Shown here piece by piece: positions 1 through 64,000 of a stretch of 64,000 nt of DNA; position 1 is the stretch's first letter; each line of letters opens with the position of its first letter. The notes beneath the pieces are model-generated. The model was given only the letters and a program-made list of their open reading frames with translations, had not been told where the DNA came from and ran no database searches. This DNA is from Ilumatobacter sp. GTDB lineage: Bacteria > Actinomycetota > Acidimicrobiia > Acidimicrobiales > Ilumatobacteraceae. Location: positions 62,001 to 126,000 of the forward strand of contig NZ_JASJCS010000001.1 in assembly GCF_030065885.1 (NCBI RefSeq), in the 5' to 3' direction. The position numbers and the translations under genes were made by a program.

Positions 1-416
1 TACTCGCAGGCGAAGTCGTCCTCGCTGCCGTAGCGCCGAACCTGATCGACGTGCATCACCTCGTGGACGAGCTTGACGAGGTCGGTCGGATCGTCCTCGT
101 CGAGGTTGTCCCGCCAGTAGATCGTGTAGCCGAACGTCATGCCGTAGATCGACCCGGTCTGGCTGAAGCGGTTCGACGGCAGCCGACAGCGGGTGCGGAC
201 CCGGATCGCGTTGACATCGAGCTCGGGGAACAGCTCGCGCATCAGCGCTCTCGTCCCGGGACGCAGCTGCCGGCGGGGGCGATGGAAGTTGGCGATCTGC
301 GCCGACCGCTTCGTCTCCCGGTAGATGACCTTCCCGAGGTTGCAGCCGACCGGCTCCGCCGCGCGCTTCCACCCGAACACTTCGCCGATCGACCGCAACG
401 TGCCCCACAACGACAT
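1..416 (-). CDS. DUF4157-like (eCIS core domain) putative metallopeptidase, 3' part outside window
   Basis: The gene starts at an ATG at 416 and runs leftwards off the window, leaving 138 codons and no stop. The visible protein contains LFPELDV (about residues 62-68), a predicted beta region with YGMTFGYTIYW (about 91-101), and then LVHEVMHV, an HExxH zinc-binding motif at residues 118-122, followed by RRYG. This order is that of DUF4157/eCIS-core proteins, which place an HELxH-type helix after an LFP-type segment. No signal peptide or membrane segment is seen in the visible part. It diverges from the diguanylate cyclase gene, with a palindrome between them. The substrate is unknown. The family call rests on the motif and its context, so it is moderately sure. 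Confidence 0.6.
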   Translation of the reverse strand, partial: MSLWGTLRSIGEVFGWKRAAEPVGCNLGKVIYRETKRSAQIANFHRPRRQLRPGTRALMRELFPELDVNAIRVRTRCRLPSNRFSQTGSIYGMTFGYTIYWRDNLDEDDPTDLVKLVHEVMHVDQVRRYGSEDDFACE

Positions 417-479
417 GCCTCGAGTTTCGCACTCTCAGCGCGCTGGTGCTCCGATTATTCACCCTCCGTGCCGGAAATC

Positions 480-493
480 TCCGATATATCGGA
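480..493. promoter_or_regulatory. Perfect 14-bp palindrome between divergent genes
   Basis: TCCGATATATCGGA is a perfect palindrome. It lies in the 149-bp gap between the leftward DUF4157-like gene (ATG 416) and the rightward diguanylate cyclase (ATG 566), in a locally AT-richer patch. It could be an operator for a dimeric regulator or cover a promoter -10 region. No regulator can be named. Confidence 0.4.
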
Positions 494-565
494 ACATGCC
501 CTGGTCAGCGGCATCTACGCTCGCGAGATGAGCGAACACGGTCGCCGTCGGGCGGAGCGCCGACG

Positions 566-2044
566 ATGACGACTGGCCGCGACACCGCTGGCCACGATCG
601 GTCCGCTGACGACGCGCCACGATCCGTGGGGCTGCCCGGGGAACCGACCGGCGGGCAGCCCGACGACTGGTCGCCGGACCCCCACTTCCCGCAGGACCCC
701 GAGTTCTACCGGCGGGTGCTCGACCACGTCCCGACCCCTCTCCTCGTCGTCAACTCCTCCGGCGAGATCATCTACGGCAACCGCTCGATGGCCGAGCTCG
801 AGGGCCGAAGCACCGAGGAGAGCGTCGGGAGCAGCATCCTCGGCTACATCCACCCCGACGACATGGAGTGGGTCGTCGAGGCGTTCGTGCAGCTCGTCGA
901 CGAACCACGACCTCGCCTCACCCACGACGTCCAGCCGTGGGCGTCGGTCCACGTCCGGATGATCGGCCGCGACGGGACCGAGATCCCGCTCGAGGTCACC
1001 GCCACCGGTGCGGTCTCCGATCCGGTGATCGGCGGTGTGATCTACGACGTCCGGCCGGCCCGCAACCAGGCCGTGCTGACCAGCGTGCTGACGGGCCTCG
1101 CCAGCGGCGACAGCGACCGCGAGCTGCTCGGCCACGTCGTCGACCTGATCGCCAACCCGCCACTCGACCTCGACGCCGTGATCCTCGAGCAGGGCGAGGT
1201 CGGTGCGTTCGGCGTCCTGGCCGCCTCGCGCGACGACCTCGGCGACGCCTTCCAGGGCCACACCGAGGCCGCCCCCTGGGACCAGCCGGCCCGATCGCCG
1301 ACCTTCGTCGACGTCGCCGACCTGCCGGCGCCGATCGCCGAACGGCTGACGGCGCTCGGCTTCGTCGACCTGTGGCACATCGCCGTCGAGTCCGAGATCG
1401 GATCCCAGTCCTACCGGATCATCACGTGCTCGCCGTCCCACCACACGCCTGCGACCGGCGTGATCAACCGCGTGATCCGCGCCGGCGAGCTCGCCTCGAT
1501 CGTCCTGCTGCGGGCCCAGACCGATGCCGCCCTCGAACACGCCGCCGCCCACGACCACCTCACCCAACTGCTCAACCGGACCGGCTTCCGGCAGCGGGCC
1601 GCGGAGATGCAGGCGGCGCACGTCGGCGACCCGATCGCCGCGCTGTTCGTCGACCTCGACGACTTCAAGCCGATCAACGACGAGTTCGGCCATGCCACCG
1701 GCGACCGCGTCCTGCAGATCACCGCCGAGCGCCTGCGTGGCGCGTGCCGGGACGGCGACATCGTCGCTCGCCTCGGCGGCGACGAGTTCTTCGTCATGCT
1801 CGGCCGGCGGATGGACGAGCCGGTCGACGCCATCTCGGCCAAGGCGGTCGCCGATCGCATCGTCGAGGCGATCGGGCAGCCGATCCACGTCGACGACGTG
1901 ACGACGCAGGTCACCGCCAGCGTCGGGTTGGTCGTGGCGGACGCGGGGCTCGACGTCGACGAGCTCCTCGCCCGCGCCGACCGGGCGATGTTCTCCGCCA
2001 AGCGCGCCGGCGGCGACCGGCGCCACATCGGCCCGCACCACTGA
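566..2044 (+). CDS. PAS-GGDEF diguanylate cyclase
   Basis: This 492-residue protein should make cyclic di-GMP from two GTP. An N-terminal PAS domain (about residues 45-165) contains a typical core with the HPDD motif. A middle section of about 150 residues could be a degenerate GAF-like sensor. The C-terminal GGDEF domain (about 330-490) has an intact GGDEF signature at 404-408. An RDGD sequence sits five residues before it and fits the RxxD inhibitory site for product feedback. No membrane segments are seen, so it should be cytosolic and sense a soluble signal through the PAS domain. The ATG at 566 was chosen because it follows a GGCGGAG-like ribosome site and the PAS region starts downstream; an in-frame upstream start at 446 would add a sequence of no domain character. 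Confidence 0.88.
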   Translation: MTTGRDTAGHDRSADDAPRSVGLPGEPTGGQPDDWSPDPHFPQDPEFYRRVLDHVPTPLLVVNSSGEIIYGNRSMAELEGRSTEESVGSSILGYIHPDDMEWVVEAFVQLVDEPRPRLTHDVQPWASVHVRMIGRDGTEIPLEVTATGAVSDPVIGGVIYDVRPARNQAVLTSVLTGLASGDSDRELLGHVVDLIANPPLDLDAVILEQGEVGAFGVLAASRDDLGDAFQGHTEAAPWDQPARSPTFVDVADLPAPIAERLTALGFVDLWHIAVESEIGSQSYRIITCSPSHHTPATGVINRVIRAGELASIVLLRAQTDAALEHAAAHDHLTQLLNRTGFRQRAAEMQAAHVGDPIAALFVDLDDFKPINDEFGHATGDRVLQITAERLRGACRDGDIVARLGGDEFFVMLGRRMDEPVDAISAKAVADRIVEAIGQPIHVDDVTTQVTASVGLVVADAGLDVDELLARADRAMFSAKRAGGDRRHIGPHH

Positions 2045-2048
2045 TCCG

Positions 2049-2067
2049 GTCCGGTGGCGCGCCGGAC
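2049..2067 (+). terminator. Hairpin after the diguanylate cyclase stop
   Basis: GTCCGG and CCGGAC form a 6-bp stem with a 7-nt loop, starting 5 nt after the stop codon. There is no U-tract, which is common for high-GC actinobacterial hairpins. The next gene starts 35 nt later, so it could equally be a partial attenuator. Confidence 0.3.
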
Positions 2068-2101
2068 GTCGCTCGCTGCGGCGACGTGCGAAGATCGATC
2101 G

Positions 2102-3130
2102 ATGCACGACGAGGTGCTCGCCAGGTGCCGGGCCGCGCTGCCCGGCTGGCGCGAGCTCACCGTCGCCGACGTCGAGTTCGACGCGCCGAAGGGATTCTCG
2201 TCGTTCACGATGGGCGTCCGACCGCTGGTCGCCGTCGATCCACCGGCGGTGCTGTACCGGCACCTCGCCGGCAAGGAGAACGCGATCCTCGACGCCGCTG
2301 CCGAGCGCGACGTGTTCCTGCTGCTCGGCGAACATCACATCGCGGCGCACTGCTACCACGCCGACGACGTCTGCCGGATCGAGGAGTTCTACACGGGCCG
2401 CACGCTGACCGCCGACGACCTCACCGACCACGAGGTCCTCGGCAAGATCGCCGACCAGCTGTACCGGTTCCACCAGATCGAACCGGGCGGTCTCCCGGCA
2501 CCGACCTTCTTCGAGCTGCTCCACGCGAGATGGGGTCCGATGGCCCGCTCGGTGCTCGACGACCGGCGCGACGAGTTCCCCGCCGACGAGCGGGCCCTGT
2601 GCGACGACCTCACCGAGATGCTCGCCGATCGGACGCTCTCCATGGTGCTGCGATGCCTCCCCGACCCGGTCGAGCGGCCGCCGGTGTTCTGCCACAACGA
2701 CACCTACCACGGCAACGTGATGCTGCTGACCGACGGGTCGATCAGGCTGCTCGACTTCGAGTTCTCGTGCCGCAACCACGTGGCGTTCGACTTCGCGAAC
2801 CTGTTCGCCGAGACGGTCATGGTGCACGGCCTCGCCGACCCGCCCCACTTCACGATCGGCGACCCCGCGTACACCGACGACGACATCGGCGCGCTCGTCG
2901 GGGCCTACCTCGACAACGCCGGGTTCGCGACCTCGGCGGCCCGCGCAGCCGAGCACCGTACGCTCGTCGACCAGACACGCCGGGCGATCATGCTCTCGGA
3001 CTACATGTACGCCATGGCCGCGCTGCCGCTCGCGCTGCAACCGATCCAGAAGATCCGGTTCCTCCCGTACGCCCACCGGCGGTTCCACCGGTTCCTCGAC
3101 TCGTGGCAGCGCGAGTTCGGGAACCACTGA
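2102..3130 (+). CDS. Aminoglycoside/choline kinase-like phosphotransferase
   Basis: This 342-residue protein belongs to the eukaryotic-like small-molecule kinase superfamily (APH/choline kinase). It shows the catalytic loop FCHNDTYHGNV and, about 25 residues later, LLDFEFSCRNHVAFDFANL, which supplies the metal-binding Asp. The pattern of DFEF, an intervening N and a FDFANLF-like segment resembles choline/ethanolamine kinases more than drug kinases. A lysine in GKENAI (about residue 60) fits the nucleotide-binding region. The ATG at 2102 is preferred over an in-frame start at 2054 because homology-like sequence begins after it. The substrate cannot be read from the sequence. It is convergent with the hydrolase gene at 3185. 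Confidence 0.75.
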   Translation: MHDEVLARCRAALPGWRELTVADVEFDAPKGFSSFTMGVRPLVAVDPPAVLYRHLAGKENAILDAAAERDVFLLLGEHHIAAHCYHADDVCRIEEFYTGRTLTADDLTDHEVLGKIADQLYRFHQIEPGGLPAPTFFELLHARWGPMARSVLDDRRDEFPADERALCDDLTEMLADRTLSMVLRCLPDPVERPPVFCHNDTYHGNVMLLTDGSIRLLDFEFSCRNHVAFDFANLFAETVMVHGLADPPHFTIGDPAYTDDDIGALVGAYLDNAGFATSAARAAEHRTLVDQTRRAIMLSDYMYAMAALPLALQPIQKIRFLPYAHRRFHRFLDSWQREFGNH

Positions 3131-3184
3131 CCCGACGGGTGCCGCACGATCGAACCCACGTCGCCGCTCGGCAGGTCGTCGCGG

Positions 3185-4129
3185 CTACGTGTGCGTGGCG
3201 GAGAAGAACTGCTCGATCCTGTCGAGCGTGAACAACGGCCGCTCGAGGTGGACGAAGTGCGCGCACTCGGGGGCGACGTGCACGATCGCATCGGGGTACG
3301 CGGCGGCGACCTCGTCGTGATCCTCGACCTCGATCAGCGGATCGGAGTCGCCGACGATGATCTCGACCGGTCGCTCGGTGTGCGGATCGAGCTCCCACTC
3401 GGGCATCAGCTCGGCGAGTCGCAGGAAGTCGATGCCGTCGGTCGTGCGCGACGACACGATCGCCCGGCTGATCACCTCGTCGTCGAGCTCACCTGGATCA
3501 AGCATGAACCCGCGCAGCGCAGTGCGAACCACGGCGAGCTCGGCGCCGCGGAGGAAACCCGGCAGCCGGGGCCGGCCGAACGAGGAGATGCGGGCCAGGC
3601 CCTTCATCGCGAGCAGTGCCCGACCGGGCCGGTCGAGGCCGTTGCGGCCCTGGATCCGACCGACCGTGCCGGGGAGTGGCGAATTGAGCAGGACGGCGCT
3701 CGACACGACCTCGGGATGCGTACGGAGCACCAGACCGGTCAACACGCCGCCCATGGAGTGCCCGACGATGCGCCACGGCGGCGGTGCGAGCTCGGCGAGC
3801 CAGTCGACGAGCTGCCCGACGGTCTCGCGGCGATGCTCCTGCGGAGCCAACAGCTCGGGCGACATGGTGGGTGCGAAGACGGGGCCGAGCTCGGCGAGCG
3901 ATGGCATCAGCGGCGCGAAGATCGCACCGTTGTTGCCGATGCCGTGCAGCAGCATCAGCGGCTTCGCGCCCTTCGGTGGCCGAACGACCGACTCGGGCAC
4001 GGTGAAGAAGCGCGACCCGTCACGGGGGTGCCACTCGCGTTCGGTCTCGTCGGCCCAGGTCGGCCTGACGACCGCGCCGTACTCGCCCACCGGCGCGCCC
4101 GACACGACAGATCCCTTCACGCCACCCAC
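3185..4129 (-). CDS. Alpha/beta-fold hydrolase
   Basis: A 314-residue alpha/beta hydrolase. LLHGIGNN forms the oxyanion-hole strand (about residues 60-67), GHSMGG is the nucleophile elbow with the catalytic Ser (about 123-128), VGDSDPLIE gives the acid region and CAHFVHLERP near the C-terminus gives the catalytic His. No signal peptide is evident, so it is probably cytosolic. The start is a GTG at 4129; a GTG at 4120 is equally possible. The substrate is unknown. Its 5' side faces the alkaline phosphatase gene, so the two may share the 208-bp intergenic region holding the DosR-like box. Confidence 0.82.
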   Translation of the reverse strand: MGGVKGSVVSGAPVGEYGAVVRPTWADETEREWHPRDGSRFFTVPESVVRPPKGAKPLMLLHGIGNNGAIFAPLMPSLAELGPVFAPTMSPELLAPQEHRRETVGQLVDWLAELAPPPWRIVGHSMGGVLTGLVLRTHPEVVSSAVLLNSPLPGTVGRIQGRNGLDRPGRALLAMKGLARISSFGRPRLPGFLRGAELAVVRTALRGFMLDPGELDDEVISRAIVSSRTTDGIDFLRLAELMPEWELDPHTERPVEIIVGDSDPLIEVEDHDEVAAAYPDAIVHVAPECAHFVHLERPLFTLDRIEQFFSATHT

Positions 4130-4236
4130 CGTACCCGTGGGTAACCGGCACGAGCAGGGTCATTCGTCCCGTCCACGACGGTGCCGGCGTCACCCAGCTC
4201 GACAGCTTCGCACCGACGGCCAGGGCCGATGGGCCC

Positions 4237-4251
4237 GGGACCTTTGGCCCT
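4237..4251. promoter_or_regulatory. DosR/DevR-like box upstream of alkaline phosphatase
   Basis: GGGACCTTTGGCCCT matches the layout of the mycobacterial DosR (DevR) site, whose core is usually written as GGGAC, a T-rich centre and G(T/C)CCC. It lies about 87 bp before the phosphatase ATG (4338) and in the promoter region of the divergent hydrolase. The flanks hold further GGGCCC-type repeats (4221-4270), which may be a second degenerate site. The DosR assignment is inference; no dosR gene is in the window. Confidence 0.4.
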
Positions 4252-4337
4252 ATGGGCGGGTTGGGCCCGGGCGCACGATGAAATCGCATCCGGCCCTCCG
4301 TCCGGAGCAGGTCGGCTGCAGAACGGAGGTGCAGGAG

Positions 4338-5732
4338 ATGATACGAACGCGCCCAACCAGGCTGCTCTGCATGATGGCGGCCCTGACGCTCACCATGGGA
4401 GTCACCGCGTTGTCGGCCACCTCTGCCGACGCGAAGCCACCGGCCACGAAGAACGTCATCGTCATGATTGCCGACGGCTGGGGCTACAACCACGTCGACG
4501 CGGCGAGCTACTTCGAGTACGGCAAGCCCGATCGGCAACTGTTCAACCGGTTCCCCGTCGAGCTCGCCATGAGCACGTACATGGCCTACGAGGAGGGCCA
4601 CGCGTGCAGCGGGGTCGGGTACGACCCGGACGCTGCGTGGGCCGACTTCGCGTACGTGACCACGTGCGCGACCGACTCGGCAGCGGCGGCGACCACGATG
4701 TCGACCGGCGTGAAGACCGACAGCGGCACGATCGGACTCGACATCGACGACCAGCCGCTTGTCCACGCGCTGGAGCGCGCCGAGGAGCGGGGCATGGCGA
4801 CCGGTGTGGTCACCAGCGTGCAGCTGAGCCATGCCACCCCGGCGGGCTTCGTCGCCCACAACGTCTACCGCGGGAACTACGCCGACATCGCCAACGAGAT
4901 GATCTACGACAGCGCCACCGACGTCGTCATGGGTGCCGGGCACCCGTTCTACGACGACGACGGCCTGCCGCAGGTACCGGCGATCCCCAAGGACTGGCGG
5001 TACGTCGGCGGCGACGCGACGTGGTGGGACCTCGCGGCCGGTACGGCCGGCGGTGACGCGGACGGAGACGGCTTCGACGACCCGTGGCTGCTGATCGACG
5101 AGCGGGCCGAGTTCCAGGGCTTGATGTCGGGTCCGACCCCAGCGCGCGTCTTCGGCGTCGCGCCGGTCGAGGACACGCTCCAGCTGAACCGGGGCGGCGA
5201 CTACCTGGCCGATCCGTTCGTCGTCCCGTTCATCGAATCGGTGCCGACGCTCGAGGAGATGACCGCTGCGGCGCTCAACATCCTCGACGACGATCCTGAC
5301 GGCATGTTCCTGATGGTCGAAGGCGGCGCCGTCGACTGGGCGAGCCACGGCAACTACGGACCGAACGCATCGGGTCGGATGATCGAGGAGTTCATCGACT
5401 TCGAGCGCTCGGTCGAGACGGTCGTCGACTGGGTCAAGCGGCACAGCAACTGGGGCGAGACGCTCCTGATCGTGACCGGCGACCACGAGACCGGGTACCT
5501 GAATGGACCCGGTTCCGACCCGACCTGGGAGCCGATCGTCAACAACGGCGCCGGGACGCTCCCCGGCATGGAGTGGCACAGCCCGGACCACACGAACAGC
5601 CTCATCCCCCTGTTCGCCAAGGGTGCCGCAGCACGCATGCTGCGCCACGCCGCCGACTACCACGACGGCGTCCGCGGCCCGTACCTCGACAACACACAGC
5701 TGGCCGAGGTGCTGTTCACCGCAATCGGATAG
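4338..5732 (+). CDS. Exported alkaline phosphatase (PhoA family)
   Basis: A 464-residue phosphomonoesterase of the alkaline phosphatase superfamily, expected outside the membrane. Residues 1-32 form a signal peptide with an Arg-rich start, a hydrophobic core and an Ala-rich cleavage region. The metal and catalytic motifs are present in order: MIADGWGYNH (first metal Asp), CATDSAAAATTMSTG with the nucleophile at Ser114, LSHATPAGF, MVEGGAVDWASHGN, TGDHETGYL and a late HSPDHTN histidine. All three metal sites therefore look intact. The ATG at 4338 follows GGAGGT at good spacing; a longer in-frame start at 4278 would put residues ahead of the signal peptide. It ends at a strong hairpin. A DosR-like box lies upstream; no PHO box was recognised. 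Confidence 0.93.
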   Translation: MIRTRPTRLLCMMAALTLTMGVTALSATSADAKPPATKNVIVMIADGWGYNHVDAASYFEYGKPDRQLFNRFPVELAMSTYMAYEEGHACSGVGYDPDAAWADFAYVTTCATDSAAAATTMSTGVKTDSGTIGLDIDDQPLVHALERAEERGMATGVVTSVQLSHATPAGFVAHNVYRGNYADIANEMIYDSATDVVMGAGHPFYDDDGLPQVPAIPKDWRYVGGDATWWDLAAGTAGGDADGDGFDDPWLLIDERAEFQGLMSGPTPARVFGVAPVEDTLQLNRGGDYLADPFVVPFIESVPTLEEMTAAALNILDDDPDGMFLMVEGGAVDWASHGNYGPNASGRMIEEFIDFERSVETVVDWVKRHSNWGETLLIVTGDHETGYLNGPGSDPTWEPIVNNGAGTLPGMEWHSPDHTNSLIPLFAKGAAARMLRHAADYHDGVRGPYLDNTQLAEVLFTAIG

Positions 5733-5751
5733 CGCTCCGAGCTCGACTCGG

Positions 5752-5787
5752 GCCACCGCGATCCGGCCCCAGCCGGACCGCGGTGGC
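5752..5787. terminator. Strong bidirectional terminator hairpin
   Basis: A nearly perfect 36-nt inverted repeat: GCCACCGCG pairs with CGCGGTGGC, followed inward by one A/C mismatch and TCCGGC pairing with GCCGGA around a CCCA loop. It sits 20 nt after the phosphatase stop, between convergent genes, and can serve both strands. Confidence 0.75.
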
Positions 5788-5793
5788 ACGCCA

Positions 5794-5818
5794 TGAACCA
5801 CCCGTCCGCCGTGGTTCA
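5794..5818 (-). terminator. Hairpin at the rtcB stop codon
   Basis: TGAACCAC and GTGGTTCA form an 8-bp stem around a 9-nt loop. Read on the minus strand, the stem begins with the rtcB TGA stop itself, so it is well placed as its terminator, backed by the larger hairpin beyond. Confidence 0.5.
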
Positions 5819-6997
5819 GGTTCCCTTGTAGTTGAGGATCTGGTGGAGCGTGTGCTCGATCGTCACCAGGTCGGCCTGCGCCGCCATCACCTCGCCGATG
5901 TCCTTGTAGGCCCGCGGGTCCTCGTCGATCAGCCGCTTGGCGTCGCGCTGGTTCCACGCCTTGCCGCGCATCTCGGCGCGGAGCGTGTCGACGTCGAGGC
6001 GCTTGCGCGCCGCTGTCCGGGACATCCGGCGGCCGGCGCCGTGCGAGCACGACTGGTACGACGCCTCGGCGCCGCGACCCGACACGATGAACGACTGCGC
6101 ACCCATCGAGCCGGGGATCACGCCGCGGTCGCCGACGCGAGCCCGGATCGCACCCTTGCGGGTGAGCCAGACCTCGGTGTCGACCCCGTCGATGCGGTGC
6201 GTCTCGAGCTCGGTGAAGTTGTGATGGCAGTTGATCTCGTCGACGATCGCCACGGTGCGTCCGAGGAACCGCTCGACGCACTCGTGCACGAGCGTCAGCA
6301 TCCGCTGCCGGTTGCCCATCGCATAGCGCTGCGACCAGAGCATGTCGGCGATGTACGCGTCGAACTCGGCCGTGCCCTCGCTGAGGTATGCGAGGTCGCG
6401 GTCGGGCAGCTCGATCGCCCGCTGCTTCATGATGTCCTTCGCGCCGTCGATGTGGATGTTGGCCAGCTGGTTGCCGACCCCGCGGCTGCCGGAGTGCAGC
6501 ACGATCCAGACCCGGTCGGCCTCGTCGAGACAGATCTCGACGAAGTGGTTGCCCGAGCCGAGCGAGCCGAACTGCTCGCGCGCCTTGCGGGCCAGCTTGT
6601 CCGTCCACCACGCCTCGCCGCGCTGCGCCGTCACGGGCAGGTCGGGCATGTCGTCGTCGACGACGTCCCAGTGGCCCTTACCGACACCTGCCGGCACGGC
6701 GCGGGCGATCGAGCCGTGCAGGGGCTGCAGGTCGTCGGGCAGGTCGCCGGCCACCAGGTCGAGGCGGGCTGCGATCATCCCGCAACCGATGTCGACGCCG
6801 ACCGCTGACGGCACCACCGCACCCTTGGTCGGGATCACCGACCCGACCGTCGCGCCGTACCCGTAGTGGGCGTCGGGCATCAGCGCGATCGGGCCGGGGA
6901 TGAACGGCAGCGACGCCGAGCGCTCGGCCTGCTCGCGTGTCTTCTCGTCGAGATCGGTCGCCCAGGAGAGGACGTTGTCGGTCAGCTTCGTCGGCAT
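5816..6997 (-). CDS. rtcB: RNA ligase RtcB
   Basis: A 393-residue RtcB-family RNA ligase, which joins 2',3'-cyclic phosphate or 3'-phosphate ends to 5'-OH ends using GTP and Mn2+. The metal-site motifs are complete: MPDAHYGYG, VGVDIGCGM with the Cys ligand, LGSGNHFVE, LHSGSRGVG and CHHNF. A SHGAGRRMSR segment near residues 315-325 carries the His that is guanylylated. The length fits the bacterial short form. There is no rtcA, rtcR or archease gene nearby, so its RNA substrate (tRNA repair or damaged mRNA/rRNA) cannot be inferred. It is divergent from the MarR-GNAT gene, with 151 bp between. Confidence 0.94.
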   Translation of the reverse strand: MPTKLTDNVLSWATDLDEKTREQAERSASLPFIPGPIALMPDAHYGYGATVGSVIPTKGAVVPSAVGVDIGCGMIAARLDLVAGDLPDDLQPLHGSIARAVPAGVGKGHWDVVDDDMPDLPVTAQRGEAWWTDKLARKAREQFGSLGSGNHFVEICLDEADRVWIVLHSGSRGVGNQLANIHIDGAKDIMKQRAIELPDRDLAYLSEGTAEFDAYIADMLWSQRYAMGNRQRMLTLVHECVERFLGRTVAIVDEINCHHNFTELETHRIDGVDTEVWLTRKGAIRARVGDRGVIPGSMGAQSFIVSGRGAEASYQSCSHGAGRRMSRTAARKRLDVDTLRAEMRGKAWNQRDAKRLIDEDPRAYKDIGEVMAAQADLVTIEHTLHQILNYKGT

Positions 6998-7128
6998 TGC
7001 TGCCTCCCTTCTTCATCGTGAACTCGTCGCCGCCCGTTGTCGAGCGGCGCACCATCGTGGCCGTGACGCCCGGCCGGTTCGAAGCCGGTTTCGTCCGGCG
7101 TCGTCGCCGACTCGCCCCGGCCCCGATA

Positions 7129-7144
7129 GCTGACTAAAGTCAGC
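7129..7144. promoter_or_regulatory. MarR-type operator at the start of the MarR-GNAT gene
   Basis: GCTGACT and AGTCAGC form a perfect 7-bp inverted repeat separated by AA. It ends 4 nt before the GTG start codon (7149). MarR regulators commonly bind imperfect 16-20 bp palindromes over their own promoters, so this is a likely autoregulatory site. Its closeness to the start suggests a very short leader or leaderless transcript. Confidence 0.6.
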
Positions 7145-7148
7145 GATC

Positions 7149-8042
7149 GTGGATGCCGTCGAGACACTGCGCCGGTTCAACCGCTCGTACACGCAGCGGA
7201 TCGGTGTGCTCGAGGCGTCGTACCTCGGCACGGGTCGGGCGCTGGGGCCGTCCCGGGTGCTGTTCGAGATCGGCACCGGCGGCGCCAGGGTGGCCGATCT
7301 GCGCCGGCGGCTCGGCCTCGATTCCGGCTATCTCAGCCGACTGCTCCGGGGTCTCGAGGGCGAGGGGCTGGTGGCGGTCGAGCGAGACGCCGACGACGGC
7401 CGGCAGCGGATCGCCCGCCTCACCGGTGCCGGTCGTCGCGTCTGGGCCCGACTCGACGACCGATCCGACCGGAAGGCCCGCCGGATGATCGAGCCGCTGT
7501 CCGAACGTCAGCGGGCCGATCTGGCCGACGCGCTGGCGCGTGCCGAGCGGCTGCTGCGCGCGGCGAGCGTCGAGTTCGTCGTCGCCGATCCCCGCGGTCA
7601 CGATGCCCGCCGCGCCCTCGCGAGCTACTTCGCCGAGCTCGACGCCCGATTCGACGACGGGTTTGACCAAGGCGCGGGTGGCACTGCCTCCGATGCGGCC
7701 GAGATGAGTCCGCCGAACGGGGCGTTCGTGCTGGCGTTCGAACAGGGGATCGCCGTCGGCTGCGGCGGGCTCCAGCGCATCGACGAGCACACCGCCGAGA
7801 TCAAGCGCATGTGGATCGACCCGGCGTGGCGCGGGCTCGGTCTCGGCCCCCGGCTGCTGGAGCGGCTCGAGATCGAGGCACGCGTTCGCGGCCATCGACG
7901 AACCGTGCTCGACACGAACGAGGTGTTGCTCGAGGCGGTGGCGATGTACGAGCGCGCCGGCTACCACCGCATCGGGCGATACAACGACAACCCCTACGCG
8001 CACCACTGGTTCACGAAGGACCTCGACGGCGGCCCATCCTGA
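7149..8042 (+). CDS. MarR regulator fused to GNAT acetyltransferase
   Basis: A 297-residue two-domain protein. Residues 1-140 are a MarR winged-helix domain; the recognition region contains LRRRLGLDSGYLSRLLRGL and the wing contains RDADDGRQR. Residues 150-297 are a GNAT acetyltransferase with the acetyl-CoA loop WRGLGLGPRLL and the later MYERAGYHRIG segment. Such MarR-GNAT fusions are known in several phyla; the coupling suggests that an amine ligand or acetyl-CoA status modulates DNA binding, but the substrate is not known. The start codon is GTG, and a 16-bp palindrome sits immediately upstream, which supports autoregulation and this start. Confidence 0.88.
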   Translation: MDAVETLRRFNRSYTQRIGVLEASYLGTGRALGPSRVLFEIGTGGARVADLRRRLGLDSGYLSRLLRGLEGEGLVAVERDADDGRQRIARLTGAGRRVWARLDDRSDRKARRMIEPLSERQRADLADALARAERLLRAASVEFVVADPRGHDARRALASYFAELDARFDDGFDQGAGGTASDAAEMSPPNGAFVLAFEQGIAVGCGGLQRIDEHTAEIKRMWIDPAWRGLGLGPRLLERLEIEARVRGHRRTVLDTNEVLLEAVAMYERAGYHRIGRYNDNPYAHHWFTKDLDGGPS

Positions 8043-8153
8043 ACGGCCGTCAGGCCGCTCGACCGACGTGACGGCCCCGAGCGCCGCTTCGCCACGCCGC
8101 AGCCCCGGACGCTAGGAATCGGGTCACACGCCACGCAGCGGAAGGGGGAACGG

Positions 8154-8909
8154 ATGGACAGCGTCACCGTCGCACGCAGCATGCGGGGCTCGATCGGCAT
8201 GCTCGCGATGGACTGGCTGATGGCCGAGTCGACGCGGACGACGGCCGAGGAGCGAGGCCTCCCGGCCGGCCTCGCCGCCTATGCGGTCGGGCGGCTCGGT
8301 GTGCTGGGCGACTGCCCGGTCGACAACGTCGTCGGCGCCGCCTGCTTCTGGGAGCCCGACTTCATGCGCGGCCTCGTGATCGAGGGGCGGTCCGCGGCGA
8401 CGCCACACGACGGGGCCGCGATCTACGCGGCCATCTGCCAGGAATGGGGCGAGCAGAAGCTGTTCGCGTTCGGCGGAACCGAACGGCTCGGCGAGCTCTG
8501 CGAGCGAGTCGTCGCCCACGCCAGCCCCCTGGGCGCGCCACTCTTCGTGGGGTGGCGCGACCAACACATCCCCGTCGAGGAGGGCCCGGCGCGCACGTTC
8601 CAGCTGTGCCAGGTCATGCGGGAGCTGAGGTTCAGCCGCCACACGATCGCCGTGCTGGCGTCGGGCATGAGCCCGCTCGACGCGATCCTCAGCGGCCCGG
8701 CCGGCGAGTGGAACGCCGAGTTCTTCGGGTGGCCGAAGCCGTACCCAGACGAGGAGTACGTCGCCTCGCTCGCCGAGCAGCGCACCGAGATCGAGGCGCA
8801 CACCGACCGGCTCCACGCCGCCGACTTCGAGGTCCTGACCGACGACGAGCGCGCCGAGCTGCGCGACCTCGCCAAGGCTGCGCGGGCCCACGCAACCGAA
8901 CGCACGTGA
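8154..8909 (+). CDS. SCO6745-like helical protein
   Basis: A 251-residue protein with no signal peptide. It looks like two similar alpha-helical halves (about residues 15-110 and 130-235), each with helices rich in Ala, Glu and Leu, and a proline/tryptophan turn such as FFGWPKPYPDEE around residue 190. This build and composition resemble the actinobacterial SCO6745 family (HTH-like repeats), whose biochemical role is not established. A GGGGG ribosome site lies 8 nt before the ATG. It is followed after 19 bp by the nitroreductase-SRPBCC gene, so they probably form an operon. The family call is made from memory of the pattern, with moderate confidence. Confidence 0.5.
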   Translation: MDSVTVARSMRGSIGMLAMDWLMAESTRTTAEERGLPAGLAAYAVGRLGVLGDCPVDNVVGAACFWEPDFMRGLVIEGRSAATPHDGAAIYAAICQEWGEQKLFAFGGTERLGELCERVVAHASPLGAPLFVGWRDQHIPVEEGPARTFQLCQVMRELRFSRHTIAVLASGMSPLDAILSGPAGEWNAEFFGWPKPYPDEEYVASLAEQRTEIEAHTDRLHAADFEVLTDDERAELRDLAKAARAHATERT

Positions 8910-8928
8910 CCCGTCCTCTGGAGCACTC

Positions 8929-10140
8929 ATGACCGACTATCCCGACACCGGCATCGACGTCGCGTCGATCGACAAGGCGCTCACCACCACCCGGGCGGTT
9001 CGGCTGCGGCTCGACCTCGAGCGGCCGGTCGACGACCAGATCATCTACGACTGCATCGACATCGCCGAGCAGGCGCCCTCGGGCGGCAACCAGGGCAGCC
9101 GCCGATGGGTCGTCGTGCGGGACCCGGCTGTGAAGGCCAGGATCGCCGAGCTGTACATGGCGACCGGCGGCGAGTTCATGCTCGGTGCCCGGGACAAGAT
9201 CGCCGGGACCGGCCACCCGCAAGAGCGGGTGATGCAGTCGGCCGCCCACCTCGCCGAGCACCTGGCCGAGGTGCCGGCGATCGTGATCCCGACCATCATC
9301 GGCGTGCACGACGGCAGCGGTCGGCCCGGTCTGTTCGACTCGGTCATCCAGTCGGTGTGGAGCTTCTGCGTCGCGCTGCGAGCGCGCGGGCTGGGCACGG
9401 CCTGGACCACGGCGATCCTCGGCAAGCGCGACGAGCTCCGCGAGGTGCTCGGCGTCCCCGACGGCAACACCCAGATCGCGATGATCCCGGTCGCCTGGTA
9501 CACGGGCACCGACTTCACGACCGCGCCTCGATATCCGGCCCGCGAGATCACCTACCTGGACCGGTACGCGCACACGTGGGAGTCGGGACCGAGCGATCCG
9601 CCCCGTCTCGCGGACGGGCCGGGGACGGTGGTCGAGGTCGACATCAAGGCGCCGACCTCCGAGGTCTGGAAGCTCGTGACCGACATCGGGTTCGGCGCGA
9701 GGTTCAGCGACGAGTTCACCGGCGCCCGCTGGGTCGACGAGGACGACGGCACCCCCGGCGGGCCCCGGCTCGGCGCCCAGTTCATCGGTGCCAACACCCA
9801 CCCGGCGATCGGCGAGTGGGAGGTGCCGTGCTTCGTGCACCGCTACGTCGAGGGCAAGGAGTTCGGCTGGTGCACGTCCGACCCCGACGATCCGGGCGCC
9901 CGATGGCGCTTCGAGGTGGCGTCGATCGCCGGCTCGACCCGGCTGCGCTACTCGGTGATCATCGGGCCCGGGCCGTCGGGCATCAGCGCAGCGATCGCGA
10001 GCATGCCCGACAAGGAGCCGCGGATCCTCTTCCGCCGCATCGAGGAGCACCGCGCCAACATGCAGCGCGTCGTCGACGGCATCAAGGCCGAGCTCCATTG
10101 GGAACCCGAGCCCGACCGCGCCAACCCGATCTTCGAATGA
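8929..10140 (+). CDS. Nitroreductase fused to an SRPBCC lipid-binding domain
   Basis: A 403-residue fusion. Residues 1-215 are an FMN-type nitroreductase: TTRAVRLRL near the N-terminus, QAPSGGNQGS for flavin contact, then a helix holding SVIQSVWSFCVALRARGLG. Residues about 228-403 are an SRPBCC (START/Bet v 1-like) domain beginning VEVDIKAPTSEVWKLVTD, with a long C-terminal helix closing the pocket. The first domain should perform NAD(P)H-driven reduction; the second could hold a hydrophobic substrate and feed it to the flavin. The two domain families often occur as separate proteins, so the fusion gives a hint of shared substrate. The ATG follows a GGAG-type site 7 nt upstream. Confidence 0.8.
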   Translation: MTDYPDTGIDVASIDKALTTTRAVRLRLDLERPVDDQIIYDCIDIAEQAPSGGNQGSRRWVVVRDPAVKARIAELYMATGGEFMLGARDKIAGTGHPQERVMQSAAHLAEHLAEVPAIVIPTIIGVHDGSGRPGLFDSVIQSVWSFCVALRARGLGTAWTTAILGKRDELREVLGVPDGNTQIAMIPVAWYTGTDFTTAPRYPAREITYLDRYAHTWESGPSDPPRLADGPGTVVEVDIKAPTSEVWKLVTDIGFGARFSDEFTGARWVDEDDGTPGGPRLGAQFIGANTHPAIGEWEVPCFVHRYVEGKEFGWCTSDPDDPGARWRFEVASIAGSTRLRYSVIIGPGPSGISAAIASMPDKEPRILFRRIEEHRANMQRVVDGIKAELHWEPEPDRANPIFE

Positions 10141-10156
10141 TCGGGCTCCGCGGCGG

Positions 10157-10173
10157 TCGAGCCACTGGCTCGA
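10157..10173 (+). terminator. Palindromic hairpin after the nitroreductase gene
   Basis: TCGAGCCA and TGGCTCGA are perfect complements separated by one C, starting 17 nt after the stop. Allowing a minimal loop, it makes a GC-rich 6-bp stem. Plausible terminator without a U-tract. Confidence 0.4.
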
Positions 10174-10387
10174 TCCTTCGGAGCTACGGGGCTCGCTGAC
10201 GCTGCGCTCCTCGCCCGGCTGGATCGCTGCGAAGCTGCCCATCCGCGCGGCCGGCGCTGCTGCGCCTCCCGAGCTCGCCGCCTCAGCGAGCGCTTCGACA
10301 CTGCGAGCCTTCCGGGCTCGGCCCGCGTCCGTGCCGCGATGCAGTCGGCCGGCGAGATGGGCGATCGAGCGGGCGCTGCTACGCAAC

Positions 10388-10416
10388 TGATGAGATGTGT
10401 CCGGCACATCTCATCA
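10388..10416. repeat. REP-like palindrome, TGTGYCNGRCACA type
   Basis: TGATGAGATGTG and its exact complement flank a TCCGG loop: a 12-bp perfect stem. Its centre TGTGTCCGGCACA belongs to the same 13-bp consensus as two palindromes at 29813-29829 and 29858-29872, suggesting a dispersed repeat family and not a simple terminator. Confidence 0.5.
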
Positions 10417-10709
10417 CTCGAGGAACTCAGGAACACCTGCGGTTCACGAGAGCGCGCCGCGAATGCAACGGCCGCGGTCATCATGGACTCGGCAGCGATC
10501 TCGGCCGCCCCGCGACAACCGGGCGCCCCTCTCCCGTCGTCGACACCAGTCTCCCCCGGTGCGAACGCCAGTGAGCTCGCCGCCGCGACGAACCCCTCAC
10601 GTCGCAGTCGGAGCGGCGCGGGGACCGGCACCTCCCGTCCCCGCGCAAGGCCCACGTCGACGTGTCGCACGGGGCGGCAGGTCGCCCGCAGAACTGGAAG
10701 ACTCGGCGG

Positions 10710-11897
10710 ATGCGAGTCGACGCCAACTTCTACGGCAGCGTGCCGATGCCCGACGCCGGCGCCGGCGCACCAGCACCGGTCGACCGGCGCTACGGCAACG
10801 CCGACTTCCTCGCCTGCTACGACCACCTCACCCATTGGGCCGGCACGATGGACCGGCTCGGCTACGACACGATGTGGCTCACCGAGCACCACTTCCAGTA
10901 CGAGGGGTACGAGGTCACGCCGAACCTGATCCTGTTCGGGCTCCATCTCGCGAAGGAGACGCAGCGGCTCCGGCTCGGCCAGATGTTCAACATCGTGCCG
11001 CAGTGGCATCCACTCCGGCTCGCCGAGGACGCAGCGATGATGCAGATCCTCACCGGCAACCGGATGCAGTTCGGCGTCGGCCGCGGCACCGTGCCGCGCG
11101 AAGCGCAATCGCTCGGCGGCGTGGTGGCGTCCGGCGACAACGAGATGTCGGCCGAGCTCGATCGCCAGAACCGCGAGCTGTTCGAGGAGTCGATGGAGAT
11201 CATCAAGGCCGCCTGGGCCAACGAGACGTTCTCGTACACCGGGAAGCACTTCGTGTTGCCGCCGCCCGGCATCCCCGACCGGGGCTCGACCGTGCAGGAC
11301 CTCACGCTGATCCCCAAGCCGATCGCACCGATCGACATCTGGCAGGCGGTGACGACACCGCCGACGCTCGAGTACTGCGCCCGGGTCGGCCACCACGCGG
11401 TGCTGCCCGCGCGCGGGCCGCAGGTGACGAAGCGGTGGTGGGACGACTTCGCCGAGCGGGCGGCCGAGCACGGCTGGCACCTCGGTCCCGGTGAGGCCCG
11501 GTGCCTGGCGATCAACGCCCACGTCGGCCGCACGTCGGAGGGAGCACGCCGTACGGCCCGCAACCCGCACGACGAGTGGATCAAGTTCCTCGCGCCGTAC
11601 GGGCGGTTCCGCGGCTACGCGATGCCCGACGGCAGCCCGGCGCCCTTCGACCACCGCCCGCCGCTCGAGGACAGCATCGACCAGCAGGTGATGGCGATCG
11701 GATCCGTCGAGGAGGTCGCCGACACGCTCGGCACGTATCGCGACACGCTCGGCTGCGAGCACGTCGTGCTCTTCTTCGACATGCCCGGCCTGACGCAGGA
11801 GCAGATGGACGAGCAGCTCGAACTGATGGCCGGCGAGGTGCTGCCGCGCCTCGGGGTGACGCTCGACCCGACCGCCGCCGCGCCGACGGTCACCTGA
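10710..11897 (+). CDS. Luciferase-like (LLM class) flavin-dependent oxidoreductase
   Basis: A 395-residue TIM-barrel monooxygenase of the bacterial luciferase-like family. Typical segments are the N-terminal MRVDANFYG strand, GYDTMWLTEHHF (about residues 51-62), LRLGQMFNIVPQWHPLRLAED, the GNRMQFGVGRG phosphate-binding turn, and PIAPIDIWQAV in the later barrel. It could use FMN or F420; the substrate is unknown. The ATG at 10710 begins the first barrel strand, and an upstream in-frame start (10662) adds nothing recognisable. The esterase gene follows after 10 bp and the lipoprotein overlaps that, so these three may be cotranscribed. Confidence 0.85.
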   Translation: MRVDANFYGSVPMPDAGAGAPAPVDRRYGNADFLACYDHLTHWAGTMDRLGYDTMWLTEHHFQYEGYEVTPNLILFGLHLAKETQRLRLGQMFNIVPQWHPLRLAEDAAMMQILTGNRMQFGVGRGTVPREAQSLGGVVASGDNEMSAELDRQNRELFEESMEIIKAAWANETFSYTGKHFVLPPPGIPDRGSTVQDLTLIPKPIAPIDIWQAVTTPPTLEYCARVGHHAVLPARGPQVTKRWWDDFAERAAEHGWHLGPGEARCLAINAHVGRTSEGARRTARNPHDEWIKFLAPYGRFRGYAMPDGSPAPFDHRPPLEDSIDQQVMAIGSVEEVADTLGTYRDTLGCEHVVLFFDMPGLTQEQMDEQLELMAGEVLPRLGVTLDPTAAAPTVT

Positions 11898-11907
11898 CGG
11901 TCGTGTG

Positions 11908-12537
11908 ATGCTGCGCAGCTACTTCATCGTCCGCGAGGGCGCCGAGCGCCTGCTGTTCCTCTTGCACGGCTGGAGCGCCGAGCAGCACCACCTCGCGGCA
12001 TACGTACCGCTCGTCGACCCGGACGAGCGGTTCACCGCGGTCTGCCCGCGGGCACCGCTCGCCGTGCCCGAGGGCGACGGCGCCTCGTGGTACGACCGCG
12101 TCGACGGCGTCCCGGTCGCAGGGTCCTTCCACGAGGCCGTCGCTGTGGTCGACGAGCTGATCGTGTCCCGCACCGAGCAGTTCGGCGTTCCCGTCGAGCG
12201 GTGCGTGGTCGGCGGCTTCTCACAGGGCGGCTTCCTGGCGCTGGCGCTCGCACTGCGGACCGGGGCACCGGCGTACGGTGGCGTCTGGGCCATGTGCTGC
12301 GGGCTCCCCGAGGTCGACGGGCTGGACCTCGATCCGTCGCCGACGGCCGGTCGCGGCCGGCCGGCGCTGGTACAGGTCGGCGAGCACGACCCGATCATGC
12401 CGCCCGAACGTGGGCGGGCGGCTGCGGCAACACTGCGGACCGCCGGCTGGGACGTGACCGAGGCCGGGTACCCCATGGCGCACAGCCAGAGCATCGAGAT
12501 GATGATCGACGCGAGACAGTGGCTCGCCGGTCTCTGA
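11908..12537 (+). CDS. Carboxylesterase/phospholipase-type alpha/beta hydrolase
   Basis: A 209-residue hydrolase of the phospholipase/carboxylesterase family, short and without a lid, as usual for that group. LLHGWSAEQHHL carries the oxyanion strand, VGGFSQGGFLAL is the nucleophile elbow (Ser of GFSQGG, about residue 99), VGEHDPIMP supplies the Asp and PMAHSQSIEM the His. No signal peptide, so cytosolic. A GTG directly before the ATG (11905) is an alternative start. Its last 19 nt overlap the next gene, a lipoprotein, suggesting coupled translation. The substrate is not known. Confidence 0.85.
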   Translation: MLRSYFIVREGAERLLFLLHGWSAEQHHLAAYVPLVDPDERFTAVCPRAPLAVPEGDGASWYDRVDGVPVAGSFHEAVAVVDELIVSRTEQFGVPVERCVVGGFSQGGFLALALALRTGAPAYGGVWAMCCGLPEVDGLDLDPSPTAGRGRPALVQVGEHDPIMPPERGRAAAATLRTAGWDVTEAGYPMAHSQSIEMMIDARQWLAGL

Positions 12538-13028
12538 TCGGGGCCGTCGCAGCCGTGCTGATCACGGCCTGCGGCGCCGGCGACGACGTCGACCCGTCCG
12601 AAGCGGCGCAGACCCCGATCGGCCGGGCGATCACCGACGACCTCCTGAGCACGAGCCCGGCGCTGACCGAGAGCGAGGCGACCTGCGTGAGCGGCCGCAT
12701 CGTCGCCGGCATCGGCGAGGCCGAGCTCGAGTCGATGGGCGTCAGCGGCGAGTCGATCGCCCGGCTCGGCGAGGCGACACTGTCCGGCGATCAGATCGAG
12801 GCGATCGTCGAGGCCTGGTCCGCCTGCATCGACATCCGAGCGCAGGCGGCGCGCTCGTTGTCGGTCGAGATCGGTGACGACGCCGCGGCGTGTCTGAGCG
12901 ACGGCATCGATCTCGACCTCGCGAAGGAGCTGCTCGCCGCGAGCCTGGGTGGGACGTTCGACCTGAGCGACAGCGCCGTCGCCCGGGTGGCGGTCATCGC
13001 TGCCGGCTGCGGCATCCTGATCGGCTGA
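12519..13028 (+). CDS. Small secreted lipoprotein of unknown function
   Basis: A 169-residue protein starting with GTG inside the 3' end of the esterase gene. The first 19 residues are a lipoprotein signal peptide (RR, hydrophobic core, lipobox ITAC), so it should be lipid-anchored outside the membrane. The mature part is alpha-helical and acidic, with three spaced cysteines and two similar halves: ESEATCVSGRIVAGIGEAEL and GDDAAACLSDGIDLDLAKEL share the C-x-x-G-I pattern followed by helices. Similar Cys-containing helical lipoproteins are common in actinobacteria, but the role is unknown. The start is defined by the lipobox distance; no longer frame gives a signal peptide. Confidence 0.7.
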   Translation: MARRSLIGAVAAVLITACGAGDDVDPSEAAQTPIGRAITDDLLSTSPALTESEATCVSGRIVAGIGEAELESMGVSGESIARLGEATLSGDQIEAIVEAWSACIDIRAQAARSLSVEIGDDAAACLSDGIDLDLAKELLAASLGGTFDLSDSAVARVAVIAAGCGILIG

Positions 13029-13075
13029 CCGCCCACGATCCGACCCCGTCTGCGCCGCGGTGCCAGGCTGGGGCC

Positions 13076-14320
13076 ATGACGACCGCCGCCACCGCGTCGA
13101 GCGCGCCCGGCACGGGGCCCTCCGGGAACGGCGTCGGCGGTCTGCTCGGGATGCCGGCGTTCCGCGGGCTGATCGTCGCCAACGTGCTCTCGGCGATCGC
13201 CTTCGGCACGAGCAGGTTCGTCTTCGTGTGGCTCGTCGGCGAGCTGACCGAGTGGAATCCTGCGACGGCGATCCTCGGCATCCTGATCGGGCTGCCACCG
13301 CTGCTCCTCTCGGCGTGGGCGGGCTCGCTCGCGGATCACATCGATCCGCGGCGGCTCGGTGTCGGGCTGTTCGCGATGAGCGCCGCCGGGTTCGGCGTCA
13401 CCGGCCTGCTCGTCGCCACCGACGTGATGACGGTTCCGCTCGCCATGGTCTGCGGGTTCGTCACCGCGATCGCACCGTCGATGATCATGCCGCAGATGCA
13501 AGCGCTGGTGCCGGCGATCGTCCCCGCCGGCCGGCTGATGCAGGGAGTCGCGCTGCAGAACCTGAGCATGATGGTCTCGGTCATCGCCGGCGTGTTCCTG
13601 GGCGGCGCCGTCATCCAGGCGTTCGGTGTCGCCGCAGGGTTCTGGCTGATCACGATCGCCGGTGTCCTGGGCGCACTCCGCTTCGCCACGATGCCGCTCC
13701 CCGACCGCGCCCCGCCGACCGATCGCCGCGGCGCCGTCCGCGAGGGACTCCGCATCGGCCTCGGCACACAACCGCTGCGATCGCTGCTCGGCATCACCGC
13801 GGTGATGGGCCTCGCGATCGCGACCTCCACGCTGCTGCTGCCCGAGTTCGCTCGCGACGTCCTCGGCAACGAGTCGCTCGCTGCCAGCGCGCTCAACGTG
13901 TTCATGAGCCTCGGCATGATGGCCACGTCGATGGTGCTCGCGACCCGCTGGACTCCCAGCCGTCCCGGTCTGGTGCTGACGGTCTTCTCGGTCACGTTCC
14001 TCGGCGGTGGCCTCATCGCGATCGGGTCGTCGCGCGCCTACCTGGTGACCGCACTGTTCTGCCTGATGTGGGGCCTGGCGGGCGGGGTTGCGATGACGCT
14101 GTTGCGGACGCTCACGCAGATGAACACACCACCGGAACTGATGGGGCGGGTCATGGGCCTGTCGATGATGGCCCAGAACGGCGCCTTCCCGATCGGCGCG
14201 CTGCTGCTGGTGGGGCTGGTCTCGGCGACGTCGGTGAGCACGGCGATGGTGATCGCCGGGTTCATCTGCGTCGCGTGCACGGCGCTGATCGCGGTCGGCC
14301 CTCACGTACGCCGGCTCTGA
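13076..14320 (+). CDS. MFS transporter
   Basis: A 414-residue major facilitator superfamily transporter with about 12 hydrophobic segments in two halves. The cytosolic 2-3 loop contains GSLADHIDPRRLG, a form of the MFS motif A (G-x-x-x-D-x-x-x-R-R). The N-terminal 20 residues are Ala/Ser/Gly-rich and cytosolic. The overall pattern resembles the drug/metabolite-exporter type that includes enterobactin exporter-like proteins; the substrate cannot be read from the sequence. It starts 47 bp after the lipoprotein gene and is convergent with the quinone oxidoreductase. Confidence 0.87.
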   Translation: MTTAATASSAPGTGPSGNGVGGLLGMPAFRGLIVANVLSAIAFGTSRFVFVWLVGELTEWNPATAILGILIGLPPLLLSAWAGSLADHIDPRRLGVGLFAMSAAGFGVTGLLVATDVMTVPLAMVCGFVTAIAPSMIMPQMQALVPAIVPAGRLMQGVALQNLSMMVSVIAGVFLGGAVIQAFGVAAGFWLITIAGVLGALRFATMPLPDRAPPTDRRGAVREGLRIGLGTQPLRSLLGITAVMGLAIATSTLLLPEFARDVLGNESLAASALNVFMSLGMMATSMVLATRWTPSRPGLVLTVFSVTFLGGGLIAIGSSRAYLVTALFCLMWGLAGGVAMTLLRTLTQMNTPPELMGRVMGLSMMAQNGAFPIGALLLVGLVSATSVSTAMVIAGFICVACTALIAVGPHVRRL

Positions 14321-14346
14321 CCGCGACGACCCCGACGCCGAGTCGG

Positions 14347-15315
14347 CTACGGGATGAGCAGGACCTTGCCGGTGGTCTGGCGCCCCTCGAGCGCACGGTG
14401 GGCGTCGGCGGCATCTTCGAGCGCGAAGCGGGCTCCGATGCGCACGTCGAGCCTGCCGTCGGCGACCCAGCCGTAGAGGTCGGCGGCGCGGCGCTCGAGC
14501 TCATCGCGCTCGGCGATGTAGTCGAACAGCGTCGGCCGTGTCAGGAAGATCGATCCGTTGCTCGACAGCGTCAGCGGCGAGACGGGGTCGACGGGGCCGG
14601 AGGCGTTGCCGAACGTGGCCATCGTGCCGCGCTTGCGGAGCAGGCTCAGACTCTGGTCGAACACCGTCTTGCCAACGCCGTCGTAGACGACGTCGAGGGG
14701 CCGCGCGCCTGCGATCCCGGTGATCGCCTCGGCGAAGTCGACGTCGCGGTAGAGGATCGTGTGGTCGGCGCCTGCCGCGCCGGCGAGCTCGGCCTTCTCC
14801 GGGGTGCCCACCGTCGTGAAGACCTCGGCGCCGAGCAGCTTGGCGATCTGGATCAAGAGCAGCCCGACGCCGCCGGCGCCGGCGTGCACGAGGCAACGGC
14901 TGCCCTCCGTGAGGGCGTAGGTGTCGGTCGCGAGGTAGTGGGCGGTCATGCCCTGCAGCGGCAGTGCGGCGGCGGTCTCGAGGTCGACCGACTCGGGGAC
15001 GGCGACGACGCGATCGGCCGGCAGCGCGACCTTCGTCGCGTACGAACCAGGGCTCCCGGGCCAGGCGACGCGGTCGCCGATCGACCACATCGTCACACCG
15101 TCACCGACGGCGACCACCGTGCCCGACCCCTCCAGCCCGAGCACCCATGGCAGCGGCACCGCGTAGAGGCCGGTTCGCTGATAGGTGTCGATGAAGTTCA
15201 GGCCTGCAGCAGCGGTTTCGACCACGATCTGTCCTGCGTCGGGCTCGGGATCGGGCAGCTCGCGCCACACCATCACCTCGGGTCCGCCCGCTTCGTCGAT
15301 CTGGATGCCCCACAT
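14347..15315 (-). CDS. NADPH:quinone oxidoreductase (zinc-independent MDR family)
   Basis: A 322-residue medium-chain dehydrogenase/reductase. It has the quinone-oxidoreductase signature NFIDTYQRTGLY, the LGLEGSGTVVAVGDGV segment, and the nucleotide-binding turn HAGAGGVGLLLIQIAKLLGA. The zinc ligands of alcohol dehydrogenases are missing, as expected for QOR. It should perform NADPH-dependent one-electron reduction of quinones or related enones. The ATG at 15315 (MWGIQ) is preferred; a GTG three codons upstream at 15324 is possible. Only 10 bp separate it from the ASCH gene upstream, so the pair is probably one transcript. Confidence 0.87.
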   Translation of the reverse strand: MWGIQIDEAGGPEVMVWRELPDPEPDAGQIVVETAAAGLNFIDTYQRTGLYAVPLPWVLGLEGSGTVVAVGDGVTMWSIGDRVAWPGSPGSYATKVALPADRVVAVPESVDLETAAALPLQGMTAHYLATDTYALTEGSRCLVHAGAGGVGLLLIQIAKLLGAEVFTTVGTPEKAELAGAAGADHTILYRDVDFAEAITGIAGARPLDVVYDGVGKTVFDQSLSLLRKRGTMATFGNASGPVDPVSPLTLSSNGSIFLTRPTLFDYIAERDELERRAADLYGWVADGRLDVRIGARFALEDAADAHRALEGRQTTGKVLLIP

Positions 15316-15325
15316 GGGCGCCACC

Positions 15326-15961
15326 CTACGAGCCGGCGTCGGTTCCTGCGGTGCCGTTCCCGCCGCCGTCGAGTGCGGCGAGCAGCGCCGTGCCTCGGGG
15401 CGAGAGCTCGTAGCCGGGACTGAGGCTGATCGTCAGACCGAGCGCCTTCAACTTGCGGACGTCGTTCTTGAACGGCTGCGTCTCCCGACCGATGGACGCA
15501 GCGAGATCCGGCGCGCGCACGTGCGGGTGATCACGGATCAGCCCGAGCACCTCTCGCGTCCACGGGCCACGCCGGCTGGCCCGGTCGAGGCGGTCGAGCC
15601 GGCCGCTGAGCTCGGCGAGCTCGGCCGCGCTCAGCTCGTCGCGCTCCCGCAGCTCGATGCGCGGGTCGGGCCCTGCGAGCCGGACGCGCACCCGGTAGAA
15701 GCGGCCCTCGGGCTTGCGAGTGAGCTCGGCGATCGCCTCGTCGAGCGACTCGTACCCGGCACGCCGGGCGTCGTCGGTGGTGATCTCGGACAGCTCGACG
15801 GTTTCGACCGCCGCGATGTCGAGCACGCCAACGGCGGTCCGCAGCGTGCCGCCGGCCTTGACCGTCGGGCGCTTCTGGCGCCGGAGGACCGTGTCGAGCT
15901 CGCCGGCTGCGATCCGGTCGAGGACGACCCGCTTGATCAGCACGAGGTCGTCCTTCGGCAC
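15326..15961 (-). CDS. ASCH-domain protein with C-terminal winged helix
   Basis: A 211-residue protein. Residues 1-115 fit an ASCH domain, a PUA-like beta-barrel: an RRVVLDRIAAGELDTVLRRQ-type lead, then a strand series ending in VELSEITTDDARRAGYESLD and RFYRVRVRL. Residues 130-200 look like a winged helix (SIGRETQPFKNDVRKLKALG, then SPGYELSPRG). ASCH domains are proposed to bind RNA or nucleotides, and the added wing suggests nucleic-acid binding. The start is a GTG at 15961; other frames upstream do not continue it. The combination is compatible with a regulator, but no target is known. Confidence 0.68.
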   Translation of the reverse strand: MPKDDLVLIKRVVLDRIAAGELDTVLRRQKRPTVKAGGTLRTAVGVLDIAAVETVELSEITTDDARRAGYESLDEAIAELTRKPEGRFYRVRVRLAGPDPRIELRERDELSAAELAELSGRLDRLDRASRRGPWTREVLGLIRDHPHVRAPDLAASIGRETQPFKNDVRKLKALGLTISLSPGYELSPRGTALLAALDGGGNGTAGTDAGS

Positions 15962-16009
15962 GGACGTGGCCAGGCGAGCGCCATCGGGCCAAGATACGCA
16001 CCCCGACTC

Positions 16010-16312
16010 CTACGGGTGCAGGAGGGCTGGTGTCCCACACAACGCTGACAGCGGACGCCCGCCTGCCGTGACGCCGACCCGTCGCGAGATGTGCCTGGGA
16101 GCCGAGCCGATGGGCGGGGCGACCCAATGGTTGCGGTGCACGATGTCGCCTGCGAAGCAAGGCGAGGAGAAGGCCGTTCGCCGCGCAAGGCGTACCTTTC
16201 CGCTGAAGCCCCCGGCACCTGTCGTCTCCCAGTCCATCCCGGGGTCCAGCCAGGGGCGAGCGTCGAAGCGGCGGCGCCAGCGCGCCGTCGAAGCGACGGC
16301 GAGCGCGGTCAT
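16010..16312 (-). CDS. Possible small protein coupled to the DUF169 gene
   Basis: A 100-codon frame starts with an ATG that overlaps the DUF169 stop by 4 nt (ATGA) and fills the otherwise empty 347-bp gap before the ASCH gene. The product is basic and Arg/Ala-rich with scattered cysteines, a WLDPGMDWETTG stretch and no recognised domain. The only support is the coupled start and the lack of another explanation for the gap; composition is close to that of chance frames in high-GC DNA. Treat as tentative. Confidence 0.25.
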   Translation of the reverse strand: MTALAVASTARWRRRFDARPWLDPGMDWETTGAGGFSGKVRLARRTAFSSPCFAGDIVHRNHWVAPPIGSAPRHISRRVGVTAGGRPLSALCGTPALLHP

Positions 16313-17103
16313 CGATAGCTGACGCCGAGGCCGGCCCGGGCGTCGGTGTTCACGCCGTAGGGCGGGATCGGGTACCGCAGACCGTTGCGCGAGAGCGCAT
16401 CGAGGCCGTCGATCACCTTCGGCAGGAACCCCGGCGGGATGGCCATCAAGAGCTCGTCCTCCATCACGCCGCCGTAGCGGCGCTCGGCGAAGCACGGGAT
16501 CGAGAGGCTCGGCTCACCGGTGGCGAGCGCTCGCCCCCAGGAGTCGGCGCACGACGACTCGCCGACGCAGCCCCAGTCGAGCTTGCGATAGCCCGTCCAC
16601 TGCAGCCCGTTGATGAACAGGATCATCTGCGCCGGCGTGGCGTAGATCAGGCAGACGTCGGGCGGGTCGAGGCGGCCGGTGGCGAGCGGCGACACGGCGA
16701 GCGCCTCGTGGGTGCCGAACGAGGGGAGATCCATCGCCGCCTGGTGCGCGGCTGCGTCCTCCGGCGACGAGTACCAGACGCCGGCGTACCGCTCGCCGCG
16801 CAGCCACTCCGCGTCACGCGGGTGCAGGCCGATGACCGCCGCGCACTGGTCGCCCACCAGGTCGGCCCTGGTGATGCCGACCGTCCAGCCGTTGCGCGCC
16901 GCCTGACCGACGATCTGATCGGTCGTGTGGATCGCCTGCGGCCGCCGGATCCTCGGCACGGCCTCCATCTCGGCGACGGTCTCGAACCGCTTCATGCCGA
17001 TCGGCGTGGTGCGCAGCCGAAGCAGACGATGCAGGTCGTCGACCAACCGCGGCCAGTCGAGGTGGCCGGCGACGTCGACCGGGGTGCCATCGGGCTCGCT
17101 CAT
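16309..17103 (-). CDS. DUF169 family protein
   Basis: A 264-residue cytosolic protein of the DUF169 family. The N-terminal part has TTPIGMKRF, typical of the family's opening. It is followed by a Cys-containing region around GITRADLVGDQCAAVIGLHP and by WGCVGESSCADSWGRALATG with two cysteines. Near the C-terminus comes LSIPCFAERRYGGVMEDELLMAIP, another family hallmark. The biochemical role of DUF169 is unknown; some members lie near metal or redox genes. It sits 31 bp downstream of the hot-dog gene on the same strand, so they may be cotranscribed. Confidence 0.8.
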   Translation of the reverse strand: MSEPDGTPVDVAGHLDWPRLVDDLHRLLRLRTTPIGMKRFETVAEMEAVPRIRRPQAIHTTDQIVGQAARNGWTVGITRADLVGDQCAAVIGLHPRDAEWLRGERYAGVWYSSPEDAAAHQAAMDLPSFGTHEALAVSPLATGRLDPPDVCLIYATPAQMILFINGLQWTGYRKLDWGCVGESSCADSWGRALATGEPSLSIPCFAERRYGGVMEDELLMAIPPGFLPKVIDGLDALSRNGLRYPIPPYGVNTDARAGLGVSYR

Positions 17104-17134
17104 GGCGTCACCGTACGACGCCGCGGAGCGGGGA

Positions 17135-18061
17135 TCAGAGGCGGTCGGCCGGGTAGCCCGCGTACGAGGCCTTGAAGACGCCCGAGTGCAGCAGCACGGT
17201 CGCGGCGTGCGCCCCGGTCGTCGCCGACGAGATCGTGTTGCGGATCCAGTACGACTCGACGCGACGGCTCTGGCCGACCGCCACCACCTCACGTTTGACC
17301 AGGTAGGCGTCGCCGACGAAGAGCGGTCCGGCGACGAGCCGCACCTCGAGGTCGACGAACAACCCGACCGCGGGGCCGCGCACCCGGAAGCCGCCGCCCG
17401 CCTTGCCCGACAGGACGCTGATCATCTCGAACGGCACGATCGGGCGACCCCAGGGGTTGTCGTCGGTCTCGTACCACGGGCTCGGCTCGGTGATCGCGTC
17501 GAGCTTCTGGCGCAGCGAGAACGGGTAGAGGTTGCCGTTCGCCGTCGTCATGTCGATCGACACCGCCGCGCGCGCCGACGCACGATCGCCGACCGACAGC
17601 TGATCGACGATGAACAGCTCGCCGGCGTCACGGTTCTTCGCCGCCGCCAACCGTTCGCCGAGCTCGGTGGGAGCGGCCGGGTCGACCGTCGCCGTGCCGG
17701 TGAGCACCGGTGTGCCGTCCGCCTTCGCGGCCTCGATGCGGGCTGTTCCCTCGCCGCTCGACGTCACCGACGCGACGACCTCCTCACCCTCGACCACCAT
17801 CGTCCGGAAGTGCGCGCTGATGCACCCGGTCTCGAACCACCGCTGTCCCCACGCCGAGAAGGCCAGCGGGTCGAACTGCGAGAAGTGGGTCGGCCCCTCG
17901 ATCGGCGCGCCGGTCAGACCGAGGTCGTCGGCGACGGCGCCGTCGTGAACGCTGGCGTGCCCGTCGTACTCCTGGTCGGCCAACATCTGTCTGGGACGAC
18001 GCAGCGGCCCGCTCGTCGTCACGGCGTCGTCATGCGGGATGATCGGTGTGTCGAACGCCAT
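17135..18061 (-). CDS. MaoC-like double hot-dog protein
   Basis: A 308-residue protein that reads as two hot-dog folds (about residues 30-150 and 165-300), resembling the MaoC/thioesterase superfamily. The first half has APIEGPTHFSQFDPLAF, a typical hot-dog helix entry; the second half has a VGDRASARAAVSIDM strand and later GRPIVPFEMISVL. The clear catalytic Asp/His pair of R-hydratases is not obvious, so it may be a thioesterase-like or non-catalytic member acting on CoA esters. The ATG at 18061 is chosen because the longer frame (18148) adds only basic low-complexity sequence. It is divergent from the SMP-30 gene, with a 70-bp gap. Confidence 0.65.
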   Translation of the reverse strand: MAFDTPIIPHDDAVTTSGPLRRPRQMLADQEYDGHASVHDGAVADDLGLTGAPIEGPTHFSQFDPLAFSAWGQRWFETGCISAHFRTMVVEGEEVVASVTSSGEGTARIEAAKADGTPVLTGTATVDPAAPTELGERLAAAKNRDAGELFIVDQLSVGDRASARAAVSIDMTTANGNLYPFSLRQKLDAITEPSPWYETDDNPWGRPIVPFEMISVLSGKAGGGFRVRGPAVGLFVDLEVRLVAGPLFVGDAYLVKREVVAVGQSRRVESYWIRNTISSATTGAHAATVLLHSGVFKASYAGYPADRL

Positions 18062-18131
18062 CCGTCGAGCATGGCGCGGGTCGCCGCCCGGCCACGAGAC
18101 GGCGCGCCGACGACCGCTACGGTCACCGATC

Positions 18132-18995
18132 ATGACCGACGACGGCACGAGCGCCTGGACGCTGCTGGTCGACGGCGTCGACTTCGGGGAGGGCCCTCGA
18201 TGGCACGACGGCCGGCTCTGGTACTCCGACTTCTACCAGCGGACCATCTACGCAGTGACGCCCGAGGGCGAGCGCACCGCGATGTACACCGACCTGCCCG
18301 ATCGCCCCTCCGGCCTGGGATGGATGCCGGACGGCTCGCTCCTGGTGGTGTTCATGACCACCCGGCGGTTGATGATCGACCGCGGCGACGGCACCCTCCG
18401 CGACCACGCCGACGTGTCGGGCGTGGCGGCCTGGCACTGCAACGACATGGTCGTCGACGGCAACGGCAATGCCTACGTCGGCAACTTCGGTTTCGACCTC
18501 GAGGCGCAGTCCTCGTTCGCGCCGGCCGATCTGGCGCTCGTCCGGCCCGACGGGACGGTGGAGGTGGCAGCGACCGCGATGGCGTTCCCGAACGGGTCGA
18601 TCATCACGCCCGGCGGTGACACGTTGATCGTGGGCCAATCGTTCGGCGGCGACTACCTGGCCTTCGACATCGCCGACGATGCGACACTCTCGAACCGCCG
18701 CCAGTGGGCCGAGATCCCCGGCACCGCACCCGACGGCTGCGCGCTCGACACCGACGGGGCGATCTGGTTCTCGGACGCGCTCGGCTCGCAGGTCGTCCGG
18801 GTGCGGGAGGGCGGCGAGGTCACCGACCGGGTGGCCACGCCGGCGCCGACGTTCGCCTGCATGCTCGGCGGCGACGACGGCCGCACGCTGTTCGCACTCT
18901 GCGCGCCCGGCTCGCACCCGGACGAGGTCGCCGACCGGGCGGCCGGCGCGATCTACACGATGCGGGTCGAGCACCCGCACGCCGGGCGTCCCTAG
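18132..18995 (+). CDS. SMP-30/gluconolactonase-like hydrolase
   Basis: A 287-residue six-bladed beta-propeller of the SMP-30/gluconolactonase/LRE family, expected to hydrolyse a sugar lactone or related ester with a divalent metal. Evidence: GPRWHDGRLWYSDF (the metal Glu/Asp region near residues 20-35), WHCNDMVVDGNGNAYVGNFG with Asn and Asp metal ligands, NGSIITPGGDTLIV and GCALDTDGAIWFSDALG. No signal peptide. The start ATG at 18132 gives the normal N-terminus for the family. The natural substrate is unknown; the neighbouring hot-dog gene does not settle it. Confidence 0.85.
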   Translation: MTDDGTSAWTLLVDGVDFGEGPRWHDGRLWYSDFYQRTIYAVTPEGERTAMYTDLPDRPSGLGWMPDGSLLVVFMTTRRLMIDRGDGTLRDHADVSGVAAWHCNDMVVDGNGNAYVGNFGFDLEAQSSFAPADLALVRPDGTVEVAATAMAFPNGSIITPGGDTLIVGQSFGGDYLAFDIADDATLSNRRQWAEIPGTAPDGCALDTDGAIWFSDALGSQVVRVREGGEVTDRVATPAPTFACMLGGDDGRTLFALCAPGSHPDEVADRAAGAIYTMRVEHPHAGRP

Positions 18996-19139
18996 ATCGG
19001 GCGCCGATCGACCCGCAACACGCAGGGCCGGCGAGCCGGTCGTCGGTTCGAGTCGAGGGCTCGGCGCCAATCCGCGGGTTGCACCATCGTGTGCGGGGCT
19101 ACTGTTGCCGCAGGACCGACTCAGGCGGGAGGAGACCCC

Positions 19140-20054
19140 ATGAAGCGCACACTTGCACTGGTTGCCGCGGCGGCATTGACGTTCGCCGCATGCGGGGGCG
19201 ACGACGACGAACCGGCCGCGGACGAACCCACCGATCAGGAGAACGATGCTGCGGCCAATGAGGACGCCGCAGGCGGCAACGACGAGGAGCCGAACGAGGC
19301 ACCCGCCGACGACGGCGACGACACCGACGACGGCGACGACGGCGGTGGCGACGGGAGCGACGACGGTGGCGACAGCGGCGCGAGCGACGACGGTGGCGAC
19401 AGCGGCGACGGCGACGACGGCGGCGACAGCGGCGACGGCGACGACGGCGACGACGGCAACAGCATCCGGGTCAACTCGCTCGACGACGTCCCCGACAACT
19501 GCAAGGACCTCATGCGCAGCTTCCTGCGCGAGCTCGAGCCCCTGGTCGAGGACATCGACTTCCAGACTGCGACCATGGCCGACCTCGAGGCGATCGCCGA
19601 CGACCTCGACGGCGCAACGGCCGACTTCGACGTCCGCGCGGCCGACGAGAACTGCGAGAACCTCGACTTCGGCAGCGATGCCGCCAGCTTCGACGCAATC
19701 GTCGAATTCGCCCGCAACGAAGCACCCGGCACGGTCGGATACTTCGAGTTCATCGCCGGCTTCATCGGTGACCTCGACACGTCCATCGTCACCGGCGAGG
19801 ACGGCGATGGCGGTGACGACGACGGTGGTGACGGCGACGGTGACACTGCGTCGCCGGACGCCGGCGGTTCGTGCAACGAGGCGATCGCCGTGATCGAGCA
19901 GGCCGTCGCGGCGAGCGACAGCATGAACGATCTGCCGCTGAGTGAGATCTCGGAGCTCTCCGAGACGTTGTTCACGATCACGACCGAGTGCTCGTTCAAC
20001 GAGATGGACGCCTTCTTCCAGCGCGCCGACATCGACGCCTGGCTCAACGGCTGA
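19140..20054 (+). CDS. Lipoprotein with acidic Asp/Gly/Ser linker
   Basis: A 304-residue predicted lipoprotein. Residues 1-19 are a signal peptide ending in the lipobox FAAC. Residues about 25-110 are an extremely acidic low-complexity linker of Asp, Gly, Glu and Ser repeats (units such as DGGDSGDGD), encoded by near-repeats at 19300-19460. Beyond it are two similar helical segments, each with a Cys pair (one around DNCKDLMRSF and ENCENLDF, one around GSCNEAIAVIEQ and TTECSFNEMD), separated by a second acidic linker. A GGGAGGAG ribosome site precedes the ATG. The linker would bind cations and keep the domain away from the membrane. Function unknown. Confidence 0.75.
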   Translation: MKRTLALVAAAALTFAACGGDDDEPAADEPTDQENDAAANEDAAGGNDEEPNEAPADDGDDTDDGDDGGGDGSDDGGDSGASDDGGDSGDGDDGGDSGDGDDGDDGNSIRVNSLDDVPDNCKDLMRSFLRELEPLVEDIDFQTATMADLEAIADDLDGATADFDVRAADENCENLDFGSDAASFDAIVEFARNEAPGTVGYFEFIAGFIGDLDTSIVTGEDGDGGDDDGGDGDGDTASPDAGGSCNEAIAVIEQAVAASDSMNDLPLSEISELSETLFTITTECSFNEMDAFFQRADIDAWLNG

Positions 20055-20167
20055 GCGACACCACCAGCTGATACGACCACCGCGTCGTCGCCGCGTCGTC
20101 GCCGCGCCCGCGCACAGCGCGGCCGTGCCCGACGGCATGTGCGACGACCGCCCGACGGGTGGAGCGA

Positions 20168-20184
20168 GGGCCGGCCGGCGGCCC
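20168..20184. terminator. Hairpin between convergent lipoprotein and ABC genes
   Basis: GGGCCG and CGGCCC form a 6-bp stem around GCCGG, four nt beyond the permease stop on the minus strand. It probably ends the tetR-ABC transcript and may also stop transcription from the lipoprotein gene. Confidence 0.45.
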
Positions 20185-20188
20185 GCGT

Positions 20189-22540
20189 CTACTCGCAGCG
20201 TTCGCGGACGACGGTTGCGAGGTCGAGGCGGCGCAGGGAGCGCAGGCCCGGCCACTGCGCGACGAGGGCGGCGCCGAGCACCAGGACGATCGCGACGACC
20301 AGCGATCGATCGCGGAGCGCGAGCTGGAACGCGAGCGACTCCATGTCGAACTGGCCGATGAACTGCCCGGCCACGATCCAGCCGAGGATCGTGCCCGGCA
20401 CGGCGCCGGCGGCGACGGTCATCAAGTTCTCGATCGTCACCGTCCGTGCGATGAGCCGCCGGCCGACGCCGTTGGCCTCGAGCGTCGCGACCTCACCCGT
20501 CCGCTCGGCGATCGACACCGACACCATGTTGTAGACCAGCGCCACGGCCATCACGATCGCGAACGCCACCATCAGCCCGACGAACAGATACGTGAGGGCC
20601 ATCAACTCCTCGATCGCGCGCTGCGTCGCCTGTTGATCGACGACCGCGGTGACGCCCGGCAGCGTCTGCACCTCGGCGCGGACCGCCTCGTGTGCGCTGC
20701 GGTCGGTCAGCGCGACCACGGCGGTGTCGATGGCGCCACCGGCCGCCCGCCACTGGTCGATCGAGACGTAGCTGATCGCCGGCACCGGCTCGGAGACGAA
20801 GGCGGCAACCTCTGCCTCGAACCGCTCCCCGGAGGCCAACGCGACCGTGACCCGATCCCCCGCCGACACCCTCAACTCGTCACGGGCGCGCGACCCCAGG
20901 ACGATGCCCGACTCGGGCAACGGCGACTCGAACCCGTGCATCGACGTCGACGGCTCGAACGCCTGGAGCAGCTGGTCGGTCGACCGCGCGCCCGCGGCCA
21001 GGACGACGGGCGCCTCGGCGAACGGCTCGGAGCTGGCGATGTCCGGCGAGGACGCCAGCCGTGTCAGGTCGTCGTCGCGCAACTCGTCGTCGAAGCTCAC
21101 GACCAGATCCCGTCGGTCGACGTCGTTGAAGGCCCGGTCGAGCAGATCGAACACGGTGTCGGACAGCCCCATCGAGACGATGACGAGCACCATCGCGAGC
21201 ACGATGCCGGCGGTGGTCGACACGAAGCGGCGGCGGCTGCGGGTGACGTTGCGCAGCGCCATCCGCACCCACTGCGGGAGCTCACCGGGCCAGACCCGCT
21301 CGATCAACGACCGCCTCGACACCGCGGTCGGCGCCGGCGGCCGCATCGCCTCGGCCGGTTGGATCCGTGCTGCGGCCCGCGCGGGCAGGCCGCCGGCGAG
21401 CAGTGCGACGCCGATGGCGAACCCGAGCGACCAGACCACCGTCGCGGCAGAGAATTGCACCACCGTGATCGGCACGTTGACGAAGTCGGTGTACAGACCG
21501 CTGATCCATCGACCGAGCAGCATCCCGACCACGAGGCCAGGAATCGCACCGAGCAGCACCGCGACGAGTGCGTGGGACGTGTAGTGCCACCTGATCGTGC
21601 GGGGGCTCATGCCGTTCGCCACCATCATGCCGATCTGCGGTCGTTCGGTCCGCACGAGCCGGGAGAGCAGCACGAACGCGGCCATGCCGGCGACGGTGAG
21701 GAACAGCACCGGGAACAGGAACGACAGCTGCTCGAAGCCGGTCACATCGGCCTGGAGCGCCTGATTGCTCGCCTGGTCCGCGCGCGCGTACACATCGGAT
21801 GCGCCCAGCTCGGTGAGCTCGTCCACCCAGTCCGCCGCACGCTGCGGATCGTGATCTCGCACCGAGGCCGTCACCTGGAGCGGGGCGTCCGGCGCGATCT
21901 CGCGGGCCACCGCCTCGGGTACGAACACGACGGCGAACTCGTCGGGCACGGTGAAGATCTGCTGGCGGCTGGGGGCGAGCCACACGTACTCGGCCGACGC
22001 GGCGCCACCGACGGCGCGGACGGTCCGCCAACCGTCGGCGCCGTGGATCGAGACCGGATCGCCCGGCGCGAGCCCGAACTCCTCCCACCCGTGTTGCTCG
22101 ACGACCGCGACCGGCTCGGTCCCACGCGACTCGAGGCCGGTCCCGTGGAGGACCATCAGCCGGTTGAGGACCGGTTCGGCTCGCACACCGATGACCGTGC
22201 CGCGCAGTTGCTGGCCGCCGATCTCGAGCGACGCGTCGAACCGTGTGCGGGTGGCGACCGCGGTGACGTCCGGGTCACGGGCGAGCCGCTCGACCATCTC
22301 GTCGGTCGGTCCTGCGGTTGCCCACACGTCGCCGAACTCGAGCCGGTCGTACAGTTCCTCGTAGCTCGCCGCCAGATTCCCGGCGGCGTCGATGTTGGCG
22401 GCGAACAGCACGATCCCGAGGAACACGGTGACGGCGACGGCGGCGATCTGCGAGCGACGCCGCGCGAGGTCGCGCCGGGTCTTCGCCCACAGGACGCGGC
22501 GCGTCGTGCGGAGCGTCGTGCGGGGCGGCACGTCGGCCAT
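20189..22540 (-). CDS. FtsX/MacB-type ABC transporter permease
   Basis: A 783-residue integral membrane protein with the layout of large FtsX-domain permeases: one N-terminal TM helix (about residues 30-50), a big extracytoplasmic domain (about 60-255), a first FtsX block of three TM helices (about 265-400), a second extracytoplasmic domain (about 450-650), and a second FtsX block to the end. Such permeases with a LolD/MacB-like ATPase export or extract lipids, lipoproteins or peptides, or sense antibiotics. Its start overlaps the ATPase stop by one nt (TGATG), so it is coupled to the gene upstream. Third in the operon tetR, ATPase, permease. The substrate is unknown. Confidence 0.88.
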   Translation of the reverse strand: MADVPPRTTLRTTRRVLWAKTRRDLARRRSQIAAVAVTVFLGIVLFAANIDAAGNLAASYEELYDRLEFGDVWATAGPTDEMVERLARDPDVTAVATRTRFDASLEIGGQQLRGTVIGVRAEPVLNRLMVLHGTGLESRGTEPVAVVEQHGWEEFGLAPGDPVSIHGADGWRTVRAVGGAASAEYVWLAPSRQQIFTVPDEFAVVFVPEAVAREIAPDAPLQVTASVRDHDPQRAADWVDELTELGASDVYARADQASNQALQADVTGFEQLSFLFPVLFLTVAGMAAFVLLSRLVRTERPQIGMMVANGMSPRTIRWHYTSHALVAVLLGAIPGLVVGMLLGRWISGLYTDFVNVPITVVQFSAATVVWSLGFAIGVALLAGGLPARAAARIQPAEAMRPPAPTAVSRRSLIERVWPGELPQWVRMALRNVTRSRRRFVSTTAGIVLAMVLVIVSMGLSDTVFDLLDRAFNDVDRRDLVVSFDDELRDDDLTRLASSPDIASSEPFAEAPVVLAAGARSTDQLLQAFEPSTSMHGFESPLPESGIVLGSRARDELRVSAGDRVTVALASGERFEAEVAAFVSEPVPAISYVSIDQWRAAGGAIDTAVVALTDRSAHEAVRAEVQTLPGVTAVVDQQATQRAIEELMALTYLFVGLMVAFAIVMAVALVYNMVSVSIAERTGEVATLEANGVGRRLIARTVTIENLMTVAAGAVPGTILGWIVAGQFIGQFDMESLAFQLALRDRSLVVAIVLVLGAALVAQWPGLRSLRRLDLATVVRERCE

Positions 22541-23217
22541 CACGAGCGCCGATCGTCGACGATCTGCCCGTCGACCAGGTGCAGGGCCCGATCCGCCACG
22601 TCCTCGACCGCCGGGTCGTGGCTGACGACGATCACCGTGCGGCCGAAGTCGCGGGCGGCGCGCTGCAGGAGGTCGAGCACCTCGGCACCGTTCGCCCGGT
22701 CGAGCGCACCGGTCGGCTCGTCGCAGAGCAGGACGGGCGTCTGCTTGGCCAGCGCCCGCGCGATCGCGACCCGCTGCTGCTGGCCGCCAGACAGTTGGGA
22801 CGGGAAGTGATCGACGCGATCGTCGAGTCCCACCGCCGCGAGCGCCTCGACCGAGCGGACGTGGGCACCGTCGCCGGTGAGGCGGGCGATCAGCTCGACG
22901 TTCTCGAGCGCCGTGAGGGTGGGGACCAGGTTGAAGAACTGGAAGACGAAGCCGACCTTGTCACGGCGATAGGCCGTGAGGCCGTCGCGGTCGAGCGAGC
23001 CGAGGTCGACACCGTCGACGCTGATCCGGCCGCCGGTCGGCGCGTCCATCGCTCCGATCATGTTGAGCAGCGTCGTCTTGCCAGAGCCCGACGGCCCGAC
23101 GAGCGCGACGAACTGACCGACGGGGATCTCGAGGTCGACCCCGTCGAGCGCCAGCACGGCGGTTGCCCCCTCCCCGTAGACCCGCGAGACCTTGCGGGCA
23201 TCGATCAGCGCCGTCAT
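22540..23217 (-). CDS. MacB/LolD-type ABC transporter ATP-binding protein
   Basis: A 225-residue ATPase. Walker A is GPSGSGKTTLL (about residues 40-50), the Q-loop region is FVFQFFNLVPTLTALENV, the ABC signature is LSGGQQQRVAIARAL, Walker B is VLLCDEPTGALD and the H-loop is VVSHDP. The FQFFNLVPTLTALENV form is characteristic of the MacB/LolD subfamily that works with FtsX-type permeases, here the next gene. Its ATG overlaps the tetR stop by 4 nt (ATGA). It should drive the permease by ATP hydrolysis at the inner face of the membrane, and transcription is likely repressed by the TetR protein. Confidence 0.94.
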   Translation of the reverse strand: MTALIDARKVSRVYGEGATAVLALDGVDLEIPVGQFVALVGPSGSGKTTLLNMIGAMDAPTGGRISVDGVDLGSLDRDGLTAYRRDKVGFVFQFFNLVPTLTALENVELIARLTGDGAHVRSVEALAAVGLDDRVDHFPSQLSGGQQQRVAIARALAKQTPVLLCDEPTGALDRANGAEVLDLLQRAARDFGRTVIVVSHDPAVEDVADRALHLVDGQIVDDRRS

Positions 23218-23843
23218 CGCACGTCCTCCCGGTCGATCAGCAGCGCGTGGCTGAGCAGGTCGAGCTCGGCTCGCGCCCAGCGGGCCAGCACCGCCTCGTC
23301 GGTCAGGTCGCCGCCCAGCCGCTCCTCGACGAGCGGTCGCATCAGCAACAGTCCGACCTCCATCGCCATCAGGAGCAGGGCCGTCATCTCGGGATCGTCG
23401 GGGCGTCGGGCGACCCCGGACTCGACCAGAGCGGGGAGCATCCGGTCGGTCACCTCGAGCAGCTCGGCGAACCACCATCGGCCGACCTCGCCACCCGACT
23501 GCAGTGAGCGGGCCACGTAGGCGAGCGCCGGGCCGAGGTCGGTGTGGCCGAGCAGCGCCTGCACGCCACCGCCTCGCGGGTCCTCCGTGATCGCGTCGGC
23601 AGCGGCCGAGATCGTCACCCGCACGTGGGCGTCGCACGCCTCGATCAGCCCTGCCTTCGAACCGAAGTGGTGGATGACGAGCGCCGCCGACACGTCGGCC
23701 CGTTCGGCGACGGCCCGCACGGTGGTGCCGTCCGGGCCACCGCGGCCGACCAAGTCGACCGCGGCGTGGATGATCGCCTCACGGCCGGGCGCGTCGTCGG
23801 AGGAGCCGGACGAGGACGCGGCCGCTGAACACATGTTCAGCAT
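23214..23843 (-). CDS. TetR-family repressor of the ABC operon
   Basis: A 209-residue TetR/AcrR regulator. The N-terminal helix-turn-helix is around TTVRAVAERADVSAALVIHH, followed by FGSKAGLIEACD; the remaining helices form a ligand-binding and dimer domain of standard length. It is the first gene of tetR, ATPase, permease, with 4-nt and 1-nt overlaps. Two copies of CTGAAC-N4-GTTCAG lie at its 5' end, so it very likely represses its own operon and is released by the exported compound. Start choice is open: ATG at 23843, ATG at 23834 or TTG at 23855; one operator overlaps the first codons in every case. Confidence 0.88.
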   Translation of the reverse strand: MLNMCSAAASSSGSSDDAPGREAIIHAAVDLVGRGGPDGTTVRAVAERADVSAALVIHHFGSKAGLIEACDAHVRVTISAAADAITEDPRGGGVQALLGHTDLGPALAYVARSLQSGGEVGRWWFAELLEVTDRMLPALVESGVARRPDDPEMTALLLMAMEVGLLLMRPLVEERLGGDLTDEAVLARWARAELDLLSHALLIDREDVR

Positions 23844-23863
23844 GGTACTGAACAAACGTTCAG
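23825..23863. promoter_or_regulatory. Tandem operator of the tetR-ABC operon
   Basis: Two copies of CTGAAC-N4-GTTCAG lie at 23825-23840 and 23848-23863, 23 bp centre to centre, about two helical turns. The left site has centre ACAT, the right site AAAC, and the right one extends to ACTGAAC/GTTCAGT. They flank the tetR start and best fit TetR autoregulation. Both also contain GAAC-N4-GTTC, the core of gram-positive LexA boxes, which is an alternative. Confidence 0.7.
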
Positions 23864-23924
23864 TCTGCTAGGGCCGAAAGTCTCGTCCCGGGGTCGGCCG
23901 GGCGCCGCACTGGGTGGCGAGGGC

Positions 23925-24197
23925 TCAGCGGCGCGCCGGGCGGCGCGGGCCGCGCCCGGCGAGCGCTTGGAGCACGAGCAGGAGGAGCACTGCGCCGAGC
24001 GCGGCGACGCCGATGCTGCGGAGCGAGAACTCGTCGACGCCGTCGGCGTCGATCAGCGACATCAGGCCGCCGCCGATGATCGCGCCGAGCACGCCGACGA
24101 CCATCGTGTAGATGCAGCCGGTGCGGTCGTCCTTGACGATCCAGCGGGCGATCCCACCGGCGAGGAGACCGACGACGATCCAGCCGAGGATGTTCAC
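23925..24197 (-). CDS. GlsB/YeaQ/YmgE-type membrane protein
   Basis: A 90-residue membrane protein of the transglycosylase-associated (GlsB/YeaQ/YmgE) family. It has three TM segments at about residues 3-20, 30-50 and 62-80. The family pattern is visible: ILGWIVVGLLAGGIAR, GCIYTMVVGVLGAIIGG and a hydrophobic third helix followed by an Arg/Pro-rich tail. Members are stress-induced in several bacteria; the molecular role is not known. The start is a GTG (24197). No regulator site was identified. Confidence 0.88.
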   Translation of the reverse strand: MNILGWIVVGLLAGGIARWIVKDDRTGCIYTMVVGVLGAIIGGGLMSLIDADGVDEFSLRSIGVAALGAVLLLLVLQALAGRGPRRPARR

Positions 24198-24265
24198 ACG
24201 GTCATCGTACGACGATCGCGCGGATGTGACGTCGGGTCGGTTCGACGGCCCGGGACGCGGTTCGA

Positions 24266-24682
24266 TCAGGCTCGTTCGAGCACCACGACCGGGATCACCC
24301 GGTCGCCCGCGGAGACCTCGTACTGCGCGAACTGCGGGATCGCGGCCTTCTGGGCGTCGTAGATGCGGTTGCGCTCGTCGCCTTCGGTGACCCGGGCGCG
24401 CACGGCGACGGTCTCGGTGCCGACCTCGATGGTGGCGTCGGGATGGGCGACGATGTTGCGGTACCAGTCGGGGTGCGTCGTCGCGCCCGCCTTCGAACCG
24501 AAGACCGCCCAGCCACCGTCGACCGCCTGGTAGGCGAGCGGGTTGAGGCGTTCGAGCCCGCTCTTCGCTCCCGTCGAGTGCAGGATCAGCATGGGCATGC
24601 CCTCGAACATGCCGCCGACCTTGCCGCCGTTCTCACGGAACTCGGCGATGACCTGCTTGTTCCACTCGTTGACATCATCCAT
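24266..24682 (-). CDS. Deazaflavin (F420)-dependent nitroreductase-like protein
   Basis: A 138-residue protein of the Ddn/DUF385 family, split beta-barrel enzymes that use reduced F420 in mycobacteria and relatives. Diagnostic segments are LILHSTGAKSGLERLNPLAY (the GxKSG turn for the cofactor phosphate tail), WAVFGSKAGATTHPDWYRNI and HPDATIEVGTETVAVRAR. Family members reduce quinones or enones and activate some nitroimidazoles. The N-terminal 20 residues form the amphipathic helix seen in Ddn. It is divergent from the amidase gene (116 bp). Confidence 0.9.
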   Translation of the reverse strand: MDDVNEWNKQVIAEFRENGGKVGGMFEGMPMLILHSTGAKSGLERLNPLAYQAVDGGWAVFGSKAGATTHPDWYRNIVAHPDATIEVGTETVAVRARVTEGDERNRIYDAQKAAIPQFAQYEVSAGDRVIPVVVLERA

Positions 24683-24798
24683 GACGGACCTCCTGTGGGT
24701 GGCGTGGATGTGACAACACGCGGGCGACGGCGAGGATTCCGGCTGCCACCAATCGGCCGCGTTGACGCGGCGGGCCCCGCGCGAGCAACGTGCACGTC

Positions 24799-26241
24799 AT
24801 GAACGATCTGCACTGGTGGTCGGCAACCGACCTCGCGGCCGCCATCCGCGGCCACGAGGTGACCGCCCGCGATGCGCTCGAGCACCTCGTCGCGCGGGTC
24901 GAGCAGCTGGACGGGCCGATCAACGCCGTCGTCCAGTGGGACCTCGAGCGGGCCCGGACCGCAGCCGACGCGGCCGACGCGGCACTCGCCGCCGGCGAGG
25001 CGCTGGGGCCGCTGCACGGCGTGCCGATGACCATCAAGGACTCGTTCCAGACCGAGGGGTGCATCACGACGTCGGGTGCGCCCGAGCTGGCCGACCACGT
25101 GCCCGACCACGATGCCTGGCCGGTCGCCCGGTTGCGCAACGCCGGCGCGATCCCGTTCGCGAAGACGAACCTGCCGATCTTCGCCGGCGACATCCAGAGC
25201 TACAACGAGGTCTACGGCACGACCAACAACCCACACGACGTCACCCGCACCGCTGGGGGCTCGTCCGGCGGCTCGGCCGCGGCGCTGGCGATGGGATTCA
25301 CCCCGCTCGAGGTCGGCTCGGACATCGGCGGCTCGATCCGCGTCCCCGCGCACTACTCGGGCGTCATGGGCCACAAGCCGAGCTACGGGATCGTGCCGGC
25401 GCACGGTCAGATTCCCGGCATGCCCGGCACGCTCAGCCAGGCCGATCTCGCGGTGTGCGGGCCGATGGCGCGCACCGTCGCCGACCTCGAGCTCGGTCTC
25501 GACGTGCTCGCCGGCCCCGACCGCTGGAACGAACCGGCGTGGCGGCTCGAGTTGCCCGCGGCCGACGCCGACGACGTGAGCGAGCTGCGCATCGCAGCGT
25601 GGTTGGACGACGAGGACTGCCCGGTCGACGCATCGACGCGCCGGGTGCTCGGCGAGCTCGTCGCCCGGATCGAGGCGGCGGGCGGCCGCGTCGACACCAG
25701 CGCACGGCCCGGGTTCACGCTGGCCAAGGCCGACCGGGTGTTCAAGCACCTGCTGTTCGCTGCGCTCGCGGGCGGTGTCCCGCGTGCGACGATCGAGGAG
25801 CTGGCGGCGGCCTCCGACGACTCGCCGCTCGGGGTCATGGCCGGCGGCACGGCGGCTCGGCATCGCGACTGGCTCGCCGACAACGAGCGCCGGCTGCAGA
25901 TCCGCGAGCGCTGGCGCGAGTTCTTCCTCGACGTCGACGTGATCCTGCTGCCGGTGCAGCCCAGGGGTGCGATCCCCCACGATCACTCCGAACCACAGTG
26001 GGATCGTCGGGTCGAGATCGACGGCGTCGAACGGCCGTACCTCGACCTGTTCGGATGGACCGGTCCGGCGGGCGCCGGCATGCTGCCGGCCACCGTGGTG
26101 CCGGCCGGGCTCGGCGACGACGGCCTGCCGATCGGGGTCCAGATCGTCGGGCCCTACCTGCACGACCGGACCACGCTGCGAGCGGCCGACCTGATCAGCC
26201 ACCTGGGCGGCGGCTGCCCGCGACCGGCGCTGGCCGTCTGA
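24799..26241 (+). CDS. Amidase (amidase signature family)
   Basis: A 480-residue amidase with the complete Ser-cisSer-Lys triad: Lys80 in GVPMTIKDS, Ser155 in GGSSGGSAA and the nucleophile Ser179 in GSDIGGSIRVPA. The spacing of 24 residues between the two serines is that of the family. It should hydrolyse a carboxamide. It resembles general aliphatic/aryl amidases and not GatA, since the C-terminal part lacks GatCAB features and no gatB or gatC gene is near. The ATG at 24799 is preferred; a GTG at 24790 would add three residues. Cytosolic, no signal peptide. It is convergent with the repeat array at the end of the next gene. Confidence 0.92.
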   Translation: MNDLHWWSATDLAAAIRGHEVTARDALEHLVARVEQLDGPINAVVQWDLERARTAADAADAALAAGEALGPLHGVPMTIKDSFQTEGCITTSGAPELADHVPDHDAWPVARLRNAGAIPFAKTNLPIFAGDIQSYNEVYGTTNNPHDVTRTAGGSSGGSAAALAMGFTPLEVGSDIGGSIRVPAHYSGVMGHKPSYGIVPAHGQIPGMPGTLSQADLAVCGPMARTVADLELGLDVLAGPDRWNEPAWRLELPAADADDVSELRIAAWLDDEDCPVDASTRRVLGELVARIEAAGGRVDTSARPGFTLAKADRVFKHLLFAALAGGVPRATIEELAAASDDSPLGVMAGGTAARHRDWLADNERRLQIRERWREFFLDVDVILLPVQPRGAIPHDHSEPQWDRRVEIDGVERPYLDLFGWTGPAGAGMLPATVVPAGLGDDGLPIGVQIVGPYLHDRTTLRAADLISHLGGGCPRPALAV

Positions 26242-26285
26242 CCCGGCCGCGCCAACCTACGCGGCGATCCCACCCCGGACGCCGT

Positions 26286-26727
26286 CTCAACCGGCGTCGG
26301 CCGCGAGCGTCTGACGTGTGAGCGCGAGCTCGTCGGCGTTGCCACCCATCACGACCGCAATGAAGTCGATCACGCTCACCCGAGCACCACTCCCCGACAC
26401 GATCTCAACCCGCGTACGCCGCGAGCGTCTCACGCGTGAGCGCCAGCTCGTCGGCGTTGCCGCCCATGACGACCGCGGTGAAGTCGGTCGCGCTCAGCCG
26501 AGCATCGCTCCCCGACACGGTCTCAACCCGCGTACGCCGCGAGCGTCTCACGCGTGAGCGCCAGCTCGTCGGCGTTGCCACCCATGACGACCGCGGTGAA
26601 GGCGGTCGCGCTCAGCCGAGCATCACTCCCCGAGACGATCTCAACCCGCATAGGCCGCGAGCGTCTCACGCGTGAGCGCCAGCTCGTCGGCGTTGCCACC
26701 CATCACGACCGCGGTGAAGTCGGTCGC
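26286..26727. repeat. 118-bp tandem array derived from the 3' end of the adjacent gene
   Basis: Four units begin at 26286, 26404, 26522 and 26640, exactly 118 bp apart. The last one is the true 3' end of the F420-type oxidoreductase gene (minus strand). The other three, lying beyond its stop, each repeat about 80 bp of coding sequence (ending TRETLAAYAG, stop) plus a 33-38 bp spacer. The unit farthest from the gene is the most diverged (TRQTLAADAG). 118 is not a multiple of 3, so the copies are in different frames. They look like tail duplications and fill the gap after the amidase gene. Confidence 0.85.
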
Positions 26728-27552
26728 GCCTGCCTGGGCGATCGCCGCCAGCCCGTCGGTGACCTGCTGCTCGCTCCCGATCAGCGAGATCGACTCGATG
26801 CCCTGCACGCCCTCGATGTCGAGCATCGCCCGGTAGGACGGCAGCGCGGCGTAGTCCTTGAGGATCGAGCCGACGAAGTCCTTCGCCGCGGTGGTGTCGT
26901 CGGTCACCCACACCGGCAGGCTGCACACGATGCTCGGCGCCGGGCGGCCCGCCGCGTCGGCTGCCTGCTCGATCAGCGGCCGGATCTGCTGCTCGATCGT
27001 ACGCGGGCCGACGCACCAGAGGATCGTGCCGTCGGTGCGGCTGCCGGCGAGGCGCAACATCTGCTCGCCCAACGCGGCCAGCATCACCGACGGCGCCTGC
27101 TCGGTCGGCCGCCCGCCCCCGCCCATGTAGCTCCAGATCTCACCCTGATGGCTGACGTTGCCCTCGTGCAGCAGGGGCAGCAGCACGTCGAGGTAGTCGA
27201 TCATGTGCCGGACCGGACGGTCCCAGGTCATGCGGAGCTGGCCCTCCACGACGGGCCGGTGCGAGAGGCCGATGCCCAGGACGATTCGACCGCCGCTCGC
27301 CGCCTGCGCGGTGAGCGCCTGCGCTGCCAGCGAGCGCGGGTGACGTTCCCACGTGGGGACGACGGCGGTGCCGAGCGTGATCGTCGACGTGCGCGTCCCG
27401 GCGAGGCCGAGGGTCGCCGTGGCGTCGAGCAGCCCCGTCTGTGCGAGCCAGTACGTCGCGAACCCCTCGCTCTCGGCCTCCTCGATGTCGACGATGATCC
27501 GGTCGAGATCGGGGTTGACCAACTTGTCGGAGCCGTTGATGCCGATCCGCAT
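26641..27552 (-). CDS. F420-type LLM class oxidoreductase
   Basis: A 303-residue luciferase-like TIM-barrel protein of the F420-dependent type. Typical parts are the first strand MRIGINGSDK, the AESEGFATYWLAQ helix, GTAVVPTWERHPRSLAAQAL, GRIVLGIGLSH and a late GGNADE turn. It probably transfers hydride from reduced F420; the substrate is unknown. The ATG at 27552 starts directly at strand one. The final 27 codons are repeated three more times in tandem after the stop codon (period 118 bp), so the gene end has been duplicated. It is preceded on the same strand by the GDSL lipoprotein gene 33 bp away. Confidence 0.86.
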   Translation of the reverse strand: MRIGINGSDKLVNPDLDRIIVDIEEAESEGFATYWLAQTGLLDATATLGLAGTRTSTITLGTAVVPTWERHPRSLAAQALTAQAASGGRIVLGIGLSHRPVVEGQLRMTWDRPVRHMIDYLDVLLPLLHEGNVSHQGEIWSYMGGGGRPTEQAPSVMLAALGEQMLRLAGSRTDGTILWCVGPRTIEQQIRPLIEQAADAAGRPAPSIVCSLPVWVTDDTTAAKDFVGSILKDYAALPSYRAMLDIEGVQGIESISLIGSEQQVTDGLAAIAQAGATDFTAVVMGGNADELALTRETLAAYAG

Positions 27553-27584
27553 GCAGGTGAGCGTACGACGGCGCGGCGTCCGCG

Positions 27585-28595
27585 TCAGGGTCGTGCGGCG
27601 GCTTCGGGCAGCTCGGTCAGCAAGGGTGCGATGGTCGGCTCGATCGCAGCCGCCAGGACGCGGTGGCCCTCCTCGTCGACGTGCAGGCCGTCGGCGCCGA
27701 CCGGGTTCCCCTCGGTGTCGCGGCCGGGGTAGTCGTCGTAGAACCGGCGGTCGCCGTCGCTCGAGCCGTCGACCATCAACGGAGAGCGAGCGGTCTGCGT
27801 CGCGAGCAGACCCGCCTCGTCGAGCAGGCGGTTGACCTCTGCGACGCTGTCGTTGAGGTCGACGATGTCGTCGATGCTCTGGCTCACCGGATTCATCGGC
27901 AGCACGACGACGGTGCCGACGCCCGCATCGTCGAGCAGGGCGACCACGTCGCCGACACCTGCTGCGGTGGCGTCCGCGTCGGCTCCGTTGAACTGCAGGT
28001 CGATGACGCTCGGCGCGACGATCGCGATCATCGCGGCACGCTGCTCGTCGGAGTAGCGCGGCATGACCTCGGGCACGTAGGTGATCAGGCGCAGGTTGGC
28101 CGAGTAGCCCCACTGGCTGTCGGCGGTCACGGTGGCGCCCGGCTGAGCCTCGTTGACGACGGTGACGTTCACGAGGTCGTCGCGCGCCTCGAGCCGCTCC
28201 TGCAGCTGCGTCGGCCACGCGAGGGCCCGGAACTCGTCGCCGTGACCGGCGCTGGCGTCGACCGAGTTGCCGAACACGAGGATCGTGCGATCCCCGACGT
28301 CGACCGCCGTGGGGGCCGACTCGAGCGGTGCGACGGTCTCGTCGACCGTCGTGGGGGCCGACGTCGGCGGTGCGACGGTCGGCCGGGTCGTGTTCGCGCC
28401 CGTGGACGCGGTCGCCGGAGACGCGGTGGCGCCGTCACCCTCTGACGTGGCCACCACGGTCGGGGCAGCCGACGGGCTCGCTGACGCCACCGTCACCGGG
28501 ACCGACGGCGCCGACGTGCCGTCGGCACCGCACGCGCCGGCGGTGAGGACCGCCACCACCCCGACCAGGGCCCGCGGGTCGAGTCGCGGGGGCAT
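27585..28595 (-). CDS. SGNH/GDSL hydrolase lipoprotein
   Basis: A 336-residue lipoprotein. The signal peptide ends in the lipobox TAGAC (Cys about residue 20). Residues 25-95 are a low-complexity Thr/Ala/Pro/Ser linker, then the SGNH domain starts at VFGNSVDAS, where Ser lies in the block I position. Asn in block III may be LQFNGADAD, and block V is GLHVDEEGH with the Asp-x-x-His pair. It should act as an esterase, acyl hydrolase or acetyltransferase at the cell surface, with an unknown substrate. The ATG at 28595 gives the signal peptide; the longer frame runs into the upstream gene. It lies 19 bp downstream of the glutathione peroxidase. Confidence 0.82.
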   Translation of the reverse strand: MPPRLDPRALVGVVAVLTAGACGADGTSAPSVPVTVASASPSAAPTVVATSEGDGATASPATASTGANTTRPTVAPPTSAPTTVDETVAPLESAPTAVDVGDRTILVFGNSVDASAGHGDEFRALAWPTQLQERLEARDDLVNVTVVNEAQPGATVTADSQWGYSANLRLITYVPEVMPRYSDEQRAAMIAIVAPSVIDLQFNGADADATAAGVGDVVALLDDAGVGTVVVLPMNPVSQSIDDIVDLNDSVAEVNRLLDEAGLLATQTARSPLMVDGSSDGDRRFYDDYPGRDTEGNPVGADGLHVDEEGHRVLAAAIEPTIAPLLTELPEAAARP

Positions 28596-28614
28596 GGTGC
28601 GGACGCCGATCTCG

Positions 28615-29088
28615 TCAGAGCAGCTCGGGGACGACCTCGGCGACGTCCTCGGGCGTCGTCGGCGGGGCGAACCGCCGCACGATGTTGCCCTGCCTGTCGA
28701 CGAGGAACTTCTCGAAGTTCCAGGTGATGTCTGGGCTGTCACCGTCGCCCGGCTGGGCGGCCTTCAGCATCGTGTAGAGCGGCGCTTCGTCGGCGCCGTT
28801 GACGTCGATCTTGGCGAACATCGGGAAGTCGACGTCGAACTCCGACGTGACGAACTCGAGGATCTCGGCCTCGGTGCCGGGCTCTTGCCCGGCGAACTGG
28901 TTGCACGGGAACCCGAGCACCTGCACGTCGTCGAACTGGTGGTGGAGCGCACGCAGACCTGCGTACTGGGGGGTGAGGCCTCAACGGCTGGCGACGTTGA
29001 CGATGAGGAGCACCTGGTCGCGGAACCGGTCGAAGTCGACCTGCTCGCCGGTGATGCTCGTCATCTGGAGGTCGTAGATCGATGACAT
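28615..29088 (-). CDS. Selenocysteine-containing glutathione peroxidase
   Basis: A 157-residue glutathione peroxidase read through one in-frame TGA (28983-28981), the catalytic residue U36. The frame before it ends NVASR and continues with GLTPQYAGLRALHHQFDD, exactly the family pattern NVAS(K/R)-U/C-GLTPQY. The rest of the catalytic set is present: Gln in FPCNQFAGQEPG and Trp-Asn in ITWNFEKFLVD. The start ATG (29088) gives the normal length. Immediately after the TGA lies a hairpin with the fdhF-like GCAGGTCTGC tip. A normal annotation would split or truncate this gene. It reduces peroxides in the cytosol, and it needs SelA, SelB, SelC and SelD elsewhere in the genome. Divergent from the kinase gene. 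Confidence 0.9.
28949..28966 (-). promoter_or_regulatory. Bacterial SECIS element in the glutathione peroxidase mRNA
   Basis: On the minus strand, 14 nt after the TGA, a GUACGCA/UGCGUGC stem (one GU pair) carries a GGUC loop. The top GCAGGUCUGC is identical to the tip of the E. coli fdhF SECIS, recognised by SelB. The loop starts 21 nt after the UGA, within the range for bacterial SECIS elements. The element is inside the coding sequence. Confidence 0.85.
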
Positions 29089-29159
29089 GGAGCGTGACCC
29101 TACCGGCCGGTGGTGGTGTTCTCGCCGAGCGGCGAACCGCCGCTGGGAGATCGGCCAAG

Positions 29160-29792
29160 ATGTCGGACGTGACCACCGAGCGCCGCGTGTTGGGGATCGT
29201 CGGATGCCCCGGGTCGGGCAAGTCGACACTCGCAGCAGGGCTCGCCGCCGAACATCCCGAGACGTCGGTCGTCGTGCCGATGGACGGGTTCCACCTCGCC
29301 CAGCGCGAGCTGTTCCGGCTGGGGCGGATGAACCGCAAGGGTGCGCCCGACACGTTCGACCTCTTCGGGTACCTCGCCTTGCTCGAGCGGATCCGGACCT
29401 CGCGCGACCAGATCGTCTACGCACCCCGGTTCGATCGCCACACCGAGGAGCCGATCGCCAACGCGATCGCCATCGAGCCCCATCACACGACGATCATCAC
29501 CGAGGGCAACTACCTGCTCCACAGCGGCGAGGGGTGGGAGCGAGTGCGGCCGCTGCTCGACGAGTGCTGGTACGTCGACTGCGAGTACTCGGCCCGCATC
29601 GTCCGGCTGATCGCTCGTCACATCGAGCACGGCAGGACCGGTGCTCAGGCCGCAGCGTGGGTCCACGATGTCGACGAGCCGAACTCGAGGATCATCCGGG
29701 CGGGACTCGAGACCGCCGACGTCGTCATCCGCTCCGAGGACGGCCGCCTCGCGTTCCCCCTCCCACCCGACTGGCGCACCCCCTGGTGGTAG
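29160..29792 (+). CDS. Nucleoside/nucleotide kinase-like P-loop protein
   Basis: A 210-residue P-loop kinase related to uridine kinase, pantothenate kinase and phosphoribulokinase. It has GIVGCPGSGKSTLAAGL as Walker A, VPMDGFHLAQ as the substrate Asp loop (as in PanK and uridine kinase), RKGAPDTFDLFGYL, and ITEGNYLL as Walker B. In family members that phosphorylate a small alcohol or sugar, this PMDGFH motif is standard. The substrate is not known from context; fructose or nucleoside is possible. The ATG at 29160 is preferred over 29082, which would start inside the divergent promoter. It is followed by two palindromes before the MazG-like gene. Confidence 0.82.
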   Translation: MSDVTTERRVLGIVGCPGSGKSTLAAGLAAEHPETSVVVPMDGFHLAQRELFRLGRMNRKGAPDTFDLFGYLALLERIRTSRDQIVYAPRFDRHTEEPIANAIAIEPHHTTIITEGNYLLHSGEGWERVRPLLDECWYVDCEYSARIVRLIARHIEHGRTGAQAAAWVHDVDEPNSRIIRAGLETADVVIRSEDGRLAFPLPPDWRTPWW

Positions 29793-29812
29793 CGGGCGCC
29801 CAGTCGGTTCAA

Positions 29813-29829
29813 GTTGTGTCAGACACAAC
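29813..29829. repeat. REP-like palindrome, TGTGYCNGRCACA type
   Basis: GTTGTGTC-A-GACACAAC, a perfect 17-nt palindrome around a single A, 20 nt after the kinase stop and upstream of the MazG-like gene. Its core TGTGTCAGACACA shares a 13-bp consensus with copies at 29859-29871 and 10396-10408. Confidence 0.55.
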
Positions 29830-29857
29830 GTGATGTGGGATGCAGGGCGGTCGCGAC

Positions 29858-29872
29858 GTGTGCCTGGCACAC
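29858..29872. repeat. REP-like palindrome, second copy of the pair
   Basis: GTGTGCC-T-GGCACAC, a perfect 15-nt palindrome, starting 28 bp after the end of the copy at 29813-29829 (44 bp centre to centre). A GACG/CGTC pair extends the stem with a two-base bulge. It lies 28 bp before the ATG of the MazG-like gene, so it could also act as an operator for that gene. Confidence 0.5.
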
Positions 29873-29899
29873 CTCGTCACTCTGGGTACGGTCGGGGCG

Positions 29900-30178
29900 A
29901 TGGATCTGGCCGAGCTGCAGGACGTGATCGAGCGCACGTACGGCGAGCGCGACCGCGAGCGGGGCGTGGCGCCGACCGTGGCGTGGCTGGCCGAGGAGTT
30001 CGGTGAGCTGGCCCAGGCTGTCCGCAAGGGGACACAGGCCGACCTCGAGCACGAGTTCAGCGACGTGCTCGCCTGGCTGGCCACGCTCGCCAACCAGGTC
30101 GGCGTCGACCTGACCGCCGTCGTCGACCGCTATCGCGACGGCTGCCCGAAGTGCGACTCGATCCCCTGCTCCTGCTGA
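29900..30178 (+). CDS. MazG-like nucleotide pyrophosphohydrolase
   Basis: A 92-residue single-domain all-alpha NTP pyrophosphatase. The metal-binding motif is complete: EEFGELAQAV (E-E-x-x-E) and, 20 residues later, HEFSDVLAWL (E-x-x-D). It should hydrolyse a nucleoside triphosphate to the monophosphate and pyrophosphate, possibly cleaning a modified nucleotide. The C-terminal CPKCDSIPCSC has four cysteines in 11 residues, which could bind zinc; this is unusual for such a short MazG protein. The ATG at 29900 follows two palindromes; the longer frame from 29840 starts inside them. Confidence 0.85.
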   Translation: MDLAELQDVIERTYGERDRERGVAPTVAWLAEEFGELAQAVRKGTQADLEHEFSDVLAWLATLANQVGVDLTAVVDRYRDGCPKCDSIPCSC

Positions 30179-30423
30179 CCGCACGATGGGATCCGACGCA
30201 CACCGGGCCCTGCTGGCGCTCGCCGACCCCGCCCGACGTCGCGACGACGACGAAGCGATCGGTCTGGATCGACGATCGCCGAGCTGCGGCCCAGGACGCG
30301 GTCGATCTCGCACGCGAGTGGGCGCATGCAGCGGCCAGCGATCCATGACGGATCGATGACGGGCGATATCACGGTTCTGACATCGCCGGAGGTTGTCGCC
30401 CACCCCGGGGATGGCATGATCAG

Positions 30424-30924
30424 ATGTCTATGTTCATCGTCATCGGCGTCGTCGGGGCGGTGCTCCTGTTGTCGTCGCTGCTGTTCGACGACCTGATCGA
30501 CGGTCTCGTCCCCGACCTCGACTTCATCTCCGGTCCGGTCATCGGGGCCTTCCTGGCCGCGTTCGGGCTGTTCGGCTGGTTCGTCGGATCCGGCCTGGAG
30601 GCACCGCTGTTGCTCGCAGGTGTGGTGGCGATCGGCGGCGGCATCGTCTTCGGGGCGTTCACGTTCCGGCTCACCATGGCGTTGATCAACCAGCCGACCG
30701 ACGCGACGCCGACGACCGCGTCGCTCGTCGGCGCTTCGGGCAAGGTCGTCACGCCGGTCCGCGCCGACAGCATCGGTGAGGTCCTCGTGCTGCTGGGTGG
30801 CGCCTCCACGAAGTACACGGCGACCGCCGATACCGACCTGCCGACCGGCGCCTCGGTCGTCGTGATCGCCGTCGAGTCGCCGACCAAGGTCCGCGTCCAG
30901 GCCGAGGCGGAGTTCTGGACGTGA
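30424..30924 (+). CDS. NfeD-like membrane protein
   Basis: A 166-residue protein with three or four TM segments (about residues 3-22, 37-57 and 62-85), followed by a soluble OB-fold domain (about 105-165, LVGASGKVVTPVRADSIGEV). This is the short NfeD1b/YqiJ type that accompanies flotillins. NfeD-flotillin pairs organise membrane microdomains and membrane protein quality control. Its stop overlaps the GTG start of the His-rich repeat gene by 4 nt, and the flotillin follows in the same way. The start ATG at 30424 is clear; a further ATG (MFIV) lies two codons later at 30430. Confidence 0.85.
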   Translation: MSMFIVIGVVGAVLLLSSLLFDDLIDGLVPDLDFISGPVIGAFLAAFGLFGWFVGSGLEAPLLLAGVVAIGGGIVFGAFTFRLTMALINQPTDATPTTASLVGASGKVVTPVRADSIGEVLVLLGGASTKYTATADTDLPTGASVVVIAVESPTKVRVQAEAEFWT

Positions 30925-31193
30925 CCAACTCGTCCCGAACCGCCGACGTCCACCACGACATCCGCCCGGTCGAGCACATCGCCGACCACGACCTCCGCCC
31001 CGCCGAGCACATCGTCCACCACGATCACCGCCCCGCCGAGCACATCGCCCACCACGACCACCGCCCCATCGAGCACATCGTCCACCACGACCACCGCCCC
31101 GTCGAGCACATCGTCCACCACGACATCCGCCCGGTCGAGCACATCGTCCACCACGACATCCACCACCCCAGCTCCATCGAAAGGACACCATGA
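30921..31193 (+). CDS. His-rich 11-residue-repeat protein between NfeD and flotillin
   Basis: A 90-residue protein with no recognised domain. After a 10-residue leader come six units of 11 residues with consensus HHDxRPxEHI(A/V) (residues 11-76) and a partial seventh, then SSIERTP. More than a quarter of residues are His, with Asp and Glu, so binding of Zn, Ni, Co or Cu is plausible; there is no signal peptide or TM segment. The GTG start overlaps the nfeD stop by 4 nt and its own stop overlaps the flotillin ATG by 4 nt (ATGA), so all three are coupled. Function is inferred only: it may link metal state to the membrane complex. An alternative is a non-functional DNA repeat expansion that happened to stay in frame. 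Confidence 0.65.
   Translation: MTNSSRTADVHHDIRPVEHIADHDLRPAEHIVHHDHRPAEHIAHHDHRPIEHIVHHDHRPVEHIVHHDIRPVEHIVHHDIHHPSSIERTP
30951..31148 (+). repeat. 33-bp in-frame tandem repeat, six units
   Basis: Six 33-bp units encode the 11-residue repeats. They differ mainly at codons 4 and 7 (His/Ile/Leu and Ala/Val/Ile), while CACGAC and GAGCACATC blocks are conserved. Exact 3-nt phase over all units suggests coding constraint. Repeat number may vary between strains. Confidence 0.8.
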
Positions 31194-32710
31194 GCCCCGT
31201 CGTCGTCTTCCTGATCGTGATCGCAGCGCTGCTCGTCTCGATCGTCGTGCTCATCGCCAGCCGCTTCAAGGTCGCGGGCCCCAACGAGGCCTTCATCGTG
31301 ACGGGGCGGAAGGGCAAGGCGGTGACGAACCCCGAGACAGGTGCGATCAGCACCGACCTCTCGGGCCAGAAGGTCGTGATGGGTGCGAGCACGTTCGTGC
31401 TGCCGGTCGTGCAGAAGCTCGCCGTGCTCGATCTGTCGTCGCGCCAGATTGCGATCTCGGTCGGCTCGGCGGTGTCGGCGCAGGGCATCAAGTGCTCGCT
31501 CGAGGGCGTGGCGATCGTGAAGGTCGGCGGCACCGAGAACGCGATCCGGGCGTCGGCGCAGCGGTTCCTCGGGCAGCAGAACGAGATCGAGCCGTTCACC
31601 CAGGAGGTGCTCGCCGGCTCGCTCCGGGCGATCGTCGGCCGGCTCTCGGTGGAGGAGATCATCAAGGACCGCGCCGCGTTCGCACGCGAGGTCGCCGAGG
31701 AAGCCGAGTCGTCGCTGACCAACCAGGGGCTCGTGCTCGACACGTTCCAGCTCCAGGACATCCAGACCGAGGGCAACTACCTCAAGGACCTCGGGCGCCC
31801 CGAGGCGGCACGCGCCGAGAAGGAGGCGTCGATCGCCGAGGCCGAGGCCCGCCGGCAGTCCGAGGAGGCGCGCCTCAAGGCCGAGGAGGAGATCGCGATC
31901 GCGAACCGCGAGCTCGAGCTGCGCAAGGCCGAGATCCTCGCGGAGACCGATGCAGCAGCTGCCGACGCGCAGGCGTCGGGTCCGCTGGCGAAGGCCGCCA
32001 AGGACCAGGAGGTCATCGCGGCGCAAGAGCTGGTCGCCGAACGCGTCGCGGCGCTCAAGGAGCGCGAGCTCGACACCGAGGTCCGCAAGCCGGCTGACGC
32101 CGAGCGGTACGCGGTCGAGCAGCGGGCCGAGGCCGAGAAGACCAAGCGCGTCCGCGAGGCAGAAGCCGCCCGCATCGCGTCGATCGAGGCCGCGCAGGCG
32201 CACGCCGAGGAGGACCGGCTGGTCGGTGCCGGCGAACGACAGCGCCGCGAGGAGCTGGCCAAGGCGATCGAGCTCGAGGGCCAGGCCAAGGGTGCCGCCG
32301 AGCGGGCGCAGCGCGCCGCGGCGGCGGAGGCGCTGCAGTTGGAGGGTGACGCCGAGGCAGCCGCGATCCTCGCCCGCGGCGACGCGGAGGCAACGGCGAT
32401 GGAGAAGAAGGCCGAGGCCTACGAGCAGTACGGCCAGGCGGCGATCCTCGACCTGCTCGCCGACATGCTGCCCGAACTGGTGAAGGAGGCCGCTGCGCCG
32501 CTGTCGGCGGTCGACAAGATGACCGTCATCTCGACCGATGGCGCCAGCCAGATCACCAAGAACGCTGCGCAGAACGTGACCCAGGGGCTCGAGCTCGCCA
32601 GCGATCTGCTCGGCGTCGACCTGGCCGACATGTTCAAGAACTTCGCCAACCAACAGGCCGGCGAGATCGCCGCCACCGAGATCGGCGCCGCCACCAACGG
32701 CGACGAGTGA
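31190..32710 (+). CDS. Flotillin (SPFH domain) protein
   Basis: A 506-residue flotillin. A TM or re-entrant hydrophobic segment lies at residues 3-22, an SPFH domain at about 28-200 (GPNEAFIVTGRKGKAV opening, then strand-rich sequence), and a long coiled coil of Glu/Ala/Lys/Arg heptads at about 200-420 with repeated EAxARR and AAAEAxxLEGDAEA units. The C-terminal 60 residues are a flotillin tail. Flotillins oligomerise and build membrane microdomains with NfeD partners, here the two genes upstream. The ATG overlaps the stop of the His-rich repeat gene. Confidence 0.92.
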   Translation: MSPVVVFLIVIAALLVSIVVLIASRFKVAGPNEAFIVTGRKGKAVTNPETGAISTDLSGQKVVMGASTFVLPVVQKLAVLDLSSRQIAISVGSAVSAQGIKCSLEGVAIVKVGGTENAIRASAQRFLGQQNEIEPFTQEVLAGSLRAIVGRLSVEEIIKDRAAFAREVAEEAESSLTNQGLVLDTFQLQDIQTEGNYLKDLGRPEAARAEKEASIAEAEARRQSEEARLKAEEEIAIANRELELRKAEILAETDAAAADAQASGPLAKAAKDQEVIAAQELVAERVAALKERELDTEVRKPADAERYAVEQRAEAEKTKRVREAEAARIASIEAAQAHAEEDRLVGAGERQRREELAKAIELEGQAKGAAERAQRAAAAEALQLEGDAEAAAILARGDAEATAMEKKAEAYEQYGQAAILDLLADMLPELVKEAAAPLSAVDKMTVISTDGASQITKNAAQNVTQGLELASDLLGVDLADMFKNFANQQAGEIAATEIGAATNGDE

Positions 32711-32729
32711 CCGCCGCCGAGCATCGACG

Positions 32730-33041
32730 ATGAGCGACGATCAGCAGTTCCGGTTCCGGCAGATCTACGTCCGGAACCGGATGCAGCCCTCGAAGCCGTT
32801 CGAGCGGACGCGCCCCAAGATGCCGTCGGGGCCGTGGCGGGCCGCCGCGGTCATCTGCTTCCTCGTCGGTGCCGGCGTCGCATGGCTGCTGTTCGGCGAT
32901 TCGAATGCGGCGGTGCTGCGCGTGCTGTTCGGCGGGCTCGTCGGGTTCGCCGTCGGGATGTACGTCGTCGAGGGCGTCTGGGAGCGGTGGTACTGGCGTC
33001 GCCACGACCCGCCCGCGTCGCCGATCGGGCCCCGCCGCTGA
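32730..33041 (+). CDS. Small membrane protein after flotillin
   Basis: A 103-residue protein of unknown function. Two hydrophobic segments at about residues 37-55 and 62-80 suggest two TM helices, with a basic N-terminal tail (RFRQIYVRNRMQ) and a C-terminal WERWYWRRHDPP amphipathic stretch. It starts 20 bp after the flotillin stop and is probably the last gene of that operon. No family was recognised. It is convergent with the beta-lactamase-like gene. Confidence 0.6.
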   Translation: MSDDQQFRFRQIYVRNRMQPSKPFERTRPKMPSGPWRAAAVICFLVGAGVAWLLFGDSNAAVLRVLFGGLVGFAVGMYVVEGVWERWYWRRHDPPASPIGPRR

Positions 33042-33065
33042 GCGACGGGCCGGTCCCGCGTCGGC

Positions 33066-33917
33066 TCAGGGAAGCGCTCCCTCGGATCGGAGGATCCTCC
33101 GGGCGATGTGCTGCCGGACGAGTGGGTCGACCTGACCTTCGAGTCCTCCGATCGCCTCGAGATCGATGTTCATCGCGAACACCCACGCCCCGTCCTCGGA
33201 CTCCGTCGTGCCGACCAACCACCCGAGCGCCCGCTCCTCGGCGAGCGCCGTGCCGGTCTTGTGGGACCACGCCCACCCCTCGCCCTGCTCGCGGATCAGG
33301 ATCTCGCGGACCGCGTCGACGACCTCCGCTCGGAACGGGAGCCCACCCGTCAGCATCTCCTCCAGCACGTCGAGCTGCTCGAGTGGACTGATCCGCAGCG
33401 AACCGCTGAGCCAGAACCGGTCGATGCCACCACCGGCGTCCGCGTTGCCGTAGCTGGAGCGCGCGACCCACTCGCGCATCCGATCCTCGCCGACCTCCCT
33501 CGCGAGCTGCTGGTACATCCAGACCGCCGAGACCTCGATGCCGGTCCGGAGCGAGTGGTCGCGATTCCAGACCTCCACGTCGCGCTCGACTCCGTCCCAC
33601 GGCACGATCTCGTCGACGTCGTCGAGCACGCCGGTCTCGAGGATGATCATCGAGTTGAGGATCTTGAACGTCGACGCCGGCAGGCGCCGTTCGTCGGCGC
33701 GCCCCGCGTCCCAGACGTGCGTCTCGTCCGAGCCGACGGCCCGCAGCACGAACGTGCCGACGATGCCGGCGTCCTCGAACACCGCGCCCCAGTCCGGGCG
33801 CTCGACGAGGCGAGCGCTCGACACGGCCGCTCCGGTGGTGGTCGTCGACTGACCGGGTCCGGCCGCTCCGTCGCCGGACGAGCACGCCACGACGACCAGC
33901 AGGCCGACGACGAGCAC
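33066..33917 (-). CDS. Class D (OXA-like) beta-lactamase family lipoprotein
   Basis: A 283-residue protein with all class D motifs in order: S82-T-F-K85 (nucleophile and the Lys that is carbamylated in OXA enzymes), S130-A-V132, Y156-G-N158, W169 and K220-T-G222. The N-terminal lipobox VVAC (Cys12) makes it a cell-surface lipoprotein, followed by a short Thr/Ser linker. It could hydrolyse beta-lactams, or be a relative with a regulatory or sensor role such as BlaR-type domains; the complete motif set favours catalysis. The GTG at 33917 leaves no positive charge before the signal core, so a start farther upstream is possible. The L,D-transpeptidase gene lies 53 bp upstream on the same strand. 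Confidence 0.8.
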   Translation of the reverse strand: MLVVGLLVVVACSSGDGAAGPGQSTTTTGAAVSSARLVERPDWGAVFEDAGIVGTFVLRAVGSDETHVWDAGRADERRLPASTFKILNSMIILETGVLDDVDEIVPWDGVERDVEVWNRDHSLRTGIEVSAVWMYQQLAREVGEDRMREWVARSSYGNADAGGGIDRFWLSGSLRISPLEQLDVLEEMLTGGLPFRAEVVDAVREILIREQGEGWAWSHKTGTALAEERALGWLVGTTESEDGAWVFAMNIDLEAIGGLEGQVDPLVRQHIARRILRSEGALP

Positions 33918-33970
33918 CCACCGGGCTCGAACCGGCGGGAACGACCACGCGGGCTCGGCGAGTTGCGTCG

Positions 33971-34987
33971 TCAGGTGACGACCTTGACCGTGTCGCCGAT
34001 GTCGAGCCAGCTCCAGATCAGCTCGGCGTCCTCGGGCAGCACGCGGATGCAGCCCGCCGATGCGCCGTGCAGCTCGTCGGTGCCGACGCTGTCGAGCGGC
34101 TGGACGTACTCACCGTTCGGGTACGTCGGGATGCTGTGGAACGCGATCCTCGCGCCCTGGTACTTGCCGTAGGTGAACGCGACGAAGTGGGTCATCTCGG
34201 AGTAGTCGCCCGAGATCGTCGACGAGGCCTCGAGCTCCTTCGCGTAGACCTCGTACGTCCCCGGGTCGGGCTGGGACAGCGCGGTCGTGATCGGCATCAG
34301 CTCGGTGATCTCGCCCGCCTCGCACAACCAGGTGCGCTGGTTGAACCGGTCGACGACCGCGGCACGCCCGCTGCCGGGACAGGTCGCCGGGTCGGGCGGC
34401 AACACGTCGGGACCGACCCACACGCCGAGTTGGTTGGCGGTCTGCGGGCCGACGACGCCGTCGACGACCAGGCCGTTCCGCGCCTGGAACGACTCGACCG
34501 CGGCCTCGGTGACCTCGTCGAAGACCTCGTCGGGCCCTTCCTCGAAACGGACACCCGAGGCCACGAGCTGCGACTCGAGGCAGGCGACCTCGGGGTCGGT
34601 CATGCCGACCTCGAGCCGGATCGACAGCGTGCATTCCGGGTCGACGACCGAGATCGGCTCGAGCCCCATCGTCTGCCGGACCTCGTCGGCGAGCGCCGGT
34701 GCGCCGGCATCTGACTCGCCGCCGGGGATCGCAGCGTCGATCGCAGCCGCGCCGATCGGTTGGGCCGCGGCGTCGCTGACAGCTCCGCTCGTGTCGGCCG
34801 CCTGGTCGGCCGCCGCGGCGTCGTCGTCGCCGACGGCGATACCGGGGTCGGTGGTGGCGTCGTCGGCGGGAGGGTCGACATCGGCGGAGGCGACGAACCC
34901 GGCGTCGTCCTGGGTCAGCGCGACGACGCCGGCCAATCCCGCCACGCCGACGAGCGCGGCGACGAGCACGACGTACGAGCGAGACAT
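33971..34987 (-). CDS. L,D-transpeptidase with peptidoglycan-binding domain
   Basis: A 338-residue exported protein. Residues 5-25 are a TM anchor or signal peptide, 26-105 an Asp/Ala-rich linker, about 120-200 a peptidoglycan-binding domain (VFDEVTEAAVESFQARNGL and VDGVVGPQTANQLG), and 215-338 a YkuD domain with the catalytic HGASAGCIRV (Cys about 313). It should cross-link peptides through 3-3 bonds, or attach proteins to the wall. The carbapenem-sensitive Cys mechanism and its position next to a class D beta-lactamase gene fit a wall or antibiotic theme. Confidence 0.9.
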   Translation of the reverse strand: MSRSYVVLVAALVGVAGLAGVVALTQDDAGFVASADVDPPADDATTDPGIAVGDDDAAAADQAADTSGAVSDAAAQPIGAAAIDAAIPGGESDAGAPALADEVRQTMGLEPISVVDPECTLSIRLEVGMTDPEVACLESQLVASGVRFEEGPDEVFDEVTEAAVESFQARNGLVVDGVVGPQTANQLGVWVGPDVLPPDPATCPGSGRAAVVDRFNQRTWLCEAGEITELMPITTALSQPDPGTYEVYAKELEASSTISGDYSEMTHFVAFTYGKYQGARIAFHSIPTYPNGEYVQPLDSVGTDELHGASAGCIRVLPEDAELIWSWLDIGDTVKVVT

Positions 34988-35329
34988 GACCCGGCAAGCC
35001 TACGGCCCCGTGCGACCGAGCGCCCCTCGGGCCTCCGCCCTCGACGCGCCGGCACAACTGCGTGGGCGGCAAGCGGCCGAGCGTCGAACGGAAGCACCGA
35101 AGCACGGTCGCAACAGGGGCCGGCGGCGCAGCACCCGGCGCCCGTCTCACCGGCCGACCGCGTCGCACCAAGCGAGTGGACCGAGCCCAGAGTGCTCGCA
35201 ACCAGCCACGTCGCGACGTCGATCACTCCCGCCACGGCGGCGAGGAGCGCGCCAGTTCTCTACGAGACCTGGTTCGCAGCCGAGCTCCGGCGGGCGAGGG
35301 CTGCTCGCCCGAGCCCGTGCGCAGCGCGA
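34988..35329. other. 342-bp intergenic region
   Basis: Between the L,D-transpeptidase start and the asd stop, both on the minus strand. No frame shows domain character or start/stop context beyond chance, and no tRNA, tandem repeat or strong hairpin was seen. It must hold the promoter of the L,D-transpeptidase. Confidence 0.4.
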
Positions 35330-39390
<4,061 letters not shown>

Positions 39391-39432
39391 GGTCGGCACC
39401 GTAGCGAGCGCAGGCCCGGTTGTCTTCAGCGA

Positions 39433-39442
39433 CGCTTAAGCG
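39433..39442. promoter_or_regulatory. Short palindrome in the BTAD / LPXTG divergent promoter
   Basis: CGCTTAAGCG is a perfect 10-bp palindrome in the 72-bp gap between the BTAD regulator and the giant surface protein gene. It is 20 bp before the latter's ATG. Low specificity; BTAD regulators usually bind direct repeats, so another factor would be needed. Confidence 0.25.
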
Positions 39443-39462
39443 GCGCCTGGTGAACTGCCGGC

Positions 39463-42400
39463 ATGGCGGAACACACCCTGTGGCCGGGTGGCCGGCGTCG
39501 ACCACTCCGGCTCCTCGTCTCCGGCGCGCTCGTCGGCACGCTCGTGGCCCCGGCGCTCTCGTCGAACCCGACATCGCCGGTACACGCCGCCGTCTGCCCG
39601 GGCGCGACGGTCGACACCGACGGCGAGCTGCAGGACGCGATCACGCGTGCGAACGACTGCGTCGGCGCCGAGACGATCATCGTCGAGCCGGGCACGTACG
39701 CCCCGTTCGAACGCACCGTGAGCGACGACTTGACGATCGAGGCGCGCGATCCCTCGGCCGCGACGTTCCTCGTCGACGGCGAGTTCGGGTTCCAGAACCA
39801 GAACCGGCCCTTCGACGTCGTCTCGGCCACGCTCGTGCTGCGCGGCATCCGGATGGAGCAGCGCGACGCCGGCAAGATCGGGTACGTCCGGGTGGCCGAC
39901 GGCCGCGTCGAGCTCGACGGCGTCGAGCTGATCGGCACGTTCGGCGACGAGAACGGCGGTGGGTGGGGCATCGACGCGACGGACAGCGACGTGGTCGTCA
40001 CCGACACCGAGCTGGCGAGCATGGACGGCACGGCGCTCGACGTCGACGGCGGCAGCCTGATGATCAGCGGCGCCTACGTCCACGACGGCCACGCCACCGG
40101 CGTGTTCGTCCGCGACGCGCCCGTGGAGATCACCGGCAGCCGATTCGTCGCCAACGGCCGTGGCAACTCGTTCGCGAACGGCATCGACGTCTCCAACCCG
40201 GGCGGCACGGGCCCGCGCACCGTCACGATCCACTCGACCGTCGTGTCCGGCCATCCCGCCGACGGCATCGTGATCCGCACTGCTGCGGCGCCCGAGTTGG
40301 TCGACGTCGAGTTGCGCGGGTCGAGCCGCAGCGACACCGGGTTGGCGATCAGCGGCTCGCCCGGCTTCTCGGTCACCGACAGTTCATTCGACTCGCTGCA
40401 GACCGGAGTGAGCACCGGCTCGGACGGCAGCTTCTCCGGCGTGACGATCACCGGCAACTCGGTCGCCGGCGTCCAGTCCTCGAACACCAACGAGCTGCAG
40501 TTCACGAACTCGTCGATCACCGGCAACGCGGTCGACTGTGCGTTCGACCGCGGCTCGTTCGCGGTCGACAACGGTGGCAACTCGGACAGCGACGGCACGT
40601 GCGGGTTCACGGCGAACACGCCGCCGACGGTCGAGCCGAACGCGTCCCCGCAGGTGGCGATCGCGCCGATCGTGGTCGACGTGAGCGCCGGTGCCGATGA
40701 TGCCGACGGGACGATCACCGGCTACCTGTGGAACGGCGCGACGACGCCCGTCGCCGCGTCGTCGCAGCGGTTCGCGTACGCCGAGGCCGGAACGTACGAG
40801 GTCTCGGTCCAGGCGATCGACGACGACGGTGCGGTCAGCGACCTGGCGACGGCCACCATCGTCGTGCTGCCCGAGCCGGCGCCACGATCGAGCCTCGTCG
40901 AGCTCACGGTCGGCTGGCCGACGGCCGACGAACAGCCAGACGCAGACGTGCGGTTCTCGAACACCGACGGGGTGCACACGATCGACCTCCCGCGGCGTTC
41001 GTGCGTCTCGGACGAGACGGTGTGCAGCGGGCATGGTGTCGTACCGCCGTCGGACGGTGAACCGTACGCGGTCGCCGTGACCGGCCTGCCGGCCGGCTGG
41101 ACCTGGCTGCTCGACGGCGACTGTGCACCGGGTCCCCATGCGGTGCCCGACGGCTGGTTCGACGTGGCGCCCTCGTCGAGCACGACGTGCACGATCGAGA
41201 TCTCCCAGCCCTCGCCGCCGCCTCCGGCTGCGGGTGCCGCCGAGGTGACCCTCGACGTGACGTTCGACGGGGACTGGGCGGCCGACGCCGTCAGCGACCC
41301 GACCCTGCTGCTGCAGGGCACGACCGTGTCCAGCGGCTCGTGCTCGCCACCGGCGTGCTCGCTCGGCGCGTGGTGGGACGACACGTCGGTGACGGTCGCC
41401 CCCGACGTCGAGTTGGTGGGGGTGCCCGGCAACTGGCTCGCCACGTTCTCGGACGCCTGCTCGGGCCTGACCACCACGACCGCCGTGCTGGCCGGCGTGA
41501 CGCCCGGCGCCACACCGAGGTGCACGATCGGGCTCGTCCGCGTCGGCGCCGACCCGGTCACACCGACCGCCGGGCTCGTCGACGTCGAGGTCGTGTGGCG
41601 ACCGCTCGCGACCAGCGTCGACACCGGCGCGCCGGGCACCGGCCTTCGCTTGACCGACGGCGTCACGACGCTGACCCTCGGCTGGGACGAACTGTCCCCC
41701 GGCTGCGGGGACCCCGGCGGCCCCTGCGCCGGACGCGCCGCGGTGCCGGCATCGGTCGCTCCGGGGTACCTCCCGTCGGTCGCCGACCTCCCCATCACGT
41801 GGTCGACGCTGCTCGACGGCGACTGTGCCTCCACGGCGGACGGCGGCGCCGCCGTCGACGGCAGCAGCGGCTGGTTCAGCGTCGAGCCGGGTTCGCGCCT
41901 GGGTTGCCGCATCGTGCTGATCGAGCACCCGTCGCCGGTCCCGACCAACGGCGCGCTGCTCGGCCTGACCGTCCGGTGGGAGAGCGACCAGCCCGACGCG
42001 GGCGCCGATGCCGGCGCATGGTCGCTCGAGGTCGGCACCGCACCGGCGAGCACCGATCTGGACGCCCTGCTGGTCGATCGGTCGTCCGGATCGAGCTGCG
42101 CAGGCAACGAGGCGATCGTCAACGGGTGCGAGGCCACGGGCGTGCCGCTCCCCGACCTCGACGGGACGCTGACGATCGACGGGCCCGACGGCTGGACCGC
42201 GACGTTCACCGGTGACTGCGCCGACGGCCCCGGCGGTCCGGCCGTGAGGCTCGCGCCGGCGACCCGTGCGACGTGCACGATCACGTTCGTGAAGATCGGC
42301 GCGGGCACACCGGGTGCGGCGGGCGTCGTGGCCCTGACCGTCACATCTCCGAGCGTCCCGGCCGCGTTCTCGTCGATCGAGCTCGCCGCCGACGGCGGCG

Positions 42401-45400
42401 CCACGACGAGCGTCGGCCGGGACGACCTCTGGTCGGGTGTCGCGCTGCCCTGCGACACGGCCAGCCCGACCGGATGTCTCGGCTCGGTCGCCGCCCCGCC
42501 CGGCACCTACGCCGTCGACGTCCGCGGGTTGCCGCCTGGCTGGACGTTCCGCCTCTCGGGCGACTGCGCGTTCGAGGCGTCGAGCAGCCGGTCACCGAGC
42601 GGCTGGTTCGAGGTCGCCGCCGGCGCCCGCTCGACGTGCGACGTCGCTCTCGTCGACACCGGGGCCGCCGTGCAACCCGGCCGCCCGACGACCGACCTGG
42701 AGCTGGTCTGGACCGGCATCGGCGAGTTCGAGAGCACTGCGCCGGACGCGATCCCCACGATCACGTTCTCGGACGGATCGGGCTCGGTCACCGAGCTCCT
42801 CCGTGAGAGCGGCGCCGGCGGTCCGTGCGCCGAGCCCGGCGCACTGCCAACCGGCTGTTCCGGCCTGATCGTCCACGACGTCGGCGATCGGGTCGATCTC
42901 GACGCCAACGCCGCATGGCTGCCGGTCGCCGACGGACGGTGCGCAGCGGTCGGCGAGGACGGTGACGCGACCGTCGTCGAGCTGTTGACCGGCGTGGGTG
43001 AACGGGCGACGTGCACGATCCGGCTCCGGCAGATCGCTGAGTCCGAGCCCATCCCGGCGCCGACGGCGCTCCTCGAGGCGACGCCGGTCGCCGGCGACGT
43101 GCCACTCGACGTCACGCTCGACGCCTCGTCGTCCGGCCCGGTCAACACGATCGAGAGCTACCGGTTCTCGTTCACGGGCGAATCGTTCGACGCCGCCGGC
43201 GACCCGGTCGCCCCGCCGACGCCGTTCGAACTGACGCAGGGCGAACCGGTGCTCGCCACCACGCTGCCGAACGTCGCTCCCGCGACCCGGTGGTTCGTGA
43301 CCGTCACGACCACCGACCTGTTCGGCCGGTCGACGACGTCGGCGACGACCACCATCGAAGCCGGACCGGTACCACCGCCCCGGCCGCCGGAGGCGGTCGA
43401 CGACGCGTTCAAGGTCGACCTCGCGACGACCCTCGACGTCGCCGCTCCCGGCGTGCTCGGCAACGACGACGGTGGCGACGCGCCGGTGCTGGTGACCAGT
43501 GCGACACCGCCGGCCCACGCCGCCGCGTTCACGCTCTCGGCGGACGGCTCGTTCAGCTACACGCCGACGCCCGAGTTCGTCGGCACCGACACGTTCGAGT
43601 ACCGGGTGTTCAGCGACCTCGGCTCGGACGTCGGGCTGGTCTCGATCGACGTCGCGGGCCTGGCCGGCGACGTGACCATCGAGGTCGAGTTCCTCGGCGG
43701 ACCCGTCGAGGACGTCGGGTTCGACGCCGCCGTCTCCTTCCCGAACGCCGTCAGCGCGCTCGCGTCCGAGCCGCTCGCCGTCGAAGCCGGCTGGCCGTTC
43801 GCCGACCCCGACAGCTGCTCGGGCGTGCTCTCGGACTGGTTCGAGTTCGACCGGCCCGGCTGCTCCGGAGCGTTCGACGTCACGATCGGCACCGGCGAGC
43901 TCCTCCGGCTCGACGCCACCGGTTCGTCCGACTTCGCGCTCCCGCTCTTCGCCGGGGACTGCGCGCCCATCGCCGACGGCGCCGTGATCGACCTCGACGC
44001 CACGGGGTCGCCGACGTGCCGCGTGTCGATGGTGCGGACGGTCCAGGGCGACGCCACCGGTGCCGCGCTGCACCTGACACAGCGCTGGGTCGGCGAGCCC
44101 GACACCGCGTCGTCGCCCGACGTGACGGTCACCACTGCGGGCGTCGTCACGCTCGGGCCCGCGCCGTTGGACGTCGACCCGATCCTCGACGCTCCCTGCC
44201 CGCCGCCCGCCGCCGGCCAGACGCCCGGGCAAGCCCTCGCTGCGTGTGTCGCGGCGGTCGACGACTGTCCGAGTCACGACGCCGGCTGCCAGGCGTTCGT
44301 CGCGCTCCCCGTGGGCGACGGCGCCGACGTCACGATCGAGGTCGAACCCACCCCGGGCTGGCAGACGCACCTGCTCGGCGACTGCGGCCCGACCGGCGAA
44401 CTGGGCACGATCGCGCCGGGCACGCTGGTCATCTGCGAGGTGGTCCACGTGGCGTCAGAGCAGCGGGGCGGCGTGCTGTTCGAATGGTCGATCGACCCCG
44501 ACGAGGCCTTCTTCGGACCGCTCGGCCCGCGGCCCGACATCCGGGTCGATGCCCGGCTGGTCGACGGCGCGACGACAGTCGCCGAGGCGGCGTACGCCGA
44601 CGCGCTGCCACCACAGGACCAGCCGGCGCTCGACTGCAGCGAACCCGACACGACCGTCGACGACCTGCCGGCGACGTGCCGCCGGTTCGTCCCGGTCGAC
44701 GCCGGCTCCTACGCCCTGGCGCTCGACAACGAGTTCGACGACCTCTGGGATGCGACACCCGCCGGCGACTGCGGCCCCGGCACGATCGACGTGGCAGCGG
44801 CCGAGCTGACGATCTGCACGATCGCGCTGGCGCCGACCCGGCCGGCATTCGCAGCGGGCGGCACGACACGCGTGCTCGCAGAGGGCACTGGCGCCGACAC
44901 ACCGCTCAACATCGGACTCGGCTTCGACGAGCCGACACCGGCGGGCTACCAGCTGGCGGTCGAGATCCTCACCGGCGACGCCTACGGGCAGGCTGCCCGT
45001 GCTCGTGCGCTCCCGGACCCGGCGTCGCCGGCCGACGTCGCCGGCGCGTCGAGCGTCGTGACGCTGCCGACCGGCACCCTGCGCCACACCGTCTCACTGG
45101 GCCTCGTCGCCGACGGGCTCGAGGAGGCCGACGAGGGCTTCGTCGTGGCGATCGAGGAGGTGGACAGCGGTCGTCGATTGCTCGTCCACGTCGTGGTCGA
45201 GGACGACGACACTGCGCCGGTGATCCAGGACGTGCTCGCCGACTTCGAGGCTGGGCCGTCGCCGCTCCGCAACCGGTTCGCCGCCGACGCCGTGGACGGC
45301 GACGGGGACATCGTCGAGTACCGGTGGGCGCTCCAGCCGTCGGGCCGGAGCTGGACGACCGGCACGCCCGACCTCGACGTGGTGATGACCGATGTCGGCG

Positions 45401-47985
45401 TGAACACGCTGCGCGTCGTGGCGGTCGACGCGGGCGGCAACGAGTCGACGCCGATGACCGTCGACGTCGTCGTCGAGCCGACGACCCTGACGGTCACCCC
45501 TGCGGTGGCGGTCGAAGGCGACAGCGCCGGCCCGCTGAACCGCCCGTGGAGCGTCGCCGGCGACCTCGCACGCGCCCTCGAGGTCGAACTGCGAGTCGGT
45601 CCGACCGGGCCGACCACGCTGCTGTCGCGGCCTGCGGTGATGGCGTCGTCGTGCGCGTTCGGTCGGGATGCGGCGGGCGACGACACCGACGTGACCGTCG
45701 GCACCGGTCCGTCCGCGCTGCCGATCGTCGTGTGCCGCGACGACGACGTCGAGCGCGACGCGACGCTGCTCGTCGAGCTCGTCGTGCCCGGCGACGTGCC
45801 GGGCGACGAGACCGTGGTCCTCTCGCGAACGCTGACGATCCGCGACGACGACCGCTACGACCTCGAACCGATCACCATCCGGGAGGCCGACGTCGATCTC
45901 TCCTTCGCCGGCGGCGAGGTCACAAGACGGCTCGACGACGGGCGGCCGCCGTGGTACTCGTCCCCGCCCGCGCAGGTGCTCCTCGCCGGCACGGGTGGCG
46001 TCGGAGCGACGTGCTCACCGCTCCTCGGCGGCACCGGGCAGGACGTCGGCCTCCGCCTCGTCGGCTCGCCGTCGGTGTCGGCGGTCGTCGAACCACAGGG
46101 GGCCGAGGTCGACGTCGTGGTGTGCGCCGACAACCTGTTCGAGGCACCCGCCGTCTACGACCTGGTGCTCGTCGCCCCGGACGGCTCGGTCGACTCGACC
46201 ACCGTGACCGTGCTCGACAACGACCAGCCGCCCACGATCACCACGACCGGCGTGACGGTCGAGGAGTCGTCCACGAATGCCACTCGGAAGGTCTCGATCG
46301 GCGTCGTGCCGGTGTCGTACGTGCGCTCGGTGCTGGTGCTCACGCCGCCGTCGGGCGACGCGACGCCCGGCGTGTGCCTCCCCGGCTCACCCGCCGACTT
46401 CGAACCGCTCCCGGGCGAGATCGTCCAGATCCCGGCCGACGCATCGGGCTTCGACGTCGACGTGACGATCTGCGGCGACACGCCGCTCGACGACGACGGC
46501 TCCTTCTCGCTGCTCCTCGCCCGACCGCCGGCCACGCCGGAGCAGCTGCTCGCTCCCGAGGTGTACGCGACGGTGCAGGTCGAGATCGTCGACGTCGACG
46601 CGCCCGAGGTCTCGGTTGCCGACGTGACCGTGGTCGAGGGAACCGGCGGGTCGACGACTGCGGTGGTCACGGTCTCGGCGAGCGGCCTCGGCGTTCCCGT
46701 CGGGGTGGAGTACCGGACGCTGCCCGGCGGCGACGCGCCCGGCGGGGCGGCACTCCCCGCCAAGGACTACGAGCACACGGAGGGATCGCTGGCGCCGCAG
46801 CCCGCTCCGTGGAGCCGCACGATCGAGATCCCGATCGTCGGCGACCTGCTCGAGGAGGGCGATCAGGCGTTCCGGGTCGAGATCACGACGAGCGGGGCCG
46901 GCGTCACCAAGGGGTCGGCCCAGGTCACGATCCTCGACGACGACGACATCGTCGTGAACGTCGCCGGCGCGTCGGTGGTCGAGGGCGATTCGGTCGACCT
47001 CGACATCGAGCTCAGCAATCCGTCGGAGTTCCCGGTCGAAGTGGCCTGGGCGACGGCCGACGGAAGCGGGTCCAGGGCCGCGACCGAAGGAGCCGACTAC
47101 GCGGAGGACTCGTCGACCGCCGTGTTCCCGCCCGGCGCGTCCACCAGGACGATCCGCATCGACACCGTCGCCGATGGCATCACCGAGGGCGACGAGACGT
47201 TCCTCGTCGACTTCGAGACGAGTCGCGGTGAGATGTCGAACTCGTCGATCACCGTGACGATCCTCGACGACGGCCCGCCGCGCATCTCGCCGGTGGCCGA
47301 TCTCGTCGTGGTCGTCCCCGACGGCACGACCGGCCTCACGAAGGTCGGCTGGACCGCGAACGCGATCGACGACGAGGACGGTGCGGTGGCGGTCGTGTGC
47401 GATCCGGCGTCGGGCGCCGGCTTCCCCCTCGGCACCGCTCGCGTCGAGTGCACGGCAGAGGATTCGGTCGGCAACACCGACGTCGAGCGCTTCGACGTCA
47501 CCGTGGTCGAGGAACGGAACGCCGCTGCGGCACTCGTCGGCGACGACCGGATCACCGGGCCCGGCGACGACATCCGAGTCAGAGCGGGCGGCTACCGGCC
47601 GTTCGAGCCCGTGCGGATCGAGTTGCGGTCGGATCCGATCGTGCTCGGCACATCCAGCGCGGACGCACAGGGCGTCGTCGACGTCACCGTCACCATCCCC
47701 GCCGACGCACCGATCGGCGACCACGACGTCGCGATCGTCCCGGTCGACGAGTCCAGTCCGAGCAGCGTGACCCTGCTCCCGATCAGCGTCGCCCGGGTGC
47801 CGGTCGGCACCTTGCCGGCAACCGGCGGGGGCATCGGCTGGTCGCTCGCGCTCGCGGCGTCGATGGTGGCGAGCGGACTGCTGGTGTTCGCAGCCGCGCT
47901 GCGGGGCGGCCGGTGGATCTGGCGCGGCAGGGGCGAGCTCGCGGCTACGTCACCTCGGCGACCAACCACCAGTGGCGGGGGTTGA
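39463..47985 (+). CDS. Giant multidomain LPXTG cell-surface protein
   Basis: A 2840-residue secreted protein. Order: signal peptide (1-43); right-handed beta-helix (about 45-385, repeated DGxALDVxGG-like turns); PKD-like domain (about 400-475); six Cys-containing repeats of 110-125 residues (from about 477, 592, 704, 831, 954 and 1077), each with an LTVxW-like first strand, a WxxxLxGDC turn and a closing CTI strand; PKD (1203-1305); cadherin-like domain with VDDAFKVDLATTLDV and a SYTPTPEFVGTDTFEY strand (1308-1400); three more Cys repeats (from 1403, 1532 and 1667); several Calx-beta-like domains (about 1800-2600); an HYR domain (2606-2684); an Ig-like domain. It ends with LPATG at 2784-2788, a TM segment and a basic tail, so a sortase should anchor it to the wall. 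Probably an adhesin or stalk; ligand unknown. Confidence 0.88.
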   Translation: MAEHTLWPGGRRRPLRLLVSGALVGTLVAPALSSNPTSPVHAAVCPGATVDTDGELQDAITRANDCVGAETIIVEPGTYAPFERTVSDDLTIEARDPSAATFLVDGEFGFQNQNRPFDVVSATLVLRGIRMEQRDAGKIGYVRVADGRVELDGVELIGTFGDENGGGWGIDATDSDVVVTDTELASMDGTALDVDGGSLMISGAYVHDGHATGVFVRDAPVEITGSRFVANGRGNSFANGIDVSNPGGTGPRTVTIHSTVVSGHPADGIVIRTAAAPELVDVELRGSSRSDTGLAISGSPGFSVTDSSFDSLQTGVSTGSDGSFSGVTITGNSVAGVQSSNTNELQFTNSSITGNAVDCAFDRGSFAVDNGGNSDSDGTCGFTANTPPTVEPNASPQVAIAPIVVDVSAGADDADGTITGYLWNGATTPVAASSQRFAYAEAGTYEVSVQAIDDDGAVSDLATATIVVLPEPAPRSSLVELTVGWPTADEQPDADVRFSNTDGVHTIDLPRRSCVSDETVCSGHGVVPPSDGEPYAVAVTGLPAGWTWLLDGDCAPGPHAVPDGWFDVAPSSSTTCTIEISQPSPPPPAAGAAEVTLDVTFDGDWAADAVSDPTLLLQGTTVSSGSCSPPACSLGAWWDDTSVTVAPDVELVGVPGNWLATFSDACSGLTTTTAVLAGVTPGATPRCTIGLVRVGADPVTPTAGLVDVEVVWRPLATSVDTGAPGTGLRLTDGVTTLTLGWDELSPGCGDPGGPCAGRAAVPASVAPGYLPSVADLPITWSTLLDGDCASTADGGAAVDGSSGWFSVEPGSRLGCRIVLIEHPSPVPTNGALLGLTVRWESDQPDAGADAGAWSLEVGTAPASTDLDALLVDRSSGSSCAGNEAIVNGCEATGVPLPDLDGTLTIDGPDGWTATFTGDCADGPGGPAVRLAPATRATCTITFVKIGAGTPGAAGVVALTVTSPSVPAAFSSIELAADGGATTSVGRDDLWSGVALPCDTASPTGCLGSVAAPPGTYAVDVRGLPPGWTFRLSGDCAFEASSSRSPSGWFEVAAGARSTCDVALVDTGAAVQPGRPTTDLELVWTGIGEFESTAPDAIPTITFSDGSGSVTELLRESGAGGPCAEPGALPTGCSGLIVHDVGDRVDLDANAAWLPVADGRCAAVGEDGDATVVELLTGVGERATCTIRLRQIAESEPIPAPTALLEATPVAGDVPLDVTLDASSSGPVNTIESYRFSFTGESFDAAGDPVAPPTPFELTQGEPVLATTLPNVAPATRWFVTVTTTDLFGRSTTSATTTIEAGPVPPPRPPEAVDDAFKVDLATTLDVAAPGVLGNDDGGDAPVLVTSATPPAHAAAFTLSADGSFSYTPTPEFVGTDTFEYRVFSDLGSDVGLVSIDVAGLAGDVTIEVEFLGGPVEDVGFDAAVSFPNAVSALASEPLAVEAGWPFADPDSCSGVLSDWFEFDRPGCSGAFDVTIGTGELLRLDATGSSDFALPLFAGDCAPIADGAVIDLDATGSPTCRVSMVRTVQGDATGAALHLTQRWVGEPDTASSPDVTVTTAGVVTLGPAPLDVDPILDAPCPPPAAGQTPGQALAACVAAVDDCPSHDAGCQAFVALPVGDGADVTIEVEPTPGWQTHLLGDCGPTGELGTIAPGTLVICEVVHVASEQRGGVLFEWSIDPDEAFFGPLGPRPDIRVDARLVDGATTVAEAAYADALPPQDQPALDCSEPDTTVDDLPATCRRFVPVDAGSYALALDNEFDDLWDATPAGDCGPGTIDVAAAELTICTIALAPTRPAFAAGGTTRVLAEGTGADTPLNIGLGFDEPTPAGYQLAVEILTGDAYGQAARARALPDPASPADVAGASSVVTLPTGTLRHTVSLGLVADGLEEADEGFVVAIEEVDSGRRLLVHVVVEDDDTAPVIQDVLADFEAGPSPLRNRFAADAVDGDGDIVEYRWALQPSGRSWTTGTPDLDVVMTDVGVNTLRVVAVDAGGNESTPMTVDVVVEPTTLTVTPAVAVEGDSAGPLNRPWSVAGDLARALEVELRVGPTGPTTLLSRPAVMASSCAFGRDAAGDDTDVTVGTGPSALPIVVCRDDDVERDATLLVELVVPGDVPGDETVVLSRTLTIRDDDRYDLEPITIREADVDLSFAGGEVTRRLDDGRPPWYSSPPAQVLLAGTGGVGATCSPLLGGTGQDVGLRLVGSPSVSAVVEPQGAEVDVVVCADNLFEAPAVYDLVLVAPDGSVDSTTVTVLDNDQPPTITTTGVTVEESSTNATRKVSIGVVPVSYVRSVLVLTPPSGDATPGVCLPGSPADFEPLPGEIVQIPADASGFDVDVTICGDTPLDDDGSFSLLLARPPATPEQLLAPEVYATVQVEIVDVDAPEVSVADVTVVEGTGGSTTAVVTVSASGLGVPVGVEYRTLPGGDAPGGAALPAKDYEHTEGSLAPQPAPWSRTIEIPIVGDLLEEGDQAFRVEITTSGAGVTKGSAQVTILDDDDIVVNVAGASVVEGDSVDLDIELSNPSEFPVEVAWATADGSGSRAATEGADYAEDSSTAVFPPGASTRTIRIDTVADGITEGDETFLVDFETSRGEMSNSSITVTILDDGPPRISPVADLVVVVPDGTTGLTKVGWTANAIDDEDGAVAVVCDPASGAGFPLGTARVECTAEDSVGNTDVERFDVTVVEERNAAAALVGDDRITGPGDDIRVRAGGYRPFEPVRIELRSDPIVLGTSSADAQGVVDVTVTIPADAPIGDHDVAIVPVDESSPSSVTLLPISVARVPVGTLPATGGGIGWSLALAASMVASGLLVFAAALRGGRWIWRGRGELAATSPRRPTTSGGG

Positions 47986-48769
47986 CGCCCTCGAACGTGC
48001 GCATCGACGCGTCGATCGCCCGGAGCTTGCTCTTCGGGTTGGTCCAGACCTCGATCTTGGTGAGCTGCGGCGCGAGCGGGCCGGTGACGACGTCGGGATG
48101 CAGCCGCGAGGCCTGCCATGCGACCCGGGTGACGAAGCGCTGACGCGACAGCCAGTCGCCGACACGGGGCACTCGATACAGGCTGCGCACGACCGACCCG
48201 GCGGGCACGACGATCGGGTCGGCAGCGGCATGCCCACGGAAGTTGAGCGCGATCTTGCCGCCCGGGCGCACCACGCGCACGGCCTCGGAGGCGAGCTCGA
48301 GCGCGTCGTCCTCGTCGCAGTGCTGGAGCGTGATGTAGCTGAACGCGAGATCGGCGGTGTTGGGGGCCAGGTCGAGCGTTCGGCCGTCGGGTACCTCGAG
48401 CGTGGTCAGCCGCTCGACCTTGCCGAACCGGCCGACCGTCTCGTAGCAGCGTTCGAGGAAGCCCTGATCGAGGTCGCAGGCGATCACCGACCCGTACTCG
48501 CGGGTGAACGCACAGGTCATGCGACCGATGCCGGCGCCGATCTCGACCACGGTGCGCTGCTGGTTCTCGGGGTCGCGCAGCCCGAACGTCTCGAGGTACG
48601 CGGGCACCTCGTCGTCGCCGGTGGCGACGAACTCGGCGAGGGTCAGCTCGTCGCCGGTGGCGTTGTTGAACACCCAGCCGGTCTCGCGCACGACGTCGTC
48701 GCCGCTGATCATGCGCTCGGAGACGCGGCCCGCCGCCTTCCAGGGGATCAGTTGGCTACGCCGCCGCAT
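47945..48769 (-). CDS. SAM-dependent methyltransferase (class I)
   Basis: A 274-residue class I methyltransferase. Motif I is VVEIGAGIGRMTCAF (about residues 68-82), motif II region VIACDLDQGFLERC, and post-motif LAFSYITLQHCDEDDALEL, followed by VRPGGKIALNFRG. The HCDEDDAL form resembles small-molecule or lipid/sugar methyltransferases. Substrate unknown. Its last 41 nt overlap the end of the convergent LPXTG protein gene. It starts 55 bp after the aspartate kinase stop and is probably cotranscribed with it. A longer in-frame start at 48823 would extend it to the lysC stop region. Confidence 0.84.
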   Translation of the reverse strand: MRRRSQLIPWKAAGRVSERMISGDDVVRETGWVFNNATGDELTLAEFVATGDDEVPAYLETFGLRDPENQQRTVVEIGAGIGRMTCAFTREYGSVIACDLDQGFLERCYETVGRFGKVERLTTLEVPDGRTLDLAPNTADLAFSYITLQHCDEDDALELASEAVRVVRPGGKIALNFRGHAAADPIVVPAGSVVRSLYRVPRVGDWLSRQRFVTRVAWQASRLHPDVVTGPLAPQLTKIEVWTNPKSKLRAIDASMRTFEGVNPRHWWLVAEVT

Positions 48770-48823
48770 GGGCTCGAATTGTGCCAGACCGGTCGGCGGT
48801 TTGCTCCGCGTCGGTGAGCCCAC

Positions 48824-50074
48824 TCACCGGCGCTCGGGCAGCGGCCCGGCGTACCCCTCGCCGGAGTCGAGGCCGAACGCGGTGTGCAGCGCCCGCGCGG
48901 CCCGCTCGAGGTCGGCACTGGCGACCACGACCGAGATCCGGATGGTCGAGGTCGAGATCATCTCGATGTTGACGTCCTCGTCGGCGAGCGTGCGGAACAT
49001 CGAGGCCGCGATGCCCGGCGACGACTTCATGCCGGCCCCGACGAGCGACACCTTGGCGATGTCGTTGTCGTGGGTGACACCCTTCGCCCCGATCTCCTCG
49101 GCGACGCGGGCGACGATGTCCTCGGCCACCTTCATGTCCGACATCGGCATCGTGAAGCTGATGTCGGTGGTGCCGTCGGTCGAGGTGTTCTGCACGATCA
49201 TGTCGACGTTGACGCTGGCACCGGCGAGCGGCTCGAACAGCGCCGCCGAGATGCCAGGCCGGTCGGGCACACCGAGCACCGTCACCTTGGCCTCGGTGGT
49301 GTCGGTGACGACGCCGCGGATGATCGGATCTTCCATGGAGGGCTCCTCGGTGGTGACCCACGTGCCGGACTCCCAGGTGAAGGCCGAGCGCACGTGGAGC
49401 GAAACGTTGTGGTTGCGGGCGAACTCGACGGAGCGCAGCGCCAGCACCTTCGACCCGGCGCCCGCCATCTCGAGCATCTCGTCGAAGTTGATGCGCTGGA
49501 GCTTGCGGGCCTGCGGGATGATGCGCGGATCGGCCGAGAAGACGCCGGTGACGTCGGTGTAGATCTCGCAGGCCGCAGCGTCGAGGGCCTTCGCCATGGC
49601 CGAGGCGGTGAGATCGGAGGCGCCGCGGCCCATCGTGGTGATCTCCTTGGCCGTGGACACGCCCTGGAACCCGGCGATGACGCACACCTTGCCCTCGCCG
49701 AGTGCTTTCCTCACGCGGTCGCCCTTGACCTCGATGATCTTGGCCTTGCGGTGCTCGGTGTCGGTGATGATCCCGACCTGGCTGCCGGTGAAGCTGATCG
49801 CATCGACGCCACGGTCGTGGAGCGCCATCGTCATGAGTGCCGCAGTGACGCGCTCCCCCGTGGTCAGCAGCATGTCCATCTCGCGGCCGGGCTGGTTGTC
49901 CGAGACGGAGTCGGCGAGCGAGATGAGGTTGTCGGTCGCCTTGCCCATGGCCGAGACGACGACCACGACGTCGTTGCCGTGCCGCTTCGTGATGGCGACG
50001 TTGTCGGCGCAGGCCCGGATGCGATCGGGATCGGCGACCGACGTGCCGCCGTACTTCTGAACGATCAGTGCCAC
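48824..50074 (-). CDS. lysC: Aspartate kinase
   Basis: A 416-residue aspartate kinase, the first step of the aspartate pathway. The signature VQKYGGTSVAD opens the kinase domain, LTTGERVTAALM and SFTGSQVGIITD follow, and TTMGRGASDLTASAMA forms the phosphate-binding part, where the usual GRGGSD has Ala for the second Gly. Two ACT domains (about 265-400) include VPDRPGISAALFEPLAGA, which gives feedback binding of Lys and Thr. An internal start for a separate beta subunit, as in related species, is possible but not shown. Next on the same strand is a methyltransferase; asd is not adjacent. Confidence 0.94.
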   Translation of the reverse strand: MALIVQKYGGTSVADPDRIRACADNVAITKRHGNDVVVVVSAMGKATDNLISLADSVSDNQPGREMDMLLTTGERVTAALMTMALHDRGVDAISFTGSQVGIITDTEHRKAKIIEVKGDRVRKALGEGKVCVIAGFQGVSTAKEITTMGRGASDLTASAMAKALDAAACEIYTDVTGVFSADPRIIPQARKLQRINFDEMLEMAGAGSKVLALRSVEFARNHNVSLHVRSAFTWESGTWVTTEEPSMEDPIIRGVVTDTTEAKVTVLGVPDRPGISAALFEPLAGASVNVDMIVQNTSTDGTTDISFTMPMSDMKVAEDIVARVAEEIGAKGVTHDNDIAKVSLVGAGMKSSPGIAASMFRTLADEDVNIEMISTSTIRISVVVASADLERAARALHTAFGLDSGEGYAGPLPERR

Positions 50075-50163
50075 GGGTACGGGAGCCTATGCCGCGTCGC
50101 CGCCGACCCTCGCCACCGATTCGGAAACTCGCACCAGGACCGGCGCGGCCCGCCCGGGCCGGA

Positions 50164-50508
50164 TCAGGACGTCGGCGGCATGGCCAGCGAGACCACCTCG
50201 AACTCGAGCAGGCTCGCACCGGTCGCGACGGCGTGCTGGGGCTTGGCCTCGCCCGTGCCGTCGTCGTCGTGCGTCTCACGGTGCTGGTGCTGGAAGGCCT
50301 GGCCGGTGCGCCAGTTCTGGAACGCCTCCTCGGACTCCCACCGGGTGACGACGAAGTAGCGGTCGTCACCGGCGATCGGCCGCAGCAGCATGAACTCCTC
50401 GAACCCGGGCTCCTGGTCGACCATGCCGGCGCGGGCGGCGAAGCGCTTCTCGAGCTCGGGCCCGGCACCCTCGGGCACCTCGATCGCGTTGATCTTCACG
50501 ACTGACAT
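50164..50508 (-). CDS. MhuD-like haem-degrading monooxygenase
   Basis: A 114-residue ABM-fold protein. It is strikingly similar to mycobacterial MhuD: SVVKINAIEVPEGAGPELE at the start, GFEEFMLLRP, YFVVTRWESEEAFQNW, and VATGASLLEFEVV at the end. Asn7 and Trp66 at the active-site positions are kept. The haem-ligand position, His75 in MhuD by my recollection, is Gln75 here, but His74 and His76 flank it. A 13-residue acidic insertion (DDDGTGEAK region) follows. It should open haem and release iron, though haem ligation may differ. Start ATG 50508. Neighbouring genes give no iron context. Confidence 0.8.
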   Translation of the reverse strand: MSVVKINAIEVPEGAGPELEKRFAARAGMVDQEPGFEEFMLLRPIAGDDRYFVVTRWESEEAFQNWRTGQAFQHQHRETHDDDGTGEAKPQHAVATGASLLEFEVVSLAMPPTS

Positions 50509-50597
50509 GTCGAGATGGTGGCATGTGCGGACGCCAGATTCCTCATGCGCTCCGGGCCGGCACGAGTCGGTCACGAACGTGTCGACGGCCGGTCGAT

Positions 50598-51803
50598 CTA
50601 CCAGTCGATGTCGAAGTACGAGTCGTCGGGCGGCGGCGTGACGACCGTGACCGGCGCGCCCGGCACCACCGTGACGTCACTGAAGGCGACCACCGCCACG
50701 TGACCGCCCTCGCTGATGCCGGCGCTCATGAACGACTCGGCCGATGCGAGCGGGGTCACGGTGCCGGTGACGAGGTCGATCAGCTGGAGATCGGCGCTGC
50801 CCTCGTCACCGAGCTCGATCGCCAGCAGCCGGCCGCCGAGCATGCCGACGGGTAGCACGGCGAGGCCGGATCCGACGATCGGATTGTCCTGCACCACGGG
50901 CGCGCCGTCGGGCGGGATGCGATGCAGATCGCCGGCAGCCGTGAGCACGAGGAGGTCGTCGCCGCCGAAGCCGGCCCAGTCGATCGCAGTGGGCGCATCG
51001 TAGGAGTCGGGAGGTGATGCGGTGACGTACTGGACCACCCCGCCGACGGTCTCGACGACCACGCGATCGGCGGGCGTGAGCACCCAGAGGTCGGGCTGTT
51101 CGGGGTCGGGGAGGCAGAGGTCGGAGGTCACGTAGGCCAGCCGCGTGCCGTCGGTCGACAGCCCCACCCACGACCCGGTGGCGACCCTGTCGATGTCACC
51201 GCTGACGAGGTCGATCCGCCCGATCGAGCCCTTCGACGACTCGCAGCCGTACCACGAGTCCTCGTAGCCCTCGTTGAAGTAGGCGCTCCGGCGGTCGGAC
51301 GTGAGCCGGAGCCCGCCACGGAAGACGCCGTCGCCGTTGAAGAATTCCTCGACGACGCGCAGCACGGTGCCGGTCGCCACGTCGATCTCGACCAGGTCGG
51401 TCCCGGTGGTGACGAATGCCGTCTCCGGCGCCGGCCCGTCTGGCGTCGGCGTCCCGCCGTCGTCGCGGGCTGGTGCCGTCGTCGGGACCGGCGGTTCCGT
51501 CGTGACCGGAACGGTCATCGGTGCCGTGGTCGGCGGCGCCGTCGTCGCCGGAGCCGGCGCGGTCGCCGGCGCCGTGGTGTCGACCGGCGTGGTGGTGGCA
51601 GCCGGCGCGGTGGTCGCCGGTGGTGGGATCGTCGGTCCGGTCGAGGCGGTGGTCGCCGCCGGGGCAGTACCGTCGGAGCTGCTCACCGAGTCGGATCGCG
51701 AGCACGCGGTGAGGGCGAGCAACGCGACGGCCGACACGGTCATCGCCACGCGAGCGGGCCGGCCTCGGGAGCCGAGGCCGGCCGGTGGTCGATCACCGAT
51801 CAT
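50598..51803 (-). CDS. Lipoprotein with Thr/Pro stalk and propeller-like domain
   Basis: A 401-residue lipoprotein. A 37-residue signal peptide ends in the lipobox LTAC. A long stalk (about residues 45-125) is made of Thr, Ala and Pro with TTAP-type units and may be extended or glycosylated. The remaining 270 residues have repeated strand pairs such as TDLVEIDVATGTVLRVVEE, LSTDGTRLAYVTSD and LLVLTAAGDLHRIPPDG, consistent with a WD40- or YVTN-like beta-propeller. No catalytic motif was seen. The start ATG (51803) lies 42 bp from the 67-70 bp repeat array. Function unknown. Confidence 0.72.
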   Translation of the reverse strand: MIGDRPPAGLGSRGRPARVAMTVSAVALLALTACSRSDSVSSSDGTAPAATTASTGPTIPPPATTAPAATTTPVDTTAPATAPAPATTAPPTTAPMTVPVTTEPPVPTTAPARDDGGTPTPDGPAPETAFVTTGTDLVEIDVATGTVLRVVEEFFNGDGVFRGGLRLTSDRRSAYFNEGYEDSWYGCESSKGSIGRIDLVSGDIDRVATGSWVGLSTDGTRLAYVTSDLCLPDPEQPDLWVLTPADRVVVETVGGVVQYVTASPPDSYDAPTAIDWAGFGGDDLLVLTAAGDLHRIPPDGAPVVQDNPIVGSGLAVLPVGMLGGRLLAIELGDEGSADLQLIDLVTGTVTPLASAESFMSAGISEGGHVAVVAFSDVTVVPGAPVTVVTPPPDDSYFDIDW

Positions 51804-51844
51804 CGGCTCATGCTGGCACGTCGAGCGGTGAGCTGCGGGGCACG

Positions 51845-52071
51845 CGTCATCGATGTGACATCCGCCCCACCACACCCAACCATCCCGCAACCCCGACCCA
51901 CGAACAACACCGCACGTCATCGATGTGACATCCGCCCCGCCACACCCAACCATCCCGGCACCCCCGACCAACAACACCGCACGTCATCGATGTGACATCC
52001 GCCCCACCACACCCAACCATCCCGCCACCCCCGACCAACAACACCGCACGTCATCGATGTGACATCCGCCC
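51845..52071. repeat. Tandem array of a 67-70 bp unit with a 23-bp core
   Basis: Four cores starting CGTCATCGATGTGACATC lie at 51845, 51915, 51982 and 52049 (steps 70, 67 and 67). The intervening sequence is also nearly identical, so it is a true tandem repeat and not a CRISPR array. It fills most of the 317-bp gap between the lipoprotein (minus) and cupin (plus) genes. The core contains GTCA-N6-TGAC and ATCGAT, features of a protein-binding site, and could work as an operator cluster for both genes. Confidence 0.85.
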
Positions 52072-52120
52072 GGGCCCAAGTGCCCTGGTGGGGGGTCGGG
52101 GACCCGGGCACCCTGGAGGT

Positions 52121-52480
52121 ATGACCGCGATCACGATGCAGATCCCGACGGTGTTGACTGCTGGCTCGATCGAGGCACTCCCCACGGAGGAACTCGGCGG
52201 ACAGCACGGCATCGAACACCGCATGTTGTGGCACGACGGCACGTCGCGTGCCGGCGTGCTGACGTTGGCCCCCGGGTGCAGCATGCCCGCTCACACCCAT
52301 GAGGCGAGCCACCACCACATGTGGGTGCTCGACGGTGACGCCGAACTGCTCGGCCGGCGCCTCGGACCCGGTTCGTACGTCCACATCCCGGCCGGCGTCG
52401 AACACGACATCGCCACCGTCGACGGGTGCAGCGTGTACTACCTCTACCTCGTGCAGCCGGAGGCCATTCGGACCGATTGA
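52121..52480 (+). CDS. Cupin-domain protein
   Basis: A 119-residue single cupin. The first motif is PAHTHEASHHHMWVLDGDAEL, with His and Glu metal ligands, and the second is GPGSYVHIPAGVEHDI with a further His. It could be a metal-binding sensor, isomerase or dioxygenase; no substrate evidence. GGAGG lies 5-6 nt before the ATG, which fixes the start. The tandem repeat array ends 49 bp upstream and may regulate it. Confidence 0.85.
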   Translation: MTAITMQIPTVLTAGSIEALPTEELGGQHGIEHRMLWHDGTSRAGVLTLAPGCSMPAHTHEASHHHMWVLDGDAELLGRRLGPGSYVHIPAGVEHDIATVDGCSVYYLYLVQPEAIRTD

Positions 52481-52487
52481 GCGACGA

Positions 52488-53102
52488 TCACGGGGCGAGC
52501 AGCGGGCCGAGCAACCGGGCGGCTTCACGTTCGAACGTGCCCGGCTCGTAGCGGATCGCCAGCGCACCCGCGCCGACGAACTCGTCGACGTTGTCCGACC
52601 GGTTGTCGATCAGCAGCGTGGTCGACAGGTCGCCCGACAGCGCGAGGAGTTCGCGCGCCCGGAGCGCCATCGCGACTTTGCTCTCGGACGCGATCTCGGC
52701 GCTGGTGACGATCACGTCGACGTGCCGGTCGAGGCCGCACGCGGCCGCGATGCCCGCGAACTCCCAGGGGTTGACCGTCACGACGGCCTGCGGCACGGCG
52801 CCGTCCAACCGTTCGAGCCACGCACGAGCCTCGGGGAACCACGCGATGCGACGCCAGACGGCTCGCAGGTGCCGGGCGATCGCAGCCCGCGACATCGGCA
52901 GCTTCTCGGCAAGCGGTGCGATCAGGTCGTTCAGCGATGCGCGCCCGAGCATCCAGTCGGCGACCCACGCCGGGTGGGCGTCGACGACGCCGTCGTACAC
53001 GGCGGTCCACTGTGGGACCTCGTCGGGAGGGATCCGCATGAACCGCTCGTCGCAGAGCGTGTCACCGAAGTCCCAGCACACGAGGTCGATCGCAGCCGTC
53101 AC
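52488..53102 (-). CDS. HAD-like hydrolase
   Basis: A 204-residue HAD-superfamily protein. Motif I is CWDFGDTL, with the nucleophile Asp but Gly instead of the second Asp (DxGDT), as in some DFGG-type subfamilies. Motif II is probably VVTVNPWEF, motif III the Lys of IASESKVAMALRA, and motif IV LLIDNRSDNVDEF. It has a helical cap (about residues 25-90). It probably dephosphorylates a small molecule; the missing acid may lower activity. The GTG start at 53102 lies within the 3' end of the next gene on the same strand, a 41-bp overlap. Confidence 0.72.
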   Translation of the reverse strand: MTAAIDLVCWDFGDTLCDERFMRIPPDEVPQWTAVYDGVVDAHPAWVADWMLGRASLNDLIAPLAEKLPMSRAAIARHLRAVWRRIAWFPEARAWLERLDGAVPQAVVTVNPWEFAGIAAACGLDRHVDVIVTSAEIASESKVAMALRARELLALSGDLSTTLLIDNRSDNVDEFVGAGALAIRYEPGTFEREAARLLGPLLAP

Positions 53103-53691
53103 CCGTCCGACGGTAGCCACGGACGGGCGACGGCCCGGCGCGACGACGCAGGACCTGATCGCCGACTCGACGAGCGCGTTCCGTGTCGCCGAGCTCGGCC
53201 CACAACAGGCCACCGCTCCTGACGTGGTTCAGGTAGCGCTTCTCGGTGCCGATCGCCACGTGGCGGTCGGCCGCCCAGGCGAGCCGCGCCCGCCAGTCGC
53301 CGAGGCCGAGCTGGCGCTCGAGCCGCGCCACCCGTTCGTGGACGGGCGCCGAGTCGGGGAACTTGCGGAGGCCGAGCAGGTCGCTCCGGATGATGCGGTC
53401 GAGCTCGCGATCGCCGGTCACCCACTCGGGCGGCACCTCGAAGAGCGGCTCGAGGAGCCGATGCGTCCGCCGTTGCATCTCGCGAACCTGCTGCTCGGGA
53501 TCCCAGCCGGCGAGCTTGCCGTCGGCGTCGCCCACGTCGACCTCACCGACTCCGACGAACACCACCGCGCCGCGCGTGGGGTCGTGGTAGGCCTTGCCGC
53601 GATGGCCCCACCGCTCGGCAGCGGTGATCACGACGGACGCCCACTCGCGCTCGGCCGCCTCGTGCGCCCGTCGATCGCGCCGCCGTCCCAC
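53062..53691 (-). CDS. Unknown protein overlapping the HAD gene
   Basis: A 209-residue protein with no recognised domain. It is soluble, with an N-terminal Arg-rich start, a strand-like TRGAVVFVGVGEVDVGD, a helical region (EQQVREMQRRTHRLLEPLF) and an Arg-rich C-terminus. It starts with a GTG at 53691 and its 3' end overlaps the HAD gene start by 41 nt, so they are probably coupled. It is divergent from the aminotransferase, sharing a 99-bp palindromic control region. The C-terminal 40 residues read like an overlapping-frame tail, so the true stop is uncertain only if a frameshift exists. Confidence 0.5.
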   Translation of the reverse strand: MGRRRDRRAHEAAEREWASVVITAAERWGHRGKAYHDPTRGAVVFVGVGEVDVGDADGKLAGWDPEQQVREMQRRTHRLLEPLFEVPPEWVTGDRELDRIIRSDLLGLRKFPDSAPVHERVARLERQLGLGDWRARLAWAADRHVAIGTEKRYLNHVRSGGLLWAELGDTERARRVGDQVLRRRAGPSPVRGYRRTGDGCDRPRVLGLR

Positions 53692-53713
53692 GCCGGGCGA
53701 TGCTACGGGACGA

Positions 53714-53748
53714 TTCCGAACCGCTTGCGGGTTCGGAACGTTCGTTCC
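53714..53748. promoter_or_regulatory. Overlapping palindromes in the aminotransferase promoter
   Basis: TTCCGAACC and GGTTCGGAA flank a 7-nt centre (53714-53738) and overlap a second palindrome GGAACG-TT-CGTTCC (53735-53748). The second contains GAAC-N4-GTTC, the core of gram-positive LexA boxes. They lie in the 99-bp gap between divergent genes and are likely operators; the regulator is not known. Confidence 0.5.
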
Positions 53749-53790
53749 AGCCCGGGTGACAATCCGGTAGGTGTCTGCCAGACTCTCGGG

Positions 53791-55077
53791 ATGACCCTCG
53801 TCGACGCCGACAACGCCCACGCGCCGAGGATCCTCACCGAGCTCCCCGGCCCGCGGGCGCGGGTGGTGATCGAGCGCGACGAGCGGGTGTGCAGCCCGTC
53901 GTTGACGCGCGTCTACCCGCTCGTCGTCGAACGCGGCGACGGTGCGATCATCGAGGACGTCGACGGCAACCGGTTCCTCGACTTCAACGCCGGGATCGCG
54001 GTCGCGGCCGCCGGCCACGCTCATCCAGTCGTCAACGCCGCGATCCATGCGCAGGTCGACGCGTGTCTGCACTACTGCTCGTCCGACTTCTACCACCCGG
54101 TCCACGCCGAGCTGTGCGAGCGGCTCGCCGCGACCGCCCCGATGGGTCCGAGCCGCGTGTTCCTCGCCAACTCCGGCACCGAGGCCGTCGAGGGCGCGCT
54201 CAAGCTGGCCCGCCACCACACCCGGCGTCCGAACGTCATCGCGTTCTACGGCGCGTTCCACGGGCGCTCGCTCGGCAGCCTGTCGCTGACGTCGTCGAAG
54301 GCGAAGTACCGGAGCGGCTTCGGCATCGTGACGCCGGGCAGCTACCACGCCCCGTTCGCCTTCGACGGCGAGCTGACAGGCGCCGACTACATCGAGCAGG
54401 TGCTGTTCGAGAGGATGACCGAGCCGGGCGACGTGGCGGCGATCTTCGTCGAGCCGATCCAGGGCGAGGGTGGCTACATCGTGCCGCCGGCTGGCTGGCT
54501 GGGCGCGCTGCGCGAGCTGTGCGACCGCCACGGCATCCTGCTCGTCGTGGACGAGGTCCAGTCGGGCATCGGGCGCACCGGCACGATGTGGGCGTGCGAG
54601 CACGACGGCGTCGCGCCCGACATCATCACCGCCGGCAAGGGCCTGGCGAGCGGGCTCCCGCTGGCAGCGATCATCGCCCGCGACGACATCATGCAGTGGG
54701 CGCCGGGCAAGCACGGCTCGACGTTCGGCGGCAACCCGGTGGCCTGCGCCGCCGCGCTCGCCACACTCGACCTGGTCGAGGATGAGCTCGCCGCCAATGC
54801 TGCGTCCGTCGGCGCACATCTGATCGACTCGCTCCGCGGCATCGCGGCCGACCAGCCGCTGATCACCGAGGTCCGTGGGCGGGGGCTCATGATCGGGTTC
54901 GATCTCGTCGACCACGACACTGCGGTGGCCGTCGAGCGCGGTTGCTTCGAGCGCGGGCTGCTCGTGCTGACGTGCGGCCGGCGCGGCGTGCGGCTCGCGC
55001 CACCGCTCGTCATCACGGCGGCACAGGCCGACGCCGCGGTCTCGATCATCGCCGACACGCTCGCCGCACTGTCCTGA
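53791..55077 (+). CDS. Class III aminotransferase (lysine/4-aminobutyrate type)
   Basis: A 428-residue PLP-dependent class III aminotransferase. Features: EDVDGNRFLDFNAGIAV, NSGTEAVEGALKLAR, FYGAFHGRSLGSLS, VDEVQSGIGRTG and the PLP lysine in ITAGKGLASG, then HGSTFGGNPVACAAA. It transfers an omega-amino group to 2-oxoglutarate or a similar acceptor. The next gene, 52 bp downstream with a GAGGTG ribosome site, encodes a piperidine-6-carboxylate dehydrogenase-type enzyme. Thus lysine 6-aminotransferase (forming aminoadipate semialdehyde) is a good hypothesis; 4-aminobutyrate transaminase is the alternative. Confidence 0.88.
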   Translation: MTLVDADNAHAPRILTELPGPRARVVIERDERVCSPSLTRVYPLVVERGDGAIIEDVDGNRFLDFNAGIAVAAAGHAHPVVNAAIHAQVDACLHYCSSDFYHPVHAELCERLAATAPMGPSRVFLANSGTEAVEGALKLARHHTRRPNVIAFYGAFHGRSLGSLSLTSSKAKYRSGFGIVTPGSYHAPFAFDGELTGADYIEQVLFERMTEPGDVAAIFVEPIQGEGGYIVPPAGWLGALRELCDRHGILLVVDEVQSGIGRTGTMWACEHDGVAPDIITAGKGLASGLPLAAIIARDDIMQWAPGKHGSTFGGNPVACAAALATLDLVEDELAANAASVGAHLIDSLRGIAADQPLITEVRGRGLMIGFDLVDHDTAVAVERGCFERGLLVLTCGRRGVRLAPPLVITAAQADAAVSIIADTLAALS

Positions 55078-55129
55078 TGCGCCAGCCCTGCCGCTCCGCC
55101 CTCAGCATCCTCCACGAACGAGGTGTGAC

Positions 55130-56644
55130 ATGACACTCCCGTCCCACGAATCCGTCGCTGCCGCGGCCGACCGGCTGCTCCGAGCGATGGGCGCCGACCG
55201 GTCCGACGGAGACCAGCTCGCTCGGACCCCGATCACCGGACGCTCGCTCGGCCCTGCCGGCTCCGCGGGCGATCTCGACGCAGCCGTCGAACGCGCCGCG
55301 ACGGCATTCGAGGTCTGGCGCACGACGCCGGCACCGGTGCGCGGCAACGTGATCCGCCGCCTCGGCGAGCTGCTCCGCGAACACAAGGACGTCCTCGGCG
55401 AGCTGGTCTCGATCGAGGCCGGCAAGATCCGGTCCGAGGGGCAGGGCGAGGTCCAGGAGATGATCGACATCTGCGACTTCGCGGTCGGGCTGTCACGCCA
55501 GCTCCACGGGCTCACGATCGCCTCCGAACGGCCGGGGCACCGGCTGATGGAGACGTGGCACCCGATGGGCCCGGTCGGCGTCATCAGCGCCTTCAACTTC
55601 CCGGTCGCGGTGTGGTCGTGGAACGCCACCCTCGCCGTGGTGACCGGCAATCCGATCATCTGGAAGCCGAGCGACAAGACACCGCTCACCGCGCTCGCCT
55701 GCGCCGCCCTGTTCCGCCGGGCCGCCGAGGCGGAGGGCGCACCGGACGACCTACTCCAGGTCGTCCTCGGCGGAGCCGACGTCGGCGCCGCGCTCGCCGC
55801 CCACGAGGGCGTGCCCGTCGTGTCCGCCACCGGCTCGACCGCCATGGGCCGCAAGGTCGCACCGGTCGTCGCGGCCCGCTTCGGCCGCGCGATCCTCGAG
55901 CTCGGCGGCAACAACGCGGCGATCGTCGCTCCGTCCGCGGACCTCGACCTCGCACTGCGCGGCATCGTGTTCTCGGCCGCCGGCACCGCCGGCCAGAGGT
56001 GCACCACGCTGCGGCGCGTGATCGCCCACCGCTCGGTCCACGACCAGCTCGTCGAGCGGATCGGCGCCGCCTACGACACGTTGCCGATCGGCGACCCGCT
56101 CGCCGACGGCACGCTCGTCGGCCCGCTGATCGACGGCGGCGCACACGACCGGATGCAGGCGGCGCTCGAGGCCGCCGCCGGAGCCGGCGGCAAGCTCGTG
56201 GTCGGGGGCGAGCGAGTGCTCGCCGACGAGGCGCCCGATGCGTACTACGCCCGGCCGGCGCTGGTGGCGATGCCCGCGCAGACCGACATCGTCCGCGCCG
56301 AGACGTTCGCCCCGATCCTCTACACGGTCGCCTACGACGACCTCGACGAGGCGATCGCGCTGCACAACGGTGTGCCCCAGGGGCTGGCCTCGTCGATCTT
56401 CACGACCGATCTGCGCGAGGCCGAGCGGTTCGTGTCGTCGTCGGGCAGCGACTGCGGCATCGCCAACGTCAACATCGGCCCGTCGGGTGCCGAGATCGGC
56501 GGCGCGTTCGGCGGCGAGAAGGAGACCGGCGGTGGGCGCGAGTCGGGCTCCGACGCATGGAAGGGCTACATGCGCCGCCAGACGAACACGGTCAACTACT
56601 CGACCGAGCTCCCCCTCGCACAAGGGGTCCGGTTCGAGATCTAG
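55130..56644 (+). CDS. Aldehyde dehydrogenase, ALDH7 / piperidine-6-carboxylate type
   Basis: A 504-residue aldehyde dehydrogenase. The catalytic Cys is in GTAGQRCTT, and the Glu in ILELGGNN. The NAD-binding region has the FNFPVAVWSWN motif and TGSTAMGRKV. The C-terminus (INxGPSGAEIGGAFGGEKETG) is the hallmark of the antiquitin (ALDH7) group, which oxidises alpha-aminoadipate semialdehyde (from piperidine-6-carboxylate). Together with the upstream aminotransferase this gives lysine to alpha-aminoadipate. Homodimer or tetramer, cytosolic. Uses NAD(P)+. The start ATG has a proper ribosome site. Confidence 0.9.
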   Translation: MTLPSHESVAAAADRLLRAMGADRSDGDQLARTPITGRSLGPAGSAGDLDAAVERAATAFEVWRTTPAPVRGNVIRRLGELLREHKDVLGELVSIEAGKIRSEGQGEVQEMIDICDFAVGLSRQLHGLTIASERPGHRLMETWHPMGPVGVISAFNFPVAVWSWNATLAVVTGNPIIWKPSDKTPLTALACAALFRRAAEAEGAPDDLLQVVLGGADVGAALAAHEGVPVVSATGSTAMGRKVAPVVAARFGRAILELGGNNAAIVAPSADLDLALRGIVFSAAGTAGQRCTTLRRVIAHRSVHDQLVERIGAAYDTLPIGDPLADGTLVGPLIDGGAHDRMQAALEAAAGAGGKLVVGGERVLADEAPDAYYARPALVAMPAQTDIVRAETFAPILYTVAYDDLDEAIALHNGVPQGLASSIFTTDLREAERFVSSSGSDCGIANVNIGPSGAEIGGAFGGEKETGGGRESGSDAWKGYMRRQTNTVNYSTELPLAQGVRFEI

Positions 56645-56654
56645 TGTCGAGGCG

Positions 56655-57086
56655 GTGAGCGACCTCGGGGCTGACGCGTTCGACTTCTGGCTGGGTGAGT
56701 GGGACTGCGTGTTCGACGGCGGGCACGCCGTCAACACGATCACCCGGGGGTTCGACGGCAAGGTGCTGACCGAGCGGTTCGAGATGGACACGCCGCGCCG
56801 TTGGTCCGGCACGAGCCACTCGGTGTACCAGGCCGAGCTCGACCTCTGGCGCCAGACCTGGGTGGACTGCGACGGCAGCTACTGGCACTTCGTCGGCTCG
56901 CTGGTCGACGGCCAGCCGTCGTTCGGCACACCGGAACGGGTCGACCGCGACGAGACGTTCAAGCGGATGGTCTTCACCGACATCGCCCCCGACTCGTTCC
57001 ACTGGCGGTGGGAGTCGTCGCCCGACGGGGAGACGTGGACCGTCAACTGGGAGATCGACTACGCCCGACGCCCGGGCACCGCGTGA
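56655..57086 (+). CDS. DUF1579-like beta-barrel protein
   Basis: A 143-residue protein that starts with a GTG and resembles the DUF1579/lipocalin-like group: FDFWLGEWDCVFDGG near the N-terminus, TITRGFDGKVLTERFEM, and a later WRWESSPDGETWTVNWEI. Such proteins have a single beta-barrel of about 140 residues and are of unknown role. Its stop overlaps the LigC start by 1 nt (TGATG), so translation is coupled. Confidence 0.7.
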   Translation: MSDLGADAFDFWLGEWDCVFDGGHAVNTITRGFDGKVLTERFEMDTPRRWSGTSHSVYQAELDLWRQTWVDCDGSYWHFVGSLVDGQPSFGTPERVDRDETFKRMVFTDIAPDSFHWRWESSPDGETWTVNWEIDYARRPGTA

Positions 57087-58168
57087 TGGAGCTGCCGCTC
57101 CGACCCCCGATCAAGCCGATGCTGGCCAAGCTGGCGCGGACGATGCCGAGCGACGACGGCCTGCTGTTCGAACCCAAGTGGGACGGCTTCAGGTGCATCG
57201 TCTTCCGCGACGGCGACGAGATCGAGCTGACCAGCCGCAACCAGCGGCCGTTCAACCGGTACTTCCCCGAGCTGCTGCACGTGCTGCTCGACGCGCTCCC
57301 CGATCGATGCGTGGTCGACGGCGAGATCGTCGTCGCACACGCCGAGGGCAAGGGCCTCGACTTCGATGCCCTGCAGCAGCGCATCCACCCGGCCGCCTCG
57401 CGGGTCAACATGCTCGCCGAGCAGACGCCGGCGTCGTTCGTGGCGTTCGACCTGCTGGCACTCGGCGACGAGAACCTGGTCGATGCACCGTTCGGCCGCC
57501 GCCGCGAGCTGCTCGAAGAGCACCTGTCCCCGAACGCCGGCGTGCACCTGACCCCGGCGACGACCGACCCGGCCATCGCCGAGCGCTGGTTCACGCGGTT
57601 CGAGGGTGCCGGCCTCGACGGCGTGATGGCGAAGCGCCTCGACGGCACCTACACACCCGACAAGCGGACGCTGGTCAAGGTCAAGCACGAGCGCACCGCC
57701 GAGTGCGCGGTCGCGGGCTTCCGCATCCACAAGGACGGCGAGGGCGTCGGCTCGCTGCTGCTCGGTCTCTACGACGACGCCGGCCGGCTCCACCACGTCG
57801 GCGTGTGCGCCGCGTTCACCGCTGCGTTCCGGCGCGAGCTGGTCGACGATCTCGGCCCGCTCACCGAGGACGCACTCGACGACCACCCGTGGCGCGACTG
57901 GGTCGAGGCCGCGGCGCACAGCGACCAGCGGATGCCGGGCGGCTTCTCGCGCTGGAACGTCGACAAGGACCTGTCGTTCGTGCCGGTCCGCATCGAGCGG
58001 GTGGTCGAGGTCACGTTCGGCCAGCTCGAGGGCGGCCGGTTCCGCCACGGCGTCAAGTTCCAGCGGTGGCGGCCCGACCGGACGCCAGACTCGTGCCGGT
58101 ACGAGCAGCTCGACGTCGCCGCGCCGGTGCCCTTCGACGAGCTGCTCGCCGAGACGGGTTCGGGCTGA
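57086..58168 (+). CDS. ligC: ATP-dependent DNA ligase, LigC type
   Basis: A 360-residue ATP-dependent DNA ligase. The adenylation Lys is in FEPKWDGFR (K-x-D-G-x-R, about residue 31). Other ligase motifs include ELTSRNQRPF, VVDGEIVV, FVAFDLLAL, EGLDGVMAKR-like (GAGLDGVMAKR) and VKVKHERT. An OB-fold follows (about 215-340), with no helicase or primase domain, and its length fits mycobacterial LigC. In mycobacteria LigC supports non-homologous end joining or excision repair; no ku gene is in the window. The coupled DUF1579 gene precedes it. Confidence 0.87.
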   Translation: MELPLRPPIKPMLAKLARTMPSDDGLLFEPKWDGFRCIVFRDGDEIELTSRNQRPFNRYFPELLHVLLDALPDRCVVDGEIVVAHAEGKGLDFDALQQRIHPAASRVNMLAEQTPASFVAFDLLALGDENLVDAPFGRRRELLEEHLSPNAGVHLTPATTDPAIAERWFTRFEGAGLDGVMAKRLDGTYTPDKRTLVKVKHERTAECAVAGFRIHKDGEGVGSLLLGLYDDAGRLHHVGVCAAFTAAFRRELVDDLGPLTEDALDDHPWRDWVEAAAHSDQRMPGGFSRWNVDKDLSFVPVRIERVVEVTFGQLEGGRFRHGVKFQRWRPDRTPDSCRYEQLDVAAPVPFDELLAETGSG

Positions 58169-58172
58169 CGCG

Positions 58173-58188
58173 GGCCGGCGGACCGGCC
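58173..58188. terminator. Hairpin between LigC and CopC-CopD genes
   Basis: GGCCGG and CCGGCC pair around CGGA, 5 nt after the ligC stop, between convergent genes. A GC-rich stem with no U-tract; likely terminator for one or both. Confidence 0.5.
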
Positions 58189-58243
58189 GAGCCGGCGTCG
58201 CAGGCCCGGTCGGCGGGTCGGCAGCCAGGAGGGATCCGGTCGG

Positions 58244-60139
58244 TCAGCCCGACTCGGCGGTCGTGTCGGTCGGGGCCAGCGTCGTGGTCGTCGACGTCGC
58301 GAACGGCGCCGTCGTGCCCGGCGTGGGATCGACGATCTCGACCTGCACCGGCGTCGTACCGACCACCTGCGGGATGGTGGCCGTCGTGCCGTCCGCGTTG
58401 GTCACGAGGAAGGTGGTCTCGGCCCCGGACTGGACCCCGATCGTCGTCGTCGCGACCAGCTGGATGGTCCAGGTGCCGGCGACCGAGAACGGGAGCCCCA
58501 CCGACTCGTCGAGCACCGCGGTGCCGGCGGTGGTCAGCGGGATCGGCTGCTCGTACCCCACGGCCTGCGAGCCGACCGGCGGGAGGAAGCGGAGCCGGAG
58601 GTCGGTGATGCCCTCGGCGGGCTCCTCGACCTCGATCTTGATCCCGTTGAGGCCGACTGCGGACGGACCGATGAACACCGTCGCCTCGACGCCCGATGCC
58701 GAGTCGTTGAAGGCCACCTCGAGCCGGTAGTCGCCGTCGTCGTCGAGCGGGTCGACGTTGGCGGGCGTCAGCGCGAGGAGCCACCCGCTGAACGCCAGCA
58801 CGACGATGCCGATCGCAGCTTCCGCATGGAAGGCGCGGCGGAATCGATCGGCGAGCGGTGCGGTCAGCTCGTGCGCCCGGTCGAGGCGCATGGTCACCTG
58901 CTGGCGCGCCGCGAGCGAGACCGCCAGCATCGCCGCCACCGCCACCACCTTGAGCAGGAGGACCTGCCCATGGCTGCTGCTGAACAGCGAACCGCCCACC
59001 AGACGGACGAGCTGGATCAGACCGGTGATGACGACGACGAACATCGCCGGCATCGAGATCCGGCTGAACGCGCGCGTGGCTTGGACGAGGTCCTCCTCAC
59101 CCGGCCCGGCGAGGACGACGCGGGCGACCAGCAGTGCCCCGCCGATCCAGACGGCCGATCCGAGGACATGGATCACGTTGACGCCGAAGCCGATCGGTGC
59201 CACCGGGCCCTCGACCCGGCTCATCGCCACGGCGATCAGGCCGAAGCCTGGCAGCGCCCACGCCCACATGGCGCTCTGCGGGTCGATGATCCGTTCCGGC
59301 CGCATGGCGACCCAGCCCGACGTCGCGATGAACAACAGGCGCAACAACGCGCCGCGGCCCGGCCAGCCGTCGTCGTTGAGATCGAGCCACTTGCCCGGGT
59401 TGACGGCCGAGCCGAACGAGATGTTGCCGAAGTCCGCGGCGTAGGCGATCAGGTAGAGGACCGTGCCGAGCAACGCGATGAGCCACGCCGAGCGCAGGAA
59501 GCGGACGGTGACGATGTACTCGGGCCCTTCGGGCCACCCGACGCTGATGAGCGCCAGCCCGCCGAAGACGACGAGGATCCCGAGCGTCGAGACCAGGCGG
59601 CCGAACCAGAGCGTGGCGCCGATGCTCCCCTGGGTCTCGGGCTCGGCCGCAGTGGGAGCGCTCGGCGCGATCGCTGGCACCGTGATGAACGGCGCGGCCG
59701 TGGTGGTCGCACCGTTCGTGGCGACCGGCGCGTCGGCAGTGACCGAGAACGTCGACTGGCCCTGCACGATGATCTCGCCGAGGCCGTCGCGGAGGACCCA
59801 GGTGACGAAGCACGACCCGCGGGGCACCGGCGTGTTGACGGCGACGGTCACGATCAGGCGGTCGTCGTTGACCTCGGGGATCCCGGTGTTCTGCAGCTCG
59901 GGGCAGTTGAGCGTGAGCGAGAGGGCATCGTCGTCCTCCAGCTCCTGGTTGAACGACAGCACGATCTGCTCGGGCGACGCCGGCAGGCTGACGCCGTCGG
60001 CCGGTTCGATCGACTGCAGCGAGTTGGTGTCCTGTGCCGCGGCCGAGCCGGGCAGCAACAGCGCCACGAGGATCAGCGACGTCGTCGTCGCCGCCAGCAG
60101 GATGCCCAGGCGTGCGGAAACACGGGCTCGCACACTCAC
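58244..60139 (-). CDS. CopC-CopD fusion-like membrane protein
   Basis: A 631-residue fusion. A signal peptide (1-40) precedes a CopC-like domain (about 40-145) with SIEPADGVSLPASPEQIVLSF and a second-strand FVTWVLRDGLG. A Thr/Ala/Pro linker leads to a CopD-like block with about eight TM helices (about 185-470), including the FGVNVIHVLGSAVWIGG helix, and a C-terminal periplasmic or extracellular domain (about 475-610) of beta strands ending in a Thr-rich tail. The CopC domain lacks any His, so the usual copper ligands are missing; it may not carry copper. A role in copper import is therefore uncertain. Start GTG 60139; longer ATG 60247 would overlap the dnaX promoter. Confidence 0.76.
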   Translation of the reverse strand: MSVRARVSARLGILLAATTTSLILVALLLPGSAAAQDTNSLQSIEPADGVSLPASPEQIVLSFNQELEDDDALSLTLNCPELQNTGIPEVNDDRLIVTVAVNTPVPRGSCFVTWVLRDGLGEIIVQGQSTFSVTADAPVATNGATTTAAPFITVPAIAPSAPTAAEPETQGSIGATLWFGRLVSTLGILVVFGGLALISVGWPEGPEYIVTVRFLRSAWLIALLGTVLYLIAYAADFGNISFGSAVNPGKWLDLNDDGWPGRGALLRLLFIATSGWVAMRPERIIDPQSAMWAWALPGFGLIAVAMSRVEGPVAPIGFGVNVIHVLGSAVWIGGALLVARVVLAGPGEEDLVQATRAFSRISMPAMFVVVITGLIQLVRLVGGSLFSSSHGQVLLLKVVAVAAMLAVSLAARQQVTMRLDRAHELTAPLADRFRRAFHAEAAIGIVVLAFSGWLLALTPANVDPLDDDGDYRLEVAFNDSASGVEATVFIGPSAVGLNGIKIEVEEPAEGITDLRLRFLPPVGSQAVGYEQPIPLTTAGTAVLDESVGLPFSVAGTWTIQLVATTTIGVQSGAETTFLVTNADGTTATIPQVVGTTPVQVEIVDPTPGTTAPFATSTTTTLAPTDTTAESG

Positions 60140-60264
60140 GCCGAACACGGTAGCCAGGCGAGGTGTGCGCCCTCTGACATCCCGGCAGGTGGAGCGCTGC
60201 GCCGAGGTCGGCTGCCACGGTCGTTCTCCGCCGGGTTCACACCCCATGGGTAGGCTCGGCTCCG

Positions 60265-62049
60265 ATGGCAACTCAGGCGCTCTACCGCCGCTACCGGCCG
60301 CGCCGGTTCGACGAGCTCAAGGGGCAGGACCACGTCGTCAAGGCCCTCCGCGACTCGGTCGCGTCGGGTCGTGAGGGCCAGGCGTACCTCTTCTCGGGCC
60401 CGCGCGGCACGGGCAAGACATCCGCCGCGCGGATCCTCGCCAAGGTCCTCAACTGCGACAACGAGCACGACGGCGAACCCTGCTGCGAGTGCGAATCGTG
60501 CCTTGCGGTCGAGCGCGGCACCAGCTACGACGTGCACGAGCTCGACGCGGCGTCGAACAACGGCGTCGACGCGATCCGCGACCTGGTCGAGAAGGCGTCG
60601 CTCGGCACGCCGGGCCGCCACAAGGTGTACATCCTCGACGAGGTCCACATGTTGTCCAGGGCGGCCGAGGCAGCGTTGCTCAAGACGCTCGAGGAGCCAC
60701 CGCCGCACGTGGTGTTCGTGCTGGCCACGACCGACCCGCAGAAGATGAGCGACACGATCCGGTCGCGCACGCAGCACCTGCAGTTCCACCTCCTGCCGGG
60801 CGACACGCTCGCCGCACACGTGAAGTGGGTGGCCGACGACGCGGGCCTCGATCTCTCACAGGCCGCGCTCGACGCCGCGCTGCTCCAGGGCGGGGGTTCG
60901 GCGCGCGACACGCTGTCGGCGCTCGAGCTGCTGGCGTCGACCGGCGGCGACGTCAGCGACGTGACCGACCTCGACGAGTTCCTCGCCGCGCTCATCGACC
61001 AGGACGCCGGTCGCATCCTGACCGCCATGGGCCATGCCGTCAGCATGGGCCACGACCCCCGCACCATCACCGAGGACATCGTGCGCCACCTCCGCAACGC
61101 GTTCCTGTCGCTGATGGCACCCGAACTGGTCGTCATGCCGCCCGACCAACTCGACACCGTGGCCGCACGTGCGCAGCAGCTCGGCCCGGCGACGCTCGTC
61201 CGGGCCATCGAGCGGCTGGGCTCGGCGCTGGTCGACATGCGCCACGCGCCCGACCCCCGGATCCTGGTCGAGGTGGCGCTGGTCCAGCTCACCGACGACA
61301 GCACGGCCGGAGATGCGGCCGCGCTGCTCGGCCGCATCGACCGTCTCGAGCAACGTGTGAAAGAGCTCGCCGATGCCCCCGTGCGGCCTGCAGCGGCGCC
61401 CACCGACCCGGCCACCGGTCGGGCACTCCTCGGCGGCGCAGCCCGCCGACCGGCGAGCGAGCCGACGTCGGCGGCGGCCGCCGCACCTCCGACCGCTGAA
61501 CCTGCCGCACAACCCGCCGAGGTGCCCGAGCCCGCACCGGCCGCGGCGGCCCAGCCCGCAGCCGCGGCCGTGGCTGCCGTCTCGGTCGCGGACGCCTGGG
61601 AGCAGACCGTCAAGGGGCAGCTCAAGCCGCTGGTCCGGGCGCTCTACTCAGCCGGATCGTTCGTCGGCAACGACGGCGACACCTGGCACTTCGACGTCCC
61701 GAACGAGCCGCACGGCAAGAAGTGCGCCGAACACCGGCCGGCGGTCGAAGCTGCGCTGTCCGACGCGGTCGGCGCCGCGGTCACGATCGAGTTCGTCGTC
61801 GGCGGCAAGCCGACCGGACGCGCCGACGCACCCGCCGCACCCGGCACGCCACCGCCATCCGACGGGGTGCCGACCCCGACCAATGCCGCCGGCGACGCGG
61901 CGCCGGTCGCGGCCACCGCCGCGGCGCCCGAGGCCGACGAGGACATCGACCTCGGCGAGCTCACCGACGCGCCGCCCGAATCCGTGCAGACACCGATCGA
62001 CCGGTTGGCCGAGGCCTTCCCCGGCTCCGAGCTGATCAGCGACGACTGA
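60265..62049 (+). CDS. dnaX: DNA polymerase III subunit gamma/tau
   Basis: A 594-residue clamp-loader ATPase. Domain I has Walker A GPRGTGKTS (about residues 45-53), a zinc module with CDNEHDGEPCCECESC (about 65-80), Walker B/DEVHMLS and the arginine finger SRTQ. Domains II and III span about 170-360 with helix bundles. A long Ala/Pro-rich linker (about 380-440) and a C-terminal tau-like domain (about 450-594) with acidic ends follow. It loads the beta clamp and joins polymerase cores. Followed by recR with a 45-bp gap; this dnaX-recR order is widespread. Confidence 0.96.
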   Translation: MATQALYRRYRPRRFDELKGQDHVVKALRDSVASGREGQAYLFSGPRGTGKTSAARILAKVLNCDNEHDGEPCCECESCLAVERGTSYDVHELDAASNNGVDAIRDLVEKASLGTPGRHKVYILDEVHMLSRAAEAALLKTLEEPPPHVVFVLATTDPQKMSDTIRSRTQHLQFHLLPGDTLAAHVKWVADDAGLDLSQAALDAALLQGGGSARDTLSALELLASTGGDVSDVTDLDEFLAALIDQDAGRILTAMGHAVSMGHDPRTITEDIVRHLRNAFLSLMAPELVVMPPDQLDTVAARAQQLGPATLVRAIERLGSALVDMRHAPDPRILVEVALVQLTDDSTAGDAAALLGRIDRLEQRVKELADAPVRPAAAPTDPATGRALLGGAARRPASEPTSAAAAAPPTAEPAAQPAEVPEPAPAAAAQPAAAAVAAVSVADAWEQTVKGQLKPLVRALYSAGSFVGNDGDTWHFDVPNEPHGKKCAEHRPAVEAALSDAVGAAVTIEFVVGGKPTGRADAPAAPGTPPPSDGVPTPTNAAGDAAPVAATAAAPEADEDIDLGELTDAPPESVQTPIDRLAEAFPGSELISDD

Positions 62050-62058
62050 CCACGAGCT

Positions 62059-62094
62059 ACACGAGCGACACGAGCGACACGAGCGACACGAACG
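62059..62094 (+). repeat. 9-bp tandem repeat just before recR
   Basis: ACACGAGCG is repeated exactly three times, followed by ACACGAACG, ending at the base before the recR ATG; a degenerate unit precedes. The whole recR ribosome-binding zone is thus repeat and has no GGAGG sequence. Confidence 0.75.
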
Positions 62095-62703
62095 ATGGCG
62101 AGCGCCTACACACCCCCCGTCCAGGCCCTGATCGACGAGCTCGGGCGTCTCCCGGGCATCGGACCGAAGTCGGCCCAACGCATCGCCTTCCATCTGTTGA
62201 AGGTCCCGGTCGACGACGCGAACCGCCTGGCGAGCGCGATCCGCGAGGCGAAGGACAAGGTCAGGTTCTGCGAGCGGTGCTTCAACGTGTCCGAGTCCGA
62301 GCTCTGCTCGTACTGCTCCGACGACCGCCGCGACTCGAGCATCATCTGCGTCGTCGAGGAGTCGCGCGACATCGTCGCGATCGAGAAGACCGGCGAGTTC
62401 AAGGGTCGCTACCACGTCCTGCTCGGCGCGATGAGCCCGCTCGAGGGCATCGGTCCCGAGCAGCTCAAGATCCGCGAACTGCTGAACCGGCTCGGCCCCG
62501 AGGGCGTCGAGGAGGTCGTCGTCTGCACCAACCCCAACACCGAGGGCGAGGTCACGGCGATGTACCTGGCGCGGATGCTCAAGCCGCTCGGGCTCGAGGT
62601 CACCCGCATCGCGTCGGGCCTGCCGGTCGGCGGCGACCTCGAGTACGCCGACGAGCTCACCCTCGGGCGAGCGCTCGAGGGCCGGCGGTCGATCGACACG
62701 TAG
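62095..62703 (+). CDS. recR: Recombination protein RecR
   Basis: A 202-residue RecR. The N-terminal helix-hairpin-helix is [20 protein letters not shown], the zinc finger is [16 protein letters not shown] (four Cys, residues about 57-72), and the Toprim domain is in [17 protein letters not shown] to [11 protein letters not shown]. The C-terminal [20 protein letters not shown] completes the family. RecR acts with RecO and RecF in loading RecA at gaps. It follows dnaX in the same orientation. Confidence 0.96.
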
Positions 62704-62831
62704 CCCCGGGTCAGCCATCCGTGGGCTCGCAGGGCGCTCCCACGCCGCCCGGAGGGCACGCGAACGAGGCGCCATCCTCACCAAGCCGGTAGCGGGCGGA
62801 CGGGCCGGCTCGATGCGAATGACGCCTCGTT

Positions 62832-62857
62832 CATACGGAAGAGTTGTCCCCCGTATG
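62832..62857. promoter_or_regulatory. Inverted repeat in the gap after recR
   Basis: CATACGG and CCGTATG are exact complements, 12 nt apart, in an AT-richer island of the 286-bp gap between recR and the thiolase gene (convergent). No gene starts here in either direction that I can support. It may be a terminator of unusual form or the operator/promoter of a small unrecognised RNA. Confidence 0.3.
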
Positions 62858-62989
62858 TGACGATTACGTTACGGAAATGACGGAACAGTGTCAACCGCCG
62901 TTGCGTCAGGGCTCTGCAAAAAGCCGGCGGGGAGCGCGGGTGCGATCACGACGTTCTCGACGAAACCCCGACCCGTCAGGGAACCGTCG

Positions 62990-64000
62990 TCACGGCGTCC
63001 GCAGGATGATCGCGTCGCCCTGCCCGCCGCCACCACAGAGCGCGGCCGCGCCGGTACCGCCGCCGCGGCGGCGGAGCTCGTGCAGCAGGGTCAGCGCCAG
63101 CCGGTTGCCGCTCATCCCGATCGGGTGGCCGAGCGCGATCGCGCCACCATTGACGTTGACGACGTCCATCCCGACGCCGAGCTCACGGGTCGACGCGATG
63201 CCCACGGCCGCGAACGCCTCGTTGAGCTCGAACAGGTCGAGGTCGCCGACCGCCAGGTCGGTCTTCGACAGCGCCTTGTGGATCGCGTTGGCGGGCTGCA
63301 GGTTCAGCGAGGCGTTGTCGGGCCCCGCCACCATGCCGTAGCTGACGATCTCGCCGAGCGGCTCGACGCCTGCGGCGTCCGCGGCAGCCCGCGACATCAC
63401 GACGAGCGCCGAACCGCCGTCGCTGATCTGCGACGCGTTGCCGGCGGTGATCGACCCCTCCGGGTCGAACGCCGGTCGCAGCTTCCCGAGGCTCTCGGCG
63501 GTGGTGCCGGGACGGATCCCCTCGTCGTGTTCGACGAGCACGGGGTCGCCCTTGCGCTGCGGGATCGAGACCGGAACGATCTCGTCGGCCAGCACGCCGT
63601 CCTTGGTGGCGGTCGCCGCCCGCTCGTGCGAGGCAGCCGACACCTCGTCCATCTCGGCACGGCTGATGGAGTCACCGGTGTACCGGTCGGTGCCCAGCCC
63701 CATCAGGCAGGAGTCGAACGCGCAGAACAGACCGTCGGTGATGATGGCGTCGGTCAGCTCGGTGTGTCCGTACCGGAACCCGCCCCGCGCACCCGCCGCC
63801 AGGTAGGGCGCGTTGGTCATCGACTCCATGCCACCGGCGACCACGATGTCGGCGTCGCCGGACTGGATCATCTGGTCGGCCTGGTAGACGGCGTTGAGCC
63901 CGGACAGGCAGACCTTGTTGACGTTGACGGCCGGCACGCTCATGGGGATGCCGGCCTTGGCGGCCGCCTGGCGCGACGGCACCTGACCCTGGCCGGCCAT
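62990..64000 (-). CDS. Acetyl-CoA C-acetyltransferase (thiolase), 5' end outside window
   Basis: The C-terminal 336 residues of a thiolase; the gene continues to the right beyond the window, and the ATG at its edge is internal. The catalytic Cys is in [12 protein letters not shown] (about residue 31 of the visible part), the catalytic His in [16 protein letters not shown], and the second Cys in [13 protein letters not shown]. The [10 protein letters not shown] motif is present. It should condense or cleave acetoacetyl-CoA or beta-ketoacyl-CoA. The visible length suggests about 60 residues are missing. Convergent with recR. Confidence 0.93.

What the first reader, a model, noticed from the sequence alone, without database searches (positions are those of the whole stretch)
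28615..29088. Selenocysteine glutathione peroxidase with in-frame UGA
The sequence shows one in-frame TGA (28983-28981) at the exact catalytic position of glutathione peroxidase (NVASR-UGA-GLTPQY), and conserved protein sequence continues in the same frame to a normal stop. The remaining catalytic residues (Gln, Trp, Asn) are intact. Sec-containing GPx is rare in bacteria, and automatic annotation would split or truncate the gene.
Basis: partly seen in the sequence, partly recalled or inferred. Interest (0 to 1): 0.88.

Follow-up and report, generated by a model that had tools for sequence, protein, structure and literature searches.

The report
Selenocysteine glutathione peroxidase in an actinobacterium
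This gene most likely makes a peroxide-destroying enzyme that carries selenium at its active site, read through an in-frame UGA codon; the enzyme type is already known in bacteria, but here it belongs to a lineage of actinobacteria.

Summary
The finding stands. Window 29088-28615 (-) is a 157-codon GPx gene with TGA (28983-28981) at the peroxidatic position. The genome has selA, selB, selD and tRNA-Sec, each over its cut-off. Of 110 aligned GPx rows, 29 (28 distinct) have TGA there and 81 have TGC/TGT. A hairpin with a GGUC loop follows the UGA; its codons CAG-TAC-GCA-GGT-CTG are identical in the 28 distinct Sec genes, and GCAGGTCTG is in 0 of 81 Cys genes. E. coli fdhF has the same tip. In a 296-genome class sample, 17 of 17 TGA-GPx genomes have selA, against 47 of 110 other GPx genomes.

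Bacterial Sec-GPx is a published family, so this is a new member. The less expected part: 29 of 29 Sec rows lack the resolving cysteine that 79 of 81 Cys rows keep, probably one evolutionary event. The genome has mycothiol-type genes below curated cut-offs and no PF02955 glutathione synthetase hit. A Sec-based mycothiol peroxidase is possible but untested. No protein evidence exists.

The parts
28615..29088 (-). gpx gene, 157 codons including Sec, plus terminal TGA
28981..28983 (-). in-frame UGA, Sec codon 36, peroxidatic position
   Evidence: aligned codon in 110 rows
28949..28966 (-). bSECIS-type hairpin GUACGCA-GGUC-UGCGUGC, 7 bp, tetraloop 28959-28956, 21 nt between UGA and loop
28885..28887 (-). 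codon of Gln68, catalytic tetrad (tetrad recalled; place from the alignment to yeast HYR1)
   Evidence: Gln in 29 of 29 Sec and 81 of 81 Cys rows
28849..28851 (-). codon of Val80, in place of the resolving Cys of two-centre GPx (role recalled)
28717..28722 (-). codons of Trp123-Asn124, catalytic tetrad (recalled)
   Evidence: both in 29 of 29 Sec rows

Best explanation
The gene encodes a selenocysteine glutathione-peroxidase-family enzyme. Translating ribosomes meet UGA at codon 36. SelB, carrying GTP and Sec-tRNA(Sec), is held by the hairpin at 28966-28949 with its GGUC loop and delivers Sec instead of letting the chain terminate. The selenolate, set in the Sec-Gln-Trp-Asn site, reduces H2O2 or organic hydroperoxides. 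Because the protein has no Cys at the resolving position 80, the selenenic acid is most likely reduced by an outside thiol, plausibly mycothiol/mycoredoxin or thioredoxin. Shown here: the gene, the UGA, its conservation, the hairpin and its coding-independent conservation, and the Sec machinery genes. Inferred: actual Sec insertion, peroxidase activity and the reductant.
For: GPx family match. selA (402 bits), selB (277 bits), selD (377 bits) and tRNA-Sec (66.6 bits, gathering score 47; ARAGORN SeC(tca)) in the own genome, with selA and selB adjacent. Codon 36 is TGA in 29 and TGC/TGT in 81 of 110 aligned rows. Codons 41-45 do not vary at synonymous positions in the 28 distinct Sec sequences. 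Among codons with at least 85% conserved amino acid, mean codon entropy is 0.24 (7 codons in 41-48) against 0.95 (51 others), Mann-Whitney p 0.002; in the 81 Cys rows 1.51 (4 codons) against 1.30 (43), p 0.87. Apical decamer identical to that after the Sec UGA of E. coli fdhF. Two further UGA genes, selD and an fdhA-like gene, with loops starting GGUC in the same genome. selA in 17 of 17 TGA-GPx genomes against 47 of 110 other GPx genomes, Fisher p 2.6e-6; against all 296 genomes the hypergeometric p is 0.001. selA also in the genomes of all 12 TGA loci from genome contigs, a set that overlaps the class sample.
Against: No protein evidence. The hairpin is not unusually stable by energy alone (46 nt: z 0.33, 124 of 200 shuffles fold as well; 71 nt: z 0.03, 97 of 200). 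No Rfam match in the window at gathering thresholds. In my hairpin scorer 3 of 28 Sec sequences are weaker than -5 kcal/mol (two of them, L108 and L109, printed: only the upper 4 bp pair), and 50 of 81 Cys rows also hold some hairpin of the model's shape, 16 of them at -5 or lower. The GCAGGTCTGC decamer is not enriched in this genome: 16 sites against 39 for the reversed control. The selA test does not correct for relatedness. MshA and MshC matches lie below their cut-offs, and the MshC model rings in all 14 control genomes, so the reductant is open.
Confidence: 0.95

Rival explanations
1. The UGA is a true stop from a sequencing error or pseudogenisation, and the gene is dead.
For: Fragmented assembly, 200 contigs, 5.06% contamination.
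Against: The same codon is TGA in 28 other rows, three of them in single-contig genomes; tetrad residues are intact in 29 of 29; synonymous sites of the hairpin do not vary.
Confidence: 0.01
2. UGA is decoded as Cys or Trp, or by plain read-through, without selenium.
For: None found; considered because UGA recoding exists elsewhere (recalled).
Against: The terminal codon of this very gene is TGA. The Sec machinery is present. The invariant hairpin sequence is in the 28 distinct UGA genes and its GCAGGTCTG core in 0 of 81 Cys genes.
Confidence: 0.03
3. It is a Sec-GPx, but a thioredoxin-dependent rather than mycothiol-dependent one (a variant of the best explanation on the reductant).
For: Non-vertebrate Cys-GPx work with a second redox centre holding a resolving Cys (PMC5981252, passage), a design usually served by thioredoxin (recalled); nothing here excludes thioredoxin as donor.
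Against: Position 80 is not Cys in 29 of 29 Sec rows.
Confidence: 0.4

Closest known systems
Bacterial Sec GPx family (PF00255, UxxT; WP_010957027.1 in PMC13188914 and PMC9312934; Treponema denticola Gpx in PMC1794560)
   Same: PF00255 family; Sec in a U-x-x-T motif (here U-G-L-T); UGA with an in-gene hairpin of bSECIS shape.
   Different: Different phylum: Actinomycetota, class Acidimicrobiia inferred from the nearest named records. I did not align it with the published sequences.
Cys-type GPx / mycothiol peroxidase (MPx) of actinobacteria (PMC9241694, passages)
   Same: Same protein family; Gln, Trp and Asn of the site; host with mycothiol-type genes (below cut-offs).
   Different: Sec in place of peroxidatic Cys; no resolving Cys at position 80 (79 of 81 Cys rows have it).
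Vertebrate Sec GPx (PDB sequence hits 2obi, 2f8a and others)
   Same: Sec with a single redox centre (for vertebrates: PMC5981252 passage).
   Different: Hairpin inside the coding region; no PF02955 glutathione synthetase hit in the genome.
E. coli fdhF SECIS
   Same: GCA-GGUC-UGC apical hairpin after the UGA.
   Different: 21 nt between UGA and loop here, 18 nt in fdhF (counted); the rest of the stem differs.

Membership tests
Glutathione peroxidase family (PF00255) | Profile match over the domain | tested here: met
   128.2 bits, cut-off 27, residues 4-109
Glutathione peroxidase family (PF00255) | Sec/Cys-Gln-Trp-Asn active site (recalled) | tested here: met
   U36, Q68, W123, N124
NCBIfam GPx equivalogs (NF007900, TIGR02540) | Score over the curated cut-off | tested here: not met
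   178.1 against 270 and 111.9 against 207.3 bits; so family member, not these equivalogs
Glutathione peroxidase family (PF00255) | Peroxidase activity with glutathione | not testable with these tools
   No assay; no PF02955 hit in the own genome
Bacterial selenoprotein | In-frame UGA at a site that is Cys in homologues | tested here: met
   29 TGA and 81 TGC/TGT of 110 rows
Bacterial selenoprotein | bSECIS: loop 3-9 nt, stem 4-16 bp, G in first two loop positions, 16-37 nt from UGA, MFE -7.5 or lower (PMC13188914, section 5) | tested here: met
   Loop 4 nt, stem 7 bp, GG, 21 nt, -9.9 kcal/mol for the window; 3 of 28 Sec sequences have weaker stems
Bacterial selenoprotein | selA, selB, selC, selD in the genome | tested here: met
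Bacterial selenoprotein | Selenium in the protein | not testable with these tools
   Needs 75Se or mass spectrometry
Mycothiol peroxidase | Mycothiol biosynthesis in the host | tested here: inconclusive
   MshA-like 392.4 bits (cut-off 462.5) and MshC-like 424.5 bits (cut-off 485.1), both below cut-off; MshC model rings in 14 of 14 control genomes, over the cut-off in 1
Mycothiol peroxidase | Reduction by mycothiol/mycoredoxin | not testable with these tools
   Needs enzymology

The most novel reading that the evidence does not exclude
Acidimicrobiia hold a distinct clade of one-centre selenoperoxidases that lost the resolving cysteine around the time they took up Sec, and that use mycothiol where animal Sec-GPx use glutathione: a selenium-dependent mycothiol peroxidase. 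Two gammaproteobacterial members (L031, L032) later went back to Cys, or never gained Sec, while keeping the one-centre design.
Probability: 0.3. Interest if true: 0.55.

Novelty: new member of a known kind. Interest (0 to 1): 0.36.

Why it matters
It places Sec-GPx in a group of actinobacteria where gene callers that stop at UGA will truncate it. It offers a natural comparison of Sec one-centre and Cys two-centre peroxidases within one class. The link seen here between Sec and a missing resolving Cys makes the question of what selenium buys a peroxidase testable in bacteria.

Tried and rejected
Sequencing error or pseudogene, and general UGA reassignment, were rejected. Fold energy of the hairpin alone did not separate it from shuffles, and hairpins of the model's shape occur in 50 of 81 Cys rows too, so the case rests on codon conservation and the fdhF match. 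A scan of the own genome for GCAGGTCTGC found 16 sites (reversed control 39); within the 34 nt upstream that I looked at, only the GPx site had a TGA in the bSECIS spacing range. Gene neighbourhood did not help: of 8 window neighbours searched in 28 TGA loci (many with only about 1.5 kb of flank), kinase and NfeD-like hits came in L104, MazG-like in L103 and L104, and a weak amidase hit in L049. No structure prediction was run. Whether the Sec rows form one clade apart from L031/L032 is not settled: the free tree leaves them unresolved inside the 31-row set with 3 label changes, and holding the Sec rows together is not rejected (p-AU 0.533). A first script for this printed the exceptions at position 80 and then failed on a group label; it was rerun.

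Of the class sample only the best 30 loci were fetched; one is the window's own gene, and 29 of them plus 80 plus the window make the 110 rows. The other class GPx were not checked at position 80. One class hit with 2 TGA (G078, 40% identity) was left out of the 17 and not examined. The selA list (201 genomes) was copied rows with hits weaker than 1e-50 dropped; itself reports 200 over the cut-off. The own genome is 90.7% complete, so absences in it (second GPx; PF02955) are provisional, and other glutathione routes were not searched.

Papers: PMC1794560, PMC9312934, PMC9241694 and PMC5981252 were seen as passages only; PMC13188914 as passages and its section 5. Searches for Ilumatobacter with selenocysteine, Acidimicrobiia with selenocysteine, and mycothiol with selenocysteine and GPx returned 1, 1 and 10 papers, none opened; this does not show that the clade is unpublished.

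Full report
What is there. On the minus strand, 29088 to 28615, an ATG-started frame of 157 codons ends in TGA and holds one internal TGA, codon 36 at 28983-28981. Read through, it is a GSHPx-family protein; the best PDB sequence match is yeast HYR1, 3cmi. Mechanical ORF calling breaks it in two. A divergent kinase ORF (29082-29792 by mechanical start) lies upstream, and a weakly matched GDSL-lipase-like ORF (below Pfam cut-offs) follows on the same strand. No second GPx was found in the genome.

Sec machinery. The own genome (G000, 5.0 Mb, 200 contigs, 90.7% complete) has selA with selB directly next to it, selD, and a tRNA-Sec that both Infernal and ARAGORN recognise. The 12 other tRNA-Sec model hits in the genome lie below the gathering score. 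selD carries its own in-frame TGA, which I read from the DNA as HGAG-U-ACK. A molybdopterin oxidoreductase carries TGA in GTNNIDSCNRT-U-HAPSVVGL, which I take for the FdhA Sec site (site recalled). In both, the predicted hairpin after the UGA has a loop starting GGUC, 32 and 18 nt from the UGA (my count on the folds).

Conservation of the UGA. Of 110 aligned rows (window, 80 from genome contigs, 29 from the class sample), 29 have TGA at codon 36 and 81 have TGC or TGT; 28 of the 29 are distinct in the compared stretch. The 12 TGA genes among the 80 from genome contigs come from records titled as Actinomycetota or groups within it, among them Ilumatobacter and Acidimicrobiales. In 296 sampled genomes of the class, 127 have a GPx match, 17 with one TGA. 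All 17 have selA, against 47 of the other 110 (Fisher p 2.6e-6; hypergeometric p 0.001 against all 296; relatedness not corrected). The genomes of the 12 genome contigs TGA loci also have selA; that set overlaps the class sample.

SECIS. The hairpin GUACGCA-GGUC-UGCGUGC (28966-28949) meets the constraints of the published bSECIS model. It is not unusually stable against shuffles, and hairpins of that general shape are also found in 50 of 81 Cys rows. What marks it is sequence: CAG TAC GCA GGT CTG is the same in the 28 distinct Sec genes, although where the same amino acids occur in Cys genes their codons vary; 0 of 81 Cys rows hold GCAGGTCTG near the site. Codon entropy in codons 41-48 is 0.24 against 0.95 elsewhere in Sec genes, with no fall in Cys genes. 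E. coli fdhF has the same GCAGGUCUGC tip 3 nt closer to its UGA. Stems vary: in 3 of 28 Sec sequences the continuous stem is weak.

Redox design. Gln68, Trp123 and Asn124 are kept in 29 of 29 Sec rows. Position 80, the resolving Cys of the Cys homologues (role recalled from yeast HYR1/Gpx3; alignment), is Val, Ala or Ile in 29 of 29 Sec rows and Cys in 79 of 81 Cys rows. The two Cys exceptions, L031 and L032, fall with the Sec rows in one strongly supported set of 31 (support 100/99). Their genomes have selA, and L031 keeps TACGCAGGTCT, which may be a relic of the hairpin or chance codon use. That fits Sec-to-Cys reversion, but a tree with all Sec rows together is not rejected (p-AU 0.533), so loss of the resolving Cys before Sec gain fits as well. 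Since loss of the resolving Cys maps to one branch, its link with Sec is about one event, not 29.

Reductant. The genome has MshA-like and MshC-like genes below their curated cut-offs (the MshC model also rings in all 14 control genomes) and no PF02955 hit. GPx-annotated proteins of actinobacteria are described as mycothiol peroxidases (PMC9241694, passages). A one-centre Sec enzyme needing an outside thiol, plausibly mycothiol, is the inference; thioredoxin is not excluded.

Novelty. Sec-GPx in bacteria has been listed since 2006 (PMC1794560) and is in current tables as UxxT (PMC13188914, PMC9312934). This is a new member, in a lineage for which three narrow searches gave no evident description (none of the 12 listed papers was opened).

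Noticed in passing
L011 about 2386-2388 (-), G000:C37: selD of this genome is itself a UGA gene (HGAG-U-ACK) with a GGUCG-loop hairpin 32 nt downstream.
   Followed up: partly
L149, G000:C187:32041-33312 (-): fdhA-like molybdopterin oxidoreductase with an in-frame TGA (GTNNIDSCNRT-U-HAPSVVGL) and a GGUCU-loop hairpin.
   Followed up: partly
L031, L032: Two GPx from gammaproteobacterial MAGs with Cys at the site but no resolving Cys, inside the Sec set; L031 keeps part of the hairpin sequence. Possible Sec-to-Cys reversions or pre-Sec relatives.
   Followed up: partly
G115 and G161: Genomes that carry both a TGA GPx and a GPx without stop.
   Followed up: no
G078:C88:27828-28262: Distant GPx match with two in-frame TGA codons; may be a pseudogene, a misalignment or something else.
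   Followed up: no
window 31190-32707 (+) and 30424-30921 (+): Flotillin-like gene next to an NfeD-like gene, both matches below curated cut-offs; no link to the GPx seen.
   Followed up: no
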